From: Arthrobacter sp. SO3
GTDB lineage: Bacteria > Actinomycetota > Actinomycetes > Actinomycetales > Micrococcaceae
Assembly: GCF_020532825.1 (NCBI RefSeq)
Contig: NZ_MQTS01000148.1
Location: 1 to 64,000, forward strand
Length of the DNA stretch: 64,000 nt
Reading direction: 5' to 3'
A model generated the notes under the pieces. It was not told where the DNA came from. It did no database searches and saw only the letters and a list, made by a program, of their open reading frames with translations. Within the stretch, counting starts at the first letter, position 1. Each line of letters opens with the position of its first letter. Both the position numbers and the translations under genes were made by a program. Shown here piece after piece: positions 1 to 64,000 of this stretch.

Positions 1-80
1 AACCATTCACCTGGACCAAATCAGCGGAGTATCTCCTGGGCAAGATGAAACGCAAACAAACCATTAACACGGAACACTAG
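1..80 (+). mobile_element. IS630-type transposase, C-terminal end only (cut by window edge)
   Basis: A reading frame enters from the left edge and stops at the TAG at 78-80. Its visible codons (PFTWTKSAEYLLGKMKR and eight more) resemble the C-terminal end of IS630-superfamily DDE transposases, where an F-x-W-T-K-x-A segment and a basic helix precede the stop. Only about 25 residues are visible, so the catalytic domain and inverted repeats cannot be judged. It lies just left of the MerR/SulP pair and the catabolic island, a fitting position for a transposition scar at an island edge. The family call rests on a short match. Confidence 0.6.
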
Positions 81-106
81 TGGAGCCGGGCACAAACGGA
101 GGGTGA

Positions 107-487
107 TCAGGGGATGATGCGCCCCAGCAGGGCGATGAAGTCGTCGGCCTGTGCGAGGTTGCGGGCCATCTTGGCGCGCTGATGCGCTGCCTGTTCCAGG
201 ATTTCCGCCAGCCGTCCAGCCGACCCCGGCGCGTCCGGCCCGTCCGTGAGCAGACTCAGAATCTCGGCCATTTCCTCCAGCGAGAACCCCAACGGCTTCA
301 TCTGCTTGATGAGCATCAGCCGTTCGACATCAGCCTCCGAATACACCCTGAAGCCGCCGCCTGTCCGTGCCGTCGCGGGCAGCAGCCCCACGTCGTCGTA
401 GTGGCGGATGGTCCGCAGGGACAGACCGGTCCGCTCCGCCAGTTCGCCGATATGCATGGTGTGGGTGCTGCCGGTTTCAGCCGCCAT
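107..487 (-). CDS. MerR family transcriptional regulator
   Basis: A 126-residue MerR-type activator/repressor. The winged helix-turn-helix occupies about residues 11-80, with the family hallmarks 'IGELAERTGLSLRTIRHYD', the G-L-L turn and 'FRVYSEADVERL'. A short dimerisation helix and effector tail follow. The protein contains no cysteine, which argues against a SoxR- or metal-type sensor of the thiol class; its ligand is unknown. An in-frame ATG ten codons downstream (457) is an alternative start. It is divergent from the SulP transporter, and a perfect 10-bp inverted repeat lies between the genes, so it probably regulates itself and the transporter. Confidence 0.9.
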   Translation of the reverse strand: MAAETGSTHTMHIGELAERTGLSLRTIRHYDDVGLLPATARTGGGFRVYSEADVERLMLIKQMKPLGFSLEEMAEILSLLTDGPDAPGSAGRLAEILEQAAHQRAKMARNLAQADDFIALLGRIIP

Positions 488-512
488 CGGGCCTCCGTTC
501 TGTTCCGAATTT

Positions 513-542
513 AAACCCTACCATCACGTTAGGGTAGGGTTT
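513..542. promoter_or_regulatory. Probable MerR operator (perfect inverted repeat)
   Basis: AAACCCTACC at 513-522 is repeated as GGTAGGGTTT at 533-542, a perfect 10-bp inverted repeat with a 10-bp spacer, 25 bp upstream of the MerR start codon and within the merR-sulP intergenic region. Size and position are typical of MerR-family operators, which sit inside long-spacer promoters. Binding by the adjacent MerR protein is inferred. Confidence 0.75.
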
Positions 543-663
543 GGGTGGTGGGGTTGAGACCTTCAAGACTATCCCCCTCCTCCCGGCGCGGCGCTGCGCC
601 CCTCATTCATTCGCATTACGAAGCCGCCGTCGAGCGCCTTCCTGACCATGAACGGAGCCATCA

Positions 664-2187
664 ATGGCCACCCAAACCGGCGCTACCACCCCGGCCCTAA
701 CCCCGGAACAGCTCCAGTCTGTCCGCGGCACCCTGCGTTCCCCGCGCCGGCTGAAGACCGAGGTCCTTGGCGGGCTCGTCGTCGCACTGGCCCTCATCCC
801 CGAGGCCATCGCCTTCTCGATCATTGCCGGCGTCGACCCCCGGATCGGGCTCTTCGCCTCCTTCACCATGGCGGTCACGATCGCCTTCGTCGGCGGCCGC
901 CCGGCCATGATTTCGGCGGCCACCGGCGCCGTCGCCCTGGTGATCGCCCCGCTGGTGAAGTCCCACGGCCTGGACTACCTAGTCGCCGCGGTGATCCTGG
1001 CCGGAATCTTCCAGATCATCCTGGGCCTCTCGGGTGTCGCGAAGCTGATGCGGTTCATCCCGCGCTCGGTCATGGTGGGATTCGTCAACGCCTTGGCCGT
1101 CCTGATCTTCATGTCCCAGGTCCCCGAGCTGATCGGCGTCCCCTGGCTGGTCTATCCGCTCACCGCGGCGGGCCTGCTGATTGTCTTCGGCCTGCCCAGG
1201 CTGACCAAAGCTGTGCCGGCCCCGCTCGTCGCGATCGTGGTCCTGACGCTCGTCACCGTGCTGGCCTCCGTCGCCGTCCCCACGGTGGGGGACAAGGGCG
1301 CACTTCCGGAATCGCTGCCGTCCCTGTTCGTGCCCAACATCCCCTTCACGCTCGAGACGCTGCAGGTGATCTTTCCCTTCGCCCTGGCGATGGCCTTTGT
1401 GGGGCTGCTCGAATCCCTGATGACCGCGAAACTCGTGGACGACATCACGGACACCCGCTCCCACAAGACCCGCGAGGCCTGGGGCCAGGGTGTCGCCAAC
1501 ATCGTCACCGGATTCTTCGGCGGCATGGGCGGCTGCGCGATGATCGGCCAGACCATGATCAACGTCAAAGCCTCCGGCGCCCGCACCCGGATCTCCACGT
1601 TCCTGGCCGGCGTCTTCCTGCTCATCCTCGTGGTGGCCCTCGGCGACATCGTGTCCCTCATCCCCATGGCCGCCCTCGTGGCCGTGATGATTTTCGTGTC
1701 CGTGGCCACGTTCGACTGGCACAGCATCCGGCCGGCCACACTGAAGGCAATGCCCAAGAGCGAAACGCTCGTGATGGCGGCCACCGTGAGCGTCACCGTG
1801 GCGACGCACAACCTCGCGATCGGTGTCGGCGTGGGCGTGCTGGTGGCGACGGTGCTGTTCGCCCGCCGCGTCGCGCACTTCGTCACGGTGGACCGCACCC
1901 TGAGAGAGGTCGACGGCGGTCCGGTCGCCACCTATACAGTCGACGGCGAGCTCTTCTTCGCCTCATCGAACGACCTCTACACCCAGTTCGAATACGCCCT
2001 GGATCCGGACCGGGTAGTCATCGACATGCACGCCAGCCACCTGTGGGATGCCTCCACGATCGCCTCGCTCGATGCCATCACCGAGAAGTACCGGCACCAC
2101 GGTAAGACCGTGGACGTCGTGGGCCTCAATGACGCCAGCCTCCTGATGCGCGGACGCCTCGCCGGAAAGCTCGGTTCCGGCGACTAG
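664..2187 (+). CDS. SulP family inorganic anion transporter with STAS domain
   Basis: A 507-residue membrane permease of the SulP/SLC26 family, which moves sulfate, bicarbonate or related anions across the cytoplasmic membrane. The hydrophobic core spans about residues 30-405, beginning with the family segment 'LGGLVVALALIPEAIAFSI' and containing the conserved 'GGMGGCAMIGQTMINVKASG' loop. A cytoplasmic STAS domain follows from about residue 419 ('HLWDASTIASLDAI'). The ATG at 664 is preferred to the ATG at 648, which is in another frame. It is divergent from the MerR gene. The substrate cannot be told from sequence; no sulfate or carbonic anhydrase genes are nearby. Confidence 0.88.
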   Translation: MATQTGATTPALTPEQLQSVRGTLRSPRRLKTEVLGGLVVALALIPEAIAFSIIAGVDPRIGLFASFTMAVTIAFVGGRPAMISAATGAVALVIAPLVKSHGLDYLVAAVILAGIFQIILGLSGVAKLMRFIPRSVMVGFVNALAVLIFMSQVPELIGVPWLVYPLTAAGLLIVFGLPRLTKAVPAPLVAIVVLTLVTVLASVAVPTVGDKGALPESLPSLFVPNIPFTLETLQVIFPFALAMAFVGLLESLMTAKLVDDITDTRSHKTREAWGQGVANIVTGFFGGMGGCAMIGQTMINVKASGARTRISTFLAGVFLLILVVALGDIVSLIPMAALVAVMIFVSVATFDWHSIRPATLKAMPKSETLVMAATVSVTVATHNLAIGVGVGVLVATVLFARRVAHFVTVDRTLREVDGGPVATYTVDGELFFASSNDLYTQFEYALDPDRVVIDMHASHLWDASTIASLDAITEKYRHHGKTVDVVGLNDASLLMRGRLAGKLGSGD

Positions 2188-2269
2188 GCGGCATTTGTGC
2201 ACGCCGCCGTCACGGAAGACCGCGATGCCGGGACCGGCCTGCTCGGGCGTGGGGCACTAATCTGGTGGA

Positions 2270-2857
2270 GTGGCAAGCATTAGAGAAGCTCAAAAGCAGA
2301 TGACCCGCAGGCTGTTGCTTGAGAAAGGGCTGGAGCTCTTTGAAGAGAAGGGGTTCGCGGCCACCACGGTGGATGACATTGCCGCGGCCGTAGGCACCAC
2401 CCGGGCCACTTTTTACGCGCATTTTCCGTCCAAAGCCCAGCTCATGCGGTCGCTGGTCGAGCGGTCCAACGAGATGCTGACCGAGGCGGATGTCCCGCCG
2501 CTGCATTCGGTGGTGGAATCCGGGGACCGCGAGCTGATCCGGGTCTGGCTCGCACGGAAATTTGACCAGTGGGCCGAAATCCGCCCCTACGTGGTGGCGG
2601 CGCACCAGGCCGCGGCCAGTGAACCGGATATCCAGGCGGCCCTGGACCAATGGTTCGACACCGCGATCGACGACATGCAAGCGGGCCTTGACCGGGCCGG
2701 CCGGTTCGAGCCGTCCAGCAGGCGTGTGCGGTGCGCGCTGGCCTTCGGGGAACTGGAGTTCTTTTCCCGGCGCTGGATGCGGCTCGGCTGGACCGTCGAC
2801 CGCGACGTGTCACTCGATCTGATGGTCGAGAACTGGTGCTTCCTGCTGGCTGAGTGA
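2270..2857 (+). CDS. TetR family regulator, left boundary of the catabolic island
   Basis: A 195-residue TetR repressor starting at GTG. The N-terminal helix-turn-helix covers about residues 8-55 ('FAATTVDDIAAAVGTTRATF' then 'YAHFPSK'); the remainder is the ligand-binding, dimerising helical domain. It is a clear paralogue of the TetR at 14438: both begin with an 'S-[IL]-REAQK' segment, share most of the DNA-binding helices, and end with 'ENW-x-x-LL'. It converges with the leftward catabolic operon across a shared hairpin. The effector is presumably a substrate or intermediate of the pathway, which is inference. Confidence 0.9.
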   Translation: MASIREAQKQMTRRLLLEKGLELFEEKGFAATTVDDIAAAVGTTRATFYAHFPSKAQLMRSLVERSNEMLTEADVPPLHSVVESGDRELIRVWLARKFDQWAEIRPYVVAAHQAAASEPDIQAALDQWFDTAIDDMQAGLDRAGRFEPSSRRVRCALAFGELEFFSRRWMRLGWTVDRDVSLDLMVENWCFLLAE

Positions 2858-2870
2858 GCAGGAAGCACCA
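2834..2870. terminator. Bidirectional terminator-like hairpin between convergent genes
   Basis: TGGTGCTTCCTGCT (2834-2847) pairs perfectly with AGCAGGAAGCACCA (2857-2870) around a 9-nt loop, overlapping the TetR stop codon. It separates the TetR gene from the end of the leftward operon. There is no clear T-tract on either side, so efficiency is uncertain. Confidence 0.65.
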
Positions 2871-2885
2871 GGTGCCCCGAAAGGG

Positions 2886-4625
2886 TCAGCGCGCCTGGTT
2901 TCCCGCGGCCTTGCGCGTGGTGAACGGCAGGACGAGCCGGGAGGGGTGGGCGGCGTCGCGGTAGATCTTGTGGGTGACGGGCCGGCCCACGGGGAGGTGG
3001 AAGGCATCCGGCGGCAGCAGCGCGTTGTGCTCGTCGGCCAGCGGTTCGGCGTTCGACAGCTCTGCGGTCAGCCTGTGTCCCGGTTTGAACGTGTTCGCGA
3101 ACGGGTACAGACGCAGCACGTACTCCTCGATCTTCCCCGGTTCCACCGGCACGGCACGGGTGTGCGGGTGGTGCGGGCTGCCCTCGGTGCTCCGCTCGTC
3201 GAGCTCGCGGTGCGAGGCCTTGAGGTAGCCGCTGGTGATGAGCTGGCGTTTGCCGGTGGGGGCATAGTCCCAGAGGCGCAGGATGAAGTTCGTGTCCGGC
3301 TGGTCGATCTCGGCGAAGATGTGCGCGGCGCCGGTGCCCATCATCTCCGTGTCCTCCTCGAAGGCAGGAGTGGACCAGCTGATGATCTCCACCTTGTCGG
3401 TCACCGTCAGCGGCGCCTGGTAGAACCCGTCCGGGGCGGCGTACTCCGGGCCCATCGTCTCGGGGCCGGCCGAGAGTTTGTGGCGCGGGCGCAGATACAC
3501 GTTTTTGTATTCGATGTCTTTCGGCGGCCATGCCCCGCCGGTGACGAGCTCCCGGGAGCCCTCCACGAACACACTGACGGCCGGCTCGTCCATCACGCCG
3601 TTGTCGATCCCCTTGATCCAGTAGTCATACCAGCGGAACATCTTGTCGTGTTCCTCGATGAAGGGCCGGGACTGCATCGGCGGGTAGGGGCCGATGTCCA
3701 GCTTCTTGGGGCCCTTCAGCGAGTCGAACAGCTCGATGGTGCCGTCCATGGTCCAGCCGCGGCCCTGGTCGATCTGCAGCCACACCGGGATGTCGATGTT
3801 CGGGGCCAGCGTGATGGGGTTGCGCTCCTCGTACCAGTCCCCGTCGAGTTCGTTCATCACAATGTCGAACCAGGCCTCGTGGTTCTTCGGGTAGTTCAGG
3901 ACGTGGACCAGGTTCGGCCAGGCGGCCACGTCCGGATCCTGCAGGCGCTTCTCGACAAGCTTCTTCAGCTCCCCGGGTGGGTACTTTTCGATCATTCGGG
4001 ACTTGACGCCGTCGGTGAACGCCCAGCCGGAGTCGCCGCCGCGGCCCTCGCGGGCGGCCCGCGGCATGAACCACATGACGCCGCCGTGGTAGGTGGTCTC
4101 GTAGAAGTCGTAGTGGCCGCCGGAGACGAAGATCGCCTTCAGGTGCGGCGGGCGCTCGGCCGCGGCCAGCACCTGCATCGAGCCGAAATAGGAGATGCCC
4201 ACCATGCCAACGTTGCCGTCGCACCACGGCTGCTCGGCGACCCACTCGATGAAGTCGTAGGCGTCCTGGCCCAGCGAAACACCGCCGGCGTTGTAGTTGC
4301 CGATGTGCTCGCCGCCGGAGTGGCCGGAGCCGCGCAGGTCGCCGATGACGTGGACGTACTCCTCCTTGACGATGCGGGCGATGTCGCCGGCCTCGATGCA
4401 GCCGTCCCACATCGGGCTGGGGCGCCGCTGCGGCGGCGTGGTGAGGGCAAGGGCCTGCAGCTCCTTGCCGTATGGGCTGAGGGCCACCAGCGCGGGCCGC
4501 GGCTCGTCCCCGGGGCCGTGGTAGGCGTCCGCGGCGAGCTCGACGCCGTCCCGCATCGGAACCCGGAGGTCCTTGCGGACAGCGATCTTCTCGCCGCCGG
4601 CAGCCAACATCTTAAGGTCATCCAT
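2886..4625 (-). CDS. CocE/NonD family hydrolase (X-Pro dipeptidyl-peptidase S15 type)
   Basis: A 579-residue serine hydrolase of the CocE/S15 group, which cleaves esters, acyl compounds or X-Pro peptides. Visible are the N-terminal 'MRDGVELAADAY' segment, 'GDLRGSGHSGGE' (about 95-106), the nucleophile elbow G-I-S-Y-F-G with Ser145, and the C-terminal beta-sandwich of the family. The usual G-P-W-x-H block carrying the catalytic His reads G-P-Y-P-P-M here, so the His position is not evident. The start at 4625 is chosen because AGGAG lies 10 nt upstream; it overlaps the preceding stop by 8 nt. It is the last gene of the six-gene leftward operon. Confidence 0.88.
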   Translation of the reverse strand: MDDLKMLAAGGEKIAVRKDLRVPMRDGVELAADAYHGPGDEPRPALVALSPYGKELQALALTTPPQRRPSPMWDGCIEAGDIARIVKEEYVHVIGDLRGSGHSGGEHIGNYNAGGVSLGQDAYDFIEWVAEQPWCDGNVGMVGISYFGSMQVLAAAERPPHLKAIFVSGGHYDFYETTYHGGVMWFMPRAAREGRGGDSGWAFTDGVKSRMIEKYPPGELKKLVEKRLQDPDVAAWPNLVHVLNYPKNHEAWFDIVMNELDGDWYEERNPITLAPNIDIPVWLQIDQGRGWTMDGTIELFDSLKGPKKLDIGPYPPMQSRPFIEEHDKMFRWYDYWIKGIDNGVMDEPAVSVFVEGSRELVTGGAWPPKDIEYKNVYLRPRHKLSAGPETMGPEYAAPDGFYQAPLTVTDKVEIISWSTPAFEEDTEMMGTGAAHIFAEIDQPDTNFILRLWDYAPTGKRQLITSGYLKASHRELDERSTEGSPHHPHTRAVPVEPGKIEEYVLRLYPFANTFKPGHRLTAELSNAEPLADEHNALLPPDAFHLPVGRPVTHKIYRDAAHPSRLVLPFTTRKAAGNQAR

Positions 4626-5586
4626 GGGTGCGTCGCTCCTCATGCTTGGTCTTTTGGTCAAAGGTGGTGCGGTAGCCGTGCAGTGTTGTGAAGAACGGGG
4701 AGGGCTCCAGTGTGGGGTCCCCGGCGTAACCAAGGTCCTCGGCTACGCGGGCGAAGGGCGAGTACGGTGAGTCCGTGTCCCGCAGTCCGGCAGCCACGCA
4801 GCCGCAGGCCGAGTCACTGACGCGGGCTTCGAGCTCCAGGCTCGCCTGCAGCGCTTCCTGGGCCTGCCAGGCGTCGAGTTCGACGCCGTACGGCGTGCCG
4901 TCAGCGCGGCGGTACGGGTGCCCGAGGTAGAGATGCTGCGGACGGATCTCGTCGCTGAGGTAGTGCAGGCTTGAGCGGTAGCCGGCCGGGTCCACGAACC
5001 CGGGGAATCCGTTGGCGGCACCATGGACCTGGACGGCGTCGCCGACGAACACGTCGTTTTGTCCGTCTATGACATAGGCGACCGACCCGCGGGTGTGGCC
5101 CGGAATCGAGTGCACCGAGACAGTGACGTCACCGCCGAGGGAGATAGTCTCCCCGCCGCGCACCAACATCGTCGGCTCCATCTCCCCCGAGATGACGGCG
5201 TTTGTGGCCGCCGTCAGCTTCGCCTCGCCGTCGGGGTCGTGCAGGTACTGCGCCCGGCCGGAAAGGTATTCGTCCACGTGGGCCCGGCGCGAGCGCAACA
5301 TCGGGGCGTCAGCCTCGTGGATAACCACCTGCGCGCGCCGTCCGGTGAGCTCCCACAGGGCGTGCGCGCCGCCGATGTGGTCGATATGTCCGTGGGTCAG
5401 CAAGATCCAGCGGACGTCCTCGATCCGGCGGCCGATCGCCTCCAGCGCCGGCACCATGCCTTCGGCGGGCGAGGATGCGATCCCCGTGTCGACGATGGCG
5501 GGCTCCGGGGCGTCGATGAAGAAGCTGTAGAGACCGAACCGGCCCCACGGGGAGACCAGGGGATGAACAGCGACGGACTCGCTCAT
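4618..5586 (-). CDS. MBL-fold metallo-hydrolase
   Basis: A 322-residue metallo-beta-lactamase-fold hydrolase. The binuclear-zinc motif H-G-H-I-D-H is at residues 65-70, followed by later ligands in 'IPGHTRGSVA' and 'FVGDAVQ'. Members cleave thioesters, lactones or phosphoesters; the substrate here is unknown. The protein is longer than a minimal MBL domain, with an extra C-terminal segment of about 100 residues. It is translationally coupled on both sides: its ATG overlaps the upstream hydrolase stop as ATGA, and its end overlaps the CocE start. This tight coupling argues for a shared pathway. Confidence 0.88.
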   Translation of the reverse strand: MSESVAVHPLVSPWGRFGLYSFFIDAPEPAIVDTGIASSPAEGMVPALEAIGRRIEDVRWILLTHGHIDHIGGAHALWELTGRRAQVVIHEADAPMLRSRRAHVDEYLSGRAQYLHDPDGEAKLTAATNAVISGEMEPTMLVRGGETISLGGDVTVSVHSIPGHTRGSVAYVIDGQNDVFVGDAVQVHGAANGFPGFVDPAGYRSSLHYLSDEIRPQHLYLGHPYRRADGTPYGVELDAWQAQEALQASLELEARVSDSACGCVAAGLRDTDSPYSPFARVAEDLGYAGDPTLEPSPFFTTLHGYRTTFDQKTKHEERRTHG

Positions 5587-6509
5587 TGCCCGGCCCCGGC
5601 GTTCAGGAATCCACCTGTCTCCTCGAACGCCCGGTAGAACTCCGGGATCCAGGAGAAGTTCTGCATGAAACCGTGGTTGGCACCCTCGTAGCGGCTGACT
5701 GTTGCGTCGACGCCGGCCTCCGTCAGGCGCCGGCCGTAGAGTTCGCCCTCGTCCCGCAGGGGGTCGTGCTCGGCCGTGATGACCAGGGCGGGCGGCAGCC
5801 CGGTGAGGTCCTCGCGTTTGACGGGGGAGACGAGGGGATCCGCCGGATCCGCCCCGCTCTTGAGGTAGAAGGAGTTGAACGGCAGCAGGCCCGCCGTCTC
5901 CAGCCCGTACCCCTCGGCGTTCTCCCGCAGAGAGGCGTAGCGGTCGACGTCGAAGTCCAGGTCCAGGGACGGGTAGAACAAGACCTGGTGAGTGATCCGG
6001 TTGAACCCGTCATTGTGGGCCTTCGCGGCGACGGCGGCGACGAAGTTGCCGCCCGAACTGTCGCCCGCGATGGCGAGGTTCTTCCCGTCCCAGCCCAGGC
6101 TCCCGCCCTGTTCGGCGGCCCAGCGGACCACCCCGTAGCAGTCCTCGAGGCCGGCCGGGAAGGCGGCCTCCGGGGCCAGGCGGTAGCCGACGGAGATGAC
6201 CTTGTGGCCGGTTTCCTTGGCCAGGGACCGCGCCACATGGTCGTGGGTGTCCAGGCTGCCCAGGAAAAACGCGCCGCCGTGGAAGTACACCAGCAGGCCG
6301 TAGGCGTCGGCCTCGACCGGCGTGTAGATCCGCACAGGCACAGCGCCCGACGGCGTCGCGGCGGTGAGGTCCTCGACCGCGTGCAGCGGCAGCCTGTCCT
6401 CCAAAGGCGGGACCTGCTCGCCGGCGCGCATGGCTTCGGGGTTCAAGGGAGAACCGTCGGGCACCGGCAGGGTCCTGAGGATATTGGCGATTTCGGGATG
6501 GATGGTCAT
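5583..6509 (-). CDS. Alpha/beta hydrolase, HSL (hormone-sensitive lipase) family
   Basis: A 308-residue carboxylic ester hydrolase of family IV. The oxyanion-hole motif HGGA is at 77-80 and the nucleophile elbow G-D-S-S-G-G-N at 149-155 (Ser151). Acid and base are Asp249 in 'EHDPLRDE' and His279 in 'GANHGFMQNF', so the triad is complete. The start at 6509 is taken because the sequence 'MTIHPEIANILRTLPVPDG' looks like a genuine N-terminus and lies 5 nt after the monooxygenase stop. The gene overlaps the next by 4 nt. It probably hydrolyses a small ester or lactone formed by the oxygenases; that role is inferred. Confidence 0.9.
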   Translation of the reverse strand: MTIHPEIANILRTLPVPDGSPLNPEAMRAGEQVPPLEDRLPLHAVEDLTAATPSGAVPVRIYTPVEADAYGLLVYFHGGAFFLGSLDTHDHVARSLAKETGHKVISVGYRLAPEAAFPAGLEDCYGVVRWAAEQGGSLGWDGKNLAIAGDSSGGNFVAAVAAKAHNDGFNRITHQVLFYPSLDLDFDVDRYASLRENAEGYGLETAGLLPFNSFYLKSGADPADPLVSPVKREDLTGLPPALVITAEHDPLRDEGELYGRRLTEAGVDATVSRYEGANHGFMQNFSWIPEFYRAFEETGGFLNAGAGQ

Positions 6510-6514
6510 GGCGT

Positions 6515-7651
6515 TCAGGCCTTCGCTGCGGTCGTGGGCTTCTGGGAGGTGGGCTTCTGCCCGGGGAAGACGTCGTTGACCTCGTCCTCGGTCCACCCCT
6601 GGCGGGAAATGCGCTGCAGCTCGTCCGTTACCGGCTTGCGGGTGGCCTGGAACAGGGCCAGCGCCTCCTTCACGGAACCGGCCTGCGCGAGGGCGTCGGC
6701 GAGGGCGCCGGCATCCTCGATGGCCGAGTTCGCGCCCTGGCCCTGGTGGTGCAGCATCGAGTGGGCCGCGTCCCCCATCAGCACGACGGAGTTCGTGTGC
6801 CAGGTGTCCACCGGGTCGATGTCGTAGACGGCGCGGATGTTGACCGCCTCCATGTCGAGGCCGCGGGCGATATTCACGATCCGCTCGTCGAAGCCCTCCA
6901 CTGTCGCCAGGAGGTCCTCTTTCGTGATCCGGGGCGCCCAGGTGCTGTCCGGGTTCAGCGCGGTGATGTCGAAGGACATCTGGTTGCGGTGGCGCAGCGG
7001 CAGCAGGTAGACCTTGGTGCCCCGGCCCATGTACATCCTCAGGTTGTCGTCGACCACCATTCCGTGGGCGTCGTCGGCGGAGATCACCACGCGGTAAGCG
7101 TGCTCGCCGGAGAACACGGGGCCCTTGTCGCTGAAGAGCTGCTCACGCACCACTGACTTGATGCCGTCGGCACCGACCACCAGGTCGGCCTCGACGGTCT
7201 CCCCGTTGGCGAAGGTCAGGACGGAGCTGCCGCCATTGTCCTTGATGGTCTCCAGCCTGTGGCCAAGCTGCACCATGCCCTCGGGAAGCACGCCTAGAAG
7301 GGCTTCGATGAAGTCGCGGCGGTGAATGAGGTACGTCTGCTTCTCTTCGCCGGACTCCGGCCAGGTGTCCTTCATGATCGGCTCACCGGTGGCCGTGAGG
7401 ATTTCGAAGTAGTCGCTCGCCGAGCTCACCTTGGCGATCGCGTCGAAGGTTCCCCACTGGCGGAACCGGGCCATGGTGGCAGGACGCAGACCGATGCCGG
7501 CGCCGACCTCTCCCATCTGGGGAGCCTGCTCGTACACCGTGACGTCTGCACCGAGCAGGCTCAGGGCCTTCGCCGCGGCAGCGCCGCCGTAGCCTGCGCC
7601 GATGATGGCGATCTTGAGGTTCTTAATTTCCGAAGCCTTCATTTTGTTCAT
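6515..7651 (-). CDS. FAD-dependent aromatic-ring-type monooxygenase (group A flavoprotein)
   Basis: A 378-residue flavoprotein hydroxylase of the salicylate / 3-hydroxybenzoate / 6-hydroxynicotinate monooxygenase type. The Rossmann FAD motif is 'IIGAGYGGAAAAKAL' (16-30), the DG motif 'VVGADGIKSVV' (158-168), and the second FAD motif 'GDAAHSMLHHQGQGANSAIE' begins at 293. Such enzymes use NAD(P)H and O2 to hydroxylate, sometimes with decarboxylation. It is third in the leftward operon, 59 nt after a phosphotriesterase-like gene. ATG codons at 7651 and 7642 are both possible starts. No ring-cleavage dioxygenase is present in the window, so the route from its product is not visible. Confidence 0.9.
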   Translation of the reverse strand: MNKMKASEIKNLKIAIIGAGYGGAAAAKALSLLGADVTVYEQAPQMGEVGAGIGLRPATMARFRQWGTFDAIAKVSSASDYFEILTATGEPIMKDTWPESGEEKQTYLIHRRDFIEALLGVLPEGMVQLGHRLETIKDNGGSSVLTFANGETVEADLVVGADGIKSVVREQLFSDKGPVFSGEHAYRVVISADDAHGMVVDDNLRMYMGRGTKVYLLPLRHRNQMSFDITALNPDSTWAPRITKEDLLATVEGFDERIVNIARGLDMEAVNIRAVYDIDPVDTWHTNSVVLMGDAAHSMLHHQGQGANSAIEDAGALADALAQAGSVKEALALFQATRKPVTDELQRISRQGWTEDEVNDVFPGQKPTSQKPTTAAKA

Positions 7652-7710
7652 CTCTTTCTCGACCCAGGGCGTACCTGGAAGAACTTGTTGTGTGGTGGTT
7701 TGCCGGGGGA

Positions 7711-8676
7711 TCAGGCGTGGAGCGACAGGAAGTCGGCCGGATTGTCCTCGAGCAGGAGTTTGATGGTGGCGTCGTCGATGCCGGCCGCGCGCATGTCGGG
7801 GATCATGTCCTCGAAGATGTAGTTGATGGTGTGGCCCTTCACTCCCGGCCAGCCCAGCGGGCTGCAGTTTGCGTCGGCCGAGACGAGGAGCTTGTCCGCG
7901 TAACCCTTGTTGACGAGGTTGACGAAATGGTCCATGCGTTCGGCGCGCTTGCGGCCCCAGAACGGCGGGTCCGGCAGCTCGAGATCGTAGCCAAAGGTGT
8001 CGAAGCCGATGCGCCCGCCCTGCTCGTAGATCCAGTCGTGCGGTGTGATCGGGGCGTTGAGGCCGTCGTCGGCGTGGCCGAAGAGCACGCGGTCCAGCGG
8101 GAGGCCCTCTTCATTGAAGATGTCCACTGCCGGTTCGGGGTCGATGGCCAGGTGGGTCAGGATCGGCGCGCCGGTCACGACGGCGGCGCGGGCCGCCGCC
8201 CGGTAGATGCGCTTGTCCAGGTCCGTCATCCGTCCGCCGCGGCTCACACCGACCTTGATGACGCCGGCCTTGGCGCCGGTGTTGCCGATGCCGACGGTGA
8301 TCTCGTGGATGAAGACCTTCGTGAGGTAGTCCACGGTGGCGCGGGAGAAGTGCGGCAGGGCGGTGTCGCCGCCGACGAAGCCGGTGCAGGCCACGATGTG
8401 CACGCCCGTCTTCCGGGACAGGGACTTGTAGTAGTCCACGTCACGGCCGTTGCAGATGCCCGTGGCGTCCACAAAGGTACCGCCGCCGTACTCACGGAAT
8501 TTCCGCAGTTTCGGCACTGTTTCCTCGTAGGCCTGCTCGGGGGTCTTCCACCACTTGGTGTCCAGTTCGGACCCGGGCATGCCGTAGCCGATGTGTTCGT
8601 GGACCGCCACGATTTCCAGTTCTTCGGCCGGGATGGTTCCCAGCACGGTGTTGACCTTGGTCACTCGTTCACTCAC
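7711..8676 (-). CDS. Phosphotriesterase-family metal-dependent hydrolase (complete metal site)
   Basis: A 321-residue amidohydrolase-superfamily enzyme of the phosphotriesterase/lactonase family. All six expected binuclear-metal ligands can be placed: H26 and H28 in 'VHEH', bridging lysine K141 in 'VIKVGVS', H175 in 'ILTHL', H201 in 'FGHAD' and D268 in 'VSADAN'. Family members hydrolyse lactones, phosphotriesters or related carbonyl compounds. The start is a GTG; a GTG four codons on (8664) has a better-spaced GAGGTGA. It sits between a degenerate paralogue and the FAD monooxygenase in the operon. Lactonase activity would fit an oxygenase pathway but is not proven. Confidence 0.9.
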   Translation of the reverse strand: MSERVTKVNTVLGTIPAEELEIVAVHEHIGYGMPGSELDTKWWKTPEQAYEETVPKLRKFREYGGGTFVDATGICNGRDVDYYKSLSRKTGVHIVACTGFVGGDTALPHFSRATVDYLTKVFIHEITVGIGNTGAKAGVIKVGVSRGGRMTDLDKRIYRAAARAAVVTGAPILTHLAIDPEPAVDIFNEEGLPLDRVLFGHADDGLNAPITPHDWIYEQGGRIGFDTFGYDLELPDPPFWGRKRAERMDHFVNLVNKGYADKLLVSADANCSPLGWPGVKGHTINYIFEDMIPDMRAAGIDDATIKLLLEDNPADFLSLHA

Positions 8677-8717
8677 CTCAGGGTTCGAAAGTTTGTTGGG
8701 TGTGGGCCGACGCGTGC

Positions 8718-9728
8718 TTAGCGCACGGTGAGCAGGTTGCGCGGGTTGTCCACGAGGATGCGCCGGGCGTCTTCTTCGTTCAGGCCTTGGGCCTTGAGGA
8801 AAGGCACGAAAGTGGTCAGGAGGTGACTGTAGGGCAGATCGTAGTCCGGCTGTCCCTTGGCTACGCCGATCGAGTTGCCCGAAAGGATGATCTTGTCGGC
8901 GTGGCCGGCTTTGACCAGCTCAAGCACCAGTTCGGCGCGGTCGTGGTCGGTGAGGTAGTCCGCGTGGTCGTTCAGGCCCACGTGGTCGATGCCGACGAAT
9001 GCCCCACGGCGGGCCACGTCAACGGCGGCGCCGGCGGCGTCTTTACGGTCCAGGCCGCCGACCAGGACTCGGTCGGCCCCGATCTGCTCGTCCAGAACGA
9101 TGTCCAGATCATGCAGGGCATCGGCGCCGAAACGGATAGAGACCGGTATGCCGGTGGTTTTGGCGGCGCGGGCGGAGCCGCGGAACAGGCTTTCCTCAGT
9201 CGGTGTCATGCCGTTGCGGTCAGCGGTGGTGGTCACGAGCCCGGCCGCGCCGCGACGCTCGACGCGCGGCACCACCATGCCCTCGGTGACCTCCTTGGAG
9301 AAGAGGTCGGCGAACTTCTCGGCGGGCCACGGCGTCGGCGGGTTGGTTTGCGGGGTCAGGAAGTAGCCGCCGAGCATCTCTTCCGGGCCCATGCCCGTCG
9401 AGGCGACGATGTTCACACCGGTTGAGCGCGAGAGAGCCTCGTAGAGCTTCAGGTCGCGGCCGTGGAACATACCGGTGCTGTCGACGATCGTCTTTCCGCC
9501 GTGGTCGCGGAAGTCCGTCAGCTTCGCGGCCAGGATCTCGAAGATCTCTGCCCGGTCCATGGAGATGTCGGGGGCGTACTGGGCACCGGGCAGCACTGAC
9601 AGCAGGGCCTCATGGACCGCGACAACTCCCAGTTCAGAAGCGGGGACCGGCCCCAGGACCGTGTTGACGGTTCGCCCGGCCCGGGCAGGGAACGCGTCAC
9701 CGGCTTTGGCGGGTGTGGTGTGACTCAC
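8718..9728 (-). CDS. Phosphotriesterase-like protein with degenerate metal site (probable pseudoenzyme)
   Basis: A 336-residue paralogue of the next gene; the two share 'VNTVLG', 'VAVHE', 'GRD', 'DRVL' and 'DNP' blocks and align end to end. Relative to that gene, the second His of HxH is Ala41, the bridging Lys is Thr166, the two later His are Arg199 and Gly225, and the catalytic Asp is Asn286; only the first His (39) remains. A conventional binuclear centre cannot form. The frame is intact and leads the operon, so a non-catalytic or altered role is more likely than decay. The GTG start at 9728 has AGGAG 7 nt upstream; an upstream ATG at 9824 is not needed. Confidence 0.85.
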   Translation of the reverse strand: MSHTTPAKAGDAFPARAGRTVNTVLGPVPASELGVVAVHEALLSVLPGAQYAPDISMDRAEIFEILAAKLTDFRDHGGKTIVDSTGMFHGRDLKLYEALSRSTGVNIVASTGMGPEEMLGGYFLTPQTNPPTPWPAEKFADLFSKEVTEGMVVPRVERRGAAGLVTTTADRNGMTPTEESLFRGSARAAKTTGIPVSIRFGADALHDLDIVLDEQIGADRVLVGGLDRKDAAGAAVDVARRGAFVGIDHVGLNDHADYLTDHDRAELVLELVKAGHADKIILSGNSIGVAKGQPDYDLPYSHLLTTFVPFLKAQGLNEEDARRILVDNPRNLLTVR

Positions 9729-9830
9729 TTGGCTTCTCCTTGAAGGTCGGTACTGGTGCGGAGGTGCGGAGGTGCCGCGGAGCCTGACCGTGCCGTCGCT
9801 CCCTTGCGGTGTAGCCAGCATCACATATTG

Positions 9831-9847
9831 CTTTACATAGTGTCAAG
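9831..9847 (-). promoter_or_regulatory. Operator/promoter motif, leftward copy
   Basis: On the minus strand this reads CTTGACACTATGTAAAG, an imperfect palindrome (CTTGACA against TGTAAAG) containing a perfect -35 hexamer TTGACA. It points toward the six-gene leftward operon about 100 bp away. The outer sequence also gives TTGCTT/AAGCAA. Thirteen of 15 core positions match the rightward copy. A TetR operator is the natural guess. Confidence 0.65.
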
Positions 9848-9924
9848 CAAATAGGCGGTACGTATGTCTAATGACCATCAAGTTGCATTCAGAACGTTTA
9901 TGAAGCCAACAGTCCGTCAATGCT

Positions 9925-9941
9925 CTTGACATCATGTAAAC
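9925..9941 (+). promoter_or_regulatory. Operator/promoter motif, rightward copy
   Basis: CTTGACATCATGTAAAC on the plus strand carries TTGACA at 9926-9931. A possible -10 element CAGAAT lies 18 bp downstream at 9950-9955, about 110 bp before the MFS start codon. A regulator bound here would cover the -35 box. Both motif copies have the same orientation relative to their own operon. Confidence 0.65.
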
Positions 9942-10064
9942 CTTGGGCACAGAATGTGGCAGGCGCCACAACCATCTCCGGCCTCTGCCGGCTCTCGTCC
10001 GGCAGAGCAGCTTCTCTCTTGGCGCGCCACCGGAGTGTCGACCGGAAACAAAGGAGTTTCATTG

Positions 10065-11801
10065 ATGAGTCAGACCACCACTGCGCAGACGGGCACAGCG
10101 CCCAGCGGCGGCTCGGTACGAGCCACCTTCGTAGCCGCCTACAGCGCGGTTGCACTGGCCCAAATCACCAACGCACTGCCGGGTGCCCTCAACGGCACCT
10201 TTGCCGTGGAATTCCACACCTCGGGCGCGGGCCTGACCTGGATCGCGGGCATGTTCATGATGGGCATCGTGGTGTTTGAGCTCAGCTGGGGGCTCCTGGG
10301 AGACATGTTCGGCCGCAAGAGGCTGCTATATGCGGGCGCTGCAGTCAGCGTCGCCGGTTCCATCCTGGCGGCGCTGGCATCCACCACCGAAATGATGATT
10401 GCGGCGCAAGCGGTGGGCGGCATCGGAGCGGGCATCCTCTTCCCCATTTCGCTGTCCATGATCGCGGCGATCACTCCGGACCACCGCGCCCGGGCGAAGG
10501 TTATCGCCACCTGGGCCGGGTTCCTATCGCTGGGTGCGGTGATTTCCCCCATGCTTGCGGGCCTGACGGCACAGGCCTTCACGGTGGCGGGTCCTGTGGC
10601 GGGCGCCCCCAACGTCTTCAGCGGCTGGCGCGTGGCGTACTACATTGCCGCCGCGATCGCCGTCGGCGTCATTATCGTCGCGGTCCGGGCGAAAGACTCC
10701 GCAGCGGCCGAGGGCCGCAAACTGGACCTGCCCGGCCAGTTCACGCTCGCGTTCGGCCTGATCGCTGTCCTCTTCGCCACGGTGACGGCGGTCGACGCCG
10801 GCTTCGGCAGCGCCGAGGTCATCGCCAGCTACGTTGCAGGCGTCGTCCTCCTCGTCGCCTTCGTCGTCATCGAAACACGCACCCCGCAGCCGCTGATCCA
10901 CCTGTCGCTGTTCAGGAACAGCGCCTACTCGATCACCGGCATTGTTGCGGTCACCGGCATGTTCGCCTTCCTCGCGATCGCCTTCAGCACGAGTGTCGCC
11001 GTCGGCGGGCTCGCCCTCGCTGAAGCGTGGAAGGTCGGCGTGCTGTTCGTCTTCATCCAGGGTCCGGCCTTCGCCTTCATTCCCGTGGTGGGCTGGCTCA
11101 TCCACCATGTCGCCCCGCGCTGGGTGCTCACCGCCGGGTTTGCCTTCATGGCCGCCTCAGGATTCTGGCTCTCGACCTTCGCCCTGGGCGCGCCGGAAGC
11201 CTTCGGCGGAACTCCCTGGACGGCTTTCATTCCGCCGCTCCTGCTGCTGGGTATCGGGTTCGCGCTCACCGTCGGCTCCGTCACCGCCGTGGCGATCAAC
11301 ACCGTGCCGCCACAGCAAATCGGCATGGCTTCGGCCACGACCAACCTGCTGCGCGACCTCGGTTTCGCCCTTGGCCCCGTCATCGGCTCAGCCATCGCGT
11401 TCGGAGTCGGCGCCACGGCCTTCGCCGGACCCCTCGCCGGGATACTCGGCGGGGCAGGGCTGCCCGCCGACGCCGTCGCCGGGCTGGCGAACGTGCCGCC
11501 GCTGGGCTACCTCTCAGGCTGGGACGGCGTCATCGCGCAATTCACCGGGCAGGCAACGGCTGGCGGCGCACCCGCCCAGGCCGTGGACGGCATGGTCAAG
11601 GCCCTCACCTCTGCGCAGCTGCAGATCCAGGGCGCGGCCGGGACCTCCCTCGGCCAGGGGTTCCAGACTGTCTACCTCACCGCGGGCATCGCGGCGGCCC
11701 TCTCCGCTGTGCTGACCCTCTTCATCTCCGTACCGTCCTCGGCGCCCACACCCGATGCCATCGCGGAGACCACCGAAGCGAACGCCGAGGCGGCCGTCTA
11801 G
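10065..11801 (+). CDS. MFS transporter, DHA2-like (about 14 membrane segments)
   Basis: A 578-residue major facilitator with proton-driven export or uptake architecture. The loop 2-3 motif A appears as 'GLLGDMFGRKRLL', and the hydrophobic profile fits about 14 segments, with a long extracytoplasmic insertion near residues 465-540. The ATG at 10065 is chosen because AAAGGAG lies 8 nt upstream; an upstream in-frame ATG at 9954 would run through the promoter motif. It is first in the rightward operon, 48 nt before the P450, so it probably carries the pathway substrate or a toxic intermediate. Direction of transport is unknown. Confidence 0.87.
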   Translation: MSQTTTAQTGTAPSGGSVRATFVAAYSAVALAQITNALPGALNGTFAVEFHTSGAGLTWIAGMFMMGIVVFELSWGLLGDMFGRKRLLYAGAAVSVAGSILAALASTTEMMIAAQAVGGIGAGILFPISLSMIAAITPDHRARAKVIATWAGFLSLGAVISPMLAGLTAQAFTVAGPVAGAPNVFSGWRVAYYIAAAIAVGVIIVAVRAKDSAAAEGRKLDLPGQFTLAFGLIAVLFATVTAVDAGFGSAEVIASYVAGVVLLVAFVVIETRTPQPLIHLSLFRNSAYSITGIVAVTGMFAFLAIAFSTSVAVGGLALAEAWKVGVLFVFIQGPAFAFIPVVGWLIHHVAPRWVLTAGFAFMAASGFWLSTFALGAPEAFGGTPWTAFIPPLLLLGIGFALTVGSVTAVAINTVPPQQIGMASATTNLLRDLGFALGPVIGSAIAFGVGATAFAGPLAGILGGAGLPADAVAGLANVPPLGYLSGWDGVIAQFTGQATAGGAPAQAVDGMVKALTSAQLQIQGAAGTSLGQGFQTVYLTAGIAAALSAVLTLFISVPSSAPTPDAIAETTEANAEAAV

Positions 11802-11849
11802 GACTGACGGCTTCACCCACGACCACCCACCATCCGCAAGGAGAACACC

Positions 11850-13022
11850 GTGACTGCACCCATCGAATCAGACATCGACATCTGGGATGACGATATCCTC
11901 GTCGATCCCTACCCCACCTACGCCGCGCTGCGCGAGCAGGCCGCAGTGGTCCACCTGCCCAAGAACGGCCTGTACGTCCTGACGCACTACGACGTCATCC
12001 GCGACGCACTCGGCGATCCGGAAACCTTCTCGTCCACCAGCATCGGCTTCAACCCCATGGTGAATGAGGCGCTGCAGGGCACCTCGCTTGCCTCGGACCC
12101 GCCCGTTCACACGCAGCTCCGCGCCACGCTGTCCCAGAACCTCACCCCCCGCGCGCTCCGCAGCCTGAAAGTCGTCATCGACGAGAAGGCGGACAAGCTC
12201 GTCGCCGAGCTTGCCGCCAGCGGCAGTTTCGAGGCCATCGATTCGCTGGCCCGTGCCTTCCCGATCGAAATCGTGGCCGACCTCATTGGATTCAGTGGCC
12301 ACGTCAAGGACAACATGCTGCGCTGGGGCCAGGCCGCAATGCAGGTCATCGGCCCGCTGAACCAGCGCACCCAGGAGAGCTTCCCGATCGCCGGCGAGCT
12401 CTACGGCTGGTGCTCCTCGGTCACCGCCGAGGACCTCATGCCAGGCTCAATCGGCCGCGGAATCTTCGACGCCGAGACCCGGGGCGATATCCCCAAAGGC
12501 TCCGCAGGGCACATCATCCACCAGTACCTGGGGGCAGGCGTCGACACGACGATCGCCTCAATCGGGAACATCGTGGCACTGTTCGGCCACTACCCGGAGC
12601 AGTTCGAGCTGGTCCGGAAGAACCCGGAGCTCGTCCCCGCAGCTTTCGCCGAGGTGCTGCGTTACTGGGCACCCGTCCACATCTGGGGCCGCAAGGCAAC
12701 GCGCGACGTTGAAATCGACGGAGTCACCATTCCTGCAGGCGCCCAGGTCGGCATCCTCTTTGGCGCCGGCAACCGGGACCCGCGGCACTACGAAAATCCC
12801 GACACCTTTGACGTGACACGCAACCCGATGGACCACCTCTCCTTCGGCTACGGACCGCACGGCTGCGCAGGACAGGGCCTGGCGAAACTTGAAGCGCACG
12901 CGATCATCGAGGCACTTGCCCGCAGGGTAAAAACGCTGACGATCTCCGACGAGGTCCGCGAACCCAGCAACATCACGCGGAGCCTCGAATTGCTCCAGGT
13001 CGAAAAGGTGGTGGCAGCATGA
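11850..13022 (+). CDS. Cytochrome P450 (class I, bacterial)
   Basis: A 390-residue soluble P450 starting at GTG after an AAGGAG. The I-helix oxygen-activation motif is 'LGAGVDTT' with A229-G-V-D-T-T234; the K-helix E-x-x-R is E268-R271; the heme loop is 'SFGYGPHGCAGQG' with the thiolate ligand Cys339. The C-terminal half resembles CYP199/CYP101-type enzymes that hydroxylate or demethylate small aromatic acids or terpenes. That resemblance is from memory of family sequences, not a search. It overlaps the ferredoxin gene by ATGA and is followed by a reductase, giving a complete electron-transfer chain. Confidence 0.95.
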   Translation: MTAPIESDIDIWDDDILVDPYPTYAALREQAAVVHLPKNGLYVLTHYDVIRDALGDPETFSSTSIGFNPMVNEALQGTSLASDPPVHTQLRATLSQNLTPRALRSLKVVIDEKADKLVAELAASGSFEAIDSLARAFPIEIVADLIGFSGHVKDNMLRWGQAAMQVIGPLNQRTQESFPIAGELYGWCSSVTAEDLMPGSIGRGIFDAETRGDIPKGSAGHIIHQYLGAGVDTTIASIGNIVALFGHYPEQFELVRKNPELVPAAFAEVLRYWAPVHIWGRKATRDVEIDGVTIPAGAQVGILFGAGNRDPRHYENPDTFDVTRNPMDHLSFGYGPHGCAGQGLAKLEAHAIIEALARRVKTLTISDEVREPSNITRSLELLQVEKVVAA

Positions 13023-13213
13023 AGATCGAACTGGACCGGCCGCGCTGCGAAGGACACGGCCTGTGCGAGGAAGCCGCACCTGAGCTGATGCATCTGGATG
13101 ACGACGGCGAACTGGTCATCGATGTGCCGGAGGTGGACGGGGCGGAGCTTGACGCTGCCAAGGCGGCGGTCAGGGTCTGCCCGGTGGCCGCCCTGCGATT
13201 GGCGGCGGCATGA
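13019..13213 (+). CDS. Small 3Fe-4S-type ferredoxin, P450 redox partner
   Basis: A 64-residue ferredoxin with cluster ligands C10, C16 and C54 (followed by Pro). The second position of the usual C-x2-C-x2-C is His13, giving C-x2-H-x2-C. Such P450-linked actinobacterial ferredoxins carry a 3Fe-4S or His-influenced cluster. It is coupled by ATGA overlaps to the P450 upstream and to the reductase downstream, which strongly supports a dedicated chain from NAD(P)H through reductase and ferredoxin to the P450. Confidence 0.93.
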   Translation: MKIELDRPRCEGHGLCEEAAPELMHLDDDGELVIDVPEVDGAELDAAKAAVRVCPVAALRLAAA

Positions 13214-14409
13214 CGATGCGCAGGATCGTGGTGGTCGGAAACGGCATCGCCGGGCTCACGGCCTGCGACTCACTGCGCTCGGCCGGCTTCGACGGCGAGC
13301 TCACGGTTGTGGGTGCCGAGCGCCATCATCCCTACAGCCGCCCGGCCCTGTCGAAGGCGCTGCTGCATGGCAACGACGCCCTCCAGGCGCACGAGCTCCC
13401 CGAGCCGACCCACGCTGCAACGGAGCTGCTCGGCATCAGCGCCACGGGCCTGGACGTCGACGCCCGGCTGGTCCGCCTCGACGGGGGCGGTGAACTGCCG
13501 TATGACGGCCTCGTCATCGCCTCCGGCTCCCGCGCGAAAAGTCTCGTCCCCGTGCAGGGAGCGGGAGTGCCTCGAGAGGACGGCTTCCACCGGGAGCTCA
13601 CCCTGCGTACCATCGAGGATGCGATCCTCCTCAAGGAACGCGTGGCATCGCGCCCCTCGGTCATCGTGATCGGCGGCGGACCGCTCGGCATGGAGGTCGC
13701 GTCCGGGTGCCTGCACGCGGGCTGCGAGGTCACCGTCGTCTCCGACGTCAAGCCACTGTCGCGTCAGCTTGGCGCCCATTTGGCCGACATCTTCACCTCC
13801 GCCGCCATCCGGCGCGGACTGCGGGTGGTTGGCAGCGGCAAGGCCCGTTTGATCGATCATGGGGCCGGGACGCGGGTTGTCCTCGCCGACGGTACTGAAC
13901 ATGCGGCGGATCTCGTGGTCACCGCCATCGGCGACGAGCCGAATGTCGGCTGGCTGGCCGGCTCTGACCTCCTCACGAACGGGTCGCTGCGTGTCGATTC
14001 GCGCGGCCGGGTCCGGGCGGACATCGTGGCAGCGGGCGACGTGGCGTTCTTCCCCACCCTCCGAGGCATGCAACGGGTTCCGCTGTGGACGAGCGCCATC
14101 GACCAGGCCAAGGTCGCGGCGGTCGGCCTGCTGCAGGGCGATGCCGCACCGGAGCTCAACTTCACGCCGTATTTCTGGACGGAGGGCTTCGGAGTGTCGC
14201 TCAAATCGGTCGGCTTTACACCGGTGGCGGGTACCCCGGACTTCTGCGAACCGGGCCGGGAGAACGGGTCGGTGCTCATGCGCTGGCAGAACGACGACGG
14301 CTCCGGGACCGCCGCCGCGGTCAACTACCGGATCCCGATCCCCAAACTGCGCCGGCTGGCGGACGCCGGTCCGGCCGCACTGCGTCCCGCGGCCGCCGCC
14401 CGGGTCTGA
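13210..14409 (+). CDS. Ferredoxin reductase, FAD/NAD(P)-dependent
   Basis: A 399-residue pyridine nucleotide-disulfide-oxidoreductase-fold protein. The FAD Rossmann motif is 'VVVGNGIAGLTA' (G10-x-G-x-x-G15), and the NAD(P) motif is 'VIGGGPLGMEVASG' (about 153-166). The C-terminal FAD motif is in 'RADIVAAGDVAFFP'. There is no redox-active C-x4-C near the N-terminus, as expected for oxygenase-type ferredoxin reductases. An ATG at 13216 is an alternative start. It transfers electrons from NAD(P)H to the adjacent ferredoxin. The TetR gene follows 28 nt downstream and may be co-transcribed. Confidence 0.93.
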   Translation: MTMRRIVVVGNGIAGLTACDSLRSAGFDGELTVVGAERHHPYSRPALSKALLHGNDALQAHELPEPTHAATELLGISATGLDVDARLVRLDGGGELPYDGLVIASGSRAKSLVPVQGAGVPREDGFHRELTLRTIEDAILLKERVASRPSVIVIGGGPLGMEVASGCLHAGCEVTVVSDVKPLSRQLGAHLADIFTSAAIRRGLRVVGSGKARLIDHGAGTRVVLADGTEHAADLVVTAIGDEPNVGWLAGSDLLTNGSLRVDSRGRVRADIVAAGDVAFFPTLRGMQRVPLWTSAIDQAKVAAVGLLQGDAAPELNFTPYFWTEGFGVSLKSVGFTPVAGTPDFCEPGRENGSVLMRWQNDDGSGTAAAVNYRIPIPKLRRLADAGPAALRPAAAARV

Positions 14410-14437
14410 GGCAGCACACCACCGTTAGGATTGAGCT

Positions 14438-15052
14438 ATGTCGTCGCTGCGAGAAGCCCAGAAGAAGCTCACCCGCGACGTGATCGTGGAGCGCGCGCTT
14501 GAGCTGTTCACTGAGAAAGGTTACGCCGCGACCACCATCGACGAGATCGCTGCAGCGGCCGGCACCACCAGGGTGACTTTCTACGCCTACTATCCGTCAC
14601 GCAGTGATCTGATGCGGGACTTCATGGCGCGCGTCAACGCCGTGCTGGACCGTGCGGACGGCCCGGAGAGCGGCTCCACGGCACTCGACCTCGTTGACGT
14701 GGTGCGCGCAGGAGAGCTGCCGGGCATTCTGGCCTGGCTGGAGTCGCGGGCGGCGCTATGGCCGGTCTTCCGCCCTTACCTCGACGTGCTCGACGAGGCC
14801 GCCGCCGTCGACCGCGAAGTACGCGCCATGGTCGAGCGATGGCATGAGGAGGTTATCTCCGACCTGGTCCGCGGAATGCGGCTGGCCGGGTGCTTCTCGG
14901 AAGAAACCCACCATATCCGCGGAACCCTCGCCTTCACCTCACTCGACTACGTGGCCACGCTCTGGACACGGCGCAAGTTTGAACCAAATCGCGAACACGC
15001 GCTCGAGATACTCGCCGAGAATTGGTACCACCTGCTCTGCGACGAAGGCTGA
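14438..15052 (+). CDS. TetR family regulator, right boundary of the catabolic island
   Basis: A 204-residue TetR protein with the helix-turn-helix at about residues 8-55 ('YAATTIDEIAAAAGTTRVTF' then 'YAYYPSR'). It is a paralogue of the TetR at 2270, similar along the DNA-binding domain and at the C-terminal 'ENWYHLLC' end, while the ligand domain has diverged more. It follows the ferredoxin reductase in the same direction, so it is probably part of the rightward transcript and autoregulated through the central operator region. Which of the two TetR proteins binds the central motifs cannot be settled from sequence. Confidence 0.9.
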   Translation: MSSLREAQKKLTRDVIVERALELFTEKGYAATTIDEIAAAAGTTRVTFYAYYPSRSDLMRDFMARVNAVLDRADGPESGSTALDLVDVVRAGELPGILAWLESRAALWPVFRPYLDVLDEAAAVDREVRAMVERWHEEVISDLVRGMRLAGCFSEETHHIRGTLAFTSLDYVATLWTRRKFEPNREHALEILAENWYHLLCDEG

Positions 15053-15078
15053 GAGGCCGGCCGACGCCGGCACTGGAG

Positions 15079-15114
15079 AAAAAATGCCCCGGACGCCTTG
15101 CGGTGTCCAGGGCA
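15079..15114. terminator. Terminator-like hairpin after the island
   Basis: TGCCCCGGACGCC (15085-15097) and GGTGTCCAGGGCA (15102-15114) form a 13-step stem with one mismatch and one G-T pair around a TTGC loop. Six A residues (15079-15084) precede it, giving a U-tract for minus-strand transcripts; the plus side has only GTTGGGT. It lies 30 nt after the TetR stop. Confidence 0.5.
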
Positions 15115-15209
15115 GTTGGGTCCCCAGCCGATGCAGGAGCCGCTCGTGGGGCTCGAGCCCCAGGAGGTCCCGGATCCGGCCAGCTCGGCCCGAAGCCTAT
15201 GCTTATGGA

Positions 15210-15683
15210 ATGGAAAGTGTTGGGGCAGCTGACGGATCAGCGACGGCTGTGGACCACCTGGCCCTGGCCGTGTCATTGATCGACATTTCCTCCGATGTCC
15301 GCCGGAAGTCGCTCAATGACACCGGCGTCCGGCCGTTGTCGAACGGCGTGCTGGAAATCCTCCGCGTCATTGAAAACCACCCCGGCATCACCGTCGCGGA
15401 AGTCGCCTCCCGTCTGGGCCGGCAGTTCAGCAACGTCAGTGTCCAGCTCCGCGAGCTGGTCGCGGCGGGCCTCGTCACCCGTACCCGCGATGCCGCCGAC
15501 AAGCGCTACGTTGCCCTCCATCCCACGGCGGAGTCCCTGCGGATCAAGTCGCTCCTTGAGGGCGCCTGGGCGGATGCATTGGCCTCGGCGAGTGCCCGGC
15601 TGCGACCCGACGAGCGCGAGCAGATCGCAGCCAGCCTGCCGGCCCTGCAGCGCCTGGCTTCGATCCTCGCCGAGCCGGAGTAA
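15210..15683 (+). CDS. MarR family transcriptional regulator
   Basis: A 157-residue winged-helix regulator. The MarR domain is seen in 'LEILRVIENHPGITVAEVAS', the recognition helix 'RQFSNVSVQLRELVAAGLV' and the wing 'TRTRDAADKRYVALHPTAE'. The ATG at 15210 fits the family length; upstream the frame is open but not protein-like. It lies 83 bp ahead of an MFS exporter, with a perfect palindrome in the gap, the common MarR-drug-efflux arrangement. It probably represses the exporter, releasing it on binding an unknown phenolic or drug-like ligand. Confidence 0.87.
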   Translation: MESVGAADGSATAVDHLALAVSLIDISSDVRRKSLNDTGVRPLSNGVLEILRVIENHPGITVAEVASRLGRQFSNVSVQLRELVAAGLVTRTRDAADKRYVALHPTAESLRIKSLLEGAWADALASASARLRPDEREQIAASLPALQRLASILAEPE

Positions 15684-15725
15684 CCCGGATCACCCCCAAT
15701 ATGGTCCTAAGCCAGGGCCGGCAAG

Positions 15726-15745
15726 TACTTATACTTTTATAAGTA
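15726..15745. promoter_or_regulatory. Probable MarR operator (perfect palindrome)
   Basis: TACTTATActttTATAAGTA is a perfect 8-bp inverted repeat with a 4-bp centre, in an AT-rich patch unlike its surroundings, 21 bp before the MFS start codon at 15767. The size and AT content match MarR-family operators. It likely overlaps the -10 region of the exporter promoter. Confidence 0.75.
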
Positions 15746-15766
15746 TTATTACTTTGAAGGGTGAAA

Positions 15767-17230
15767 ATGGGCGTGGCAACACAGTTATCAGATCCGGGTG
15801 TACAACAGGGAAGCGGGCCCGGAAGCCGCTGGTGGGCGCTGGTTTTCCTGTCCCTGGCGCAATTTATGGTGATACTGGACGGCACCATCGTGAACCTTGC
15901 GCTGCCGCGTCTGCAGATCGACATGGGCATCAGTGACTCGACGCGTTCCTGGGTGGTCACGGCCTACGCGCTCGCTTTCGGCGCCTTTCTTTTGCTTGGC
16001 GGACGAATCGCGGACTTCTGGGGCCGCAAGCGGACCTTCATCGTGGCCGCCGTCGGCTTCGCCGTCGCGTCCCTGATCGGCGGCATCGCGCAACAGCCGT
16101 GGGAACTCATTGGTGCCCGGGCCCTGCAGGGTGTGTTCGCTGCCCTGCTGGCCCCTGCTGCCCTGGCCCTCCTGACCGTCGCTTTTCCGGGCGGCAAGGA
16201 CCGCGGCACGGCGTTCGCGATTTTCGGTTCCATCACCGGCGTCGGTGCCGCCGTCGGCGTCCTGCTGGGCGGATTTCTCACGGAGCATGTGAGCTGGCGC
16301 TGGTGCTTCTTCGTGAACGTGCCGATCGCAGTCATCGCTTTCGTCGGCGTGTGGTCACTGGTCAGCGAAAGCAAGGCGCAGGGGTCCACCAAGTACGACT
16401 GGCCCGGAGTTATCCTGGCCGCCCTGGGGCTGGGGTCACTTGTCTATGGTTTCACCAACGCGGAGCACGGCTGGGATGCCCCCGACGCCTGGGGCTTCAT
16501 TGCTGCCGGCGTCGCGCTGCTGGCGCTGTTCGTCGTCGTCGAACGGAAAGTCAGTCACCCGCTCCTGCCGCTGCGCGTGGCCACCGAGCGCAACCGGGCC
16601 GCGGCCTTCCTGGCCTCGTTCCTGTCCGGCGCGGTCCTCATCGGCGGCATCCTGTTCATCAACTTCTACATCCAGATCGTGCTTGGCTTCGCACCGTTCC
16701 TCGCCGGGCTTGCTTCCCTGCCGATGACAGTGGCCGTGCTCATCACGGCAGCGCTCGTCGCGAAGAACCTGCCGAAACTGGGTGCGAAGATCCCAACGGC
16801 CGTTGGCCCGGCCTTCCTGGCGGCCGCGATGCTGTGGCTCACGCAGGTCAGCGCCGAGGGCAGCTACCTCGCCAACATGCTGCCCGCACTGCTGCTCATG
16901 GGTGTCGGGCTGGGCATGGTCTTCGTTCCGATGCAGAACCTCGCCCTGTTCGGTGTGGACAAGGATGATTCCGGGGTGGGCAGCGCCCTCGTCAACGCCT
17001 CGCAGCAGATCGGCGGCTCCCTCGGCATCGCCCTCTTCAGTACGATCGCTGCCGCCGCCACGGCCGGTGGTGTCTCGCTGGCCGCCCTCTCCACCGGCTA
17101 CTCCATGGTCTTCCTGTGGGCTGCGGGCTTCGCGATCCTGATTGCCCCGATTGCTTTGTTGCTCATCAACATCGACCGCAAGGTCTTCACCGGAACACAA
17201 GGTGACGCCCCCGTGGTTCATCTGGGCTAG
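15767..17230 (+). CDS. MFS transporter, DHA2 (EmrB/QacA) family
   Basis: A 487-residue multidrug-type exporter with about 14 predicted membrane segments. The first segment carries the DHA2 signature 'LDGTIVNLALP', and motif A is 'LLGGRIADFWGRKRTF'. The ATG at 15767 is chosen because GAAGGG precedes it by 5 nt; the GTG at 15761 overlaps that site. It is controlled presumably by the adjacent MarR through the palindrome. It is a different lineage from the transporter at 10065 and lies outside the TetR-bounded island, so it need not belong to the catabolic pathway. Confidence 0.87.
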   Translation: MGVATQLSDPGVQQGSGPGSRWWALVFLSLAQFMVILDGTIVNLALPRLQIDMGISDSTRSWVVTAYALAFGAFLLLGGRIADFWGRKRTFIVAAVGFAVASLIGGIAQQPWELIGARALQGVFAALLAPAALALLTVAFPGGKDRGTAFAIFGSITGVGAAVGVLLGGFLTEHVSWRWCFFVNVPIAVIAFVGVWSLVSESKAQGSTKYDWPGVILAALGLGSLVYGFTNAEHGWDAPDAWGFIAAGVALLALFVVVERKVSHPLLPLRVATERNRAAAFLASFLSGAVLIGGILFINFYIQIVLGFAPFLAGLASLPMTVAVLITAALVAKNLPKLGAKIPTAVGPAFLAAAMLWLTQVSAEGSYLANMLPALLLMGVGLGMVFVPMQNLALFGVDKDDSGVGSALVNASQQIGGSLGIALFSTIAAAATAGGVSLAALSTGYSMVFLWAAGFAILIAPIALLLINIDRKVFTGTQGDAPVVHLG

Positions 17231-17281
17231 CCCGAAATTGGGCCGGTGCGTGTTGCCGGCGGAAGGTCTACGCTCGGGAAC

Positions 17282-17722
17282 ATGACGCAGACCTGGGACC
17301 CGGGCCAGACGGGAATCCTTGAACTTCCGTCCGGCCTGCTCATCCGCGGGCGCGCGTTGCTCAGGCCACTTCCCGCCGGGCCGCGGCCCGAGTTCGGCCT
17401 GTACCTGCTGGGGAAGCGCCCGGCCCCGGTGGGCTGGGATTCCCGCTGGGTCCGCTGGCAGGACCTGCGCGTGCCGGCCGACGACGCCGATACCCTGGAC
17501 GCGCTGATGGAGGCCCTGCGCCGTGCCGAGACCGAGCGGGTTGAAGTTGCCTGCTGGGCCGGCCGTGGCAGGACCGGCACCGCCCTTGCCTGCCTGGCGG
17601 TCCTGGACGGCGTCCCGCCTGCGGAGGCCGTGGCCTTCGTGCGCGCACGCTACCGCCGGGGCGCCGTCGAGACTCCGTGGCAGCGGAAATACGTCGCCCG
17701 GTTCCGAAACCCGGAGGCGTGA
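17282..17722 (+). CDS. Protein-tyrosine/dual-specificity phosphatase-like protein
   Basis: A 146-residue small cysteine phosphatase. The C-x5-R loop is 'CWAGRGRTG' with Cys91 and Arg97; a WPD-like general-acid loop 'WQDLRVP' with Asp61 lies 30 residues earlier, as in PTP folds. The residue before the nucleophile is Ala instead of the usual His, which may alter its reactivity. The ATG at 17282 begins a compact domain; a GTG-initiated extension from 17246 is possible. It follows the MFS gene by about 50 nt but has no obvious functional link. A 19-bp tandem repeat begins at its stop codon. Confidence 0.75.
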   Translation: MTQTWDPGQTGILELPSGLLIRGRALLRPLPAGPRPEFGLYLLGKRPAPVGWDSRWVRWQDLRVPADDADTLDALMEALRRAETERVEVACWAGRGRTGTALACLAVLDGVPPAEAVAFVRARYRRGAVETPWQRKYVARFRNPEA

Positions 17723-17785
17723 CGCGCCAACCGCACTGCGACGCGCCGGCCGCACCGTGACGCGCCAACCGCACTGCGACGCGCC
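17719..17785. repeat. 19-bp tandem repeat, about 3.5 copies
   Basis: The units GTGACGCGCCAACCGCACT, GCGACGCGCCGGCCGCACC and GTGACGCGCCAACCGCACT follow one another at 17719, 17738 and 17757, and a partial fourth copy runs to about 17785. The array starts inside the phosphatase stop codon. Units 1 and 3 are identical. Further on, GGAAATTCC occurs at 17820 and again exactly 60 bp later at 17880. No spacers separate the units, so this is not a CRISPR array. Confidence 0.85.
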
Positions 17786-17941
17786 AAATTCTGAGCGCGC
17801 CCGAATTCTGCTAGCGTTCGGAAATTCCCGCCTCGAGGACGCAATAGCGCCGCGCCAGCTGCTGACTTGCCGGCGGCTTGGAAATTCCGCGGGCATAGGT
17901 AGTCTCAAAAGCTAGACCTCACTTCCCGTAGAAGGAGAACC

Positions 17942-18682
17942 ATGGCCGCCGAGCGCCCGACAATTCTTGCAACCTCCGGGGGCTACAAACCGGGGGCGCG
18001 GACACGCCTGGAATTTAACAAGCTGGTCCACTACGCGGTGGACTTGTCCGGTGTCGCCGGAAGGGCGCCCAAGGTCGCCCACGTCGGCACGGCCAGCGGC
18101 GATCAGCGGTGGTTCAACAACGAGGTCAGCGAAGCGGGGAACGTCGCCGGCTTCCAGCTCAGCCACCTGAACCTGTTCACGATGCCCAACGTCGACAACG
18201 TCGAGGAGTACCTGTTGGGCCAGGACGTCGTCTGGGTCAACGGCGGCTCGGTGGTCAACCTTCTGGCCGTCTGGCGCGCCCATGAGCTGGACTCGATCTT
18301 CCGGCGGGTCTGGGAGGCAGGAGTGGTGCTGGCCGGTGTTTCGGCCGGTTCGATCTGCTGGTTCAACGGCGGGACGACCGATTCGTTTGGCCCTGAACTC
18401 CGCGCGGTGAACAACGGACTGGGACTGCTTCCCTTCGACAACGGGGTCCATTACGACTCCGAACCGGCGCGCCGGCCTCTCGTGCACCGTCTGGTGGCTG
18501 ACGGAACCTTGGGCGAGACGCACTGCACCGACGACGGCGTGGGCCTGCTTTACCGCGGGACGGAACTGGTCGAGGCGGTCACGGAATCGCCAGGCAAAGC
18601 CGCCTACCGGGTCGCGCTGGTCCAGGCCGGCGCCCCGGCCGCTGGAGTGGTCGAGGAGCGGCTGGAGCCAACCGAGCTCTAG
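17942..18682 (+). CDS. Peptidase S51 family protein (peptidase E-like)
   Basis: A 246-residue serine peptidase of the peptidase E/cyanophycinase group, cytosolic, with no signal peptide. The nucleophile loop is 'LAGVSAGSICWF' with Ser134, preceded by the 'DVVWVNGGSVVNLL' strand typical of the fold. Peptidase E cleaves N-terminal Asp-X dipeptides; other members have different targets, so the substrate is open. GAAGGAG before the ATG supports the start. It converges with the RelA/SpoT-domain gene, only 18 nt apart at the stops. Confidence 0.85.
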   Translation: MAAERPTILATSGGYKPGARTRLEFNKLVHYAVDLSGVAGRAPKVAHVGTASGDQRWFNNEVSEAGNVAGFQLSHLNLFTMPNVDNVEEYLLGQDVVWVNGGSVVNLLAVWRAHELDSIFRRVWEAGVVLAGVSAGSICWFNGGTTDSFGPELRAVNNGLGLLPFDNGVHYDSEPARRPLVHRLVADGTLGETHCTDDGVGLLYRGTELVEAVTESPGKAAYRVALVQAGAPAAGVVEERLEPTEL

Positions 18683-18700
18683 GCTCACCCATCCGCGGCC

Positions 18701-19807
18701 CTACCCCTGAGTCAGGCGGTAGCGCTCGATCTGTTTGAGCCGTCGCTGGAGGCTGTCGCGCCGCGGGTGCGGGACGGCGTCGGCCGGTTCGGCGGTGAGG
18801 TCGATGTGTTTCGTGCCGTACTGCCAGAGCAGCAGATCATCCAGGAGCCGGTCCGGGCCGGGGGAGTAGCGGTGGTCCAGGGCCTTGCGGACCTCGGTGA
18901 TCCGGTTGGCGCTGAGCAGCCCGGCCAGTTGCATGGTCTGGTTGAGGCCGTGGGCGGCCATCAGCTCGGCGGCCCAGCCCCAGTCGTCGTCGACCTTCCG
19001 GTCCACGTGCGGCAGCAGCGTGCGCCAGACGTCGCGGATCCGGTTCGGAGTCAGCTGGGCGGCGCCTTCGCCGTCCATGTCCCAATAGCTGCGGACCTCT
19101 TCGTAGCGTTCATGCAGGTCAGCGAACGCACCCTCCACGGTTTCCAGCATGGCCGCGGTGGCGGTGAACTGCCGGTCGAAGTGCGGGGTCCAGGCGCGCG
19201 GGTCCTCGGCCTTGAAGCGGATGTCGTGCTCGATCTCGCTCCAGGCGTGCGCGAACACGGTGCGGATCTGGCATTCGAAGAAGTAGCTGCCGTTCGGCGG
19301 GACTTCCGGGTTGAACGCCTGCTGGTACTCCTTGACGGCGTCGTTCTGGATGGTCCGGAGGATCAGGTGGCGGCTGGAATAGCCGTAGGTTCCCGACTCG
19401 ATGGAGCCGATGTCCTTCTCACGGTCACCACGGCAGTCAAAGAGGTGGCGCTGGCGCTTGATCAGGTTGGCCACCACCGCGTTTTCCGCCGGCAGCTTCG
19501 TGATCACGCGGATGCCTACCATGTCATTCAGGGTCCGGAACGGGTCCGGGAACTTCAGCACCGGCGGACCGCCCGGTTCCAGCGGCTCCTCAATGCGGGA
19601 GATCTTCTCGCGGAACGATTCGACTGTCTTGGTCCGGCCCGTGACGAACAGCGGCGTCACCTCGGTGCCCTTGAGCATGGTCCGCAGCGTCAGCAGGACC
19701 TCGCGGGTGACCAGCTTCAGGGCAGGGCGCACCCGCTCGTAGAGTTCCACGTTGTCCTGCACAGATTCGCGCAGGTTAGGGTCCAGCCGATCCCAGTTGC
19801 TCGCCAT
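18701..19807 (-). CDS. RelA/SpoT-domain alarmone synthetase-like protein
   Basis: A 368-residue protein with a (p)ppGpp synthetase domain and no HD hydrolase, TGS or ACT domain. Synthetase motifs are intact: 'RTKTVESFREK' (58-68), 'LNDMVGIRV' (93-101), 'GYSSRHLI' (142-149) and 'ECQIRTVFAHAWSEIEHDI' (178-196) with the catalytic E-x-Q. The C-terminal 140 residues are helical and unassigned. It probably transfers pyrophosphate from ATP to a guanine nucleotide, although some relatives pyrophosphorylate tRNA. It lacks an adjacent antitoxin-like gene. It is longer than typical small alarmone synthetases of about 210-260 residues. Confidence 0.85.
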   Translation of the reverse strand: MASNWDRLDPNLRESVQDNVELYERVRPALKLVTREVLLTLRTMLKGTEVTPLFVTGRTKTVESFREKISRIEEPLEPGGPPVLKFPDPFRTLNDMVGIRVITKLPAENAVVANLIKRQRHLFDCRGDREKDIGSIESGTYGYSSRHLILRTIQNDAVKEYQQAFNPEVPPNGSYFFECQIRTVFAHAWSEIEHDIRFKAEDPRAWTPHFDRQFTATAAMLETVEGAFADLHERYEEVRSYWDMDGEGAAQLTPNRIRDVWRTLLPHVDRKVDDDWGWAAELMAAHGLNQTMQLAGLLSANRITEVRKALDHRYSPGPDRLLDDLLLWQYGTKHIDLTAEPADAVPHPRRDSLQRRLKQIERYRLTQG

Positions 19808-19906
19808 GCTTCCAGCTTACGGCCGGGGTACGACGGCGGCGGGCTGACACCCCCGCGGCGGGCCGCCTTACGCCGTGCCGCGCGGCGCTCAAGGTAGGCT
19901 CGGCAC

Positions 19907-20800
19907 ATGGCTGATGTGCGGCGTCGGGCTTTGATCGCGGCCGCAGCGACGGTGACTCTGGGGGCAGTCTCCGCCGCCTGTTCACCGGGCCCCAAGGAGG
20001 ACACTGTGAAGCGGCATAGGTACAGCTACGGCGATGACCCCAGCCAATGGGGCGAGCTCTTCCTGCCGGATGCCGCCGCAACCCAGGGTGTGGTTGTGGT
20101 GATCCACGGCGGCTACTGGCGCTCGCAGTACGGCGCGGAACTCGGCGAACCCCTGGCCAAGGACCTCGCAGCGCACGGCATGGCAGCCTGGAACCTGGAA
20201 TACCGCCGCGCCGGCAACGGCGGCGGCTGGCCCCACACGTTCGCCGACGTGCTCGCCGGCATCGACAAGCTCGGCGACATTGCCGGTGAACACGGCGTCG
20301 GGCTGGAGCGGGTCGTGGCGCTGGGACACTCGGCCGGCGGCCACCTTGCGGTGTGGGCTGCGGGACGACGCCGCCTTGCCCAGCTCGGCGCACCGGACGC
20401 GGACCGCCAGCTGCTCCGCCGGGCCGACGACGGCGCGCTGCACCTCACCGGCGTCGTCAGCCAGTCCGGGGTGCTCAACCTCGCGGAGGCCGAACGGCTG
20501 AACCTCAGCAACGGCGCGGTCAGCAACCTGCTGGGCGGCTCCTCCGAAAAGTACCCGAAACGGCATAAATATGCGGACCCGATGAGCGCGGTGCCGCTGA
20601 CGGTCCCCGTCTATGCCGTCCACGGCACAGACGATGACACGGTCCCCGTGAGCCAGTCTGACTCCTACGCCGCGGCGGCCAAGACTGCCGGCGCCCCGGT
20701 CCAGCTCCTGAAGGTCCCGGGCGATCACTTCGCGCTGATCGATCCGAAGGCTGCCGCGTACCGGAAGTGCCGCGAACTCGTGCAACTCCTGCTCGGCTGA
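19907..20800 (+). CDS. Exported alpha/beta hydrolase (possible lipoprotein)
   Basis: A 297-residue hydrolase resembling kynurenine formamidase/BD-FAE-type esterases. The N-terminus has an arginine-rich head and a hydrophobic stretch ending at Cys25 ('VSAACS'), suggesting export and perhaps lipid attachment, though Ser at -3 makes the lipobox imperfect. The oxyanion motif 'IHGGYW', the nucleophile 'GHSAGGH' with Ser142, Asp in 'GTDDDTVP' and His in 'GDHFALID' complete a triad. The substrate is unknown. It is followed by trkH in the same direction, 43 nt away, but no shared role is evident. Confidence 0.85.
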   Translation: MADVRRRALIAAAATVTLGAVSAACSPGPKEDTVKRHRYSYGDDPSQWGELFLPDAAATQGVVVVIHGGYWRSQYGAELGEPLAKDLAAHGMAAWNLEYRRAGNGGGWPHTFADVLAGIDKLGDIAGEHGVGLERVVALGHSAGGHLAVWAAGRRRLAQLGAPDADRQLLRRADDGALHLTGVVSQSGVLNLAEAERLNLSNGAVSNLLGGSSEKYPKRHKYADPMSAVPLTVPVYAVHGTDDDTVPVSQSDSYAAAAKTAGAPVQLLKVPGDHFALIDPKAAAYRKCRELVQLLLG

Positions 20801-20843
20801 GTTCCATCCGGCGCAGCCGCCGCCCGGTGATAGCGTGAGCCCT

Positions 20844-22235
20844 ATGCAAGTCGAAGCTCCCGCGATCCTGCGCGCCCTGGCGGCGGGCTTCACCAGGTTC
20901 ATCCGGGCCTTCGCGCCGCACCACCCGGCCCAGGTCATCGTCCTCGGCTTCGCCGGGGCAGTCGCCGCCGGCACGGGACTGCTGTTGCTCCCTGTGGCCA
21001 CGGCCGACGGCGGCGGCGCCAGCCCGCTGGACGCGCTGTTCACGGCCACCTCCGCCGTCTGCGTTACCGGCCTGATCACTGTGGACACACCTGTTTTCTG
21101 GAGTGGGTTCGGCCAGGTGGTCATCCTGGTACTGATCCAGATCGGTGGCTTCGGCGTGATGTCCTTCGGCACGCTGCTCGGGGTCCTCACCGCCCGCCGG
21201 CTGGGCCTGAGGTCCAGGATTTCTGCCGCCGCCGAGACCAAGAGCAGCGGTTTCGGGGACGTCCGCCAGGTGCTGGTCGGAGTCCTGCTCATCAGCCTCA
21301 TCGTGGAAGCGGCGCTGGCGCTGATTCTCACGATCCACTTCATGGCCGGGTACGGCTATCCGCCGGGTGACGCCGTCTGGCACGGGGTGTTCCACTCCAT
21401 CTCGGCCTTTAACAACGCCGGCTTTGCCCTCTATTCGGACAACCTGATGGGGTTCGTCGGCGACCCTTGGATCTGCCTGCCGATATCCGCGGCCGTGATC
21501 ATCGGCGGTCTCGGATTCCCGGTCCTCTTCGAACTGGGCCGGCAATTCCGGCGTCCCATCCACTGGAGCATGAACACGAAACTCGTCCTGGTGGGCTCAG
21601 CCATTCTCCTGGCCGGCGGAACAGTGTTCCTCACCGCCGTCGAATGGGCCAACCCGGCCACCCTTGGCGGACTCAGCCCTGCCGATCGGGTGCTGGCCGG
21701 CTTCTTCCAGTCCGCCATCACCCGCACCGCGGGCTTCAACAGCGTCGACATCGCCCAGATGAATCCCGTGTCCTGGCTGGGCATGGACATCCTGATGTTC
21801 ATCGGCGGCGGCCCGGCCGGTACCGCCGGTGGACTGAAAATCACCACCTTCGCCGTCCTGTTCTTCATTCTCAGCACCGAACTCCAGGGTGGAACGGCCG
21901 TGAACATCTTCGGCAAGCGGCTGTCCAGGGCGGTGCACCGCCAGGCGATCACCGTGGTCCTCCTGGCGATTGCCCTCGTCACCGGTTCGACGATGTTCCT
22001 GATGCTGATCACCGACTTCGGGCAGGAAAGAATCCTGCTCGAGGTCATATCGGCCTTCGCCACAGTCGGGCTGTCCACCGGCATCACCGCCGCGATCCCT
22101 CCTGCGGGTCAGCTCGTGCTGATCCTGCTGATGTTCGTCGGGAGACTTGGACCGGTGACGCTCGGCGCGGCCCTGGCTCTGCGCGAACGACCCATGCTTT
22201 ACGAGTACCCCAAGGAAAGGCCCCTCATTGGCTAG
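20844..22235 (+). CDS. trkH: TrkH-type potassium transporter membrane subunit
   Basis: A roughly 463-residue potassium channel-like subunit of the TrkH/KtrB superfamily. Four selectivity-filter loops can be read: 'TSAVCVTGL', 'AFNNAGFALY', 'TRTAGFNSV' and 'FATVGLSTG', each with the central Gly. It forms a gated K+ pathway in the membrane, regulated by the cytosolic TrkA/KtrA protein encoded next. The ATG at 20844 is taken as start; a GTG at 20835 is possible. It overlaps trkA by 8 nt, showing translational coupling. Confidence 0.93.
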   Translation: MQVEAPAILRALAAGFTRFIRAFAPHHPAQVIVLGFAGAVAAGTGLLLLPVATADGGGASPLDALFTATSAVCVTGLITVDTPVFWSGFGQVVILVLIQIGGFGVMSFGTLLGVLTARRLGLRSRISAAAETKSSGFGDVRQVLVGVLLISLIVEAALALILTIHFMAGYGYPPGDAVWHGVFHSISAFNNAGFALYSDNLMGFVGDPWICLPISAAVIIGGLGFPVLFELGRQFRRPIHWSMNTKLVLVGSAILLAGGTVFLTAVEWANPATLGGLSPADRVLAGFFQSAITRTAGFNSVDIAQMNPVSWLGMDILMFIGGGPAGTAGGLKITTFAVLFFILSTELQGGTAVNIFGKRLSRAVHRQAITVVLLAIALVTGSTMFLMLITDFGQERILLEVISAFATVGLSTGITAAIPPAGQLVLILLMFVGRLGPVTLGAALALRERPMLYEYPKERPLIG

Positions 22236-22923
22236 GAACATCTTCTCGTCCCACTCCGCCACGGCCAGTGACAAGGCGTCCTCGGTGGTGGTCATCGGCC
22301 TGGGTCGCTTTGGCGGCTCGCTGGCCCTGGAGTTGGAGGCGCAAGGTACCGAGGTGCTCGGCATCGACGCCAACGAGGAAATCGTCCAGTCCTTCAACGG
22401 GCGCCTCACACACGTGGTCCGGGCCGATTCCACCAAGGAGGAGGTGCTGCGCCAGCTCTCGGTCCATGAATTCGACCGGGCGGTGGTGGGGATCGGCTCG
22501 GATATCGAAGCCAGCATCCTCACGACCTCCCGGATCCTCAAATTCCAGCGTCCGCAGATCTGGGCGAAGGCCATCAGCGAACCGCACGCCGAGATCCTCG
22601 CCCAGCTCGGCGTCGAACACGTCATCCGGCCGGAACACGACATGGGCAAGCGCGTGGCGCACCTGGTCCTCGGCTCGATTCTTGACTATGTCGAATTCGA
22701 GGACGACTTCGTGATGATCCGAACCAGCCCGCCCTCCGGCATCCGCGACCGGCCCCTGGGCGTGCTCGGCCTTCGGGACAAGTACGGCGTCACCATTGTC
22801 GCGGTCAAACGGCCTGGCGGAAAATGGGGCCATACGACGGCGCAAACGGTGCTCTACGACGACGACCAGATCATCGTTCAGGGCAGCAAGACCAAGGCCG
22901 AACGGTTCAGCACGATGTCCTGA
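22228..22923 (+). CDS. trkA: TrkA/KtrA potassium uptake regulatory subunit
   Basis: A 231-residue cytosolic RCK protein. The N-terminal Rossmann fold shows the nucleotide motif 'VIGLGRFGGSLALELEAQG', and a TrkA-C domain of about 80 residues ends the protein ('RPLGVLGLRDKYGVTIVAV'). It binds ATP/ADP or NAD(H) and gates TrkH. The TTG start at 22228 is supported by AAGGAAAGG 7 nt upstream inside the end of trkH. With trkH and nhaA it forms a monovalent-cation homeostasis run. Confidence 0.93.
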   Translation: MARNIFSSHSATASDKASSVVVIGLGRFGGSLALELEAQGTEVLGIDANEEIVQSFNGRLTHVVRADSTKEEVLRQLSVHEFDRAVVGIGSDIEASILTTSRILKFQRPQIWAKAISEPHAEILAQLGVEHVIRPEHDMGKRVAHLVLGSILDYVEFEDDFVMIRTSPPSGIRDRPLGVLGLRDKYGVTIVAVKRPGGKWGHTTAQTVLYDDDQIIVQGSKTKAERFSTMS

Positions 22924-23000
22924 CCCGCTAGACTGGGGTGCAGGTGCGCCGGGAAGTCTGGTCGGCATAGTTTCGTCGACCCAACTTTTAGGACTCCCGC
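22924..23000 (+). promoter_or_regulatory. Structured leader candidate upstream of nhaA
   Basis: The 77-bp trkA-nhaA gap can fold: GCCG/CGGC closes a loop near 22952-22970, and GGTCG pairs with CGACC further on. It contains the purine-rich block GCGCCGGGAAGTCTGG. No SD matches well before the nhaA ATG, so the leader may control translation. No known riboswitch class was recognised with confidence. Confidence 0.3.
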
Positions 23001-24350
23001 ATGGGCCCCACCCCCACACCCCCCCGGCCGCGCTTGACCATCTTTGGCCGCGGCAGCTACGCCGAATCCCTCCGGATCGGCGAGATCCTCCGCAAAGAGA
23101 CAGTCGGCGGCGCCCTCCTGGTTTCCGCCGCCGTCATCGCCCTGATCTGGGCCAACTCACCAATCTCCGAGAGCTACTTCGCCCTGCGGGACTTCAAGTT
23201 CGGCTACGAACCCTGGCACCTGGAACTGAGTCTGGGCGCCTGGGCAGCCGACGGGCTGCTGGCGATCTTCTTCTTCCTGGTCGGACTCGAACTCAAGCGT
23301 GAGTTCATCGCCGGCGACCTGCGGCAGCTGGACAAATCGATCGTTCCGGTCGCTGCCGCCGTGGGAGGCGTCGCCATCCCGGCCGTAATCTACGCCGTCG
23401 TCAACCTCGCAAGCCCGGAAACCCTGCGCGGCTGGGCCATCCCCACCGCCACCGACATCGCCTTCGCCGTCGCCGTGCTCGCCATCATCGGCTCGCATCT
23501 GCCCAGCGCCCTGCGGATCTTCCTGCTGACCCTTGCCGTGGTGGACGACCTGATCGCCATCACCATCATCGCCGTCTTCTACACCAGTGACCTCCAGCCG
23601 CTGCCGCTGCTGCTGGCCTTGGTTCCCCTGGCCCTTTACACCTACCTGGCGCACAAATACCGGCGCTTCTTCGGGATGAAGACCGCCGCCGCGTGGCTGA
23701 TTCTCCTGCCGCTGGGTGCCGCCACCTGGGCCCTGGTCCATGCCTCCGGCATCCATGCGACCGTGGCAGGAGTACTGCTCGGGATTGCCATTCCGGTCCT
23801 GCGCTCCCAGGCCAGCGGCGGCCCGGCGGCCGGACCCGGCCTCGCGGAGATCTTCGAACACCGGTTCCGCCCGATCTCGGCCGGCGTCGCCGTCCCGATC
23901 TTCGCGTTTTTCTCCGCGGGTGTGGCCGTGGGCGGCTGGGACGGGCTGGCCTCGGCATTGGCGGACCCGGTGGCTGTCGGCATCATCGTGGCGCTGGTCC
24001 TTGGCAAGCCGATCGGCATCATGGGCACCACCTGGCTGCTCACCAAGGTCACCAAGGCCCGGCTCGACACCAGCTTCAAATGGATCGACGTCTTCGGAGT
24101 GTCCCTGCTGGCCGGCATCGGCTTCACAGTCTCGCTTCTGGTGGCGGAGCTGAGCTTCGGCCAGGGCAGCATCCATGACGACCACGCCAAGGTGGGCATC
24201 CTCGCGGCCTCCATGCTGGCGGCACTGCTCGCCACGCTGGTGCTGAGGACACGGAACCGGCAGTACCGGCAGGCCGAAGAGGCGGAGAAAGTCGACTCGG
24301 ACCATGACGGGATTCCGGACGTCTACCAGCAGGACGGCACGGCCCGGTAG
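23001..24350 (+). CDS. nhaA: Na+/H+ antiporter NhaA
   Basis: A 449-residue antiporter exchanging cytosolic Na+ or Li+ for external protons. Conserved residues are visible: Asp152 in '[16 protein letters not shown]' and the transport-site pair Asp182-Asp183 in '[13 protein letters not shown]', equivalent to E. coli D133 and D163/D164. The protein is longer than E. coli NhaA (388 residues): it has extra hydrophilic sequence at both ends. The C-terminal tail contains '[12 protein letters not shown]' (432 on), a D-x-D-x-D-G calcium-loop-like motif. It follows trkH-trkA and probably works with them in osmotic and pH homeostasis. Confidence 0.95.
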
Positions 24351-24474
24351 CCGGTTGGCACCACAGCCGTGGCCGGCGGCGCCGGTTTTCGCCACGGGAT
24401 CAGGCTTGCGTTCATACCCCAGGGGGTTTGGTGATTAAGGTGTGCGCAGCTGACGGCCTTGCGGCCGATCGTGG

Positions 24475-24714
24475 CACACCCGGCAGGCCGTCGCCACACC
24501 GGGCCACACCCACACCCAGACCCACCTGTCCTTCATCGTCGACGATGGCGCCCAGCAGGCGGTCTTCTCCGGCGGAAGCCTGCTATATGGCTCGGTCGGA
24601 CGCGCGGACCTCGTCGGCGCCGGCGACACCCTCGGCCTCACCCATCACCAGTACGCCTCCGTCCGTCGCCTCGTCGGCGGAGCCGCCAAAACCGCTGGTG
24701 GGAACAGCCGGATT
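24475..24714 (+). pseudogene. Metallo-beta-lactamase-fold hydrolase fragment (remnant)
   Basis: One frame translates to 'TPGHTHTQTHLSFIVDDGA', then 'VFSGGSLLYGSVGRADL' and 'THHQYASVRRL', the central part of rhodanese-linked MBL hydrolases (persulfide dioxygenase-like group) with the T-P-G-H-T zinc motif. The N-terminal half with H-x-H-x-D-H is missing, and the frame runs into unrelated sequence where an IS30-type remnant begins. There is no start codon or ribosome site. It is a truncated relic, probably broken by transposition, in the 657-bp gap after nhaA. Confidence 0.7.
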
Positions 24715-24716
24715 CT

Positions 24717-24899
24717 AACGAACCTCGCTTGGCTGAAGGTGGTGTGGTTGTAGGAGGTTCGGCGGGCCGTTGGCGGAGATGGGGGCCTGCTGGCTTGGTG
24801 GAGAGGCGGCCGAGAGATGTCCAGCTGATGAAACAGGGGTATTCGAATTCCGAGTCGTGCAGAGCCTTGGGCATCCACCGGAACACAGGTGCCCGTTGG
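24717..24899 (+). mobile_element. IS30-type transposase N-terminal remnant
   Basis: This stretch encodes 'RPRDVQLMKQGYSNSESCRA' followed by 'LGIHRNTGARW', matching the N-terminal helix-turn-helix region of actinobacterial IS30-family transposases. The DDE domain is absent, and the frame continues into the unrelated hydrolase downstream. No terminal inverted repeats were located. It directly abuts the MBL fragment, which suggests that an insertion and later deletion produced this scar. The remaining bases up to 25007 show nothing recognisable. Confidence 0.6.
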
Positions 24900-25007
24900 G
24901 CTGAGTGGGTGTATTGGTGTTGGCGGGTTAGGTTCGTCACCGCGCCTCGGCCGCAGTGGAGGATGGGAACGGTTGTCCTGTTCGTGGTTCGCTGTGAAAC
25001 TGTGAGC

Positions 25008-26002
25008 ATGGCGAACTCTGGTGACGTGTCCTGGCAGCTGGATGGCCTCAACATGGAGGGGACCGTTGTCCGGCCCGACGGCGACGGGCCGTTCCCGGCG
25101 GTGGTCCTCGTCGCAGGCAGCGGCCCTACTGACCGGGATTGGTGTTCGCCGCTGCTTCCCGGCACGAACGGTAGCGGGCGGCTCTTCGCGGAGGAGTTCG
25201 CCCGTGCCGGTATCGCATCCCTGCGCTATGACAAGCGGGTGACCGGCCCGCACGCGATGGAGAACGTCCGGAAGCTCATCGGAAAACTCAGCATGCAGTC
25301 GCATCTGGATGAGCTGGTCTCGGCCGTTCAAGTGCTCGCCGGGTTGGACTACATTGACTCCTCCAGGATTGCAGGGCTCGGCAACAGCGAGGGCGCCCTC
25401 CATGTGCTCCATTACGCCACCAGTACCCAGGAAATTCCCTTCGTCGGGATCGTGCTCGCCGCACCCCCGGACGCCCGATACAGGCCGTGCTGCTGTCCCA
25501 ATTGGCGCTTCAGTCCGCCCAGGTCCCCGGTGGAGCCGAGCTGATGCCCAAGGTCGAGGAAGCCGCTGCGCGTTACGCGGCCGGACAGCCGATGAATCCC
25601 GATCCTGGCTTGCCCGACAGCGTGAAGATGGTGCTCGCGAGCTTCGAGGCTCCGGCGAATCTGCCGCTCGCCCGTGAGCTGTGGGTCGAGTCCACCTGCG
25701 ACTCGCTCAGGAAAGTGCAGATCCCCACCCTGGTATTGGTCGGCGGGAGAGACGTGCAGATCGATCTGCACGCCGACGGGGGCCCTCTCCAGGAATCCGC
25801 CGCCGGGATGACGAACGTGACGTTCGCATTCCCGCCCAACGCGAATCACGTGTTCAAGGAAGATACCCGCAGCCCGGCGGAGGTGGCCGCGTCACCAGGG
25901 AACGGATACAACGAACCGGACACACATCTCGACCCCGAAAGCCTGGAAACGATCCTCGCCTGGTTGGGAAGGGTAATGAATTTAAGGGTGTCTCCGGTCT
26001 GA
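25008..26002 (+). pseudogene. Alpha/beta hydrolase split by a -1 frameshift
   Basis: Two frames join into one serine hydrolase. The first part starts at ATG 25008 and carries the oxyanion segment 'VLVAGSGPTDRDW' and the elbow 'GLGNSEGAL'. The second supplies 'TLVLVGGRDVQID' with the acid and 'FPPNANHVFK' with the base. The break is at the C5 run 25464-25468: restoring one C gives 'VLAAPPGRPIQAVLLSQLAL' without a gap. Both halves keep the expected residues, so the lesion is recent or a base-calling error. The predicted intact product is about 331 residues. Confidence 0.8.
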
Positions 26003-26234
26003 CGAGCCCCGTGTGATGCGTCGTGGCAGGGATGCCACCGGGCCGGACACGACATCCTAACGTGGTGAGTCCGAAGTCGCGCCCGCAAGCCGATCCGCTA
26101 TCAGCCGCTAGCACCAGAACGAGTTGCATTCAGTTCGGCTGGCGCCGGCCGGCATCAGGGCATCGGCCAGAAATGTCAGCATTCGAGCGGAGCCTGGCCT
26201 GCGGCGGATACGAAGAGATCCACGGAAGCACCCC

Positions 26235-26460
26235 TCAGTCCACCGGTGCTTCCCGGACGAATCCGTCTGAGTCGGTGAAGGCGCCCGCATCGCTGCCGTT
26301 TGTTGAGCGTCAGCTGGAGAGGTGTCGAACTCGACCTATCTGGTTCCATAACTCTTGGCTACTGCCAGACCGTGGTTGAGATAGAACTTCTTGCTTGCGG
26401 CCACATCCGTGACGCCGAGCTGGAGCACGATCGCATCGATCTGCCGATTGGCCGCCCCGT
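26235..26460 (-). pseudogene. VOC (glyoxalase-like) protein remnant
   Basis: On the minus strand the frame 'LQLGVTDVAASKKFYLNHGL' plus 'AVAKSYGTR' matches the N-terminus of VOC-superfamily proteins. A TAG then replaces a conserved aromatic residue before 'VEF'. After a frame change, 'GAFTDSDGFVREAPVD' and a stop match the C-terminal part. The middle is missing or scrambled. No intact reading frame exists. It fills part of the 519-bp gap between the broken hydrolase and the PfkB kinase; the rest of that gap shows nothing recognisable. Confidence 0.65.
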
Positions 26461-26521
26461 CTTGAACCAAACACCCCCGCTCCGAAACACTGGGGCGCCG
26501 GGCCGCGTTCTCTGGCAGAGT

Positions 26522-27532
26522 ATGAGCATGCTCACAGTTATTGGCGAGGGCCTGGTCGATGTCGTCCAGCGTTCCTCCGGTATCCAGGCCCATGTCGGCG
26601 GAAGCCCCCTTAACGTCGCCGTGGGCCTGGCCCGGCTGGACCACCCGGTGCAGTTCATCGGCCGCTATGGCCGCGACGCCTACGGTGAATCGGTGGCGGC
26701 CCACCTGAAGTCCAGTTCGGTGCTGCTCCCGCTGGGCCCGGACGAGATCCCCACCTCCGTCGCCACCGCCCTGATCGACGACGACGGCGCCGCCAGCTAC
26801 ACCTTCGACCTCGCCTGGCAGCTCCCCGGGCTCGCGGACCGGCTGCCGTTCATGCTGCAGGCAACGACCCTGCTGCACACCGGCTCGATTGCCACGATGC
26901 TGGCGCCCGGGGCCGCCGAGGTGCTCAGCGCCGTCGAGCATGCCCATCCTTTGGCGACCATCAGCTTCGATCCCAACTGCCGGCCCAGCATCATCACCGA
27001 CGTCGATTACGCGCGCGCGCAGGCAGAAAAGTTCGTCACCTTGGCCGACGTGGTCAAGGCCTCGGATGAGGATCTCCAGTGGCTGTACCCCGGCGAGGAT
27101 CCGCTGGATTCGGCCCGGCGCTGGCTTTCGCTCGGCGGCTCGGAAGGCCCCGCCATGGTGGTGGTCACCCGTGGCGCCCAGGGTCCCTGGGGGGTGAATG
27201 CCGCCGGCGAAGCGCATTTCCCGGCGCCGTCCGTGAAAGTGGCGGACACCGTCGGCGCGGGCGATTCCTTCATGGCGGCCCTGCTTTCCGCAATCGTGGA
27301 CCTGGGCCTGGACGGGGCGCAGAACCGCAAGGATCTGCGTGGGCTCTCCGCCGAAAGCCTCCGCGCACTCCTGGCCCATGCCGCCTGGGCCGCCGCGGTC
27401 ACCGTTTCCCGGGCCGGCGCCAACCCGCCCACCCGTGCCGAACTGAACCGGATGGAGCTGGGCGCGCAGGCCCCGCACCCGACGGAAGCCGTGGGCCGCG
27501 ACCCCGAAAGTGCAGAACTCCCCAGCAACTGA
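26522..27532 (+). CDS. PfkB family carbohydrate kinase
   Basis: A 336-residue ribokinase-type sugar kinase, probably a fructokinase-like enzyme. The N-terminal PfkB signature region is 'HVGGSPLNVAVGLARLD' (24-40), and the C-terminal signature 'DTVGAGDSFMAAL' carries the catalytic Asp248. ATP-dependent phosphorylation of a sugar hydroxyl is the family reaction; the sugar is not predictable here. ATG codons at 26522 and 26528 are both possible starts. Sequence upstream in the same frame is open but not protein-like and belongs to the VOC remnant. The PEBP gene follows 9 nt later. Confidence 0.9.
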   Translation: MSMLTVIGEGLVDVVQRSSGIQAHVGGSPLNVAVGLARLDHPVQFIGRYGRDAYGESVAAHLKSSSVLLPLGPDEIPTSVATALIDDDGAASYTFDLAWQLPGLADRLPFMLQATTLLHTGSIATMLAPGAAEVLSAVEHAHPLATISFDPNCRPSIITDVDYARAQAEKFVTLADVVKASDEDLQWLYPGEDPLDSARRWLSLGGSEGPAMVVVTRGAQGPWGVNAAGEAHFPAPSVKVADTVGAGDSFMAALLSAIVDLGLDGAQNRKDLRGLSAESLRALLAHAAWAAAVTVSRAGANPPTRAELNRMELGAQAPHPTEAVGRDPESAELPSN

Positions 27533-27541
27533 AAGGCAGCC

Positions 27542-28054
27542 ATGACACACCACGATGCCCCCTCGTTCCGCGTCAGCAGTGAGTCATTCCAGGACGGGCA
27601 GACCCTGCCGCCGGCCCAGCGCGGCGCCTCGACCGGGGCGGGGGCCAAGGACGAGTCCCCGCAGCTGAGCTGGACCGGGGCCCCGGCCGGAACCCGGGGT
27701 TACGCCGTCACCATGTTCGACCCCGACGCCCCGGGCCGCGGCGGCTTCTGGCACTGGGCCGTGCTCGACCTCCCCGCCGACGCCGCGTCCCTGCCCGCCG
27801 GGGCGGGGTCGCGCCAGACCGGATATCTGCCACCCGGCGCCTTCCAGCTGAAGAACGACGGCGGCGCCACCGGCTACCTGGGGGCGGCTCCGCCCAAGGG
27901 CCACGGCCCGCACCGGTACATCGTCACGGTCCACGCCCTTGACGTCGCGCACTCCGGGCTGGACGCCGGAGCCCACCCGGCGAAGCTGGAGGCCAAGCTC
28001 GCCCCGCACACCCTGGCCACGGCGAGCCTGACCGGCATCTACGAACGCCACTAA
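27542..28054 (+). CDS. YbhB/YbcL family (PEBP/Raf kinase inhibitor-like) protein
   Basis: A 170-residue cytosolic phosphatidylethanolamine-binding-protein fold. The family ligand site is seen in 'ESPQLSWTGAPAGTRGYAV' followed by 'DPDAPGRGGFWHWAVLDLP', and later 'GPHRYIVTVHALD'. The bacterial function is poorly known; anion or phospholipid-headgroup binding is the general property. It is co-directional with the PfkB kinase and begins 9 nt after it, so they are probably co-transcribed. Confidence 0.92.
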   Translation: MTHHDAPSFRVSSESFQDGQTLPPAQRGASTGAGAKDESPQLSWTGAPAGTRGYAVTMFDPDAPGRGGFWHWAVLDLPADAASLPAGAGSRQTGYLPPGAFQLKNDGGATGYLGAAPPKGHGPHRYIVTVHALDVAHSGLDAGAHPAKLEAKLAPHTLATASLTGIYERH

Positions 28055-28121
28055 CTGCGGGCCGTCGCCGGGGGCAGCCGCACCGGAACCCGCCCCGCTG
28101 CCGCCCCAGTAGACTGGCAGT

Positions 28122-28946
28122 ATGCGGCTGGTAGCAAGTGACATTGACGGAACGATCCTCGGCCACGACGGCAAAATCAGTGACCGGACCGTCCGTGCGT
28201 TCCACGCCTGCCGGGACGCCGGGATCGAATTGGTATTCGTCACGGGTCGGCCGCCGCGCTGGCTGCACCCCCTCCAGGAGCAGTTGGGCCACACCGGCAC
28301 CGTCATCTGCTCCAACGGCGCCGTCGTCTGGGACCTGGAGGCGGACCGCATGGTCTCGGCCCGGGCCCTGCAGCTCGACGCCGTCTTCGAGGCCCGCCGC
28401 ATCATCCAGCGGCTGCGCCCGTCCGCACTGTTCGCCGCCGAGACCCTGACCGGCTTCCATCTGGAACCCGGGTTCATCGAGAACGGCTCCAGCAGGTTGC
28501 TCACCGAGTTCACCCCCGCGCCGCTGGACACCACCCTCACTGCGGCCGATTCCGTGGTGAAGTTCCTGGCTGTGGTCCGGGAGGGTTCGGCTGACGAGTT
28601 CCTGGCCGAAGTCACGCCGGCCGTCGCCCACCTCGCCGCGGCAACCCACTCCGCGCCGAACATCGCCCTCCTGGAACTGTCCCTGCCAGGGGTCAACAAG
28701 GCTGTCACGCTCGCCGAATACGCGGCAGGCCTGGGCGTCGACTCCGCCGATGTGGTGGCTTTCGGGGACATGCCCAATGACATCGAGATGCTGCGCTGGG
28801 CCGGCGACGGCTACGCGATGGCCAGCGGACACCCCGAGGCCATCCTCGCCGCCGGGCAGCAGGCGCCGCACTTCGACGACGACGGCGTCGCCCAGGTCCT
28901 CGAGGCCAAGCTCGCAGCCCTGGGTGTCCGGCTGCCCCGCCCCTGA
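28122..28946 (+). CDS. HAD-superfamily phosphatase (Cof/type IIB)
   Basis: A 274-residue Cof-like HAD hydrolase. Motif I is 'ASDIDGTIL' with the nucleophile Asp7 and Asp9; motif II is 'VFVTGRPP'; motifs III/IV are 'NKAVTL' and 'VVAFGDMPNDIEML'. Such enzymes dephosphorylate sugar phosphates or nucleotides. The cap domain lies between motifs II and III, as in type IIB. A second member of the same subfamily is encoded at 50536. It lies 67 nt after the PEBP gene and may share its transcript. Confidence 0.92.
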   Translation: MRLVASDIDGTILGHDGKISDRTVRAFHACRDAGIELVFVTGRPPRWLHPLQEQLGHTGTVICSNGAVVWDLEADRMVSARALQLDAVFEARRIIQRLRPSALFAAETLTGFHLEPGFIENGSSRLLTEFTPAPLDTTLTAADSVVKFLAVVREGSADEFLAEVTPAVAHLAAATHSAPNIALLELSLPGVNKAVTLAEYAAGLGVDSADVVAFGDMPNDIEMLRWAGDGYAMASGHPEAILAAGQQAPHFDDDGVAQVLEAKLAALGVRLPRP

Positions 28947-29123
28947 TCTGGCTGATCCGCCCGCCCCTGATTGACCAGGCGCGCCCACGCCACGGACCCG
29001 CAACACGGCCTGCGGCGGTTCCCGGCGCAGACACCGGACTACCAGCTCACGGTCAACTGGCGTTCACCTTGTCGTCCTACGCTGGAATTTCACGACGGAT
29101 CAGCTGACTGACGGTGGGAAATT

Positions 29124-29372
29124 ATGGCTAAGTACCGCACGCAAAACACGGACGATACCCCCCTGCGCCGGGTGGCGCCGGACGCCCACTGGAAGAGCCT
29201 GCAGCAGGGCGACCGCGTCAGCATCCGGCTGGCGCCCGGCTACGAAACCGAAGGCCAGGTGGACGCCGTCACGGCGGACCACACTGCCGTGTGGGTGCAT
29301 CTCGACGGCGGCCGCGGACGCACCCTTTTGCACTGCAGCGACGGCGTGGAGATCCTCCCGCCCACGAACTGA
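29124..29372 (+). CDS. Small hypothetical protein
   Basis: An 82-residue protein that I do not recognise. Residues 26-78 look like a compact beta domain ('GDRVSIRLAPGYETEGQVDA', then 'HTAVWVHLDGGRGRTLLHC'), reminiscent of SH3- or KOW-like barrels, without a signal peptide or membrane segment. It ends 37 nt before the GDPD gene. It looks like a real gene, with consistent codon use and a sensible start, but the function is unknown. The 177 bases upstream hold no gene. Confidence 0.7.
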   Translation: MAKYRTQNTDDTPLRRVAPDAHWKSLQQGDRVSIRLAPGYETEGQVDAVTADHTAVWVHLDGGRGRTLLHCSDGVEILPPTN

Positions 29373-29409
29373 TCCGGAGCCGCCGGCTCGGCTGGGCTAG
29401 GCTTCAAGA

Positions 29410-30210
29410 GTGAGCACCCCGCACCCCTTCTTCGCCGCCGGTGACGGCCCGGAACGTCCCGTGGCCATGGCCCACCGCGGCTTCTCCCTGGACGGCCTCG
29501 AGAACTCCATGGCGGCGTTCCGCGCCGCCGTCGAACTGGGGTTCCGGCACCTGGAGACCGATGTGCACACCACCGCCGACGGCGTCCTGCTGCTCTTCCA
29601 CGACGAAACCCTGGACCGCGTCACGGATGGCCGCGGCCGGATCTCCGAACTTCCGGCGGAGACCGTGGCACTGGCACGGATCGGCGGCGCGGAGCCCATC
29701 CCGCTGTTCGAGGAACTCGCCACCACCTTCCCGGATGTCCGGATCAACCTCGACGTCAAGGACTGGAACTCGGTGGCGCCCTTGGTCGCTGCGATCGAAC
29801 GCCACGGACTGCACGACCGCGTGCTGATTGCCAGCTTCTCGGACCGCCGGCGGCGTGCCGTGCTGGACCAGCTGAGCCGCCCCGCCGCCAGCTCCGCCGG
29901 AATCGTGTCCAATGCCCTCTTTGTCCTGCTGGGCCCGGTGCTCCCGGCGGCCCTGCTGCGCCTCACCGCAGGACGTGCGCTGCGCGGCGTCCACGCGCTG
30001 CAGGTTCCCGTCAGCTACGGTGCCGTGACCGTGGTGACCCCCGGTTTCCTCCGGCGCGCCCACCGGCACGGCCTGCAGGTGCACGTCTGGACCATCAACG
30101 AACCCACGGAAATGCACCGGCTGCTGGACCTCGGGGTCGATGGAATCGTCACCGACCGCGCGGACCTGCTCAAGGAAGTCCTGCAGGAACGCGGCGGCTG
30201 GAGAGGATGA
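29410..30210 (+). CDS. Glycerophosphodiester phosphodiesterase
   Basis: A 266-residue GDPD-family TIM-barrel enzyme, which hydrolyses glycerophosphodiesters to glycerol 3-phosphate and an alcohol. The catalytic and Ca2+/Mg2+ residues are visible: His22-Arg23 in 'MAHRG', Glu49 and Asp51 in 'HLETDVH', and His64 in 'LLFHDETLDR'. The C-terminal 'VHVWTINEP' and 'GVDGIVTDRADLL' are also typical. It starts at GTG 29410. No signal peptide is present, so it should act on cytosolic glycerophosphodiesters. It converges with the nnrD remnant across a short hairpin. Confidence 0.93.
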   Translation: MSTPHPFFAAGDGPERPVAMAHRGFSLDGLENSMAAFRAAVELGFRHLETDVHTTADGVLLLFHDETLDRVTDGRGRISELPAETVALARIGGAEPIPLFEELATTFPDVRINLDVKDWNSVAPLVAAIERHGLHDRVLIASFSDRRRRAVLDQLSRPAASSAGIVSNALFVLLGPVLPAALLRLTAGRALRGVHALQVPVSYGAVTVVTPGFLRRAHRHGLQVHVWTINEPTEMHRLLDLGVDGIVTDRADLLKEVLQERGGWRG

Positions 30211-30211
30211 C

Positions 30212-30229
30212 ACCCGGCCAGGGCCGGGT
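30212..30229. terminator. Short terminator-like hairpin between convergent genes
   Basis: ACCCGGC (30212-30218) and GCCGGGT (30223-30229) form a perfect 7-bp stem with the loop CAGG in the gap between GDPD and the nnrD remnant. No T-tract follows, so termination is only suggested. Confidence 0.4.
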
Positions 30230-31202
30230 CAGGAACTGAGCTCCATCATCAGGGGCGGCAATTCCTCCGTAAGTTCGCGGGCGAGGTAGCCGAGACTGCC
30301 CAGCCGGCTCGCGAGCCGGTCCCCGGCGGCCGCATGCAGATGGGTTCCCCGGCAGGCGGCCTGCGCGTCCGAGGCTCCCCGCGCCCGCAGCCCGGCAATC
30401 GTCCCGGACAGCACATCTCCGGAACCCGAAGTGCCCAGGCCGCTGTGTCCGGTGGTGATTTCCCACCGCGAAGCTCGGCCCCCGGCGCCGTCAGGGTCCC
30501 TCGCCGCGGAATCCGTGCCGCGGCCTGCCGCTACCGGCCGCGCGATCACACCCTGGCAGCTCACCACCGCGCCGTACATCTCCGCGAGCTCCGGTACGTC
30601 ACGGGTCAGTGTCCGGCGTCGCGCCCCAGCACAATGCCCGCCTCGGTGACATTCGGGGTCCGGATCAGCCGGCCCGCCCAGGGGCCCAGCTCCCCGGTCA
30701 GGTCGGGCAGGCTGCCCAGGGCAAAGGCTTCGAGGATGATGGCCGGCGGTTGATTCCCCGCCGGCACCTTGAGGAGTCCGCGGAGCAACGCAGTGGCCTC
30801 GTCCTTGTCGTCGAGGCCCGGTCCGATCAGGACCGCGTCCGCGGCTTCGACCGCTGAGACGAGGACGGCGGCTGCCGAAGAGCCCTTGACCGTGCCCGAG
30901 GCGGTTTCCGGCAGCCTGAGCACGCCCGCCTCGGGCACCGCGACCGCCAGCTGCACGGCGACGGATTCCGCCACGGCCAGGGTGAGACGGCCGGCGCCGG
31001 AGCGCAGCGCGGCCACCCCGGCGAGCAGCGCGGCGCCCGGCGTCATCCGCGCCCCGCCGATCACCAGCACCGATCCGCGGTCGTCCTTGCCGGAGCCGCC
31101 GCCGGGCAACGGCCAGTCCCGCAGCAGGGTCGGTGTGACGGGCTCCGGGCGGCCGGGCTCCCGCCCGGACCCAGGAGTGGCAGCTTCACCGCGGGTGGAC
31201 AT
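30229..31202 (-). pseudogene. nnrD: ADP/ATP-dependent NAD(P)H-hydrate dehydratase, frameshifted
   Basis: Two frames together make a standalone NAD(P)HX dehydratase, the repair enzyme that restores hydrated NAD(P)H, without the epimerase domain. The first part runs from ATG 31202 through 'GSVLVIGGARMTPGAALLAG' to 'RTPNVTEAGIVLGRDAGH' and hits TGA at 30606. The second resumes as 'DVPELAEMYGAVVSCQGVIA' and contains the catalytic 'GSGDVLSGTIAG'. One missing C near 30608-30611 (CACTG for CACCTG) explains the break. The remaining sequence is well conserved, so the damage is recent or a sequence error. An ATG at 31217 is an alternative start. Confidence 0.8.
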
Positions 31203-31968
31203 TGGTATCCCCGGCATGTTCGGTCACTTGGACCCCTTCGCTTGTCAGGTGGTCTGCCACGTTGTAGCTCTCCAGCTGCCACGGTCCGGTGCCGCCCGGA
31301 CGGACGAACCGGGTCACGGAGGCATTCAGAATCGCGGAGGCGGCGGCAATGTCCAGCAGTTCGCGCTCCGTCAGCCCTTCCAGGATGTAGCGGAACAGCA
31401 GGATGACGGCGTCGTGGCTGACCAGCAGCACGCGCTGGCCGGAATACAGGCGGTCCAGGTCGGCGATCAGGGAGCGCAGCCGCAGCACGACGTCGGCCCA
31501 CGATTCGCCGCCGGGCGGGCGCTAGTAGAACTTGCCCAGCCACCGCCGGCGCTCCGCTTCCTGGGGGAGCCGGGCCTCCACACCGGCGGAGGTGAGCATG
31601 TCCAGGATGCCGAGCTCGCGGTCACGCAATCGTTCATCCAGCACGGGCTGGGTCTTCCAGCCCCCGGTGTTGACGGCCAGTTCCGCGGTCTGCCGGGCCC
31701 GGAGATAGGGCGAGGACCAGACGGCGGCCCGCCGGTCCTCGGCGAACCCGGCGAGGAGGCGGCCCAGAGCCAGCGCCTGCTCGCGCCCGGTCTCGGACAG
31801 TTCGACGTCGGCGTCACGGGCCGGAACATTGATGACGTAGGCTCCGGACCGGTGCGCCAGCGTGGCAGCCACGTTTCCCTGGCTCTCGCCGTGCCGGACG
31901 AGCAGGAGCTCGGTCATGCCGGGCAGGCCGGTCAGGCCCTGGCGCGTCTTTCCGTTTTCATTCACCAT
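31186..31968 (-). pseudogene. Histidine phosphatase (phosphoglycerate mutase family) with in-frame TAG
   Basis: The frame starts at ATG 31968 after AGGGGG and contains the catalytic 'LLVRHGESQGN' with the phosphohistidine and 'SSPYLRARQTAE'. It reaches TAG at 31522-31524, immediately after 'LGKFY'. The same frame continues without further stops through 'RPPGGESWADVVLRLRS' and 'VLLVSHDAVI', which holds the second catalytic His, to 31186. Family members read F-Y-Y-R-P-P-G-G-E-S here, so TAC or TAT became TAG. Termination would remove the second catalytic His. It overlaps the downstream nnrD start. Confidence 0.8.
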
Positions 31969-32081
31969 TGCCCCCTGTGTCCGGGTCGATTCTTTGTGGC
32001 TGCCACGTTACTCCCGACGCCGTGGCCTGTCGCCGTTGTCCCGGCGTCGGGCATGGGTCCCGGGGCTGGCAGGATGGACCC

Positions 32082-33206
32082 ATGCGCATTCTGATCGCCC
32101 CGGACAAGTTCAAAGGCTCCCTGACCGCCGCCGAAGCCGCTTCCGCCATCGCCGAAGGCGCCTTGCGCGTCTATCCCGACGCCGAAGCCATCCAGTTTCC
32201 GGTGGCCGACGGCGGCGAAGGCACCCTCGAGGCGGCCGTGGCCGCCGGCTACGAGGAGCGGCTGAACGCCGTCGTCGGCCCCATCCTGGCCCCCGTCGGC
32301 GCAGCCTGGGCGATCCGGAAGGACGCCTTCGGCGGGGCCACCGCCGTGATCGAAACCGCGCAGGCCTCCGGGCTGGCGCACATGGATCCCACCCCGGCCA
32401 ACGCCCTGCGGGCGCACAGCTACGGCTGCGGCCAGCTGATTGCGGCCGCCCTGGACGCCGGCGCGACGGAGATCGTGCTGGGCCTGGGCGGTTCGGCGAT
32501 GAGCGACGGCGGCAGCGGCGCACTGCGCGCGCTCGGCCTCAAGCCGCTCGACGCCGCGGGCAACGTGGTGCCGCTCGGTGGCGGATCGCTGGCCGAGGTG
32601 GTGCAGCTCGATGTCAGCGGCCTCGACCCCCGGCTGGGCGTCGTGACCTTCCGCATCGCCGTCGACGTGCAGAACCCGCTCGTGGGCAGCGACGGGGCAG
32701 CCCACGTGTTCGGTCCGCAGAAAGGCGCCGATGAGGACGCCGTGGAGCTGCTCGACGCGGGACTGCGCAACTGGGCCTCGGTGCTGCGCCAGGCCACCGG
32801 GCGGGACGTCAACGTTCCCGGGGCCGGGGCCGCCGGCGGCTTCCCGGCGGCGTTCCTGGCCTTCAGCAACGCCGCCCTGGAAGGCGGCTTCGAGCTGGTC
32901 GCCGGTCTCACCGGCCTGGCCGCCAAGCTCGCGCAGGCAGACCTCGTGATCACCGGCGAGGGCTCGCTGGATTCCCAGTCGCTCACCGGCAAGGCGCCGA
33001 TTGCGCTCGCCGATGCGGCCCAGAGCCTTGGAATCCCGGTGATTGTGGTCGCTGGACGGATCCTGGTCAGCCCGGAAGACCTCGCCAAGCACGGCGTGGT
33101 GGCCGCCGCGCAGCTGCTGGACGTGGCCGGAAGCCCGGAGGACGCCGTCGCAAACGCCGCGAAGTACCTCGCCTGGGCCACCAGCCAGGTGCTCGAGGGG
33201 GCCTGA
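32082..33206 (+). CDS. Glycerate kinase (type I, GarK/GlxK family)
   Basis: A 374-residue kinase converting D-glycerate and ATP to phosphoglycerate. The N-terminal signature is 'RILIAPDKFKGSLTAAEAA', with 'VADGGEGTLEA' and 'GLGGSAMSDGGSGALRALG' following, and 'PGAGAAGGFPAAFLAF' in the second half. The ATG at 32082 starts exactly at the family N-terminus; the longer upstream open frame is not protein-like. It is divergent from the histidine phosphatase remnant. No glyoxylate or tartronate genes are nearby, so its pathway context is not visible. Confidence 0.93.
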   Translation: MRILIAPDKFKGSLTAAEAASAIAEGALRVYPDAEAIQFPVADGGEGTLEAAVAAGYEERLNAVVGPILAPVGAAWAIRKDAFGGATAVIETAQASGLAHMDPTPANALRAHSYGCGQLIAAALDAGATEIVLGLGGSAMSDGGSGALRALGLKPLDAAGNVVPLGGGSLAEVVQLDVSGLDPRLGVVTFRIAVDVQNPLVGSDGAAHVFGPQKGADEDAVELLDAGLRNWASVLRQATGRDVNVPGAGAAGGFPAAFLAFSNAALEGGFELVAGLTGLAAKLAQADLVITGEGSLDSQSLTGKAPIALADAAQSLGIPVIVVAGRILVSPEDLAKHGVVAAAQLLDVAGSPEDAVANAAKYLAWATSQVLEGA

Positions 33207-33220
33207 GGGGGCTGGAGCGC

Positions 33221-33405
33221 TCACGCGCCCGTCTCGTAGTGCGGCTCGGCGACCGGTTTGGATTCGGACGATCCCCGCTCGCGCAGCTACACCGAAGCGC
33301 CAACGAGCACGGCGACGGCGAGGAATTCGCTTTGCCAGTTCTGGAAGGACTCGAACCAGAGGCGGCTCGCAGCTCGCTGGGTTTTTGGCTCACGGTGTTC
33401 GTCAT
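33221..33405 (-). pseudogene. DUF6766 family remnant
   Basis: An ATG at 33405 begins 'MTNTVSQKPSELRAAS', but the recognisable part is in another frame: 'LWFESFQNWQSEFLAVAVLV', then a TAG, then 'LRERGSSESKPVAEPHYETG' and a stop at 33221. This is the C-terminal end of DUF6766 membrane proteins, which normally have about 200 residues and several membrane segments. The bulk is deleted, the join is out of frame, and a stop interrupts the rest. Its start lies directly after the DUF6328 gene stop, the usual neighbour of this family. Confidence 0.6.
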
Positions 33406-33406
33406 G

Positions 33407-33757
33407 TCATTTCCTTTCGGTGGCTTGTCGGCGGAGCCTGCTCGGCACGTAGACGAGCAGGATGAGCAGCACCGTCAGCAGCACCGCACCGGCCGTCAGG
33501 CCCGCTCTCCGGCCCGCCGCGGCGTCGGAGACCAGTGCGGACGTGCCGACGCTGAGCAGCCCGATACCGGCCAGGGCAACCTTCGCGATCCTGTCCGCGC
33601 TGGACACGAGGGCGGCCCTCGCCACGTTGGCAAGGTAGAGGGTGGTCTGAAAACCATCCAGCGTCTCGAACCTCGACTGGAAGGGCAGTGTCAGCAGGAA
33701 TCCCGCCAGGATCTGCACCCCGGGCTGCAGCACCCGCAGCTCCTGCAGCAGTTCCAT
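33407..33757 (-). CDS. DUF6328 family membrane protein, shortened
   Basis: A 116-residue protein starting 'MELLQELRVLQPGVQILAGF', characteristic of DUF6328, and ending with a hydrophobic helix and a basic tail. Family members have about 150-170 residues with four membrane segments. Here 'LYLANVARAALVSSADRIAK' appears to join the first segment to the third, as though about 35 residues were removed in frame. The region upstream of the ATG is still family-like ('AVETLDRNW'), so the true start may also be lost. Whether it is functional is doubtful. Its function is unknown in any case. Confidence 0.6.
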   Translation of the reverse strand: MELLQELRVLQPGVQILAGFLLTLPFQSRFETLDGFQTTLYLANVARAALVSSADRIAKVALAGIGLLSVGTSALVSDAAAGRRAGLTAGAVLLTVLLILLVYVPSRLRRQATERK

Positions 33758-33888
33758 CCAGTTGCGGTCCAGTGTCTCGACGGCGGACTCATTCCGTTGT
33801 TCCGGTGGGGCCCCCGGGGGCGGACACTGGCTCTGGATCGGTCACGGGGCGCCTCCGGGTGGATGCGGAACAGACTGCGGGGGCAGTT

Positions 33889-33913
33889 AACACTCAACTT
33901 AGGCTTGAGTGTT
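33889..33913. promoter_or_regulatory. Inverted repeat, possible HAIR-like operator
   Basis: AACACTCAA (33889-33897) and TTGAGTGTT (33905-33913) form a perfect 9-bp inverted repeat with a 7-bp spacer. Overlapping it, CTTGAGT (33904-33910) and ATTCAAG (33919-33925) are separated by 8 bp, one base and one mismatch off the HspR-binding HAIR consensus. It lies in the 308-bp gap between the divergent DUF6328 and acidic-protein genes, which otherwise shows no gene. Confidence 0.45.
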
Positions 33914-34065
33914 GCGAAATTCAAGCCGATACTAAGGCTGCTGATGAATGTCCCGGTAGGGTGGAACTGTTTACTTCACGGGGGACAGCTTCAAGGGCCC
34001 GGGGCACTGCCCGCGGCCAGGGAAGATGCCCTTCGATCGTCCATTTCCAGCACGGGAGGAACGGT

Positions 34066-34587
34066 ATGACCCAGGAGAAACAGCAGGAACCCATCGAGGA
34101 AGCCGGCGGCTACGGAACGCCGACGGCGGAGCAGGAACTGCCCCCCGGTGACACCAAGAAGTTCGCGCAGCCCCGCGAGGAAGAAGCGTTCGACGCCGCA
34201 GGACTCAGCCAGGACAGCCCGGACGGGGAGACTTACCCGGCCGGGACGCCGGACCTGAGCCAGTTCGGCGCCGAAGACCAGGACAGTGCAGGAGAACCCG
34301 GAGCAGGACGCTTCGGAGGAACGGAGGAACAAATGAGTTCAGAAAACGCCAGTACCACCCCCGGCTACGACGCCGACGCCTCGGAGAATTCAGAGGCGGC
34401 CATGCCGTCCTCGGAGGCAGAGATGGACGAGAGCAACACCGAAGAGCCCGACGCCGGGCGGCCGTTCTCCTCAGAGCCCGGCCAGGACGCGGCCGGGCTG
34501 CCCGACGGATCGGGAACGGATCTGCCCGAGGACAAGGCTCCCAAGGACAAGGACAGCGACGACGAGGAAGCCTTCGACGCCGGCTAA
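34066..34587 (+). CDS. Acidic, low-complexity hypothetical protein
   Basis: A 173-residue hydrophilic protein very rich in Glu, Asp, Gly, Ser and Pro, with no hydrophobic segment; it should be intrinsically disordered. The motif 'EEAFDA' occurs near residue 40 and again at the C-terminus, suggesting internal duplication. GGGAGG before the ATG supports the start. I do not recognise a family; such proteins in Micrococcaceae are often annotated as hypothetical and may be stress-related, which is a guess. It has an inverted-repeat regulatory site upstream and a strong hairpin after it. Confidence 0.7.
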   Translation: MTQEKQQEPIEEAGGYGTPTAEQELPPGDTKKFAQPREEEAFDAAGLSQDSPDGETYPAGTPDLSQFGAEDQDSAGEPGAGRFGGTEEQMSSENASTTPGYDADASENSEAAMPSSEAEMDESNTEEPDAGRPFSSEPGQDAAGLPDGSGTDLPEDKAPKDKDSDDEEAFDAG

Positions 34588-34620
34588 ACCCCGGCCAGCG
34601 AAAGCCTTCGAACGGCGAAG

Positions 34621-34659
34621 GCCGGGAACCGCGCACCGTATTGGTGCGCGGTTCCCGGC
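34621..34659. terminator. Strong bidirectional hairpin terminator
   Basis: GCCGGGAACCGCGCACC (34621-34637) pairs perfectly over 17 bp with 34643-34659 around the loop GTATT. It lies between the acidic protein and the convergent uracil permease and can serve both. There is no T-tract, which is common for high-GC actinobacterial terminators. Confidence 0.8.
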
Positions 34660-34683
34660 TGCGGCGGCCTGGCGCCAGGGGTT

Positions 34684-36030
34684 CTAGCGGCGCTTCTTCG
34701 GCGCACGCCGCACGGCGGTGGCGGCGGCCGCGGCGGCTGCCACGGGGCCTTCCGTCTCCGGCTCGGCGACGGTGCCGCGGGCCTTCGCGATCGCCTTCAT
34801 GCCGTGGTAGATCACCAGGGCCGCTGCGGAGCCGAGGGCGATGCCGGTGAACTTCAGGTCGCCGATGGTCCAGGTGTAGTCGGCGATGCCGACGATCAAC
34901 GCCACGGCGGCCGTCGTCAGGTTGATTGGGTTCGCGAAGTTCACCTTGTTCTGCACCCAGATCTTGACGCCGAGCACGCCGATCATGCCGTACAGCATCG
35001 TCGCGGCGCCGCCCAGGACGCCGGCCGGGACAGTGGCGATCAGTTCGCCGAATTTCGGCGAGAAGCTCAGCGCCACGGCGAAGATACCGGCGACCCAGTA
35101 GGCCGCCGTCGAATAAACCTTCGTGGCGGCCATAACGCCGATGTTTTCGGCGTAGGTCGTGGTGCCGGAGCCGCCGCCCATGCCGGCAAGCACGGTAGCG
35201 GCGCCGTCGGCCATCAGTGCGCGACCGGAGACGCCGTCAAGGTTCTGGCCGGTCATGGCGGACACAGACTTTACGTGGCCGATGTTCTCCGCTACCAGCA
35301 CCAGCACCACCGGCACGAACAGGCCAACGACGCCGAGGTGGAACTCGGGGGTCTGGAAGAACGGCAGGCCCACCCAGGCAGCGGAGTCGACCTTGGTGAA
35401 GTCCACTTCGCCGCGGATCATCGCCACGGCATAGCCCAGCACGACGCCGACCAGGATGCTCAGCCGGCCCAGGATGCCGCGGAAGAAGACGCTGGTGACG
35501 ATGATCGTGGCCAGGGTGATGAGGGCCGTGACCGGGGCGGCGTCGAAGTTGTTCCTCGCTGCGGGCGCGAGGTTGAGGCCGATCAGCCCGACGATGGCGC
35601 CGGTCACGATGGGCGGCATCAGGCGGTTGATCCAGCCGGCACCGAACTTCTGCACCACCGCGCCGATGATCGCCAGCCCGACGCCGGCCAGCACCACGCC
35701 GCCGAGCGCACCGGGGATGCCGTACTGCTGCTGCGAGGCCATGATCGGCGCGATGAACGCGAAGCTGGAGCCCAGGTAGCTCGGCACCTGGCCCTTGGTG
35801 ATGACGAGGAAGAGCAGGGTGCCGATGCCGGAAAAGAACAGTGTCGTGGCCGGCGGCATGCCCGTGATGATCGGGACCAGGAAGGTGGCGCCGAACATGG
35901 CGACAACGTGCTGCATCCCGACGCCAATGGTCAGCGGCCAGGCAAGGCGCTCATCCGGCTTCACGACTTCGCCCGGGCGGATGGACTTGCCGTTGCCGTG
36001 GAGCTTCCATTTGGTACCGAGCATGCTCAT
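34684..36030 (-). CDS. Uracil permease (NCS2/nucleobase-ascorbate transporter family)
   Basis: A 448-residue proton-coupled nucleobase permease of the UraA type with about 14 membrane segments. Family motifs are 'VPSYLGSSFAFIAPI' in segment 3 and 'GGGSGTTTYAENIGVMAATK' around the substrate site. Uracil is the likely substrate, xanthine less so. The C-terminal tail is Ala-rich and ends 'RRAPKKRR', possibly for membrane anchoring. GAAAGG precedes the ATG at 36030. It is divergent from a RutE-like reductase, linking pyrimidine uptake with a pyrimidine-degradation-type enzyme. Confidence 0.92.
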   Translation of the reverse strand: MSMLGTKWKLHGNGKSIRPGEVVKPDERLAWPLTIGVGMQHVVAMFGATFLVPIITGMPPATTLFFSGIGTLLFLVITKGQVPSYLGSSFAFIAPIMASQQQYGIPGALGGVVLAGVGLAIIGAVVQKFGAGWINRLMPPIVTGAIVGLIGLNLAPAARNNFDAAPVTALITLATIIVTSVFFRGILGRLSILVGVVLGYAVAMIRGEVDFTKVDSAAWVGLPFFQTPEFHLGVVGLFVPVVLVLVAENIGHVKSVSAMTGQNLDGVSGRALMADGAATVLAGMGGGSGTTTYAENIGVMAATKVYSTAAYWVAGIFAVALSFSPKFGELIATVPAGVLGGAATMLYGMIGVLGVKIWVQNKVNFANPINLTTAAVALIVGIADYTWTIGDLKFTGIALGSAAALVIYHGMKAIAKARGTVAEPETEGPVAAAAAAATAVRRAPKKRR

Positions 36031-36244
36031 TGCCGGGGCCTTTCAGAGAATGTGTGGCGGGGCGGGAAGGAATCTTCCGGAGCAACTTTACCGCGCCGGT
36101 GTTTCCGGCATGCTTCGCCGGCGGCGCCCCTGTGCGGCACGTCACGCGGCGTCCCGGGAAGCAGAAGGCGCAGGTTGAAGTTGCAACTATGGACAGCACC
36201 CAGTGGCCGCCGCCCGGCGGGCACATCCAGCGAAAGGGATGCCC

Positions 36245-36850
36245 ATGACCATCGCCCATGACGAAGCAGTAATCGACTCCGCCGCAGTGGACGCCATCTT
36301 TGCCGAGGCCCGCACCCCCAACACCTTCACCGGAGAAGTCACCGACGAGCAGGCCCGGGCCATCTACGAACTCACCAAGTTCGGCCCCACCGCGTTCAAC
36401 TCGCAGCCGTTGCGCGTGACCTACGTCCGTTCCGAGGAAGCCCGCGCCACCCTGGTCGGAACCCTCGCCAACGGCAACCGCGCCAAGACCGCCACCGCAC
36501 CGCTCGTCGCCGTCCTCAGCTACGACACGTCCTGGCAGGAGCAGTGGGACAACTTCCTGCCCGGCTATAACGCGCCGAAGGCCATGTACGACGCCGCCCC
36601 GGAGCTCGCCGCGGCCACCGGCAACAACAACGCCCATCTGCAGGCTGGCTACTTCATCCTCGCCGTCCGGTCCCTTGGCCTGTCCGCCGGACCGATGACG
36701 GGCGCGGACTTCAGCGCGATCGACGAGGCCTTCTTCCCCGACGGCGGCCAGAAGAGCTTCCTCGTGGTCAACATCGGCCAGCCCGCGGCCGACGCGTGGG
36801 GTGCCGCGAAGCCGAAGTTCGCCTACGAGGACGTCGTCCGCACGGTCTAG
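36245..36850 (+). CDS. Malonic semialdehyde reductase / RutE-HadB nitroreductase family
   Basis: A 201-residue FMN-dependent nitroreductase-fold enzyme. Residues near 50-66 ('FGPTAFNSQPLRVTYVRS') form the FMN-binding block typical of RutE, which reduces malonic semialdehyde to 3-hydroxypropionate at the end of the Rut pyrimidine pathway. The ATG at 36245 follows GAAAGGGATGCCC. The uracil permease is its divergent neighbour, sharing a 214-bp promoter region, which supports a pyrimidine-related role. Other rut genes are not in the window. A general quinone or nitro reductase is the alternative. Confidence 0.85.
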   Translation: MTIAHDEAVIDSAAVDAIFAEARTPNTFTGEVTDEQARAIYELTKFGPTAFNSQPLRVTYVRSEEARATLVGTLANGNRAKTATAPLVAVLSYDTSWQEQWDNFLPGYNAPKAMYDAAPELAAATGNNNAHLQAGYFILAVRSLGLSAGPMTGADFSAIDEAFFPDGGQKSFLVVNIGQPAADAWGAAKPKFAYEDVVRTV

Positions 36851-37279
36851 GCGAAATCGGCCCAACCGAAATCTGCCGAACGGAAAGGCGCGCGCTGACG
36901 CTGTTCCCTCGCGGTGGGGTGGCTCGGTGACTGTTCTGGTGGGGTGCCCTGCGGCACTGCACGGGCGCGGAGGTGCCTCCGGCACCATGGGGGACAGGCC
37001 GGAGGCACTCGGGACGCTATTCTGCGGGTGAGCGCAAGGCCGCATCCGGGGCCGCTTCCCAGCTTAGTCCGCCCCGGGGCCATAACCCCAGAGCCAATCC
37101 AGAGCCCTTGGGCGTCCATAATAGGACCGCGGGCGTTATCCCCAGGTACCCCCGGGTGCCGGGCGGGTCATATCGGAGACGGTGGTCACATATTTTGCCA
37201 CGGGGTGCAATACTGGGGGCACCTGCGGCGCGGAGTCGGCGCAAATCGGGCTATTGCGAGCGGACCGGGGGGCCACTAC
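36851..37279. other. 429-bp intergenic region before the diguanylate cyclase
   Basis: No convincing gene is present. GTGCCTCCGGC (36973-36983) and GCCGGAGGCAC (36998-37008) form a perfect 11-bp stem with a 14-nt loop, a possible terminator for the reductase or a leader structure. AT-richer sequence around 37185-37215 may hold the diguanylate cyclase promoter. I looked for a c-di-GMP riboswitch and did not see one. Confidence 0.5.
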
Positions 37280-38443
37280 ATGATGCTTGACACCGCAACC
37301 CTGCGGGTCGCCTTGGCCGTCGTCGATCTGACGCTGCTACTGCTCTTCTACTTCATCACGTTCCGCCGGACGCGTTCGGCGTACAGCGGCTGGTGGTGCC
37401 TTGCCCTACTGCTGTTCCTGTCCGGCAATGCGGCATACCTGCTGGACGGGACACCACACCAGGTCTGGTCCAACCCGCTCGGGAACGTGCTTCTCGTGGC
37501 GGGTGCGGCCAGCATCTGGGCTGGGGCGCGGTCACTGCGGACCGCCAGTCCAAGAATCTGGTACCTCGCGGCGGCCCCGGCCATTACGGCCGTGGCGTCG
37601 GTCCTGGACCAGCCGGCCACCAACGTGTGGTCCGGCGCGCCCGCCTATCTGGGCTTCATGAGCTTGCTGATCGGCCTTGGCTGCCGGGAACTGTTCCTGC
37701 TGGACCGGCACTTTTCGCGCGTTCACCTCACGCTGGGGGTGGGCTCCGGCATCCTGGCCGGGTTCTATCTGGGCCGCTTCGCCTTCTTTCTCGCGGAAGG
37801 ACGCGACGGGCCGGTATTCCAGTCCGTCTTCGGCTCCGTGACGACGACGGTCTTTTCGGCCGTGATCATGGTGGTGGCATCCTTCACGATGGCGGAGCTG
37901 AGTTACGAACAGCAGACCCGGGACCTCCGCGCCCGGGCAACGGTGGACGGGCTCACCGGCCTGCTGAACCGCACGGCATTCCTGGACCTCGCCGAGGACG
38001 AACTGCGCCGCCTCAACCGGGGCCGGACCACGGCGTCGCTGATCCTGGCGGACCTGGACCATTTCAAGGGCATCAACGACGAGTTTGGCCACTCGGCCGG
38101 CGACGCCGCGCTGCAGGCGTTCGCGGAGGCCTGCGCCGCCACGGTCCGTTCCACCGACCTGGTGGGCCGCTACGGCGGAGAAGAATTCATCATGCTCCTG
38201 CCGGGCGTGACCCCGGAGCGGGCGGGGGAAATCGCCGCGGACATCAGCGCCCGGCTGCACGCCTCGTCGTCGCCGGTGATCCCGCGGCTGCCCACCGCCA
38301 GCTACGGCATCGCCTCGACCGCGCCCGGACGTGTGGATCTTGAGGCGCTGATCGCCTCCGCGGACGCGGCGCTCTACCGCGCCAAGACCCTGGGCCGGAA
38401 CCGCTCGGTGCTCGCCGGCAGCCTCGAGGAAGAGCCGGCCTGA
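37280..38443 (+). CDS. Membrane-anchored diguanylate cyclase (GGDEF)
   Basis: A 387-residue signalling enzyme making cyclic di-GMP from two GTP. The N-terminal half has about six hydrophobic segments forming an unassigned sensor. The GGDEF domain starts near residue 215 ('VDGLTGLLNRTAFL') and contains 'LILADLDHFKGINDEFGHSA' and the active loop 'RYGGEEFIMLLPG'. An R-x-x-D inhibitory site ('RSTD') precedes the loop by five residues, so product inhibition is likely. The ATG at 37280 is chosen; upstream the frame is open but not protein-like. It converges with pgm. No EAL domain is present. Confidence 0.92.
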   Translation: MMLDTATLRVALAVVDLTLLLLFYFITFRRTRSAYSGWWCLALLLFLSGNAAYLLDGTPHQVWSNPLGNVLLVAGAASIWAGARSLRTASPRIWYLAAAPAITAVASVLDQPATNVWSGAPAYLGFMSLLIGLGCRELFLLDRHFSRVHLTLGVGSGILAGFYLGRFAFFLAEGRDGPVFQSVFGSVTTTVFSAVIMVVASFTMAELSYEQQTRDLRARATVDGLTGLLNRTAFLDLAEDELRRLNRGRTTASLILADLDHFKGINDEFGHSAGDAALQAFAEACAATVRSTDLVGRYGGEEFIMLLPGVTPERAGEIAADISARLHASSSPVIPRLPTASYGIASTAPGRVDLEALIASADAALYRAKTLGRNRSVLAGSLEEEPA

Positions 38444-38480
38444 GCGGGCGCCCGATCGGTCCGGGCCCAGTGCCGGGCAG

Positions 38481-40142
38481 CTAGGAAATGACCCCGTCCA
38501 CCAGCGCCTTGGCCTCGGCCTGCACCTGCTTGAGGTGCTCGGCTCCCTTGAAGGACTCGGCATAGATCTTGTAGACGTCCTCGGTGCCGGAGGGGCGGGC
38601 CGCAAACCACGCGTTCTCGGTGACCACCTTGAGGCCGCCGATCGCTGCGCCGTTGCCCGGCGCCTTGGTCAGCTTGGCTGTGATGGTTTCGCCCGCAAGT
38701 TCGGTGGCGGTGACGTCCGACGGCGAGAGCTTGCCGAGGGCCGCTTTCTGCTCCCGGGTGGCAGCTGCATCGATCCGGGCGTAGACCGGGTCGCCGAACT
38801 TATCCGTGAGGCCCTTGTAGAGCTGCGAGGGTGACTTGCCGGTGACCGCCGTGATCTCCGACGCCAGCAGGGCCAGCAGGATGCCGTCCTTGTCGGTGGT
38901 CCAGACGCTGCCGTCCATCTTGTTAAAGGAGGCGCCGGCAGATTCCTCGCCGCCGAAGGCGCCCTCGCCGGAGAGCAGCCCCGGGACGAACCATTTGAAG
39001 CCCACGGGCACTTCCACGAGCTTGCGGCCCAGGCTCTCGGCCACGCGGTCGATAATCGACGAGGAAACGAGGGTCTTGCCGATCACAGACTGCGGGTTCC
39101 AGCCGGTCCGGTGCCGGTAGAGGTAGTCGATCGCGACGGCGAGGTAGTGGTTCGGGTTCATCAGCCCGCCCTGCCCATCGATAAACGGCGTCACGATCCC
39201 GTGCCGGTCGGCGTCGGCGTCGTTGCCGGTGGCGACGTCGAAACCGGCACCCGCCGACATCCGGTTGATCAGGGAGGCCATGGCCGAGGGCGAGGAGCAG
39301 TCCATCCGGATCTTCTCGTCCCAGTCGAGGGTCATGAAGGCCCACTGCGGGTCGACGGTGGGGTTGACCACCGTGAGGTTGAGGTGGTGGCGTTCGCCGA
39401 TTTCGCCCCAGTAGTCCACCGACGCGCCGCCCATCGGGTCGGCGCCGATCCTGACGCCGGCCTCGCGGATCGCGTTGAGGTCCAGCACGGAAGGGAGGTC
39501 GTCCACGTAGCTGCTGAGGAAGTCGAACTTGCCCGTGGTGCCGGCGCTGAGGGCCTCGGCAATGGGAATCCGCTTGACCCCGCGCAGGCCGTTCTCCAGC
39601 AGTTCGTTGGCGCGGTTGGCAATCCATCCGGTGGCGTCCGTGTCAGCGGGTCCGCCGTGCGGGGGGTTGTACTTGAACCCGCCGTCGCCGGGCGGGTTGT
39701 GGCTCGGAGTCACCACGATGCCGTCCGCCTGCGGAGCCCCGGCGGGGGAATTGTTGTTGTGGGTCAGGATGGCGTGACTGAGCGACGGCGTGGGGGTGTA
39801 GCCGTGGCGGGCGTCGATCAGCACGTTGACGCCGTTGGCCGCGAGGACCTCGAGGGCGGAATTCTGGGCCGGTTCGCTCAGCGCATGGGTGTCCTTGGCG
39901 AGGTACAGCGGCCCGGTGATGCCTTGGCCGGCCCGGTACTCGACAATCGCCTGGGTGATGGCGAGGATGTGGGGTTCGTTAAAGGAGGCCTTCAGGCTCG
40001 AGCCCCGGTGCCCGGAGGTGCCGAAGGCCACCCGTTGGCCGGGGTCGCCCAGATCGGGGGAAACGTCGTAGTACGCATCCAGGAGCGCAGTGAGATCAAC
40101 AAGGTCTTGGGGTTGGGCAACAGTGCCCGCGCGGCTAGCCAT
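38481..40142 (-). CDS. pgm: Phosphoglucomutase (alpha-D-glucose phosphate-specific)
   Basis: A 553-residue enzyme interconverting glucose 1-phosphate and glucose 6-phosphate for glycogen, trehalose and cell-wall precursors. The phosphoserine loop is '[13 protein letters not shown]' with Ser147, the Mg2+ loop is '[10 protein letters not shown]', the sugar loop is '[10 protein letters not shown]' and the phosphate loop is '[16 protein letters not shown]'. The ATG at 40142 gives the usual N-terminus '[17 protein letters not shown]'; the longer open frame upstream is not protein-like. It is divergent from the DUF4190 gene. Confidence 0.96.
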
Positions 40143-40267
40143 GGCACCAGCATGCCAGACCGGCGGGGAAGGGAACATGATTACGGCCCCTATGACGCGG
40201 AAATATCCTGCCCAGCGCAACGGGACGGCGGTAGGCTGAAGCCAGAGACGTCCAGAGGGGGAAAACC

Positions 40268-40900
40268 ATGACTGACCAGCCGAAACCGGAGCATGACGGG
40301 ACGCCGGAGGGCTACCAGCCGCCGTCGTACATTCCTGCGCAGGAATCCGACGTTCCTGCACCGCCGAAGGCTCCCTCGTGGCCTGCGACGGCGAAGATCG
40401 AACAGCCAGGCTACGGTCAGCAGCCCAACGATACGCCGGGACAATCCGGGGAGCAGTACGGCCAGCCCGCGCCCGGCTACAGCCAGCCCGCCGATGCATA
40501 CGGCACGCCCTATGGCACGCCTTACGGGGCGGCCCCACAGCCGCCGTTCGGCCAGCAGCCCTATGGTGCGCCTCCGCAGTATGGCCAGCCGGGCAGTCCG
40601 TTCAATGCCTACGGGCAGCCGAGCTATTACGGTGTGCCGCCGGAATCCAAGGGCCTGAGCATCGCCAGCCTGTGCTGCGGCATCGCCGCCTTCGTGGGCC
40701 TGGGCATCTTCCTCCTGCCGCAGCTCGCGGCGGTCATTCTCGGGCACCTGGCCCTCAAGCGCGAGCCGTCGGGCCGGGGCATGGCCATTGCCGGCCTGGT
40801 GCTGGGATATGTGGGGATCGCGCTGACCATACTGGTCATCGTGATCATTGCGCTGGGGCTGGCCATCGGCAGCTCAAGCTACCGGGGGTACGGGGCCTAG
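40268..40900 (+). CDS. DUF4190 domain membrane protein with Pro/Gln/Tyr-rich N-terminus
   Basis: A 210-residue protein. Residues 1-125 are disordered and rich in Gly, Gln, Pro and Tyr with repeated 'YGQP' and 'YGTP' units. Residues 128-205 form a DUF4190 domain with two membrane helices separated by '[20 protein letters not shown]'. The function is unknown; similar proteins are common in actinobacteria. The ATG follows GAGGGGGAAAACC. It converges with the APH-like kinase, 9 nt apart. Confidence 0.85.
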
Positions 40901-40909
40901 AGTCCTCCG

Positions 40910-41755
40910 TCAGCCGGTCAGGGCCGCAACCAGCCGGCCGGCATTGGCCTCGATCCAGAGGCCGCGGCGGCGGATCATGCGGCCCACGCCGTCGTCCCAC
41001 ATCCGGGCCCAGCCGCCGCCGAGCGCGTGGGCGTTGTGCCGCATCCGCTCGTAGCTCAGCGCCGTGGCCTCGGTCCCGAAAGCCGGCAGCCGCCGTCGTT
41101 CCCCTTCATCCCAGCCGTACGCGTCGGCGAAGATCCGGAGCCGCCGGAACGGGTCGGCCGCCCCCCATCCGGGCCACGCATCGGCCGGATCCCGGAGCGG
41201 AACCCAGTGCATCGCAGTGTTGAAGGAATCCTTGAAGGCCGTTGTGGGACCGGCCAGGTCGAAGTCCACCACGCCGGCAGCAAGGCCCCCGCGGACCACC
41301 ACGTTCTGCGGGGTCACGTCCAGGTGGCAGACGAGCTCTGCCGGATCCTGGCGGACCGGGCGCGGCGGGAACGGGTGACCGTCCGGCACGAACCCGGCCG
41401 ACGCCGCATGCAGCCGGCGCAGCAGCTCCGCCACGGAGGCCAGGAGCTCCTCGGACTGGACCCAGGCCGCCGGGACCGGCCCGGCGCACCGTCCGGGCAG
41501 GAAAGTCAGCACGTCCCGGCCCTCCGCGTCCCGGCCCAGGAACCGCGGGGACCCGTCGAAACCGGCGTCTTCCAGCCAGTCGAGGTAAGCGGCGACGGCC
41601 AGGGACTGCGGCTGGTGCGGGCGGCGGATGGTGCCGCCGACCCGCACCACGCCGTCGGTGACATCGCCCGCCGGCATGAGTTCGACGTCGGACGCCTCGC
41701 CTGCGGCGGGGACGTAGACGCGGGACTCAACCGGTGCGCGGTGCCTCGGGCTCAT
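40910..41755 (-). CDS. Aminoglycoside phosphotransferase/choline kinase-like protein
   Basis: A 281-residue kinase-fold protein of the APH family. The catalytic loop is 'CHLDVTPQNVV' (H-x-D...N), and the metal-binding 'VVDFDLAGP' follows. Family members phosphorylate small hydroxyl compounds; the substrate here cannot be named, and antibiotic resistance should not be assumed. The ATG at 41755 is 4 nt after the peptide transporter stop, so the two are co-transcribed. Confidence 0.85.
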   Translation of the reverse strand: MSPRHRAPVESRVYVPAAGEASDVELMPAGDVTDGVVRVGGTIRRPHQPQSLAVAAYLDWLEDAGFDGSPRFLGRDAEGRDVLTFLPGRCAGPVPAAWVQSEELLASVAELLRRLHAASAGFVPDGHPFPPRPVRQDPAELVCHLDVTPQNVVVRGGLAAGVVDFDLAGPTTAFKDSFNTAMHWVPLRDPADAWPGWGAADPFRRLRIFADAYGWDEGERRRLPAFGTEATALSYERMRHNAHALGGGWARMWDDGVGRMIRRRGLWIEANAGRLVAALTG

Positions 41756-41759
41756 CGGC

Positions 41760-43229
41760 TTAGCGTACGCCGCCCATGAGCTTCTTGATCGCCGGCGAGG
41801 CCGCGGCCAGGCCGACGGCCAGCAGCATGGCGGTGCCGCCGATGCCGATGAAGTACGGCAGTTCATCCGCCGGGTTGTACAGGCCGGACAAAATACCGGC
41901 CAGCGTGGTGCCCAGGGACACCGAGAGGAAGAACAGCGCCACCATCTGGGTGTGGAAGGCCTTCGGAGCCAGCTTGGTGGTCACGGACAGGCCGATGGGG
42001 GACAGGAACAGTTCCGCGAGGGTGAACAGGAACAGGATCCCCACCAGTGCCAGCATCGGGGTCTTGCCGTCCCCGGCCAGCGGGATGAAGGCCAGGAACG
42101 CCAGGCCCATCACAAAGAGGCCAATGGAGAACTTCAGCGCCGAGCCCGGCTGCCTGCGGCCCAGCCGGGTCCAGAGGGCAGCCATGACGCCGGCGAAGAT
42201 GATGATGAACACCGGGTTGATGGACTGGACCCAGGCGGCCGGCATTTCCCAGCCGAACAGGTTCCGGTCCAGCTTCTCCTCCGAGTACACGGCGATGAAA
42301 GTGAACTGCTGCTGGAACAGCGCCCAGAATGCGGCGGAGGCTATGTACAGCGGGATGAATGCGGCCACGCGGCGGCGTTCTGTGCCGTCGACCTTTTTGC
42401 TGCTGAAGATCAGGGCGAAATAGAGCACGGACACACCGATAGCCGCGTAGGCCATGGACATGGCCAGGTTCCCGGCATTGACGATGCCGGTGGCCAGCAG
42501 CACGGCGATCACGGCGGCGATCGCCCCGAAGCGCAGGCCGTACTTGGTGCGCTCGTCGGCGGGAAGAGGGTTGTGCACCCGGTGCGCGTCCTCGGGCAGG
42601 TTCTTGCGTCCGAGCGCGTAGACGACCAGACCCACGGCCATGCCGACCGCGGCGGCGCCGAAGCCCCAGTGGAACCCGTGGCTCTCCTGCAGCCAGCCGG
42701 TGACCAGCGGGCCGATTAGCGCGCCGGCATTGATGCCCATGTAGAAGATGGAGAATCCGGCGTCGCGGCGTTCATCCTTCTCCCGGTAGAGGCTTCCCAC
42801 CAGGGCCGTGGCGTTGGCCTTCAGGCCGCCGGAGCCGACGCCGACCAGCACAAGACCGGCGATCAGGCCGGGGATGCCCGGCAGGGAGGCGAGGGCGATG
42901 TGGCCGGCCATGATCAGGATGGCGGAGCCGAACAGCACCTTTTCGGAGCCGAAGAGCCGGTCCGCGAGCCACGCGCCGAGGATGGTGGAAAGGTAGACGC
43001 CGCCGCCGTAGGCGCCCACGAGCCCGGCGGCCAGGCCCTGCTCAATCCCCAGTCCGCCCTCGGCGGCTGTGAAGTACATGTAGTAGAGCAGGATCCCCTG
43101 CATGCCGTAGAAGGAGAAGCGCTCCCACATCTCTACGGAGAAGAGGCTGGCCAGCATCTTTGGGTGGCCAAAAAAAGAAGTGTCGCCCGGCGTTGTAGCG
43201 GGGGGCGTGGATAAATGAGTAGTGCTCAT
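41760..43229 (-). CDS. POT family proton-dependent oligopeptide transporter
   Basis: A 489-residue MFS transporter importing di- and tripeptides with protons. The E-x-x-E-R-F family motif is present as 'EMWERFSFYGMQGILLYYM' in segment 1, with 'LGAWLADRLFGSEKVLFG' between segments 2 and 3 and 'FYMGINAGALIGPLVTGWL' in segment 5. About 14 hydrophobic segments are expected. The APH-like gene follows at once. Upstream (43230-43411) are 182 bases with no gene. Confidence 0.94.
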   Translation of the reverse strand: MSTTHLSTPPATTPGDTSFFGHPKMLASLFSVEMWERFSFYGMQGILLYYMYFTAAEGGLGIEQGLAAGLVGAYGGGVYLSTILGAWLADRLFGSEKVLFGSAILIMAGHIALASLPGIPGLIAGLVLVGVGSGGLKANATALVGSLYREKDERRDAGFSIFYMGINAGALIGPLVTGWLQESHGFHWGFGAAAVGMAVGLVVYALGRKNLPEDAHRVHNPLPADERTKYGLRFGAIAAVIAVLLATGIVNAGNLAMSMAYAAIGVSVLYFALIFSSKKVDGTERRRVAAFIPLYIASAAFWALFQQQFTFIAVYSEEKLDRNLFGWEMPAAWVQSINPVFIIIFAGVMAALWTRLGRRQPGSALKFSIGLFVMGLAFLAFIPLAGDGKTPMLALVGILFLFTLAELFLSPIGLSVTTKLAPKAFHTQMVALFFLSVSLGTTLAGILSGLYNPADELPYFIGIGGTAMLLAVGLAAASPAIKKLMGGVR

Positions 43230-43411
43230 TTACTTAATGCTGACAGTGTGAAGCGGGATTGTCACATTAGCGGCGCCCCGGACCAAGCCATTCGCAGGGT
43301 GTTTCGTCCCCCGTTGCCCTATCAGATGATGCTGCCACTGACGCGCACTAGCAGCCACAAGTGATAGCGCAAGCTGCATGGGGCGGCGCCGCAGGGGGGC
43401 CAGCGCCGGGG

Positions 43412-44524
43412 CTAGCCGGCGTCGAACATGATGACCTGGCGGACCGCTTTCCCGTCGGCGAGCTGGTCCATGGCCGCGTTAATGTCCGCCAGGGCGATGC
43501 GCGCCGTGATCAGCTCCTCGACAGGCAGTTTTCCTTCGCGCCAGAGCTGGGCGTATTTGGGGATATCCCGGGACGGCACCGCGGAGCCAAGGTAGCTGCC
43601 GACGATGGTCCGGGCCTGGGCCGTGATGGTCAGCGGCGGGATCTGGGCGCGGGCGTCCGGGTGCGGCAAGCCAGCAGTGACCGTGGTGCCGCCCGCCTCG
43701 GTCGCGGCGAAGGCGGTTTCGAAAGCGCGGGGGTTCCCGGCGCATTCGATCACGTACTTGGCCTTGATGCCCTGCTCGAGGACCTGCTGCGGGGTGTACG
43801 TTTCGTGGGCGCCGAGCCGGCGGGCGTGCTCCAGCTTTTCATCCAGCGTGTCCACGGCCACGATCCGCGAGACACCCTGGGAGATCGCCGTGATCAGCGC
43901 GGCCATGCCGACCCCGCCGAGCCCCACGATCATGATGCTGTCGTGCGGCCGCGGCCGGGCGGCGTTCAGGACGGCGCCGCCTCCGGTCAGCACCGCGCAG
44001 CCGAGGACGGCGGCGACGTCCGCCGGGATGTCGTCGCCGACCAGAACGGCCGAGGCGCGGTCCACGACGGAGTGGGTGGCGAAGCCGGAGACGCCCAAGT
44101 GGTGGAAGATCTTTTCGCCGTTGCGGTCAAGGTGCATGGATCCGTGCAGGAGCGTGCCTTCGCCGTTGCTCTTCGAACCTGCCGTGCAAGGGAGCCGTCC
44201 GTCAGCGGCGCAGTTCGTGCACTGTTCGCAGCGCGGCAGGAAGGACATTACGACGCGCTGGCCCGGCAGGAGGTCCGTGACGGACGAGCCGACCTCGACG
44301 ACGCGTCCGGCAGCCTCATGCCCCAGCAGCATCGGCACCGGGCGCACGCGGTTGCCGTCCACCACGCTAAGGTCCGAGTGGCAGATGCCGGCGGCCTCGA
44401 TCCGCACGAGGATCTCGGTCGGCCCCGGTCCTTCCAGGTCCAGTTCGGAGATGCTGATGGGCCTGGAGTCCGCGTACGGCCGGGGACGGCCGATTTCCTC
44501 AAGTACTGCACCGGTGATCTTCAT
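43412..44524 (-). CDS. Zinc-dependent alcohol dehydrogenase (MDR superfamily)
   Basis: A 370-residue medium-chain dehydrogenase. Catalytic zinc ligands Cys48 ('GICHSD') and His69 ('LGHEAAG') are present, structural zinc ligands are Cys99, 102, 105 and 113 in 'RCEQCTNCAADGRLPC', and the NAD fold is 'IMIVGLGGVGMAALI'. The overall layout resembles class III or aryl-alcohol dehydrogenases. The ATG at 44524 has GAGGGATCA upstream. The substrate is unknown. It is co-directional with the amidase upstream, with about 107 bp between them. Confidence 0.93.
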   Translation of the reverse strand: MKITGAVLEEIGRPRPYADSRPISISELDLEGPGPTEILVRIEAAGICHSDLSVVDGNRVRPVPMLLGHEAAGRVVEVGSSVTDLLPGQRVVMSFLPRCEQCTNCAADGRLPCTAGSKSNGEGTLLHGSMHLDRNGEKIFHHLGVSGFATHSVVDRASAVLVGDDIPADVAAVLGCAVLTGGGAVLNAARPRPHDSIMIVGLGGVGMAALITAISQGVSRIVAVDTLDEKLEHARRLGAHETYTPQQVLEQGIKAKYVIECAGNPRAFETAFAATEAGGTTVTAGLPHPDARAQIPPLTITAQARTIVGSYLGSAVPSRDIPKYAQLWREGKLPVEELITARIALADINAAMDQLADGKAVRQVIMFDAG

Positions 44525-44631
44525 TGATCCCTCTCGTGGGAAGTTTCCAGACTGGACATGTCCTGACCTTGCTCTGCTAAACCGTATCCGCACCCGCCCG
44601 TGAAATCATCCACATCCCGCGGGTCGTGGGG

Positions 44632-46092
44632 CTAGCACCCCAGCTGGGTGGCCAGCTGCAGGAGCAGCGCCTCGGAGCCCATCGGCCCGATCAGCTGCAC
44701 GCCCATCGGCAGCCCGGCACCCTTGGCCCCGCCGGTCCAGTGCACCGGGATGGTGATTGCGGGCAGCCCGCACACGTTGACCAGGGACGACCACGGCGCG
44801 TACTCGCATTGCTTGCGGTAGTCGCCGTCGGCATCGCCTGTCCATTCGGCGGCGGGCCAATAGCCGTCGCCGTGGGCCGCACCGGTGAACCAGCCCACCG
44901 GGCGGGGCGTCTGGGCCAGCGCGGGCATCAGGATCAGGTCGAAGGCGGCGTACTGGGCGATGGTGTCGCGCCGGAACAGGCGCAGGAACCCGAGCGACTC
45001 GGCGAGTTGCGCCGGTCCGCGCTGCTGCGCGCGGCGCCGGAACGTCCGTGTCAGTGGGGTCAGCAGCGCCTCGCGCTGGGGAACGATCCGGGCGTCCCCG
45101 ACGGCGGCGGTCCATGCTGTGGTGAACGCTGCCGGGTAGCGGTTGTCATAGCGGATGGAGGCTTCCGAGGTTTCGTGGCCGGCTGCCTCCAGCCGCCTGA
45201 TGCCTTCGGCGAGGGCATCGAGGGCCTCGGGAGCGGGGGTGAAGGGGAAGATCGTCTGCCATGGGCTGTCCAGGCTTACTCCGATCCGCAGCCGGGGCGG
45301 GTCCTGCCGGGCGAGCTCCAGGTAGCTGGCAGCGGGATCCCCGGAGCTGTCAGTCCCGGCCGGGCCGGGGACCAGCGCAGCCGGCACCAGCGCATCGAGC
45401 AGCAGGGCCGCGTCTGCGGCAGAGCGGGCCATCGGGCCGGACACGACCAGTCCCGCGGGGTCACCGGTGCTTTCACCCGCGGGCGCCAGGCCCCGGCCGG
45501 TTTTCAGGCCCACGAGTCCGCAGGCAGCGGCCGGGATGCGGACCGATCCGCCGCCGTCGGAGCCGGGAGCAAAGGGGACCAGCCCGGCGGCAACCGCTGC
45601 GGCGCTGCCGCCGGAGGAGCCTCCCGAGCTCCGGCTCAGGGCGTGCGGGTTCCGTGAGGGCGGCGCGATCCGGTTCTCGCTGTAGGCCGTGAGGCCGAAC
45701 TCCGGAACCTGGGTCTTGCCCAGCGAGACCACGCCCGCACTCTTCAGCGTCGCGACGATGGCGCTGTCGGCCAGTGCCGGTTTGTGGTCCAGGGCGGCGC
45801 TGCCGTGGGTGGTCACGACGCCGGCGACGTCCGTCAGGTCCTTGAAGGCCACCGGCACGCCGTGCAGCAGCGCCAGCCCGGTTCCGTCCCGCGCGGCCCG
45901 GGCGTGGGACTTGTCCGCTGCGGCCGCATCCAGCAGGGCCTGCTCCGCGGTGACGGTGATAAAGGCGCCCAGGTGCCGGTTTTCGGCGGCGATGCGGTCC
46001 AGGAAATGCTCCGTGGCCTGCTTTGAGGACAGCTCGCCGGAACGCAGGGCGTCGCGTAGCTCCACGGCGGAGAGTTCATGGATCTCAGCCAA
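44632..46092 (-). CDS. Amidase (amidase signature family)
   Basis: A 486-residue Ser-cisSer-Lys hydrolase. Lys84 ('PVAFKDLTDVAG'), the cis-Ser in 'RSSGGSSGGSAAAVAAG' (Ser159) and the nucleophile in 'GSDGGGSVRIPAAACG' (Ser183) are all visible. Such enzymes hydrolyse aliphatic or aromatic amides; a glutamyl-tRNA amidotransferase role is unlikely because GatB/GatC are absent here. The TTG at 46092 gives the family-like N-terminus [M]AEIHELSAVELRDALRSG; an ATG at 46182 is an alternative. It is divergent from the rhodanese gene. Confidence 0.9.
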   Translation of the reverse strand: MAEIHELSAVELRDALRSGELSSKQATEHFLDRIAAENRHLGAFITVTAEQALLDAAAADKSHARAARDGTGLALLHGVPVAFKDLTDVAGVVTTHGSAALDHKPALADSAIVATLKSAGVVSLGKTQVPEFGLTAYSENRIAPPSRNPHALSRSSGGSSGGSAAAVAAGLVPFAPGSDGGGSVRIPAAACGLVGLKTGRGLAPAGESTGDPAGLVVSGPMARSAADAALLLDALVPAALVPGPAGTDSSGDPAASYLELARQDPPRLRIGVSLDSPWQTIFPFTPAPEALDALAEGIRRLEAAGHETSEASIRYDNRYPAAFTTAWTAAVGDARIVPQREALLTPLTRTFRRRAQQRGPAQLAESLGFLRLFRRDTIAQYAAFDLILMPALAQTPRPVGWFTGAAHGDGYWPAAEWTGDADGDYRKQCEYAPWSSLVNVCGLPAITIPVHWTGGAKGAGLPMGVQLIGPMGSEALLLQLATQLGC

Positions 46093-46366
46093 GGGAACGC
46101 GGCCCCGTTTCCCCGGCCGTCCGCTCCGCGGGACATGCCCAGCGCTGGCGCCGGCGGGTGGACATAGTGGGATTGTGCCCATTCCTGGCGGCAAGGGGAG
46201 GGCATGTCCGGTGGGGGGAGGCGCGGGGAGTTGCCGGAAGCCGGTCAGTTGCCGTGGATCTCCTTTGCGCCATGCCAGAAGCGTAACCTGCTGCCGGGTA
46301 AGGGTGTGGTGCCGGTGGCTGGCGATACGCTGGAGGCAGACCATGCATTCTGCGGAAAGGACGACT

Positions 46367-46693
46367 ATGAGCGACTTTGACACCGTGACCGTGTCCGACA
46401 TCCCTGAAGGGGCCACGGTCCTCGACGTCCGCGAAGACTACGAGTGGGCCGCCGGGCACGCGGCAGGGGCGCTGCACGTCCCCATGGACCAGCTCCCGGC
46501 CCGGCTCGGGGAACTCGACCCGGACGAGGACCTCTACGTCATATGCCGGACCGGGGGCCGGTCCTTCCGTGCCGCCCAGTGGCTCTCCGGCCAGGGGTAT
46601 TCCGCCCTGAACGTCGCCGGCGGCATGGACCAGTGGCTGGAAACCGGAATGCCGCTGGTGTCCGACAACGGACTCAAGCCCGTCATCCTGTAG
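46367..46693 (+). CDS. Single-domain rhodanese-like protein
   Basis: A 108-residue sulfurtransferase domain. The loop 'VICRTGGRS' carries the catalytic Cys, preceded by 'LDVREDYEWAAGHAAGALHV', the family's N-terminal signature. It can accept sulfane sulfur from persulfides or thiosulfate. GGAAAGG upstream supports the ATG at 46367. pheA follows within 20 nt and is probably on the same transcript, although the two functions are unrelated. Confidence 0.92.
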   Translation: MSDFDTVTVSDIPEGATVLDVREDYEWAAGHAAGALHVPMDQLPARLGELDPDEDLYVICRTGGRSFRAAQWLSGQGYSALNVAGGMDQWLETGMPLVSDNGLKPVIL

Positions 46694-46711
46694 TTGAAGA
46701 AAGAAGCGCCG

Positions 46712-47692
46712 ATGCCCGCCTCACCCGTCACGTACACCTTCCTCGGACCCGCGGGAACCTTCACCGAGGCAGCCCTGATGCAGGTGCCCGACGCGGCGCA
46801 GGCCATCCGCGTTCCCTCGTCCAACGTCAACACGGCGCTGGACAAGGTCCGCGACGGCTCGGCTGACGCGGCCATGGTGCCGATCGAAAACTCCGTGGAG
46901 GGCGGCGTGACCGCCACCCTGGATGCGATCGCAACCGGACAGGAACTGCGGATCCTGCGCGAGGCCCTCGTACCGATCAGCTTCGTGCTGGTGGCCCGCC
47001 CCGGGACCCGGATCGAGGACATCCGCCGGATCTCCACCCACAGCCACGCCTGGGCACAGTGCCGGCTCTGGGCCGACAGCACTATTCCGGACGCGGAATA
47101 TATCCCGGGATCCTCGACGGCCGCGGCGGCGATGGGTCTGCTGGAAGGCGACATCCACTACGACGCGGCAATCTGCGCACCGATTGTGGCCGCCGAACAG
47201 CCCGGGCTCGTCGTGCTGGCGGAGAACATCGGCGACAACCCCGGTGCGGTCACGCGGTTTGTGCTCGTCGGCCGGCCCGGCGAACTGCCCGAGCCCACCG
47301 GCGCGGACAAGACCACCGTTGTGGTTCCGCTGCCGGAAGACCGCCCTGGCGCGCTGATGGAGATCCTGGACCAGTTCGCCACCCGGGGTGTGAACCTCAG
47401 CCGGATTGAGTCGCGGCCGACCGGCCAGTACCTGGGCCACTACTTCTTCAGCATCGACGCCGACGGCCACGTGGCCGACGCCCGCATGGCGGACGCCCTG
47501 GCCGGCCTGCACCGGATCAGCCCGGCCACCCGGTTCCTGGGCTCCTACGGCCGGGCCGACGGGCACCGCACGATCGTGGAGCCGCACACCTCGGACCAGG
47601 CATTCCGGGCGGCGCATGCCTGGGTCAAAGACATACTGTCGGGGGCATCGGTGGTGCCGGAATATATGTCCAAGGCTTCGCCCACAGCGTAG
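46712..47692 (+). CDS. pheA: Prephenate dehydratase
   Basis: A 326-residue enzyme converting prephenate to phenylpyruvate in phenylalanine synthesis. The dehydratase domain shows 'FLGPAGTFTEAAL', 'PIENSVEGGV' and the catalytic Thr-Arg-Phe in 'GAVTRFVLVG'. The C-terminal ACT domain ('VVVPLPEDRPGALMEILDQF' and the 'SRIESRPTG' loop) provides feedback inhibition by phenylalanine. No chorismate mutase domain is fused. The ATG at 46712 fits; a TTG at 46694 is also possible. Confidence 0.96.
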   Translation: MPASPVTYTFLGPAGTFTEAALMQVPDAAQAIRVPSSNVNTALDKVRDGSADAAMVPIENSVEGGVTATLDAIATGQELRILREALVPISFVLVARPGTRIEDIRRISTHSHAWAQCRLWADSTIPDAEYIPGSSTAAAAMGLLEGDIHYDAAICAPIVAAEQPGLVVLAENIGDNPGAVTRFVLVGRPGELPEPTGADKTTVVVPLPEDRPGALMEILDQFATRGVNLSRIESRPTGQYLGHYFFSIDADGHVADARMADALAGLHRISPATRFLGSYGRADGHRTIVEPHTSDQAFRAAHAWVKDILSGASVVPEYMSKASPTA

Positions 47693-47785
47693 ACAAATGC
47701 CACATCAGGCACTTCCGCCCCTTGGAAACTGTGCGTATGCTTGCCTGATCCATATTGGGGAAGTCCTCTACAGAGGGAGCAGGTC

Positions 47786-48022
47786 ATGGCAGATACCAGC
47801 CTAGAAAACGACGGCCAGGGAATGATCGTGAATCCCAAACCGACCGCAGACAACCAGGACTGGGACGGCGACGACGCCGACCGTGCAGACCGGCTGCGCT
47901 TCGAGGAGGAGCAGGCCATGATCCGCGAGCAGTCCGAAGCGCGCGCAGCCAAGGCCGCCGCGGAAGCGAAAAAGTCCGCGGATGCGGCGAAGGAAGCCTC
48001 CAAGAAGGAAGCCAGCGCCTAA
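47786..48022 (+). CDS. Small charged hypothetical protein
   Basis: A 78-residue hydrophilic protein with an acidic first half and an alanine/lysine/glutamate-rich helical second half (about 45-78, probable coiled coil). GAGGGAGCAGG precedes the ATG. I do not recognise the family. Its stop codon overlaps the stop of the convergent diacylglycerol kinase-like gene by 3 bp (48019-48022 region). Confidence 0.65.
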   Translation: MADTSLENDGQGMIVNPKPTADNQDWDGDDADRADRLRFEEEQAMIREQSEARAAKAAAEAKKSADAAKEASKKEASA

Positions 48023-49083
48023 TCTCCCTCGGTGCCGTCCTCTACCCGGACGAGCAGCGAGCCCGGAGCAACCTGCACGGTGACCTTCGTGGCCGGGCCG
48101 GTCGGATCGCCGTCGACCTGTGTGGGCATCGGCTCCGCGCAGCGGATGGTGATCTTGCCGGAACGGTAATACGTCATCACCGGCAGGTTTCTCTTGTGCT
48201 TCAGCACGATCTTCCAGTACATTGCCAGCCACCCGATCGCGCTGCGCGGACTCATCACCACGACGTCCAGCATGCCGTCATCGATCATCGCCTGGGGGAT
48301 GAAATCGATCCCGCCGGGGATCAGTCCGCAGTTCGCGAACAGTACGCTGCGGATCTTCCGGCTCTGTTCCGGCTGGTCGTCCAGCGAGATGGACACCTTC
48401 TTGCGGCGGCCCGGGAGGTGCCGCACGCCGGCTTCGGTGTAGGCCAGCCAGCCCACAGCCTTTTTGAGACCGTCGTTGGTGTCGCCCACAACCTCGGCGT
48501 CCATGCCTATGCCGGCGATGACCAGGAAGGTGTGCTCCGCGGACTCTTTGGTGCGGGAGTTCTCCACCTGCATCCGTGCCGTATCGATGAAGCGCTGGTG
48601 ACCGAACAGTGCGGTCTGGACGCTTCCGTGCAGGTCACCCAGATCCAGGTGGATGTTGCGGGCCAGCAGGTTGCCGGTGCCGAGCGGGATCAGGCCCATG
48701 GCGATGTCCGTGCCGGCGAGGATGTCAGCCACCACCCGGACAGTGCCGTCACCGCCGCCCACGAGGACGACGTCGGCGCCGTACTCGACAGCGGCCCGCG
48801 CCTGTGAGAACCCGGGGTCCTCGGCGGTGGTGTCGAAGAACCGCGGGGGCACCCAGCCTGCTGCGGAACAGGCACTTTCAATCATGGTGCGGGCCTCATC
48901 GGACCGGGACTTGATCGGGTTCATCACCACGGCCACCTTCTGCTGGCCCAGCCCCGGACTGTGCGTTTCCTCCCACACGGCGCTGCGTGTGTGCCTGGCC
49001 TTGAGCTTGCGCACTCCCCACCAACTGGAGACGGCAAACGCCAGGACTCCAGCGATGACGAGGTAAAGCATCCAGTCGCGCAT
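48019..49083 (-). CDS. Diacylglycerol/sphingosine kinase family lipid kinase
   Basis: A 354-residue protein with an N-terminal membrane helix (about residues 5-22) and a DAGK catalytic domain. The nucleotide loop 'LVGGGDGTVRVVAD' (108-120) and 'IPLGTGNLLARN' (132-143) are the family hallmarks. It probably phosphorylates diacylglycerol or another lipid alcohol at the membrane, recycling it into phospholipid synthesis. It is divergent from serS, 78 bp away, and converges with the small charged protein gene. Confidence 0.9.
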   Translation of the reverse strand: MRDWMLYLVIAGVLAFAVSSWWGVRKLKARHTRSAVWEETHSPGLGQQKVAVVMNPIKSRSDEARTMIESACSAAGWVPPRFFDTTAEDPGFSQARAAVEYGADVVLVGGGDGTVRVVADILAGTDIAMGLIPLGTGNLLARNIHLDLGDLHGSVQTALFGHQRFIDTARMQVENSRTKESAEHTFLVIAGIGMDAEVVGDTNDGLKKAVGWLAYTEAGVRHLPGRRKKVSISLDDQPEQSRKIRSVLFANCGLIPGGIDFIPQAMIDDGMLDVVVMSPRSAIGWLAMYWKIVLKHKRNLPVMTYYRSGKITIRCAEPMPTQVDGDPTGPATKVTVQVAPGSLLVRVEDGTEGD

Positions 49084-49161
49084 TGTGCTCCCACACTATC
49101 CCGCCGGCGGCCGGAGCCCGGATTGCCCGGGAACGGTGGCCGGATTGGATAGTCTTGTCAG

Positions 49162-50442
49162 GTGATCGACGTAAAAGACCTCAGCGAAAATCCGGACAAG
49201 TTCCGGGCCAGCCAGCGCGCCCGCGGCGCCGATGAATCCGTGGTGGACGCGATCATCGTCGCGGACTCGGCCCGGCGCGCGGCCCTGATCCGCTTCGAAA
49301 ACCTGAGAGCCGAGCAGAATGCCTTCGGCAAGAAGGTGGCGCAGGCCAAGGGCGAGGAGAAGCAGGCCCTGCTGGCCGAGGTCAAGGTCCTCGCGGGCCA
49401 GGTCAAGGCCGCCTCCGCCGAGGCCGACGTCGCGCAGGCCGCCCACGAGGAACTGCTGCGCGGCATCCCCAACCTCATCGAGGACGGCGTCCCCGAGGGC
49501 GGCGAAGACGACTACATCGTGGTCAAGACCGTCGGCACGCCCCGCGAGTTCACCGACTTCGAACCCAGGGACCACCTGGAGATCGGTGAGCTGATCGGCG
49601 CCATCGACATGGAACGCGGCGCCAAGGTGTCCGGTTCGCGCTTCTACTTCCTGCGCGGCGCCGGCGCCAGGCTGGAAATGGCGCTGCTGCAGATGGCCAT
49701 GGAGCAGGCCATCGACGCCGGCTTCGTGCCGATGATCACCCCGACGCTGGTGCGCCCGGAAACCATGCAGGGCACCGGTTTCGACGTCAAGCACGACGCC
49801 GAGATCTACCGTCTCGCCGAGGACGACCTCTACCTCGTGGGCACCTCGGAAGTGGCCCTGGCCGGCTACCATGCGGACGAGATCCTGGACTTCTCGGCCG
49901 GCCCGATCCGCTACGCCGGGCAGAGCTCCTGCTACCGCCGCGAGGCCGGCTCGCACGGCAAGGACACCCGAGGCATCATCCGGGTCCACCAGTTCAACAA
50001 GGTGGAAATGTTCGTTTACACCACCGTGGAGAAGGCTGCGGCCGAGCACGCCCGGCTGCTGGCCTGGGAAGAGGAGATGCTGGCCAAGTGTGAACTGCCC
50101 TACCGGGTGATTGACACCGCCGCCGGAGACCTCGGCAACTCCGCCGCCCGCAAGTTCGACTGCGAGGCCTGGGTTCCGACGCAGGGCGCCTACCGCGAGC
50201 TCACCTCGACCTCCAACTGCACCACCTTCCAGGCCCGCCGGCTCAACATCCGCCAACGCGTGCTGAACGAGGACGGCGCCCCCAAGGGCACCCGCGCCGT
50301 CGCCACGCTCAACGGCACGCTCGCCACTACGCGCTGGATCGTGGCCATCCTGGAGCACCACCAGAACCCGGACGGCTCCGTCAACATCCCGAAGGCCCTG
50401 CAGAAGTACCTCGGCGGCATGACGGTCTTCCCCGTCATCTGA
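49162..50442 (+). CDS. serS: Seryl-tRNA synthetase
   Basis: A 426-residue class II synthetase charging tRNA-Ser. The N-terminal coiled-coil arm for the tRNA variable loop covers about residues 30-100. Motif 2 is in '[20 protein letters not shown]', and motif 3 in '[19 protein letters not shown]'. It starts at GTG 49162. No tRNA-Ser gene was found nearby. It is an essential single-copy gene in most bacteria, which argues that this is the core chromosome. Confidence 0.97.
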
Positions 50443-50535
50443 GCCAGAGTCCGTCAACAGCTGTTCACCCCCGGTTCACCGCGTGCTGTGGCCTGCGTCC
50501 TAGCGGCGGCCCGGGGTGTCTGCTCTACTTGTGAG

Positions 50536-51408
50536 ATGACAACATTGACTGAAACCTCAGTCGCTGGCAACGATGACCGGCGAGACAACAACCAGAACTA
50601 CCCCAGCACCACGGCCCACAAGCTGATGGTCGCGCTCGACGTCGACGGCACCCTCGTGGATCACGACGGACACATGTCCGTTCCCGTCCGTGAAGCCGCC
50701 CGCGACGTCGTGGCTGCGGGCCACCACGTCACCATCGCAACCGGCCGCTCGCTGAACGCGACGCTGCCGATCATCGAGCACATCGGGATCGAAAACGGCT
50801 ACGCCGTGTGCTCCAACGGCGGCGTCACCCTGCGGCTGGACTCCAGCCTGTCCGACGGCTACGAGATCGTGCACAAGGCCACCTTCGACCCGGGCCCCGC
50901 CCTCCGCGCCCTGCGCAAGCGGCTGCCCTCTGCCAAGTACGCCCTGGAGGACGAGGACGGCAACTTCCTCTCCACCGAGCGCTTCCAGGACGCGAGCTTT
51001 GGCGTGGAGGCAATCGGCGTCGACTTCCAGACCATGCTGGACGCCACCGCCGTGCGCGTGGTGGTCTTCAGCGCCGAGAACACCCCCGAGGAGTTCAACG
51101 CGGCGATCCGGCACATCGGCCTGGCCGGGGTGACCTACTCGGTGGGCTGGACGGCGTGGCTGGACATTGCCGCGGCCGGCGTCACCAAGGCCAGCGCCCT
51201 GGAGCACCTCCGCGGCCGGCTGGAGATCGAGGCGCACCTTACGGTCGCCGTCGGCGACGGGCGCAATGACATCGAGATGCTCGGCTGGGCGGCCCGCGGC
51301 GTGGCCATGGGCCAGGCGCCCGAGGAAGTCATCGCCGCCGCGAACGAGGTCACCCACTCCGTTTTCGACGACGGCGCCGCCCACGTGCTTCGCAGCCTGC
51401 TGCTCTAG
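50536..51408 (+). CDS. HAD-superfamily phosphatase (Cof/type IIB)
   Basis: A 290-residue Cof-type HAD hydrolase, a common neighbour downstream of serS in actinobacteria. Motif I is 'MVALDVDGTLVDHDG', motif II 'VTIATGRSLNATLP', and motifs III/IV 'VTKASAL' and 'VAVGDGRNDIEMLGWAARG'. The first 30 residues are polar and outside the domain, so ATG 50626 is an alternative start. The substrate is probably a sugar or nucleotide phosphate. Confidence 0.92.
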   Translation: MTTLTETSVAGNDDRRDNNQNYPSTTAHKLMVALDVDGTLVDHDGHMSVPVREAARDVVAAGHHVTIATGRSLNATLPIIEHIGIENGYAVCSNGGVTLRLDSSLSDGYEIVHKATFDPGPALRALRKRLPSAKYALEDEDGNFLSTERFQDASFGVEAIGVDFQTMLDATAVRVVVFSAENTPEEFNAAIRHIGLAGVTYSVGWTAWLDIAAAGVTKASALEHLRGRLEIEAHLTVAVGDGRNDIEMLGWAARGVAMGQAPEEVIAAANEVTHSVFDDGAAHVLRSLLL

Positions 51409-51417
51409 GAACCCGGG

Positions 51418-52017
51418 TCAGCGCACGTCGAGGATCAGGCCCAGCAGCCTGGCCGCGGCGGGCCGCGCCGCGTGTTCCTCGTTCCACTGCGCCCGCGCCA
51501 CGGCCTTGCTGACCGCCTGGGTGGTGATGCCGAGTTCCTCGGCCACCGCCTTCTGCTGCCCGCGGACCCCGGGGGTCAGCAGGTCAAGTACCCGCCATTC
51601 CGCGGGGCTCCGGTCGTGCACGATGTGGCCCAGCAGCCGCAGCACCGCCTCGGACTCCGCGGCGAGGTCGGCCTGCGGGCCCTCCACGGCCACCGGGATC
51701 CGGTCCTTGCCGTTGCGGAGCCGGTCGACGGCCCGGCGGGCATAAATCAGCCCGTGGCCGGTGGCGTCCTTGATCTGGTTCGGCAGGGGTTCATTGACCG
51801 GCCCGACGCCGATGCCGACGTACCAGCTGCCGGTCCGCAGCGCGATCATTGCCGCATCGACGGCCTGCCGGGGACTGTCGACAATGCCCTGGACCTCGTC
51901 CTCCACTGAGCGGTCGAAATCGAGGCGCGCCGGGATGTGCCGCAGGTCCTTGAGGAGCTGCGGCACGCAGTCGCCGTCGCGCCTGCTGTCTGTTTGGTTG
52001 ATGGTCAGCGTGAACAT
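51418..52017 (-). CDS. SatD-like protein with helix-turn-helix
   Basis: A 199-residue protein resembling the SatD family. The C-terminal region has a helix-turn-helix: 'QQKAVAEELGITTQAVSKAV' at about residues 152-172. The N-terminal 120 residues form an alpha/beta domain of unknown function ('WYVGIGVGPVNEPLP'). It may be a DNA-binding regulator. It converges with the HAD phosphatase gene, 9 nt apart. The 205 bases upstream show nothing recognisable. Confidence 0.75.
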   Translation of the reverse strand: MFTLTINQTDSRRDGDCVPQLLKDLRHIPARLDFDRSVEDEVQGIVDSPRQAVDAAMIALRTGSWYVGIGVGPVNEPLPNQIKDATGHGLIYARRAVDRLRNGKDRIPVAVEGPQADLAAESEAVLRLLGHIVHDRSPAEWRVLDLLTPGVRGQQKAVAEELGITTQAVSKAVARAQWNEEHAARPAAARLLGLILDVR

Positions 52018-52222
52018 TCTGGATCCACACTACCCGGTGGTCAGAGGCTGGCAAATGCGCCAGCCCAGCCCCATCAGCTGTCCGACGACGGCGGGCGGGA
52101 GGGCTAATTGCGGCGGCCGGGGCAACCTACGGCGGGCGCGTTTTCCATGCCGGCCTGGATGCTTCGCCAGTCTTGCACGATGCGGGCACGTAACCGTGCC
52201 GGGAGGAAATGGCAGGGGTTCC

Positions 52223-53023
52223 CTACCGCTGGAAGCCGTTAAGCCCGTCCAGGCCGCCGGAGGGCAGATGGATCCAGCCTTCGGTCCGGGCGGCTTTGGC
52301 GTGGCCGTCATCGGGGCGGACGGTCTTCCCGAGGGCGACGGCCCGTGCCGTGAGGGAAGCGATGAGCGCGTCGAACATGTCATCGGAGCCGGCGAGCTGG
52401 TCATCGAATCCGGCCAGGTCCAGCCAGGGTGCAGCCTTCCTGAGCGCGTCAAGGACCAGGGCCAGCCGCTCCGTTTCCGCGCCGCCGCGGCCCTTGTAGC
52501 CGCGGGCCAGCAGGCCCCAGGATTTCAGCGAGGCCGCCGGGTAGACCTCGGCCAGCCTTCCGCTGCCGTCCCTTGCCTGCGGGCCGTGGTCCCGCGAGAT
52601 CTTTGCCTGGATCACGGCGCACCGCATCGCCGGGTGGGCCAGCCGGTCGGCGGAGACGCTGAGCGGGATCAGCCCGGTCGTGGCGGTGACGAAGCGGTCG
52701 GTGTCCCGGTAGGCCAGGAGCCGGCGGCCTTCGATTCCGTCGAAGTCCAGCACGGGGTGCGCGTCAAAGGCCAGATGCCCGGCAAGGAACGGCAGGAAAG
52801 CGTCCGGCCAGCCGACGGGGCAGTCGATCCCGGTCATGTCGCTGGAGCCGAAGAGCCGCGCAATCTCCTCGTCGGCGACGTCGAGGACAAGGTGCGCCAG
52901 GCGGGCGGTGCCGTTGCCCCACTCGATGACGGCGGCCGCGGTCTTCTTGGCGGCGGCGGCGAGGTCGACGCCGAGGGTCCTCACCGGGGTCCGCCGGGGA
53001 CGGTGGTCAGGGGCCGCAGGCAC
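52223..53023 (-). CDS. DUF429 domain-containing protein
   Basis: A 266-residue protein of the DUF429 family with an RNase H-like core. Typical segments are 'RTLGVDLAAAAKKTAAAVIE', 'TGIDCPVGWPDAFLPFL', 'VYPAASLKSWGL' and 'SDDMFDALIASLTARAVA', with acidic residues placed as in RNase H-fold nucleases. The biochemical role is not established. It begins 12 nt after the carboxylesterase stop and is probably co-transcribed with it. Confidence 0.85.
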   Translation of the reverse strand: MPAAPDHRPRRTPVRTLGVDLAAAAKKTAAAVIEWGNGTARLAHLVLDVADEEIARLFGSSDMTGIDCPVGWPDAFLPFLAGHLAFDAHPVLDFDGIEGRRLLAYRDTDRFVTATTGLIPLSVSADRLAHPAMRCAVIQAKISRDHGPQARDGSGRLAEVYPAASLKSWGLLARGYKGRGGAETERLALVLDALRKAAPWLDLAGFDDQLAGSDDMFDALIASLTARAVALGKTVRPDDGHAKAARTEGWIHLPSGGLDGLNGFQR

Positions 53024-53035
53024 GCCATCAGCCGG

Positions 53036-54370
53036 TCACTCAGGGCCGACCGAATGGTACCGAAGGGCACCAGGAATCCCTCCCCGGCTGTCCAGGCCTT
53101 CCCCGGAGGCGAAGCGCGCCCAGACGGCGCGGAGGGACCGGCCCTGCGCATCGATTTCCTCCCAGCTTGCGCCCGCGAGCAGCCCCGCTCCCGCCCAGGT
53201 CTTTTCGTCCCCGAACAGCAGCGGCAGGTCCACGGTGTGCGCGGCGCCGTAAGAGTTTCCCGGCGCGGCCCAGGACAGCACGTAGCTGTAGGCTGTGCCG
53301 CCCGCTTGGGCATGCCGCCGGGCGAACCTCCTCGCGGACCGGCCATACACCGCCTCCGTCACGCCCCAGTTGATGGCCCTGACGGCGGCGCCCCCGAGTC
53401 CCGGCACCCTGCCAAGGCGGCTGACGGCGCGGTTGCGCGGCAGGAACATCCGCGCCTCCTCGGAGGTGTGCCCGATGAGAACCTCGATCTCCGGGGCCGT
53501 GGCGTTCCAGGCGTCCTCTATGCCGGATTCCGGCGGCAGGGGGGAGTGCCCGTACTGGGTGCCGAACGGCATGGCGGCGATCAGCCCGAACTTCCGGGCC
53601 ACCTGCGACACCTGCTCCTCAGCGGCCACGACGTCCATGGCCGGGGTGTCTTCGGTGACAGTTTCCGCAGCGATGCCCATGGCTCTGCTCATTTTTTCCC
53701 GGCCCCGTGTGATGCCCAGGGGTGCGCTTTGAATGATGGCGCGCTGGAAGAGGGCGGGCGCTTCGGGCGTCGCCATCAGGTGGGCGACGGCGTCGCCTCC
53801 GGCGGACTGACCGAAGGCGGTGACGTTTCCGGGATCCCCGCCGAAGGCGCCGATATTGCGCTGAACCCAGCGGAACGCCTCGAGCTGGTCCAGCAGTCCG
53901 AGGTTCGCGGGCCGGCCGGTGCCGGTGGCCAGGTAGCCGAACAGGCCCAGGCGATAGGTCACGGACACGACAATGACCCGGTTTTCGGCGACGAGGGCTT
54001 TGGGATCGAAGATCGCGAGGTCGCCGGAGCCGGACGTGTAGGACCCGCCGTGCAGCCACACCATCACCGGGACCCGCTCGCCGTCGTCGAGGCCGGCGGG
54101 CATGGTGATGGAGAGCCGCTGGCAGTCCTCGCTGCCGGGAAGTTCCCCGTAACTAGTGCCCAGGATGTCGTCCAGGAACGGCACCGGACCCTGCGGGCAC
54201 GCCGGGGACAGGGACGTTGCCGCGAGGACGCCGGTCCGGTCGGGGGCACTCACCGGAGGCTGGAAACGGCCCGCGCTGGCATAGGGGATCCCCGTGGCGC
54301 GTACAACGTCGCCGTCCCGCCATCCGGTGATAGGACCGCAGGGAGGACTGAAGGCAGGCACAACGTTCAT
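53036..54370 (-). CDS. Carboxylesterase type B
   Basis: A 444-residue cytosolic esterase related to p-nitrobenzyl esterase. The oxyanion loop is 'VWLHGGSYTSGSGD' (104-117), the nucleophile elbow 'AFGQSAGGDA' with Ser189, and 'SEDCQRLSITMP' replaces the usual S-E-D-C-L-x-L-N. The C-terminal part is shorter than in typical 490-550-residue enzymes. It is separated from ppa by a long perfect hairpin. The substrate is unknown. Confidence 0.9.
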   Translation of the reverse strand: MNVVPAFSPPCGPITGWRDGDVVRATGIPYASAGRFQPPVSAPDRTGVLAATSLSPACPQGPVPFLDDILGTSYGELPGSEDCQRLSITMPAGLDDGERVPVMVWLHGGSYTSGSGDLAIFDPKALVAENRVIVVSVTYRLGLFGYLATGTGRPANLGLLDQLEAFRWVQRNIGAFGGDPGNVTAFGQSAGGDAVAHLMATPEAPALFQRAIIQSAPLGITRGREKMSRAMGIAAETVTEDTPAMDVVAAEEQVSQVARKFGLIAAMPFGTQYGHSPLPPESGIEDAWNATAPEIEVLIGHTSEEARMFLPRNRAVSRLGRVPGLGGAAVRAINWGVTEAVYGRSARRFARRHAQAGGTAYSYVLSWAAPGNSYGAAHTVDLPLLFGDEKTWAGAGLLAGASWEEIDAQGRSLRAVWARFASGEGLDSRGGIPGALRYHSVGPE

Positions 54371-54428
54371 GGGTTAACGATTTCACACATTCCTGACCCG
54401 CCACGGACAACTCCCGCCCGTTAAACAG

Positions 54429-54491
54429 CAACGCGGGGTCACTTACGGCCCATGTCCGGTGTCCGGATGGGCGCTAAGTGACCCCGCGTTG
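54429..54491. terminator. Long perfect inverted repeat, ppa terminator
   Basis: CAACGCGGGGTCACTTA (54429-54445) pairs perfectly over 17 bp with 54475-54491. Inside, GCCCATGTCCGG and CCGGATGGGC can extend the structure to nearly the whole 63 bp. It lies 22 bp downstream of the ppa stop (minus strand) and is the likely ppa terminator. Its complexity suggests a mobile palindromic repeat rather than a simple terminator. Confidence 0.75.
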
Positions 54492-54513
54492 GAGCTGGAG
54501 GTGGGTGGGGAGG

Positions 54514-55002
54514 TTAGTGCGTATGCGGAACGTAACGCTTGATGGATGCCTCGAGCTCGGCCTCGGCGGCGGCGCGGTCCCCCCAGCCTTCGGCCTTGAC
54601 CCACTTGCCCGGCTCGAGGTCCTTGTAACGGGTGAAGAAGTGCTCGATTTCCTTGATCAGGAATTCGCTGACGTCGCTGATCTCGTTGATGTGATCGAAG
54701 CGGGCGTCGACCGGCACGCAGAGCACCTTGGCGTCGCCGCCGCCGTCGTCGGTCATGTTGAACACGCCGATGGGGCGGGATTCAACGATCACGCCGGGGT
54801 GCAGGTCGAAGTCCTGCAGCAGCACCAGGGCGTCCAGCGGGTCGCCGTCCTCACCCAGGGTGTTTTCGAAGTAGCCGTAGTGCGTCGGGTACTGCATGGA
54901 GGTGAACAGGACGCGGTCCAGGCGGACGCGGCCCGTTTCGTGGTCGACTTCATACTTGACTCGTGATCCTCTGGGGATCTCGATGGTCACGTCATGCTTC
55001 AT
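54514..55002 (-). CDS. ppa: Inorganic pyrophosphatase (family I)
   Basis: A 162-residue soluble pyrophosphatase, driving biosynthesis by hydrolysing PPi. The signature '[11 protein letters not shown]' supplies the metal-binding aspartates, with upstream '[20 protein letters not shown]' and '[16 protein letters not shown]'. The start at 55002 is supported by GAGGAGCAGTCC; the longer frame to 55041 is not needed. It is divergent from dacB across about 140 bp. Confidence 0.97.
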
Positions 55003-55144
55003 GGACTGCTCCTCGACGGTTTTCAGGGCTGCGCGGCACACACAAAGGGCTGCCGGTGCCGCCGACTACTATTGAGGATATAGCGAGAGGCCCTGGTTTC
55101 AGGAACTAGTGGGGACATTTCAGGACTAAAGGACCAGCAGCAGC

Positions 55145-56653
55145 ATGAAACGCAGAACGAGCCGCCCGGGCGCGGACCCGGTGCCCGGGCCGTTGCGGCG
55201 GAGCCTTCCGCTGCTCCTGCAGGCCCTGCTGGTAGTGGCGCTCGCCCTCCCCGCCGGCTTTGCGGTCGCGCCGGCCTTCCTGGGCCCCGGCCCGTCCGAC
55301 ACTCCCGCACCGGCCACCCCGCCCTGGCAGCAGGTCCCCGGCACGCTGGCCCCCCGCGACGGCCCGGCGGCCGGCAGCACCCCGGCCGGCATCGAACCGC
55401 TCACCGGCTCGGCCCCGGTCCCGGCGCCCGGGTCGCTGGCGGCCCAGCTCAACGAAACCCTGAAGGTCGACGGCGCCGGAAGCTTCACGGGCGTGGTGCA
55501 GGACGCCCTCACCGGGGAGGTCCTCTTCGACCGTTCCGGCGACACGGTCCGCGTTCCCGCGTCCAACATGAAGCTCCTCACGGCCGCGGCGGCCCTGCGC
55601 ACCCTCGGGCCGGAGCGCCGCTTCAGCACCAAGGCGGTGGCAGGGGCCGCCCCCGGCTCGGTCGTCCTCACCGGCGGCGGAGACGTGCTCCTCGGCGCCG
55701 GCGAATCGGCCCCCGGGGCGGTGCTGGGCCACGCCGGGCTCGCCAGCCTCGCGCAGTCGACCATCCACGCACTGCAGGACGACGGCGCTGCCGTCCCCTT
55801 GACTGTGCTGCTGGACGACTCCCTTTTCACCGGCCCGGCGCTGAACCCGGCCTGGAATCCGGAGGATGTGGCCGCCGGCGAGACGGCGCCGCTGTTCCCG
55901 CTGGCACTGAACTCGGCCCGCTTCGACCCGGGCACGACCACCGGTCCCCGCCCCCAGGACGCCGCGATGAGCGCGGCCGAGGCGTTCTCGGCCGCGCTTT
56001 CGACGGCGGCCGCCGCGGCCGGCATGACGGTGGCACCCGGCATCGCGCGGGTTCCAGCCGGAACCGGCACGCACGACGGCGGCACCCGGGTCCTCGCCGA
56101 GGTCCAGTCCGCCACGGTGGGCCAGCAGGTGGACCTGCTGCTGCGCACCTCGGACAACTACCTCGCCGAAACGATGGGCCGGATGGCGGCGGTTGCGGCC
56201 GGGAAGCCCGGCAGCAACGACGGCGCCGTCGCGGCCGTGCTGCAGCAGCTCGACGAACTGAAGATCCCCGCTGCCACCCTGCGGGCCGCCGATGTCTCCG
56301 GGCTGGCGCTCGCCAACCAGGTTTCCGCCCGGCAGCTCGCCGAAGTCGTCCGGGCCATCACATCGGGCGCGGATACCCGGCTGCGCGCGGGCCTGGCCGG
56401 ATTCCCGGTCGCCGGGCTCACCGGAACGCTGGGGGACCGGTACGCCGACGCGGCCACCTCCCGCGGCGCGGGCCTTGTCCGGGCCAAAACCGGTACCCTG
56501 AACACCGTGATCGCCCTCAGCGGCTATGTGGTGGACGCCGATGGCCGGCTCCTGGTGTTCTCCTTCATCGGCAACGGGCTGACCCCGGGGGCCGCGAACA
56601 AGGCCGCCCTGGACCGCACCGCCTCCGTTCTGGCCGGCTGCGGGTGCCACTGA
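55145..56653 (+). CDS. dacB: D-alanyl-D-alanine carboxypeptidase/endopeptidase (PBP4, S13)
   Basis: A 502-residue exported peptidoglycan hydrolase. Residues 18-45 form a signal or anchor helix, followed by a Pro/Ala-rich linker. The penicillin-binding motifs are S-x-x-K at 140-143 ('ASNMK'), S-D-N ('TSDNYLAE') and K-T-G ('AKTGTLNTV'). It trims or cuts cross-links in the cell wall. It heads the run that continues with the metalloprotease, tilS, hpt, ftsH and fol genes, a conserved actinobacterial order. Confidence 0.94.
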   Translation: MKRRTSRPGADPVPGPLRRSLPLLLQALLVVALALPAGFAVAPAFLGPGPSDTPAPATPPWQQVPGTLAPRDGPAAGSTPAGIEPLTGSAPVPAPGSLAAQLNETLKVDGAGSFTGVVQDALTGEVLFDRSGDTVRVPASNMKLLTAAAALRTLGPERRFSTKAVAGAAPGSVVLTGGGDVLLGAGESAPGAVLGHAGLASLAQSTIHALQDDGAAVPLTVLLDDSLFTGPALNPAWNPEDVAAGETAPLFPLALNSARFDPGTTTGPRPQDAAMSAAEAFSAALSTAAAAAGMTVAPGIARVPAGTGTHDGGTRVLAEVQSATVGQQVDLLLRTSDNYLAETMGRMAAVAAGKPGSNDGAVAAVLQQLDELKIPAATLRAADVSGLALANQVSARQLAEVVRAITSGADTRLRAGLAGFPVAGLTGTLGDRYADAATSRGAGLVRAKTGTLNTVIALSGYVVDADGRLLVFSFIGNGLTPGAANKAALDRTASVLAGCGCH

Positions 56654-56723
56654 CGGCCGCAGCCCGGTTTCCCCGTTCGCCGCCCGCCGAATTTAAGGCG
56701 GATTGTCGGGCCCCTGTGATCTG

Positions 56724-57851
56724 ATGGAGCCTATGGAGTCCTCTGCCGGCGAGACATCAGCCCAAGCCCAAGCCCTTATTAACTGGGAGCTTGCGGCTTC
56801 CACCGCAGCCCGCCTGACACCTGCCGGGCCCATCCTGGGATCGGCGGAGATCGGCGCCGCCGTGGAAAACCTGCGGCTGATGGCGGACATTTCCGTGCCG
56901 CACGTCCACGACATCACCGGTCTGGAGGCCGCCCGCGATCTCCGCGATTCCTCGGTCCTCGTCGTGGACCGCGCGTCCTGGGCCAAGGCCAACACCCAGA
57001 GCTTCGCCGTGATGCTCAAACCCGCGATGGAAAAGATGCTTGAGGGCCGCCGCGGCACGCTGAACCCCGGTGCGGCCAGCGTCAGCGGTGCCATCACCGG
57101 CAGCCAGCTCGGCGCCATCCTTGCCTTCCTGTCCAGCAAGGTCCTGGGCCAGTACGACCCCTTCTCCGCGCTCGCCGAAAACTCCACCGCCCCTGCCGGC
57201 GGACGCCTGCTCCTCGTGGCCCCGAACATCATCTCCGTCGAGCGGGAAATCAACGTCGAACCGGAGGATTTCCGGCTCTGGGTCTGTCTCCACGAACAGA
57301 CCCACCGGGTGCAGTTCGCCGCCGCGCCCTGGCTGCGGCATCACATGCTGGACGAGATCGACAACCTCAGCGGCCAGTTGCTCGGCAATGTGGACTCCCT
57401 GATGGAACGGGCCTCGGCTGCGGCGAAATCGCTCAAGGACCGCACAACGTCGGGGACTGCCCCGAGCCGGGGGGCCGTCCTTGACCTGCTGCAGAACCCT
57501 GAGGAAAAGGCCGCGATCTCACAGCTGACCGCACTGATGAGCCTGCTTGAAGGGCACGCCAACGTGGTGATGGACGCCGTCGACGCCAGCATCGTGCCGT
57601 CCGTGAAGACGATCCGGCAGCGCTTCAACTCCCGGGGCCAGGACCGCGGTGTGATCGAAAAGTTCATCCGCAGCCTTCTCGGGCTGGACGCCAAGATGCG
57701 CCAGTACAGCGACGGCTCAAAGTTCGTCCGCGAAGTCGTGGCCGTGGCCGGCATGGACGGTTTCAATAAGGTCTGGGAGTCCGTGGACCACCTGCCGAGC
57801 GAGGCCGAAATCCACGATTCAAAGCTTTGGCTCGAACGGATGGGGCACTAG
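56724..57851 (+). CDS. Zinc-dependent metalloprotease-like protein (DUF2342 / F420-associated family)
   Basis: A roughly 375-residue protein of a family found next to tilS in actinobacteria. The zinc motif H-E-x-x-H is visible in 'VCLHEQTHRVQF'; a later glutamate in 'SLLEGHANVVMD' could be the third ligand. Although some databases label it F420-biosynthesis-associated, no F420 genes are here. GTG 56703 and ATG 56733 are other possible starts. It is followed by tilS after 5 nt. Confidence 0.88.
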   Translation: MEPMESSAGETSAQAQALINWELAASTAARLTPAGPILGSAEIGAAVENLRLMADISVPHVHDITGLEAARDLRDSSVLVVDRASWAKANTQSFAVMLKPAMEKMLEGRRGTLNPGAASVSGAITGSQLGAILAFLSSKVLGQYDPFSALAENSTAPAGGRLLLVAPNIISVEREINVEPEDFRLWVCLHEQTHRVQFAAAPWLRHHMLDEIDNLSGQLLGNVDSLMERASAAAKSLKDRTTSGTAPSRGAVLDLLQNPEEKAAISQLTALMSLLEGHANVVMDAVDASIVPSVKTIRQRFNSRGQDRGVIEKFIRSLLGLDAKMRQYSDGSKFVREVVAVAGMDGFNKVWESVDHLPSEAEIHDSKLWLERMGH

Positions 57852-57856
57852 TTTCC

Positions 57857-58969
57857 GTGACTGCCCGTCCCGTATCCAGCGGACGACGCCGGCCCGGCCG
57901 GCTGGCGCCCGTCGTCGGCACAGCGCGGAAAATGCTGCAGGACGCCCTGGCGGCTGCAGGCTACCCGGAACGGGTGCTGGTCGCCTGCAGCGGCGGACCT
58001 GACTCGCTGGCCCTCGCTGCCGTCGCCGCCTACTTCGCCCGCCGCGGGCACGTGGACGGACACCCCGTCTCCGTGGGTGCCGTCGTCGTGGACCACCAGC
58101 TGCAGCCCGGCTCCGCCGGGGTAGCCGCGGCCACAGCGGCGACCCTGCAGGAACTGGGGCTCTCGCCCGTGCAGATCAGGACCGTGGACGTTGCCTCGAC
58201 CGGCATGGGGCCGGAAGCGGCTGCCCGGGATGCCCGCCACGCCGCCCTCGAGGCCGCGGCGGACGACACCGGCGCCGGGGCAATCCTGCTCGGCCACACC
58301 CTGGATGACCAGGCCGAACAGGTGCTGCTGGGACTCGCGCGCGGCTCCGGAACCCGGTCCCTGGCGGGGATGCGGCCCGCCCGCGGCCGCCTGCTGCGGC
58401 CCTTCCTGGGGCTGCGGCGCGCGGACACCCTCGCGATCTGCGAGGTCGAGGGCCTCGAACCCTGGCACGACCCAAGCAACGCGGACCCTGCGTTTGCGAG
58501 GTCCCGTACCCGCGTGGAAGTGCTGCCGCTGCTGGAAACGAAACTTGGGCCCGGGGTAGCCGAATCGCTCGCGCGGACGGCCGCAATCCTGCAGCTTGAC
58601 GCCGACTACCTCGAGGACGTGGCGAATGACACCTTCCTCCGGCTGAGGGAGCTCTCCGGTGCCGCGATCAGCCTCCCCGAGGAAGCGCTGCGCGAACTGG
58701 CACCGGCCGTGCGGTTCCGGGTCATCGCGAAGGCCGCGGCCGCCGTCGGGGGCCAGCAGCCCAGCTACCAGCGCCTGCTGGCCGCCGAGGCGCTGCTTCG
58801 CCGGCACGGTTCGGCGGGTCCCGTGGAGCTTCCAGGCGGGGTCAGCGTCTACCGGCTCTCGCTTGCGCAGCTCCTCGCCGAAGGGCAGTCCGGCCCCGGC
58901 AGTGTTCCCCGTGATGCGGCCCGCTGTGGGAAGCTTGTATTCCGGCCTCAAAAACCGCCCAAAATATAG
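57857..58969 (+). CDS. tilS: tRNA(Ile)-lysidine synthetase
   Basis: A 370-residue enzyme adding lysine to the wobble cytidine of tRNA-Ile2 so that it reads AUA. The P-loop 'CSGGPDSLALA' (44-54) binds ATP; 'VVVDHQLQPGS' and 'LGHTLDDQAEQVLLGLARGS' are the other catalytic blocks. The GTG start at 57857 lies 5 nt after the metalloprotease stop. hpt follows after about 30 bp, the usual tilS-hpt-ftsH order. Confidence 0.95.
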   Translation: MTARPVSSGRRRPGRLAPVVGTARKMLQDALAAAGYPERVLVACSGGPDSLALAAVAAYFARRGHVDGHPVSVGAVVVDHQLQPGSAGVAAATAATLQELGLSPVQIRTVDVASTGMGPEAAARDARHAALEAAADDTGAGAILLGHTLDDQAEQVLLGLARGSGTRSLAGMRPARGRLLRPFLGLRRADTLAICEVEGLEPWHDPSNADPAFARSRTRVEVLPLLETKLGPGVAESLARTAAILQLDADYLEDVANDTFLRLRELSGAAISLPEEALRELAPAVRFRVIAKAAAAVGGQQPSYQRLLAAEALLRRHGSAGPVELPGGVSVYRLSLAQLLAEGQSGPGSVPRDAARCGKLVFRPQKPPKI

Positions 58970-58998
58970 TCGACCCCGCATCTACACAGGAGTTATTG

Positions 58999-59550
58999 GT
59001 GGATTCAAACGACGTCCAGTCAGATCTCAAGCACGTTCTGTACTCCAAGGAGCAGATCCAGTCTCGGATCACCGAACTCGCTGCCCAGATCGACAAGGAC
59101 TACGAAGGCCGTGATCTGCTGATCGTCGGCGTGCTCAAGGGCGCTGTGATGGTCATGGCCGACCTCGCCCGCGCCCTGCACAGCCACGTCTCGATGGACT
59201 GGATGGCGGTCTCGTCCTACGGTTCCGGCACCCAGTCCTCCGGCGTGGTCCGCATCCTCAAGGACCTCGACACGGACCTCATGGGCAAGGATGTGCTGAT
59301 CGTCGAGGACATCATCGACTCCGGCCTGACCCTGTCCTGGCTCAAGACCAACCTGGAATCACGCGGCACGGCCTCAGTGGAGATCTGCACCGCGTTCCGC
59401 AAGCCCACGGCCGCCAAGGTCAAGATCGACGTCAAGTACGTCGGCTATGACATTCCCAACGAGTTCGTCGTTGGCTATGGCCTGGACTACGCCGAGAAGT
59501 ACCGCAACCTGGACTTCGTCGGCACCCTGGCACCGCACGTCTACGAATAG
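58999..59550 (+). CDS. hpt: Hypoxanthine phosphoribosyltransferase
   Basis: A 183-residue purine salvage enzyme joining hypoxanthine or guanine with PRPP. The PRPP loop is 'VLIVEDIIDSGLTLSWL', with 'GVLKGAVMVMADLARAL' and 'YVGYDIPNEFVVGYGLDYAE' as further family blocks. The GTG at 58999 is preferred to TTG 58996 because AGGAG at 58988-58992 is then 6 nt away. The 212 bases to ftsH hold only a likely promoter. Confidence 0.96.
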   Translation: MDSNDVQSDLKHVLYSKEQIQSRITELAAQIDKDYEGRDLLIVGVLKGAVMVMADLARALHSHVSMDWMAVSSYGSGTQSSGVVRILKDLDTDLMGKDVLIVEDIIDSGLTLSWLKTNLESRGTASVEICTAFRKPTAAKVKIDVKYVGYDIPNEFVVGYGLDYAEKYRNLDFVGTLAPHVYE

Positions 59551-59762
59551 CGGACAGCCGCAGGGTCCGGCAGGACCGAGCCGGCCCAGGTACGGGGCGC
59601 GGCCCGCCCTGCCCTGCCCCGCTACGCCCTCAGGGAACTTTTGGTCTGCACCGTGCGTGAGTTACTGCGACGGTGTATAGCTAGAAGCTGATGCAGCACC
59701 ACACGCGCGCAGATCGGTCGCCGTGCAGCACTACCAGGAGGGACGGGGCCTGCCCCGAACAG

Positions 59763-61829
59763 ATGAAAGCTAAGAGTTTCTTCAAAGGCCCGGGCATCTG
59801 GATTGTCGTTGTTATCGGCATGCTCCTGCTGGCCTTTGCCACCCTGTCGCCGGGCGGGTCCACCCGGATCGACACCGACAAGGGTCTCGCGCTGCTGACC
59901 GATGGCGGCAAGGTTGAACAGGCAAAGATCTTCGACGCGGAGAACCGCGTGGATCTGGTCCTGAAAGACAACCTGCAGGTTGACGGCCAGGACAAGGGCA
60001 AGAACATCCAGTTCTACTACGTCAATGCCCGCGCCGCTGATGTGGTGAAGGCCGTCACGGACGCCAAGCCCCCGAGCGGCTACACCGACCAGCCGATCGA
60101 GAACAACTGGCTCTCCGGGCTGTTCTCCCTCCTGATCCCGGTCCTGCTCCTCGGTGTCCTCTTCTGGTTCCTGCTTTCCCGCATGCAGGGCGGGGGCTCC
60201 AAGGTCATGCAGTTCGGCAAGTCCAAGGCCAAGCTGGTTAATAAGGACATGCCCCAGGTCACGTTCGGCGACGTCGCCGGAGCGGACGAGGCCGTCGAGG
60301 AACTCGAGGAAATCAAGGAATTCCTCCAGGAACCGGCGAAGTTCCAGGCCGTTGGTGCCAAGATCCCCAAGGGCGTGCTGCTCTACGGCCCTCCCGGCAC
60401 CGGCAAGACCCTGCTGGCCCGCGCCGTCGCCGGCGAAGCCGGCGTCCCATTCTTCTCCATCTCCGGTTCCGACTTCGTGGAGATGTTCGTCGGCGTGGGC
60501 GCCTCCCGTGTCCGCGACCTGTTCGAACAGGCCAAGGCCAACGCCCCTGCCATCATCTTCGTGGACGAGATCGACGCCGTCGGCCGTCACCGCGGTGCCG
60601 GCATCGGCGGCGGCAACGACGAACGCGAGCAAACGCTCAACCAGCTGCTGGTTGAAATGGACGGCTTCGACGTCAAGACCAACGTCATCCTGATCGCCGC
60701 CACCAACCGCCCCGATGTGCTGGACCCGGCACTGCTGCGCCCGGGCCGCTTCGACCGGCAGATCTCCGTCGAGGCCCCCGACCTGATCGGCCGCGACCAG
60801 ATCCTCAAGGTCCACGCCAAGGGCAAGCCGATGGCTCCCGGCGTCGACCTGAAGGCCGTGGCCAAAAAGACCCCCGGGTACACCGGTGCGGATCTGGCCA
60901 ACGTCCTTAACGAGGCCGCGCTGCTGACCGCCCGCTCCAACGCCAACCTGATCGACGACCGCGCCCTCGACGAGGCCATTGACCGTGTGATGGCCGGCCC
61001 GCAGAAGCGCAGCCGCGTCATGAAGGAACACGAACGCAAGGTCACCGCCTACCACGAAGGCGGGCACGCGCTCGTCGCCGCGGCGTTGCGGAACTCGGCC
61101 CCGGTCACCAAAATCACCATCCTGCCCCGCGGCCGCGCCCTGGGTTACACCATGGTGGTTCCGGAGAACGACAAGTACTCCATCACCCGCAACGAGCTGC
61201 TGGACCAGATGGCCTACGCCATGGGCGGCCGCGTCGCGGAAGAACTCGTCTTCCACGATCCGTCCACCGGCGCGTCCAACGACATCGAAAAGGCCACCGG
61301 GATTGCCCGGAAGATGGTCACCGAGTTCGGCATGAGCGAACGGGTCGGCGCGGTGCGCCTCGGCCAGGGCGGCGGCGAGCCCTTCCTGGGCCGCGACGCC
61401 GGCCACGAGCGCAACTACTCCGACCAGATCGCCTACATCGTCGATGAGGAAGTGCGCCGCCTCATCGAGGGCGCCCACGACGAGGCTTACGCCATCCTGG
61501 TGGAGAACCGCGACGTCCTCGACGCACTGGCGCTCGAACTGCTGGAACGCGAAACGTTGAACCAGGCCGAGATCGCCCAGGTCTTCACCAACATCCGGAA
61601 ACGCGATTTCCGCGAGATCTGGCTCTCGAAGGAGACCCGTCCGATCCAGGAAATCGGCCCGGTGGAATCCCGCCGCGAGAAGGCGGAACGCGAAGCACAG
61701 GAAGAGGCCAAGGAAGCCCGCCTCGAGGAACCGCTGGATACGTTCCCGCCGCACGCCCAGGGCGTCTCCGGACAGGAGCCGTTCCAAGGCGGTGTAACGG
61801 ATCTCGGGCCTGACGGCCATCCCGGCTAG
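59763..61829 (+). CDS. ftsH: ATP-dependent zinc metalloprotease FtsH
   Basis: A 688-residue membrane AAA+ protease degrading misfolded membrane and short-lived regulatory proteins. Two membrane helices (about 10-29 and 120-140) flank an extracytoplasmic segment. Walker A 'GPPGTGKT' is at 209-216, Walker B '[11 protein letters not shown]' follows, and the SRH region reads '[20 protein letters not shown]'. The zinc motif H-E-G-G-H is at 431-435. The acidic C-terminal tail is poorly conserved. The ATG at 59763 gives the family-like '[18 protein letters not shown]'; the ribosome site before it is weak. Confidence 0.97.
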
Positions 61830-61838
61830 GCTTCTTCT

Positions 61839-62483
61839 GTGACTTCTTTCTTCAATGACGACGACGACGCTCCCGCCACCGATGCCCCGGCGGCGGGAGG
61901 GTCCGTCCCCGGCCCCGCCGTCGTGGACCAGCCCCGGATCCAGGCGGCCGTCCGTGAGATCCTGCTGGCCATCGGTGAGGACCCGGACCGCAGCGGCCTC
62001 CTGGACACCCCGAAGCGGGTCGGCAAGGCCTATGCCGAGATCTTCGCCGGACTGCACCACGATCCGGCGGAAATCCTGGCCACCCAGTTCGACCTGGACC
62101 ATGAGGAACTCGTCCTGGTCAAGGACATCCCCTTCTACTCCACCTGCGAGCATCACCTCGTTCCGTTCCATGGCGTCGCCCATGTGGGCTACATTCCCTC
62201 GCATGACGGAAAAGTCACCGGGCTGAGCAAACTGGCGCGGCTGGTGGACATGTTTGCCCGCCGCCCCCAGGTCCAGGAACGCCTGACCACCCAGATCGTC
62301 GAAGCCCTCGTCACCCATCTCAAGCCCCGTGGCGCCATCGTCGTCGTCGAATGCGAACATCTCTGCATGTCCATGCGCGGCATCCGCAAGCCCGGCGCCA
62401 AGACCGTCACCAGCGCGGTACGCGGGCAACTCCATGACCCGGCCACCCGTGCCGAGGCCATGAGCCTCATCATCGGAAGGTAA
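61839..62483 (+). CDS. folE: GTP cyclohydrolase I
   Basis: A 214-residue enzyme converting GTP to dihydroneopterin triphosphate, the first step of folate synthesis. Zinc ligands are in '[12 protein letters not shown]' and '[10 protein letters not shown]', and '[20 protein letters not shown]' is the family helix. The start is GTG 61839. It is the first of four contiguous folate genes: folE, folP, folB and folK. Confidence 0.97.
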
Positions 62484-62494
62484 GAACACAGACT

Positions 62495-63430
62495 ATGGAC
62501 TCCCTCGCTGCAGCCCCCGGAACCGGACCGGCGACCTCGCCCCTGCCCGTACTGCGCAAGCCCCGCCCGGCAGCGCAGTTCAAGGACCTCCCCACGGACC
62601 GGACCCTTGTGATGGGGATCCTGAACGTCACCCCGGACTCCTTCAGCGACGGCGGTAAACACTCCACCGCTGACACCGCCATCGCCGCGGGCCTGCGGAT
62701 GTTCTACGGCGGAGCAGACATCATCGACGTCGGCGGCGAATCCACCCGCCCGGGAGCAACCGAAGTGGACCCAGAAGAGGAACAGCGTCGGGTGGTTCCG
62801 GTGATCGCAGCGCTGGTCAAGGCCGGCGCCCTGGTCAGCATCGACACCACCCACGCCGCCACCGCCGCGGCGGCGCTGGACGCCGGGGCTGCGATCATCA
62901 ACGACGTCTCCGGGCTGACCATGGAACCGGAAATGGCCGAACTCGCGGCCCGCAGCAAGGTCCCCTACATCCTCACGCACCGCCGCGGAAACGCCAGCAC
63001 CATGGATTCGCTGACCGAGTACGGGAACGTCGCGGAGGACGTGGCCGCGGAACTCACCGGGGTCCGCGACAAGCTCTACGCTGCGGGTGTAGCCCCGGAA
63101 CAGATCATCATTGACCCGGGCCTGGGCTTCTCCAAGACCGACGTGCAGAACTGGGAGCTGCTGACGCACCTGGACGTGCTGCAGGCCATGGGCCACAGGG
63201 TCCTCGTTGCCGCCTCCCGCAAACGTTTCCTCGGCAGCCTCCTGACCACGGCGGGGAAGGCCGCCCCGCCGGCCGAACGCGACGCCGCCACCGCCGCCGT
63301 GACCGCCATCAGCGCCTACCGGGGCGCCTGGGCGGTCCGCGTGCACGACGTCGGCCCCAGCCTCGACGCCGTCAAGGTCGCCGCCCGCATGGCTCCGCCG
63401 CAGGCCCCGGCCGGCCACGGCCACAACTGA
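62495..63430 (+). CDS. folP: Dihydropteroate synthase
   Basis: A 311-residue TIM-barrel enzyme condensing p-aminobenzoate with dihydropterin pyrophosphate; it is the sulfonamide target. Signature blocks are 'LVMGILNVTPDSFSDGG' and 'GADIIDVGGESTRPGA', with 'IIIDPGLGFSKT' later. The N-terminal 35 residues are an Ala/Pro-rich extension. It lies 11 nt after folE. Confidence 0.97.
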   Translation: MDSLAAAPGTGPATSPLPVLRKPRPAAQFKDLPTDRTLVMGILNVTPDSFSDGGKHSTADTAIAAGLRMFYGGADIIDVGGESTRPGATEVDPEEEQRRVVPVIAALVKAGALVSIDTTHAATAAAALDAGAAIINDVSGLTMEPEMAELAARSKVPYILTHRRGNASTMDSLTEYGNVAEDVAAELTGVRDKLYAAGVAPEQIIIDPGLGFSKTDVQNWELLTHLDVLQAMGHRVLVAASRKRFLGSLLTTAGKAAPPAERDAATAAVTAISAYRGAWAVRVHDVGPSLDAVKVAARMAPPQAPAGHGHN

Positions 63431-63444
63431 ACCGACAGGCCACC

Positions 63445-63813
63445 ATGGACCAGATCACGCTGAGCGGCGTCACCGCCGTCGGCCATCACGGAGTGTTCGA
63501 TTTCGAGCGGCGCAACGGCCAGCCGTTCGTTGTCGATGCCGTGCTGCACCTGGACTTCCGCCGCGCCGCCGCCTCCGACGACGTGCTGGACACCGCGCAC
63601 TACGGTGAAGTGGCCGAATGCATCCGGAGCTGGATCACGGGGGAGCCGCTGAACCTGATCGAGGCGCTGGCCGTGCGGATCGCCGAGGACGTGCTGCGGA
63701 AGTTCCCCATCGACGCTGTGGACATCACCGTGCACAAACCCAAGGCTCCCATCGAAGTCGAGTTCGGTGACGTCTCCGTCAGCGTCCGGCGGACCCGGCA
63801 GGAACAGCCATGA
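63445..63813 (+). CDS. folB: Dihydroneopterin aldolase
   Basis: A 122-residue aldolase producing 6-hydroxymethyl-dihydropterin. The family N-terminus 'DQITLSGVTAVGHHGVFDFE' and the later 'LIEALAVRIAEDVL' and 'VTVHKPKAPI' are present. It follows folP by 14 nt and overlaps folK by 4 nt (ATGA), showing translational coupling. Confidence 0.97.
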   Translation: MDQITLSGVTAVGHHGVFDFERRNGQPFVVDAVLHLDFRRAAASDDVLDTAHYGEVAECIRSWITGEPLNLIEALAVRIAEDVLRKFPIDAVDITVHKPKAPIEVEFGDVSVSVRRTRQEQP

Positions 63814-64000
63814 CCTACACCCGGGCCGTGCTCGCCCTCGGCAGCAACCTGGGGGCGCGCAGCGACACCCTCTCGGCGGCCGTCGCGGACATTGTCGACC
63901 CGCCGGAGGTCCGCCTCCTGGCCATCTCGCCGATCGTCCAGACGAAGGCCGTCGGCGGTCCGGCCGGCCAGTCGGACTTCCTCAACATGGTGATCGCCGT
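63810..64000 (+). CDS. folK: HPPK (hydroxymethyldihydropterin pyrophosphokinase), N-terminal part
   Basis: A reading frame opens at ATG 63810, overlapping the folB stop, and runs off the window end after 63 codons. It reads 'RAVLALGSNLGARSDTLSAA' and then 'VQTKAVGGPAGQSDFLNMV', the HPPK N-terminus with the G-S-N-L-G loop. It catalyses the pyrophosphorylation before folP. The C-terminal part lies outside the window. Confidence 0.95.
   Translation, partial: MTYTRAVLALGSNLGARSDTLSAAVADIVDPPEVRLLAISPIVQTKAVGGPAGQSDFLNMVIA

Follow-up and report, generated by a model that had tools for sequence, protein, structure and literature searches.

A predicted phosphotriesterase-family pseudoenzyme regularly paired with its intact paralogue in an actinomycete operon

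What does a phosphotriesterase-family protein do once most of its metal site is gone, and why is it kept beside an intact copy of the same family? The question is raised by two adjacent genes in the 64,000-nucleotide stretch of Arthrobacter sp. SO3 DNA that was analyzed here (the window). Both lie on the minus strand; the product of positions 8718 to 9728 is called A, and its paralogue, the product of 7711 to 8676, is called B, with ligand sites numbered on the window proteins. An earlier note on this DNA had described A as a pseudoenzyme with an intact frame and had offered as possible roles a partner subunit, substrate binding or sensing, or a new metal-free chemistry. Judged by its sequence, A is a conserved pseudoenzyme regularly paired with an intact paralogue, and its being kept intact directly before B in many soil bacteria suggests that the two proteins work as a pair.

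The membership of A in the phosphotriesterase family is clear. Its reading frame runs uninterrupted from a GTG start at 9728 to a stop at 8718, encodes 336 residues and is preceded by a ribosome-binding-like stretch (AAGGAGAAG), so that the intact frame described earlier is confirmed. The protein matches the Pfam PTE profile (PF02126) at 133.2 bits against a cutoff of 22.4, and among solved structures it is closest to the phosphotriesterase homology protein 4if2 and to a group of aryldialkylphosphatases, which we take to be of the SsoPox kind. B, with 321 residues, matches the same profile at 167.2 bits, and at an E value of 0.01 or below A and B are the only two places of the family in their own genome. 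Neither protein can be given the identity of a named NCBIfam enzyme (PRK09875, organophos_OPH or phospho-furanose lactonase); the best scores, 88 bits for A and 106.7 bits for B, fall far under the cutoffs of 486 to 630, and these candidates were ruled out.

When A and B were placed in a joint alignment, five of the six metal ligands proved to be replaced in A (H28 of B by A41, K141 by T166, H175 by R199, H201 by G225 and D268 by N285), H39, which aligns with H26 of B, being the sole ligand kept in the window protein. In addition, the second Asp of the family HxDD motif has become R228. The count of five lost residues given in the earlier note is thereby borne out, as are the first four replacements that it listed; the fifth, which it placed at N286, is N285. 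B has the full ligand set HHKHHD, and the same six residues were found in all 20 of the other phosphotriesterases compared (20 of 25 distinct sequences fetched).

Whether this loss is peculiar to one strain can be answered from the orthologues. A genome scan confirmed 106 relatives, of which the best 80 were kept as named loci (70 to 89% identity); these come from Arthrobacter, Kocuria, Citricoccus, Georgenia, Streptomyces, Micromonospora, Nocardia, Rhodococcus, Actinomadura, Amycolatopsis, Geodermatophilus and others. Together with further genomes, a Caballeronia plasmid and the window itself they yielded 104 rows for A and 102 for B, two of each being repeats, and thus 102 distinct A and 100 distinct B rows. 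The complete binuclear set (HxH, K, H, H, D) occurs in none of the 102 distinct A rows. Counted by rows, the first His site holds His (101) or Ser (1), the second His site Ala (99) or Ser (3), the Lys site Ala (70), Thr (29) or Val (3), the third His site Arg (101) or Leu (1), the fourth His site Gly (74), Asp (25), Glu (1), Ala (1) or Asn (1), and the last Asp site Asn (76), Ser (13), Gly (10), Arg (2) or Asp (1). Asp227, on the other hand, is kept in every one of these rows. All 100 B rows have H, H, K, H and H, and at the last ligand site 98 have Asp and 2 a gap; the second Asp of HxDD is Asp in 100 of 100 B rows versus Arg in 102 of 102 A rows. Many of these rows represent close relatives, and clustering at 80% identity into 34 groups leaves the picture unchanged: all 34 have Arg at the second-Asp position, and 33 have it at the third His.

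The A genes that carry these losses look maintained. No internal stops were reported in A among the genomes that hold it in the genus (40) and in a second family (16), and its median dN/dS of 0.28 (0.23 for B), calculated by the Nei-Gojobori method with synonymous sites partly saturated and with 3,502 of 3,570 pairs usable (a count given for A), places A under purifying selection. Losses that recur across 102 distinct A rows, with no stops reported, amount to more than chance or decay. The comparison with orthologues proposed in the earlier note therefore favors its view of A as a retained pseudoenzyme, since the orthologues lose their ligands at the same sites in undamaged frames.

The genetic setting offers the next clue. 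As had been claimed, A is the first gene of its operon. After it, on the same strand, come B, a FAD-dependent aromatic-hydroxylase-type monooxygenase (6515 to 7651; best solved relatives 6-hydroxynicotinate 3-monooxygenase and tropone 2-monooxygenase), an alpha/beta hydrolase of the hormone-sensitive-lipase type, hereafter the esterase (5583 to 6596), an MBL-fold metallo-hydrolase (4618 to 5586) and a CocE/NonD family hydrolase (2886 to 4733; TIGR00976 over cutoff). The starts of the esterase and of the CocE/NonD hydrolase are uncertain, each listed open reading frame overlapping the gene before it. Upstream of A lies a divergent operon on the plus strand, comprising an MFS transporter (10065 to 11801, its start picked from a ribosome-binding-like stretch), a CYP199-like cytochrome P450 (11850 to 13022), a ferredoxin (13019 to 13213), a flavoprotein of the ferredoxin reductase type (Pyr_redox_2; 13210 to 14409) and a TetR-family regulator (14438 to 15052). 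Among the best 80 of the 106 loci, homologues scoring at least 150 bits were found near A for the FAD monooxygenase in 79, the esterase in 79, the MBL-fold protein in 76, the CocE/NonD hydrolase in 74, the P450 in 53 and the MFS transporter in 41; the corresponding figure of 54 for TetR was obtained with a second regulator as the query (2270 to 2857, plus strand), not the one at 14438 to 15052, and counts TetR homologues in general. This second TetR gene lies past the far end of the A operon, beside a SulP-type transporter (648 to 2187).

In the gap between the two operons are two operator-like sites of the pattern TTGACAnnATGTAAA, one facing A (9832 to 9846, minus strand) and one facing the divergent operon (9926 to 9940, plus strand), the latter overlapping a promoter-like hexamer. 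They are the only places in the 64 kb that lie within two mismatches of the pattern, and either TetR protein is a candidate owner. At the same tolerance 69 of 86 loci have a site ahead of A, versus 0.1 in shuffled sequence, a comparison in which the window copy was left out, none of the loci was excluded because its upstream stretch was short, the pattern came from the window and the shuffles kept base composition only.

Individual loci depart from this arrangement in several ways. In L050, L054, L066, L068, L069, L072, L075 and L098 the MBL-fold gene runs in the opposite direction to A and B, which stay together. The FAD monooxygenase scores only about 409 to 534 bits in L037, L050, L054, L058, L060, L061, L066, L067, L069, L092, L098 and L101, versus about 600 to 770 in most other loci, as if the gene may have been swapped in some operons; some of these cases are perhaps split genes. 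Apparent splits affect the P450, FAD monooxygenase, CocE, B and MBL genes of L055 (Arthrobacter sp. Hiyo8) and the P450, FAD monooxygenase, CocE, MFS and esterase genes of L071 (Arthrobacter sp. OVS8), perhaps through sequencing errors.

The P450 bears on what the operon might degrade. Its nearest solved relatives are CYP199 enzymes, as in the CYP199A systems (PbdAB of Rhodococcus jostii RHA1), and it is accompanied by ferredoxin and reductase genes of its own. In PbdA, Arg84, Ser87 and Ser237 anchor the carboxylate of the substrate (PMC11530827). In our reading of the alignment of the window P450 to 9g9q, the Arg is opposite a gap and both Ser positions hold other residues. The absence of these anchors makes a para-substituted benzoate an unlikely substrate, and a para-methoxybenzoate pathway through a CYP199A P450 was rejected as unlikely for the same reason. 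On this alignment the substrate of the P450 is probably not a benzoate, and our guess for the operon would be a neutral aromatic or terpenoid compound.

How strictly do A and B go together? In 198 genomes of the genus, searched both ways, A (78 to 100% identity) is present in 40 and B (E value of 1e-60 or below) in the same 40, of which G131 has a split B. Of 301 genomes in the family of genome G246, 16 have B, and A, which was sought in those 16 rather than in the other 285, adjoins it in 16 of 16. Close relatives of both were found in the same two of 396 genomes in a phylum sample, so the operon unit is patchy. Among the best 80 of the 106 loci a B homologue stands directly behind A in all 80; B is in pieces in L055 and L076, and in L110 it runs into the end of the contig. 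Order and adjacency are also preserved on the Caballeronia plasmid. In the tree, A and B form separate clades with supports of 100/100 and 100/99, and together they stand apart from 20 other phosphotriesterases (96/87), a grouping to be read with a long-branch warning.

The two proteins also diverge together. Six operon proteins were compared by a mirror-tree analysis of between-locus distances, with score thresholds that dropped 11 or 22 of the 80 loci. The A-B pair gave a raw r of 0.88 and a partial r of 0.78 over 69 loci, and 0.93 and 0.81 over the stricter 58, the partial correlations being given without a significance test because pairs of loci are not independent. The runner-up partial r was 0.55 for the FAD monooxygenase and the esterase (69 loci) or 0.38 for B and the esterase (58 loci). 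B and the FAD monooxygenase, which are neighbors too, reached only -0.23 and 0.09, so adjacency alone is no explanation of the co-divergence of A and B. This co-divergence fits a complex, and it fits two tightly coupled steps as well. With a mean distance of 0.32 versus 0.22 for B, A diverges the faster of the two, which is compatible with its being a subunit and with its being an independent enzyme alike.

One of these operons lies beyond the Actinomycetota. Plasmid p2 of Caballeronia insecticola (NC_021295.1, 11428 to 24095) carries the whole operon including the ferredoxin and reductase, in a run of TetR, P450, ferredoxin, ferredoxin reductase, A, B, FAD monooxygenase, alpha/beta hydrolase, MBL-fold hydrolase, CocE/NonD hydrolase and transporters. 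Its A (locus L145; 58% identity, 105.6 bits to Pfam) reads SSVRGS at the six sites, all six ligands being lost, and its B (69% identity) reads HHKHHD. Nevertheless, this A still has R199, R228, GGYFLTPQTNPPTPWPA and most of the conserved block of residues 112 to 163 discussed below. In the tree, Caballeronia B groups with Geodermatophilus at 100/100, while the place of Caballeronia A, on a long branch, is open; the operon of this betaproteobacterium was likely transferred from an actinomycete. The search of plasmids yielded Caballeronia as the one close relative, and that of phages just two distant Listeria records, which match B.

Conservation within A is greatest in residues 112 to 163 (9240 to 9395, minus strand; GxGPExxxGGYFLTPQTNPPTPWPA...GMVVPRxERR), where 34 of 52 positions are at least 99% invariant versus 67 of 284 elsewhere (Fisher P of 1e-8). 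The block follows the third strand and may lie at the phosphotriesterase dimer interface. Parts of it have low confidence in the models described below, as might be expected of a stretch that is fixed by a partner or a ligand. When positions were divided into classes of our own making from the secondary structure of the first model, the invariant ones numbered 39 of 95 for the loops of the active-site face, 10 of 44 for strands, 23 of 117 for helices and 16 of 44 for loops of the opposite face. Since the opposite-face loops have invariant positions too, the conservation of A is not confined to the active-site face.

Structure prediction made use of a natural read-through. In some loci B follows the stop of A in the same frame, and for one of them, the Arthrobacter relative L054 (its A 84% identical to that of the window over 325 columns), A, stop and B were folded as one chain. 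The first AlphaFold run (19 paired rows) gave a pLDDT of 78.2 and a pTM of 0.50, and the second (78 rows, 19 of them paired) a pLDDT of 85.2 and a pTM of 0.53. The A half of the second model has the phosphotriesterase TIM-barrel fold, superposing on a phosphotriesterase structure with a Z score of 40.6 (304 residues aligned, root mean square deviation of 2.2 Å). Neither run, on these shallow alignments of 19 and 78 rows, gave a confident A-B interface; the pTM values are what would be expected of two good domains without a trusted orientation, and the Foldseek and VIA-align rows shown each matched one half, none spanning both. With alignments this shallow, and neither coordinates nor pair errors to hand, the models speak neither for nor against a complex.

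Taken together, these findings lead us to favor, at a probability of roughly 55%, the view that A is a noncatalytic subunit of an A-B hydrolase within a P450/flavin-monooxygenase operon. Among the roles that the earlier note had offered, that of partner subunit draws the most support (from co-occurrence, adjacency and co-divergence), and the others draw less. An ancestral phosphotriesterase-like gene would have been duplicated, the binuclear metal site being kept by B and lost by A, and an ancestral homodimer would thereby have become a heteromer. B would use its metals to hydrolyze an ester, a lactone or a comparable bond arising from the P450/flavin monooxygenase/esterase pathway. The conserved block of A may contribute to the interface or to the pocket of B, and the dead site of A may be held by R199 and R228 in place of the metal charge. 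Two observations weigh against this. Coupled catalytic steps that move as a block would also yield co-divergence and adjacency, and the invariance of the face loops of A exceeds what a pure scaffold would seem to need.

The latter point leads to the strongest of the alternatives, in which A is an independent metal-free enzyme that performs its own step beside B (e.g., an isomerization, a tautomerization or a lyase reaction) with a site rebuilt around Arg199, Arg228, Glu40, Asp227 and Asp248. The two near-universal Arg substitutions and the unbroken conservation of Asp227 would be understandable on such grounds, as would the conserved face loops and the retention of all five residues in Caballeronia A. 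However, Glu40, Asp227 and Asp248 are identical in B and are thus positions of the family rather than new ones, and within the genus the two-way search never found A without B, which an independent enzyme need not show. We therefore hold this alternative to be a serious one but on the whole rather unlikely. A further, speculative possibility, which we regard as unlikely, combines elements of both: with R199 and R228 standing in for a metal His and the second Asp, the metal-free barrel would act only in an obligate heteromer with B, a composite catalyst in which the site of A binds or activates the substrate and B cleaves it.

It is more doubtful still that A is a ligand-binding protein, in which the dead site would bind a substrate or product (the two Arg receiving an anionic group) and sense or deliver it, for example acting on B as a chaperone or an allosteric subunit. 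Two nearly invariant Arg residues in a former metal pocket, together with conserved face loops, would suit such a role; regulation, however, could be explained by the TetR genes and the conserved operator-like site. Very improbable is a hydrolase with an unusual metal centre, the metal being bound by other residues: H39 persists in 101 of the 102 distinct rows and Asp occupies position 225 in 25 of them, but four ligand positions are replaced in all 102 and the last Asp in 101, and Caballeronia A has lost the remaining His as well. That A is a decaying duplicate, a notion favored by the lost ligands and nothing else, is ruled out for practical purposes by its stop-free frames, by its dN/dS and by same-site losses kept across many actinomycete families and Caballeronia.

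For the evolution of catalytic sites the phosphotriesterase family serves as a main model, and its members have been studied as homodimeric metal enzymes. A dead and an intact paralogue that are widely kept together provide a direct way to ask what the second subunit contributes without a metal site. The pair also marks a catabolic operon common to many actinomycetes and a Caballeronia plasmid, the substrate of which can now be sought. In open-license papers, the body of literature searched (most subscription journals and preprints fall outside it), no account of a dead and intact paralogue pair in this family was found.

Relative to the known members of PF02126 (the phosphotriesterases, the SsoPox-type lactonases and the mycobacterial protein 4if2), both A and B belong to the family by sequence and share its TIM-barrel fold (the fold as predicted), and B has the full metal site; A differs in lacking five of the six ligands (all six in Caballeronia) and in having Arg for a metal His and for the second Asp. 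Parallels to the pair as such come from outside the family. ADAT3-ADAT2, the trypanosome AdoMetDC prozyme and DNMT3L-DNMT3A are paralogue pairs of a pseudoenzyme and an enzyme, with complexes known biochemically, whereas the A-B complex is one that we infer. As in those pairs, a dead paralogue is kept with a live one, the catalytic residues being lost in A across its orthologues and retained in B.
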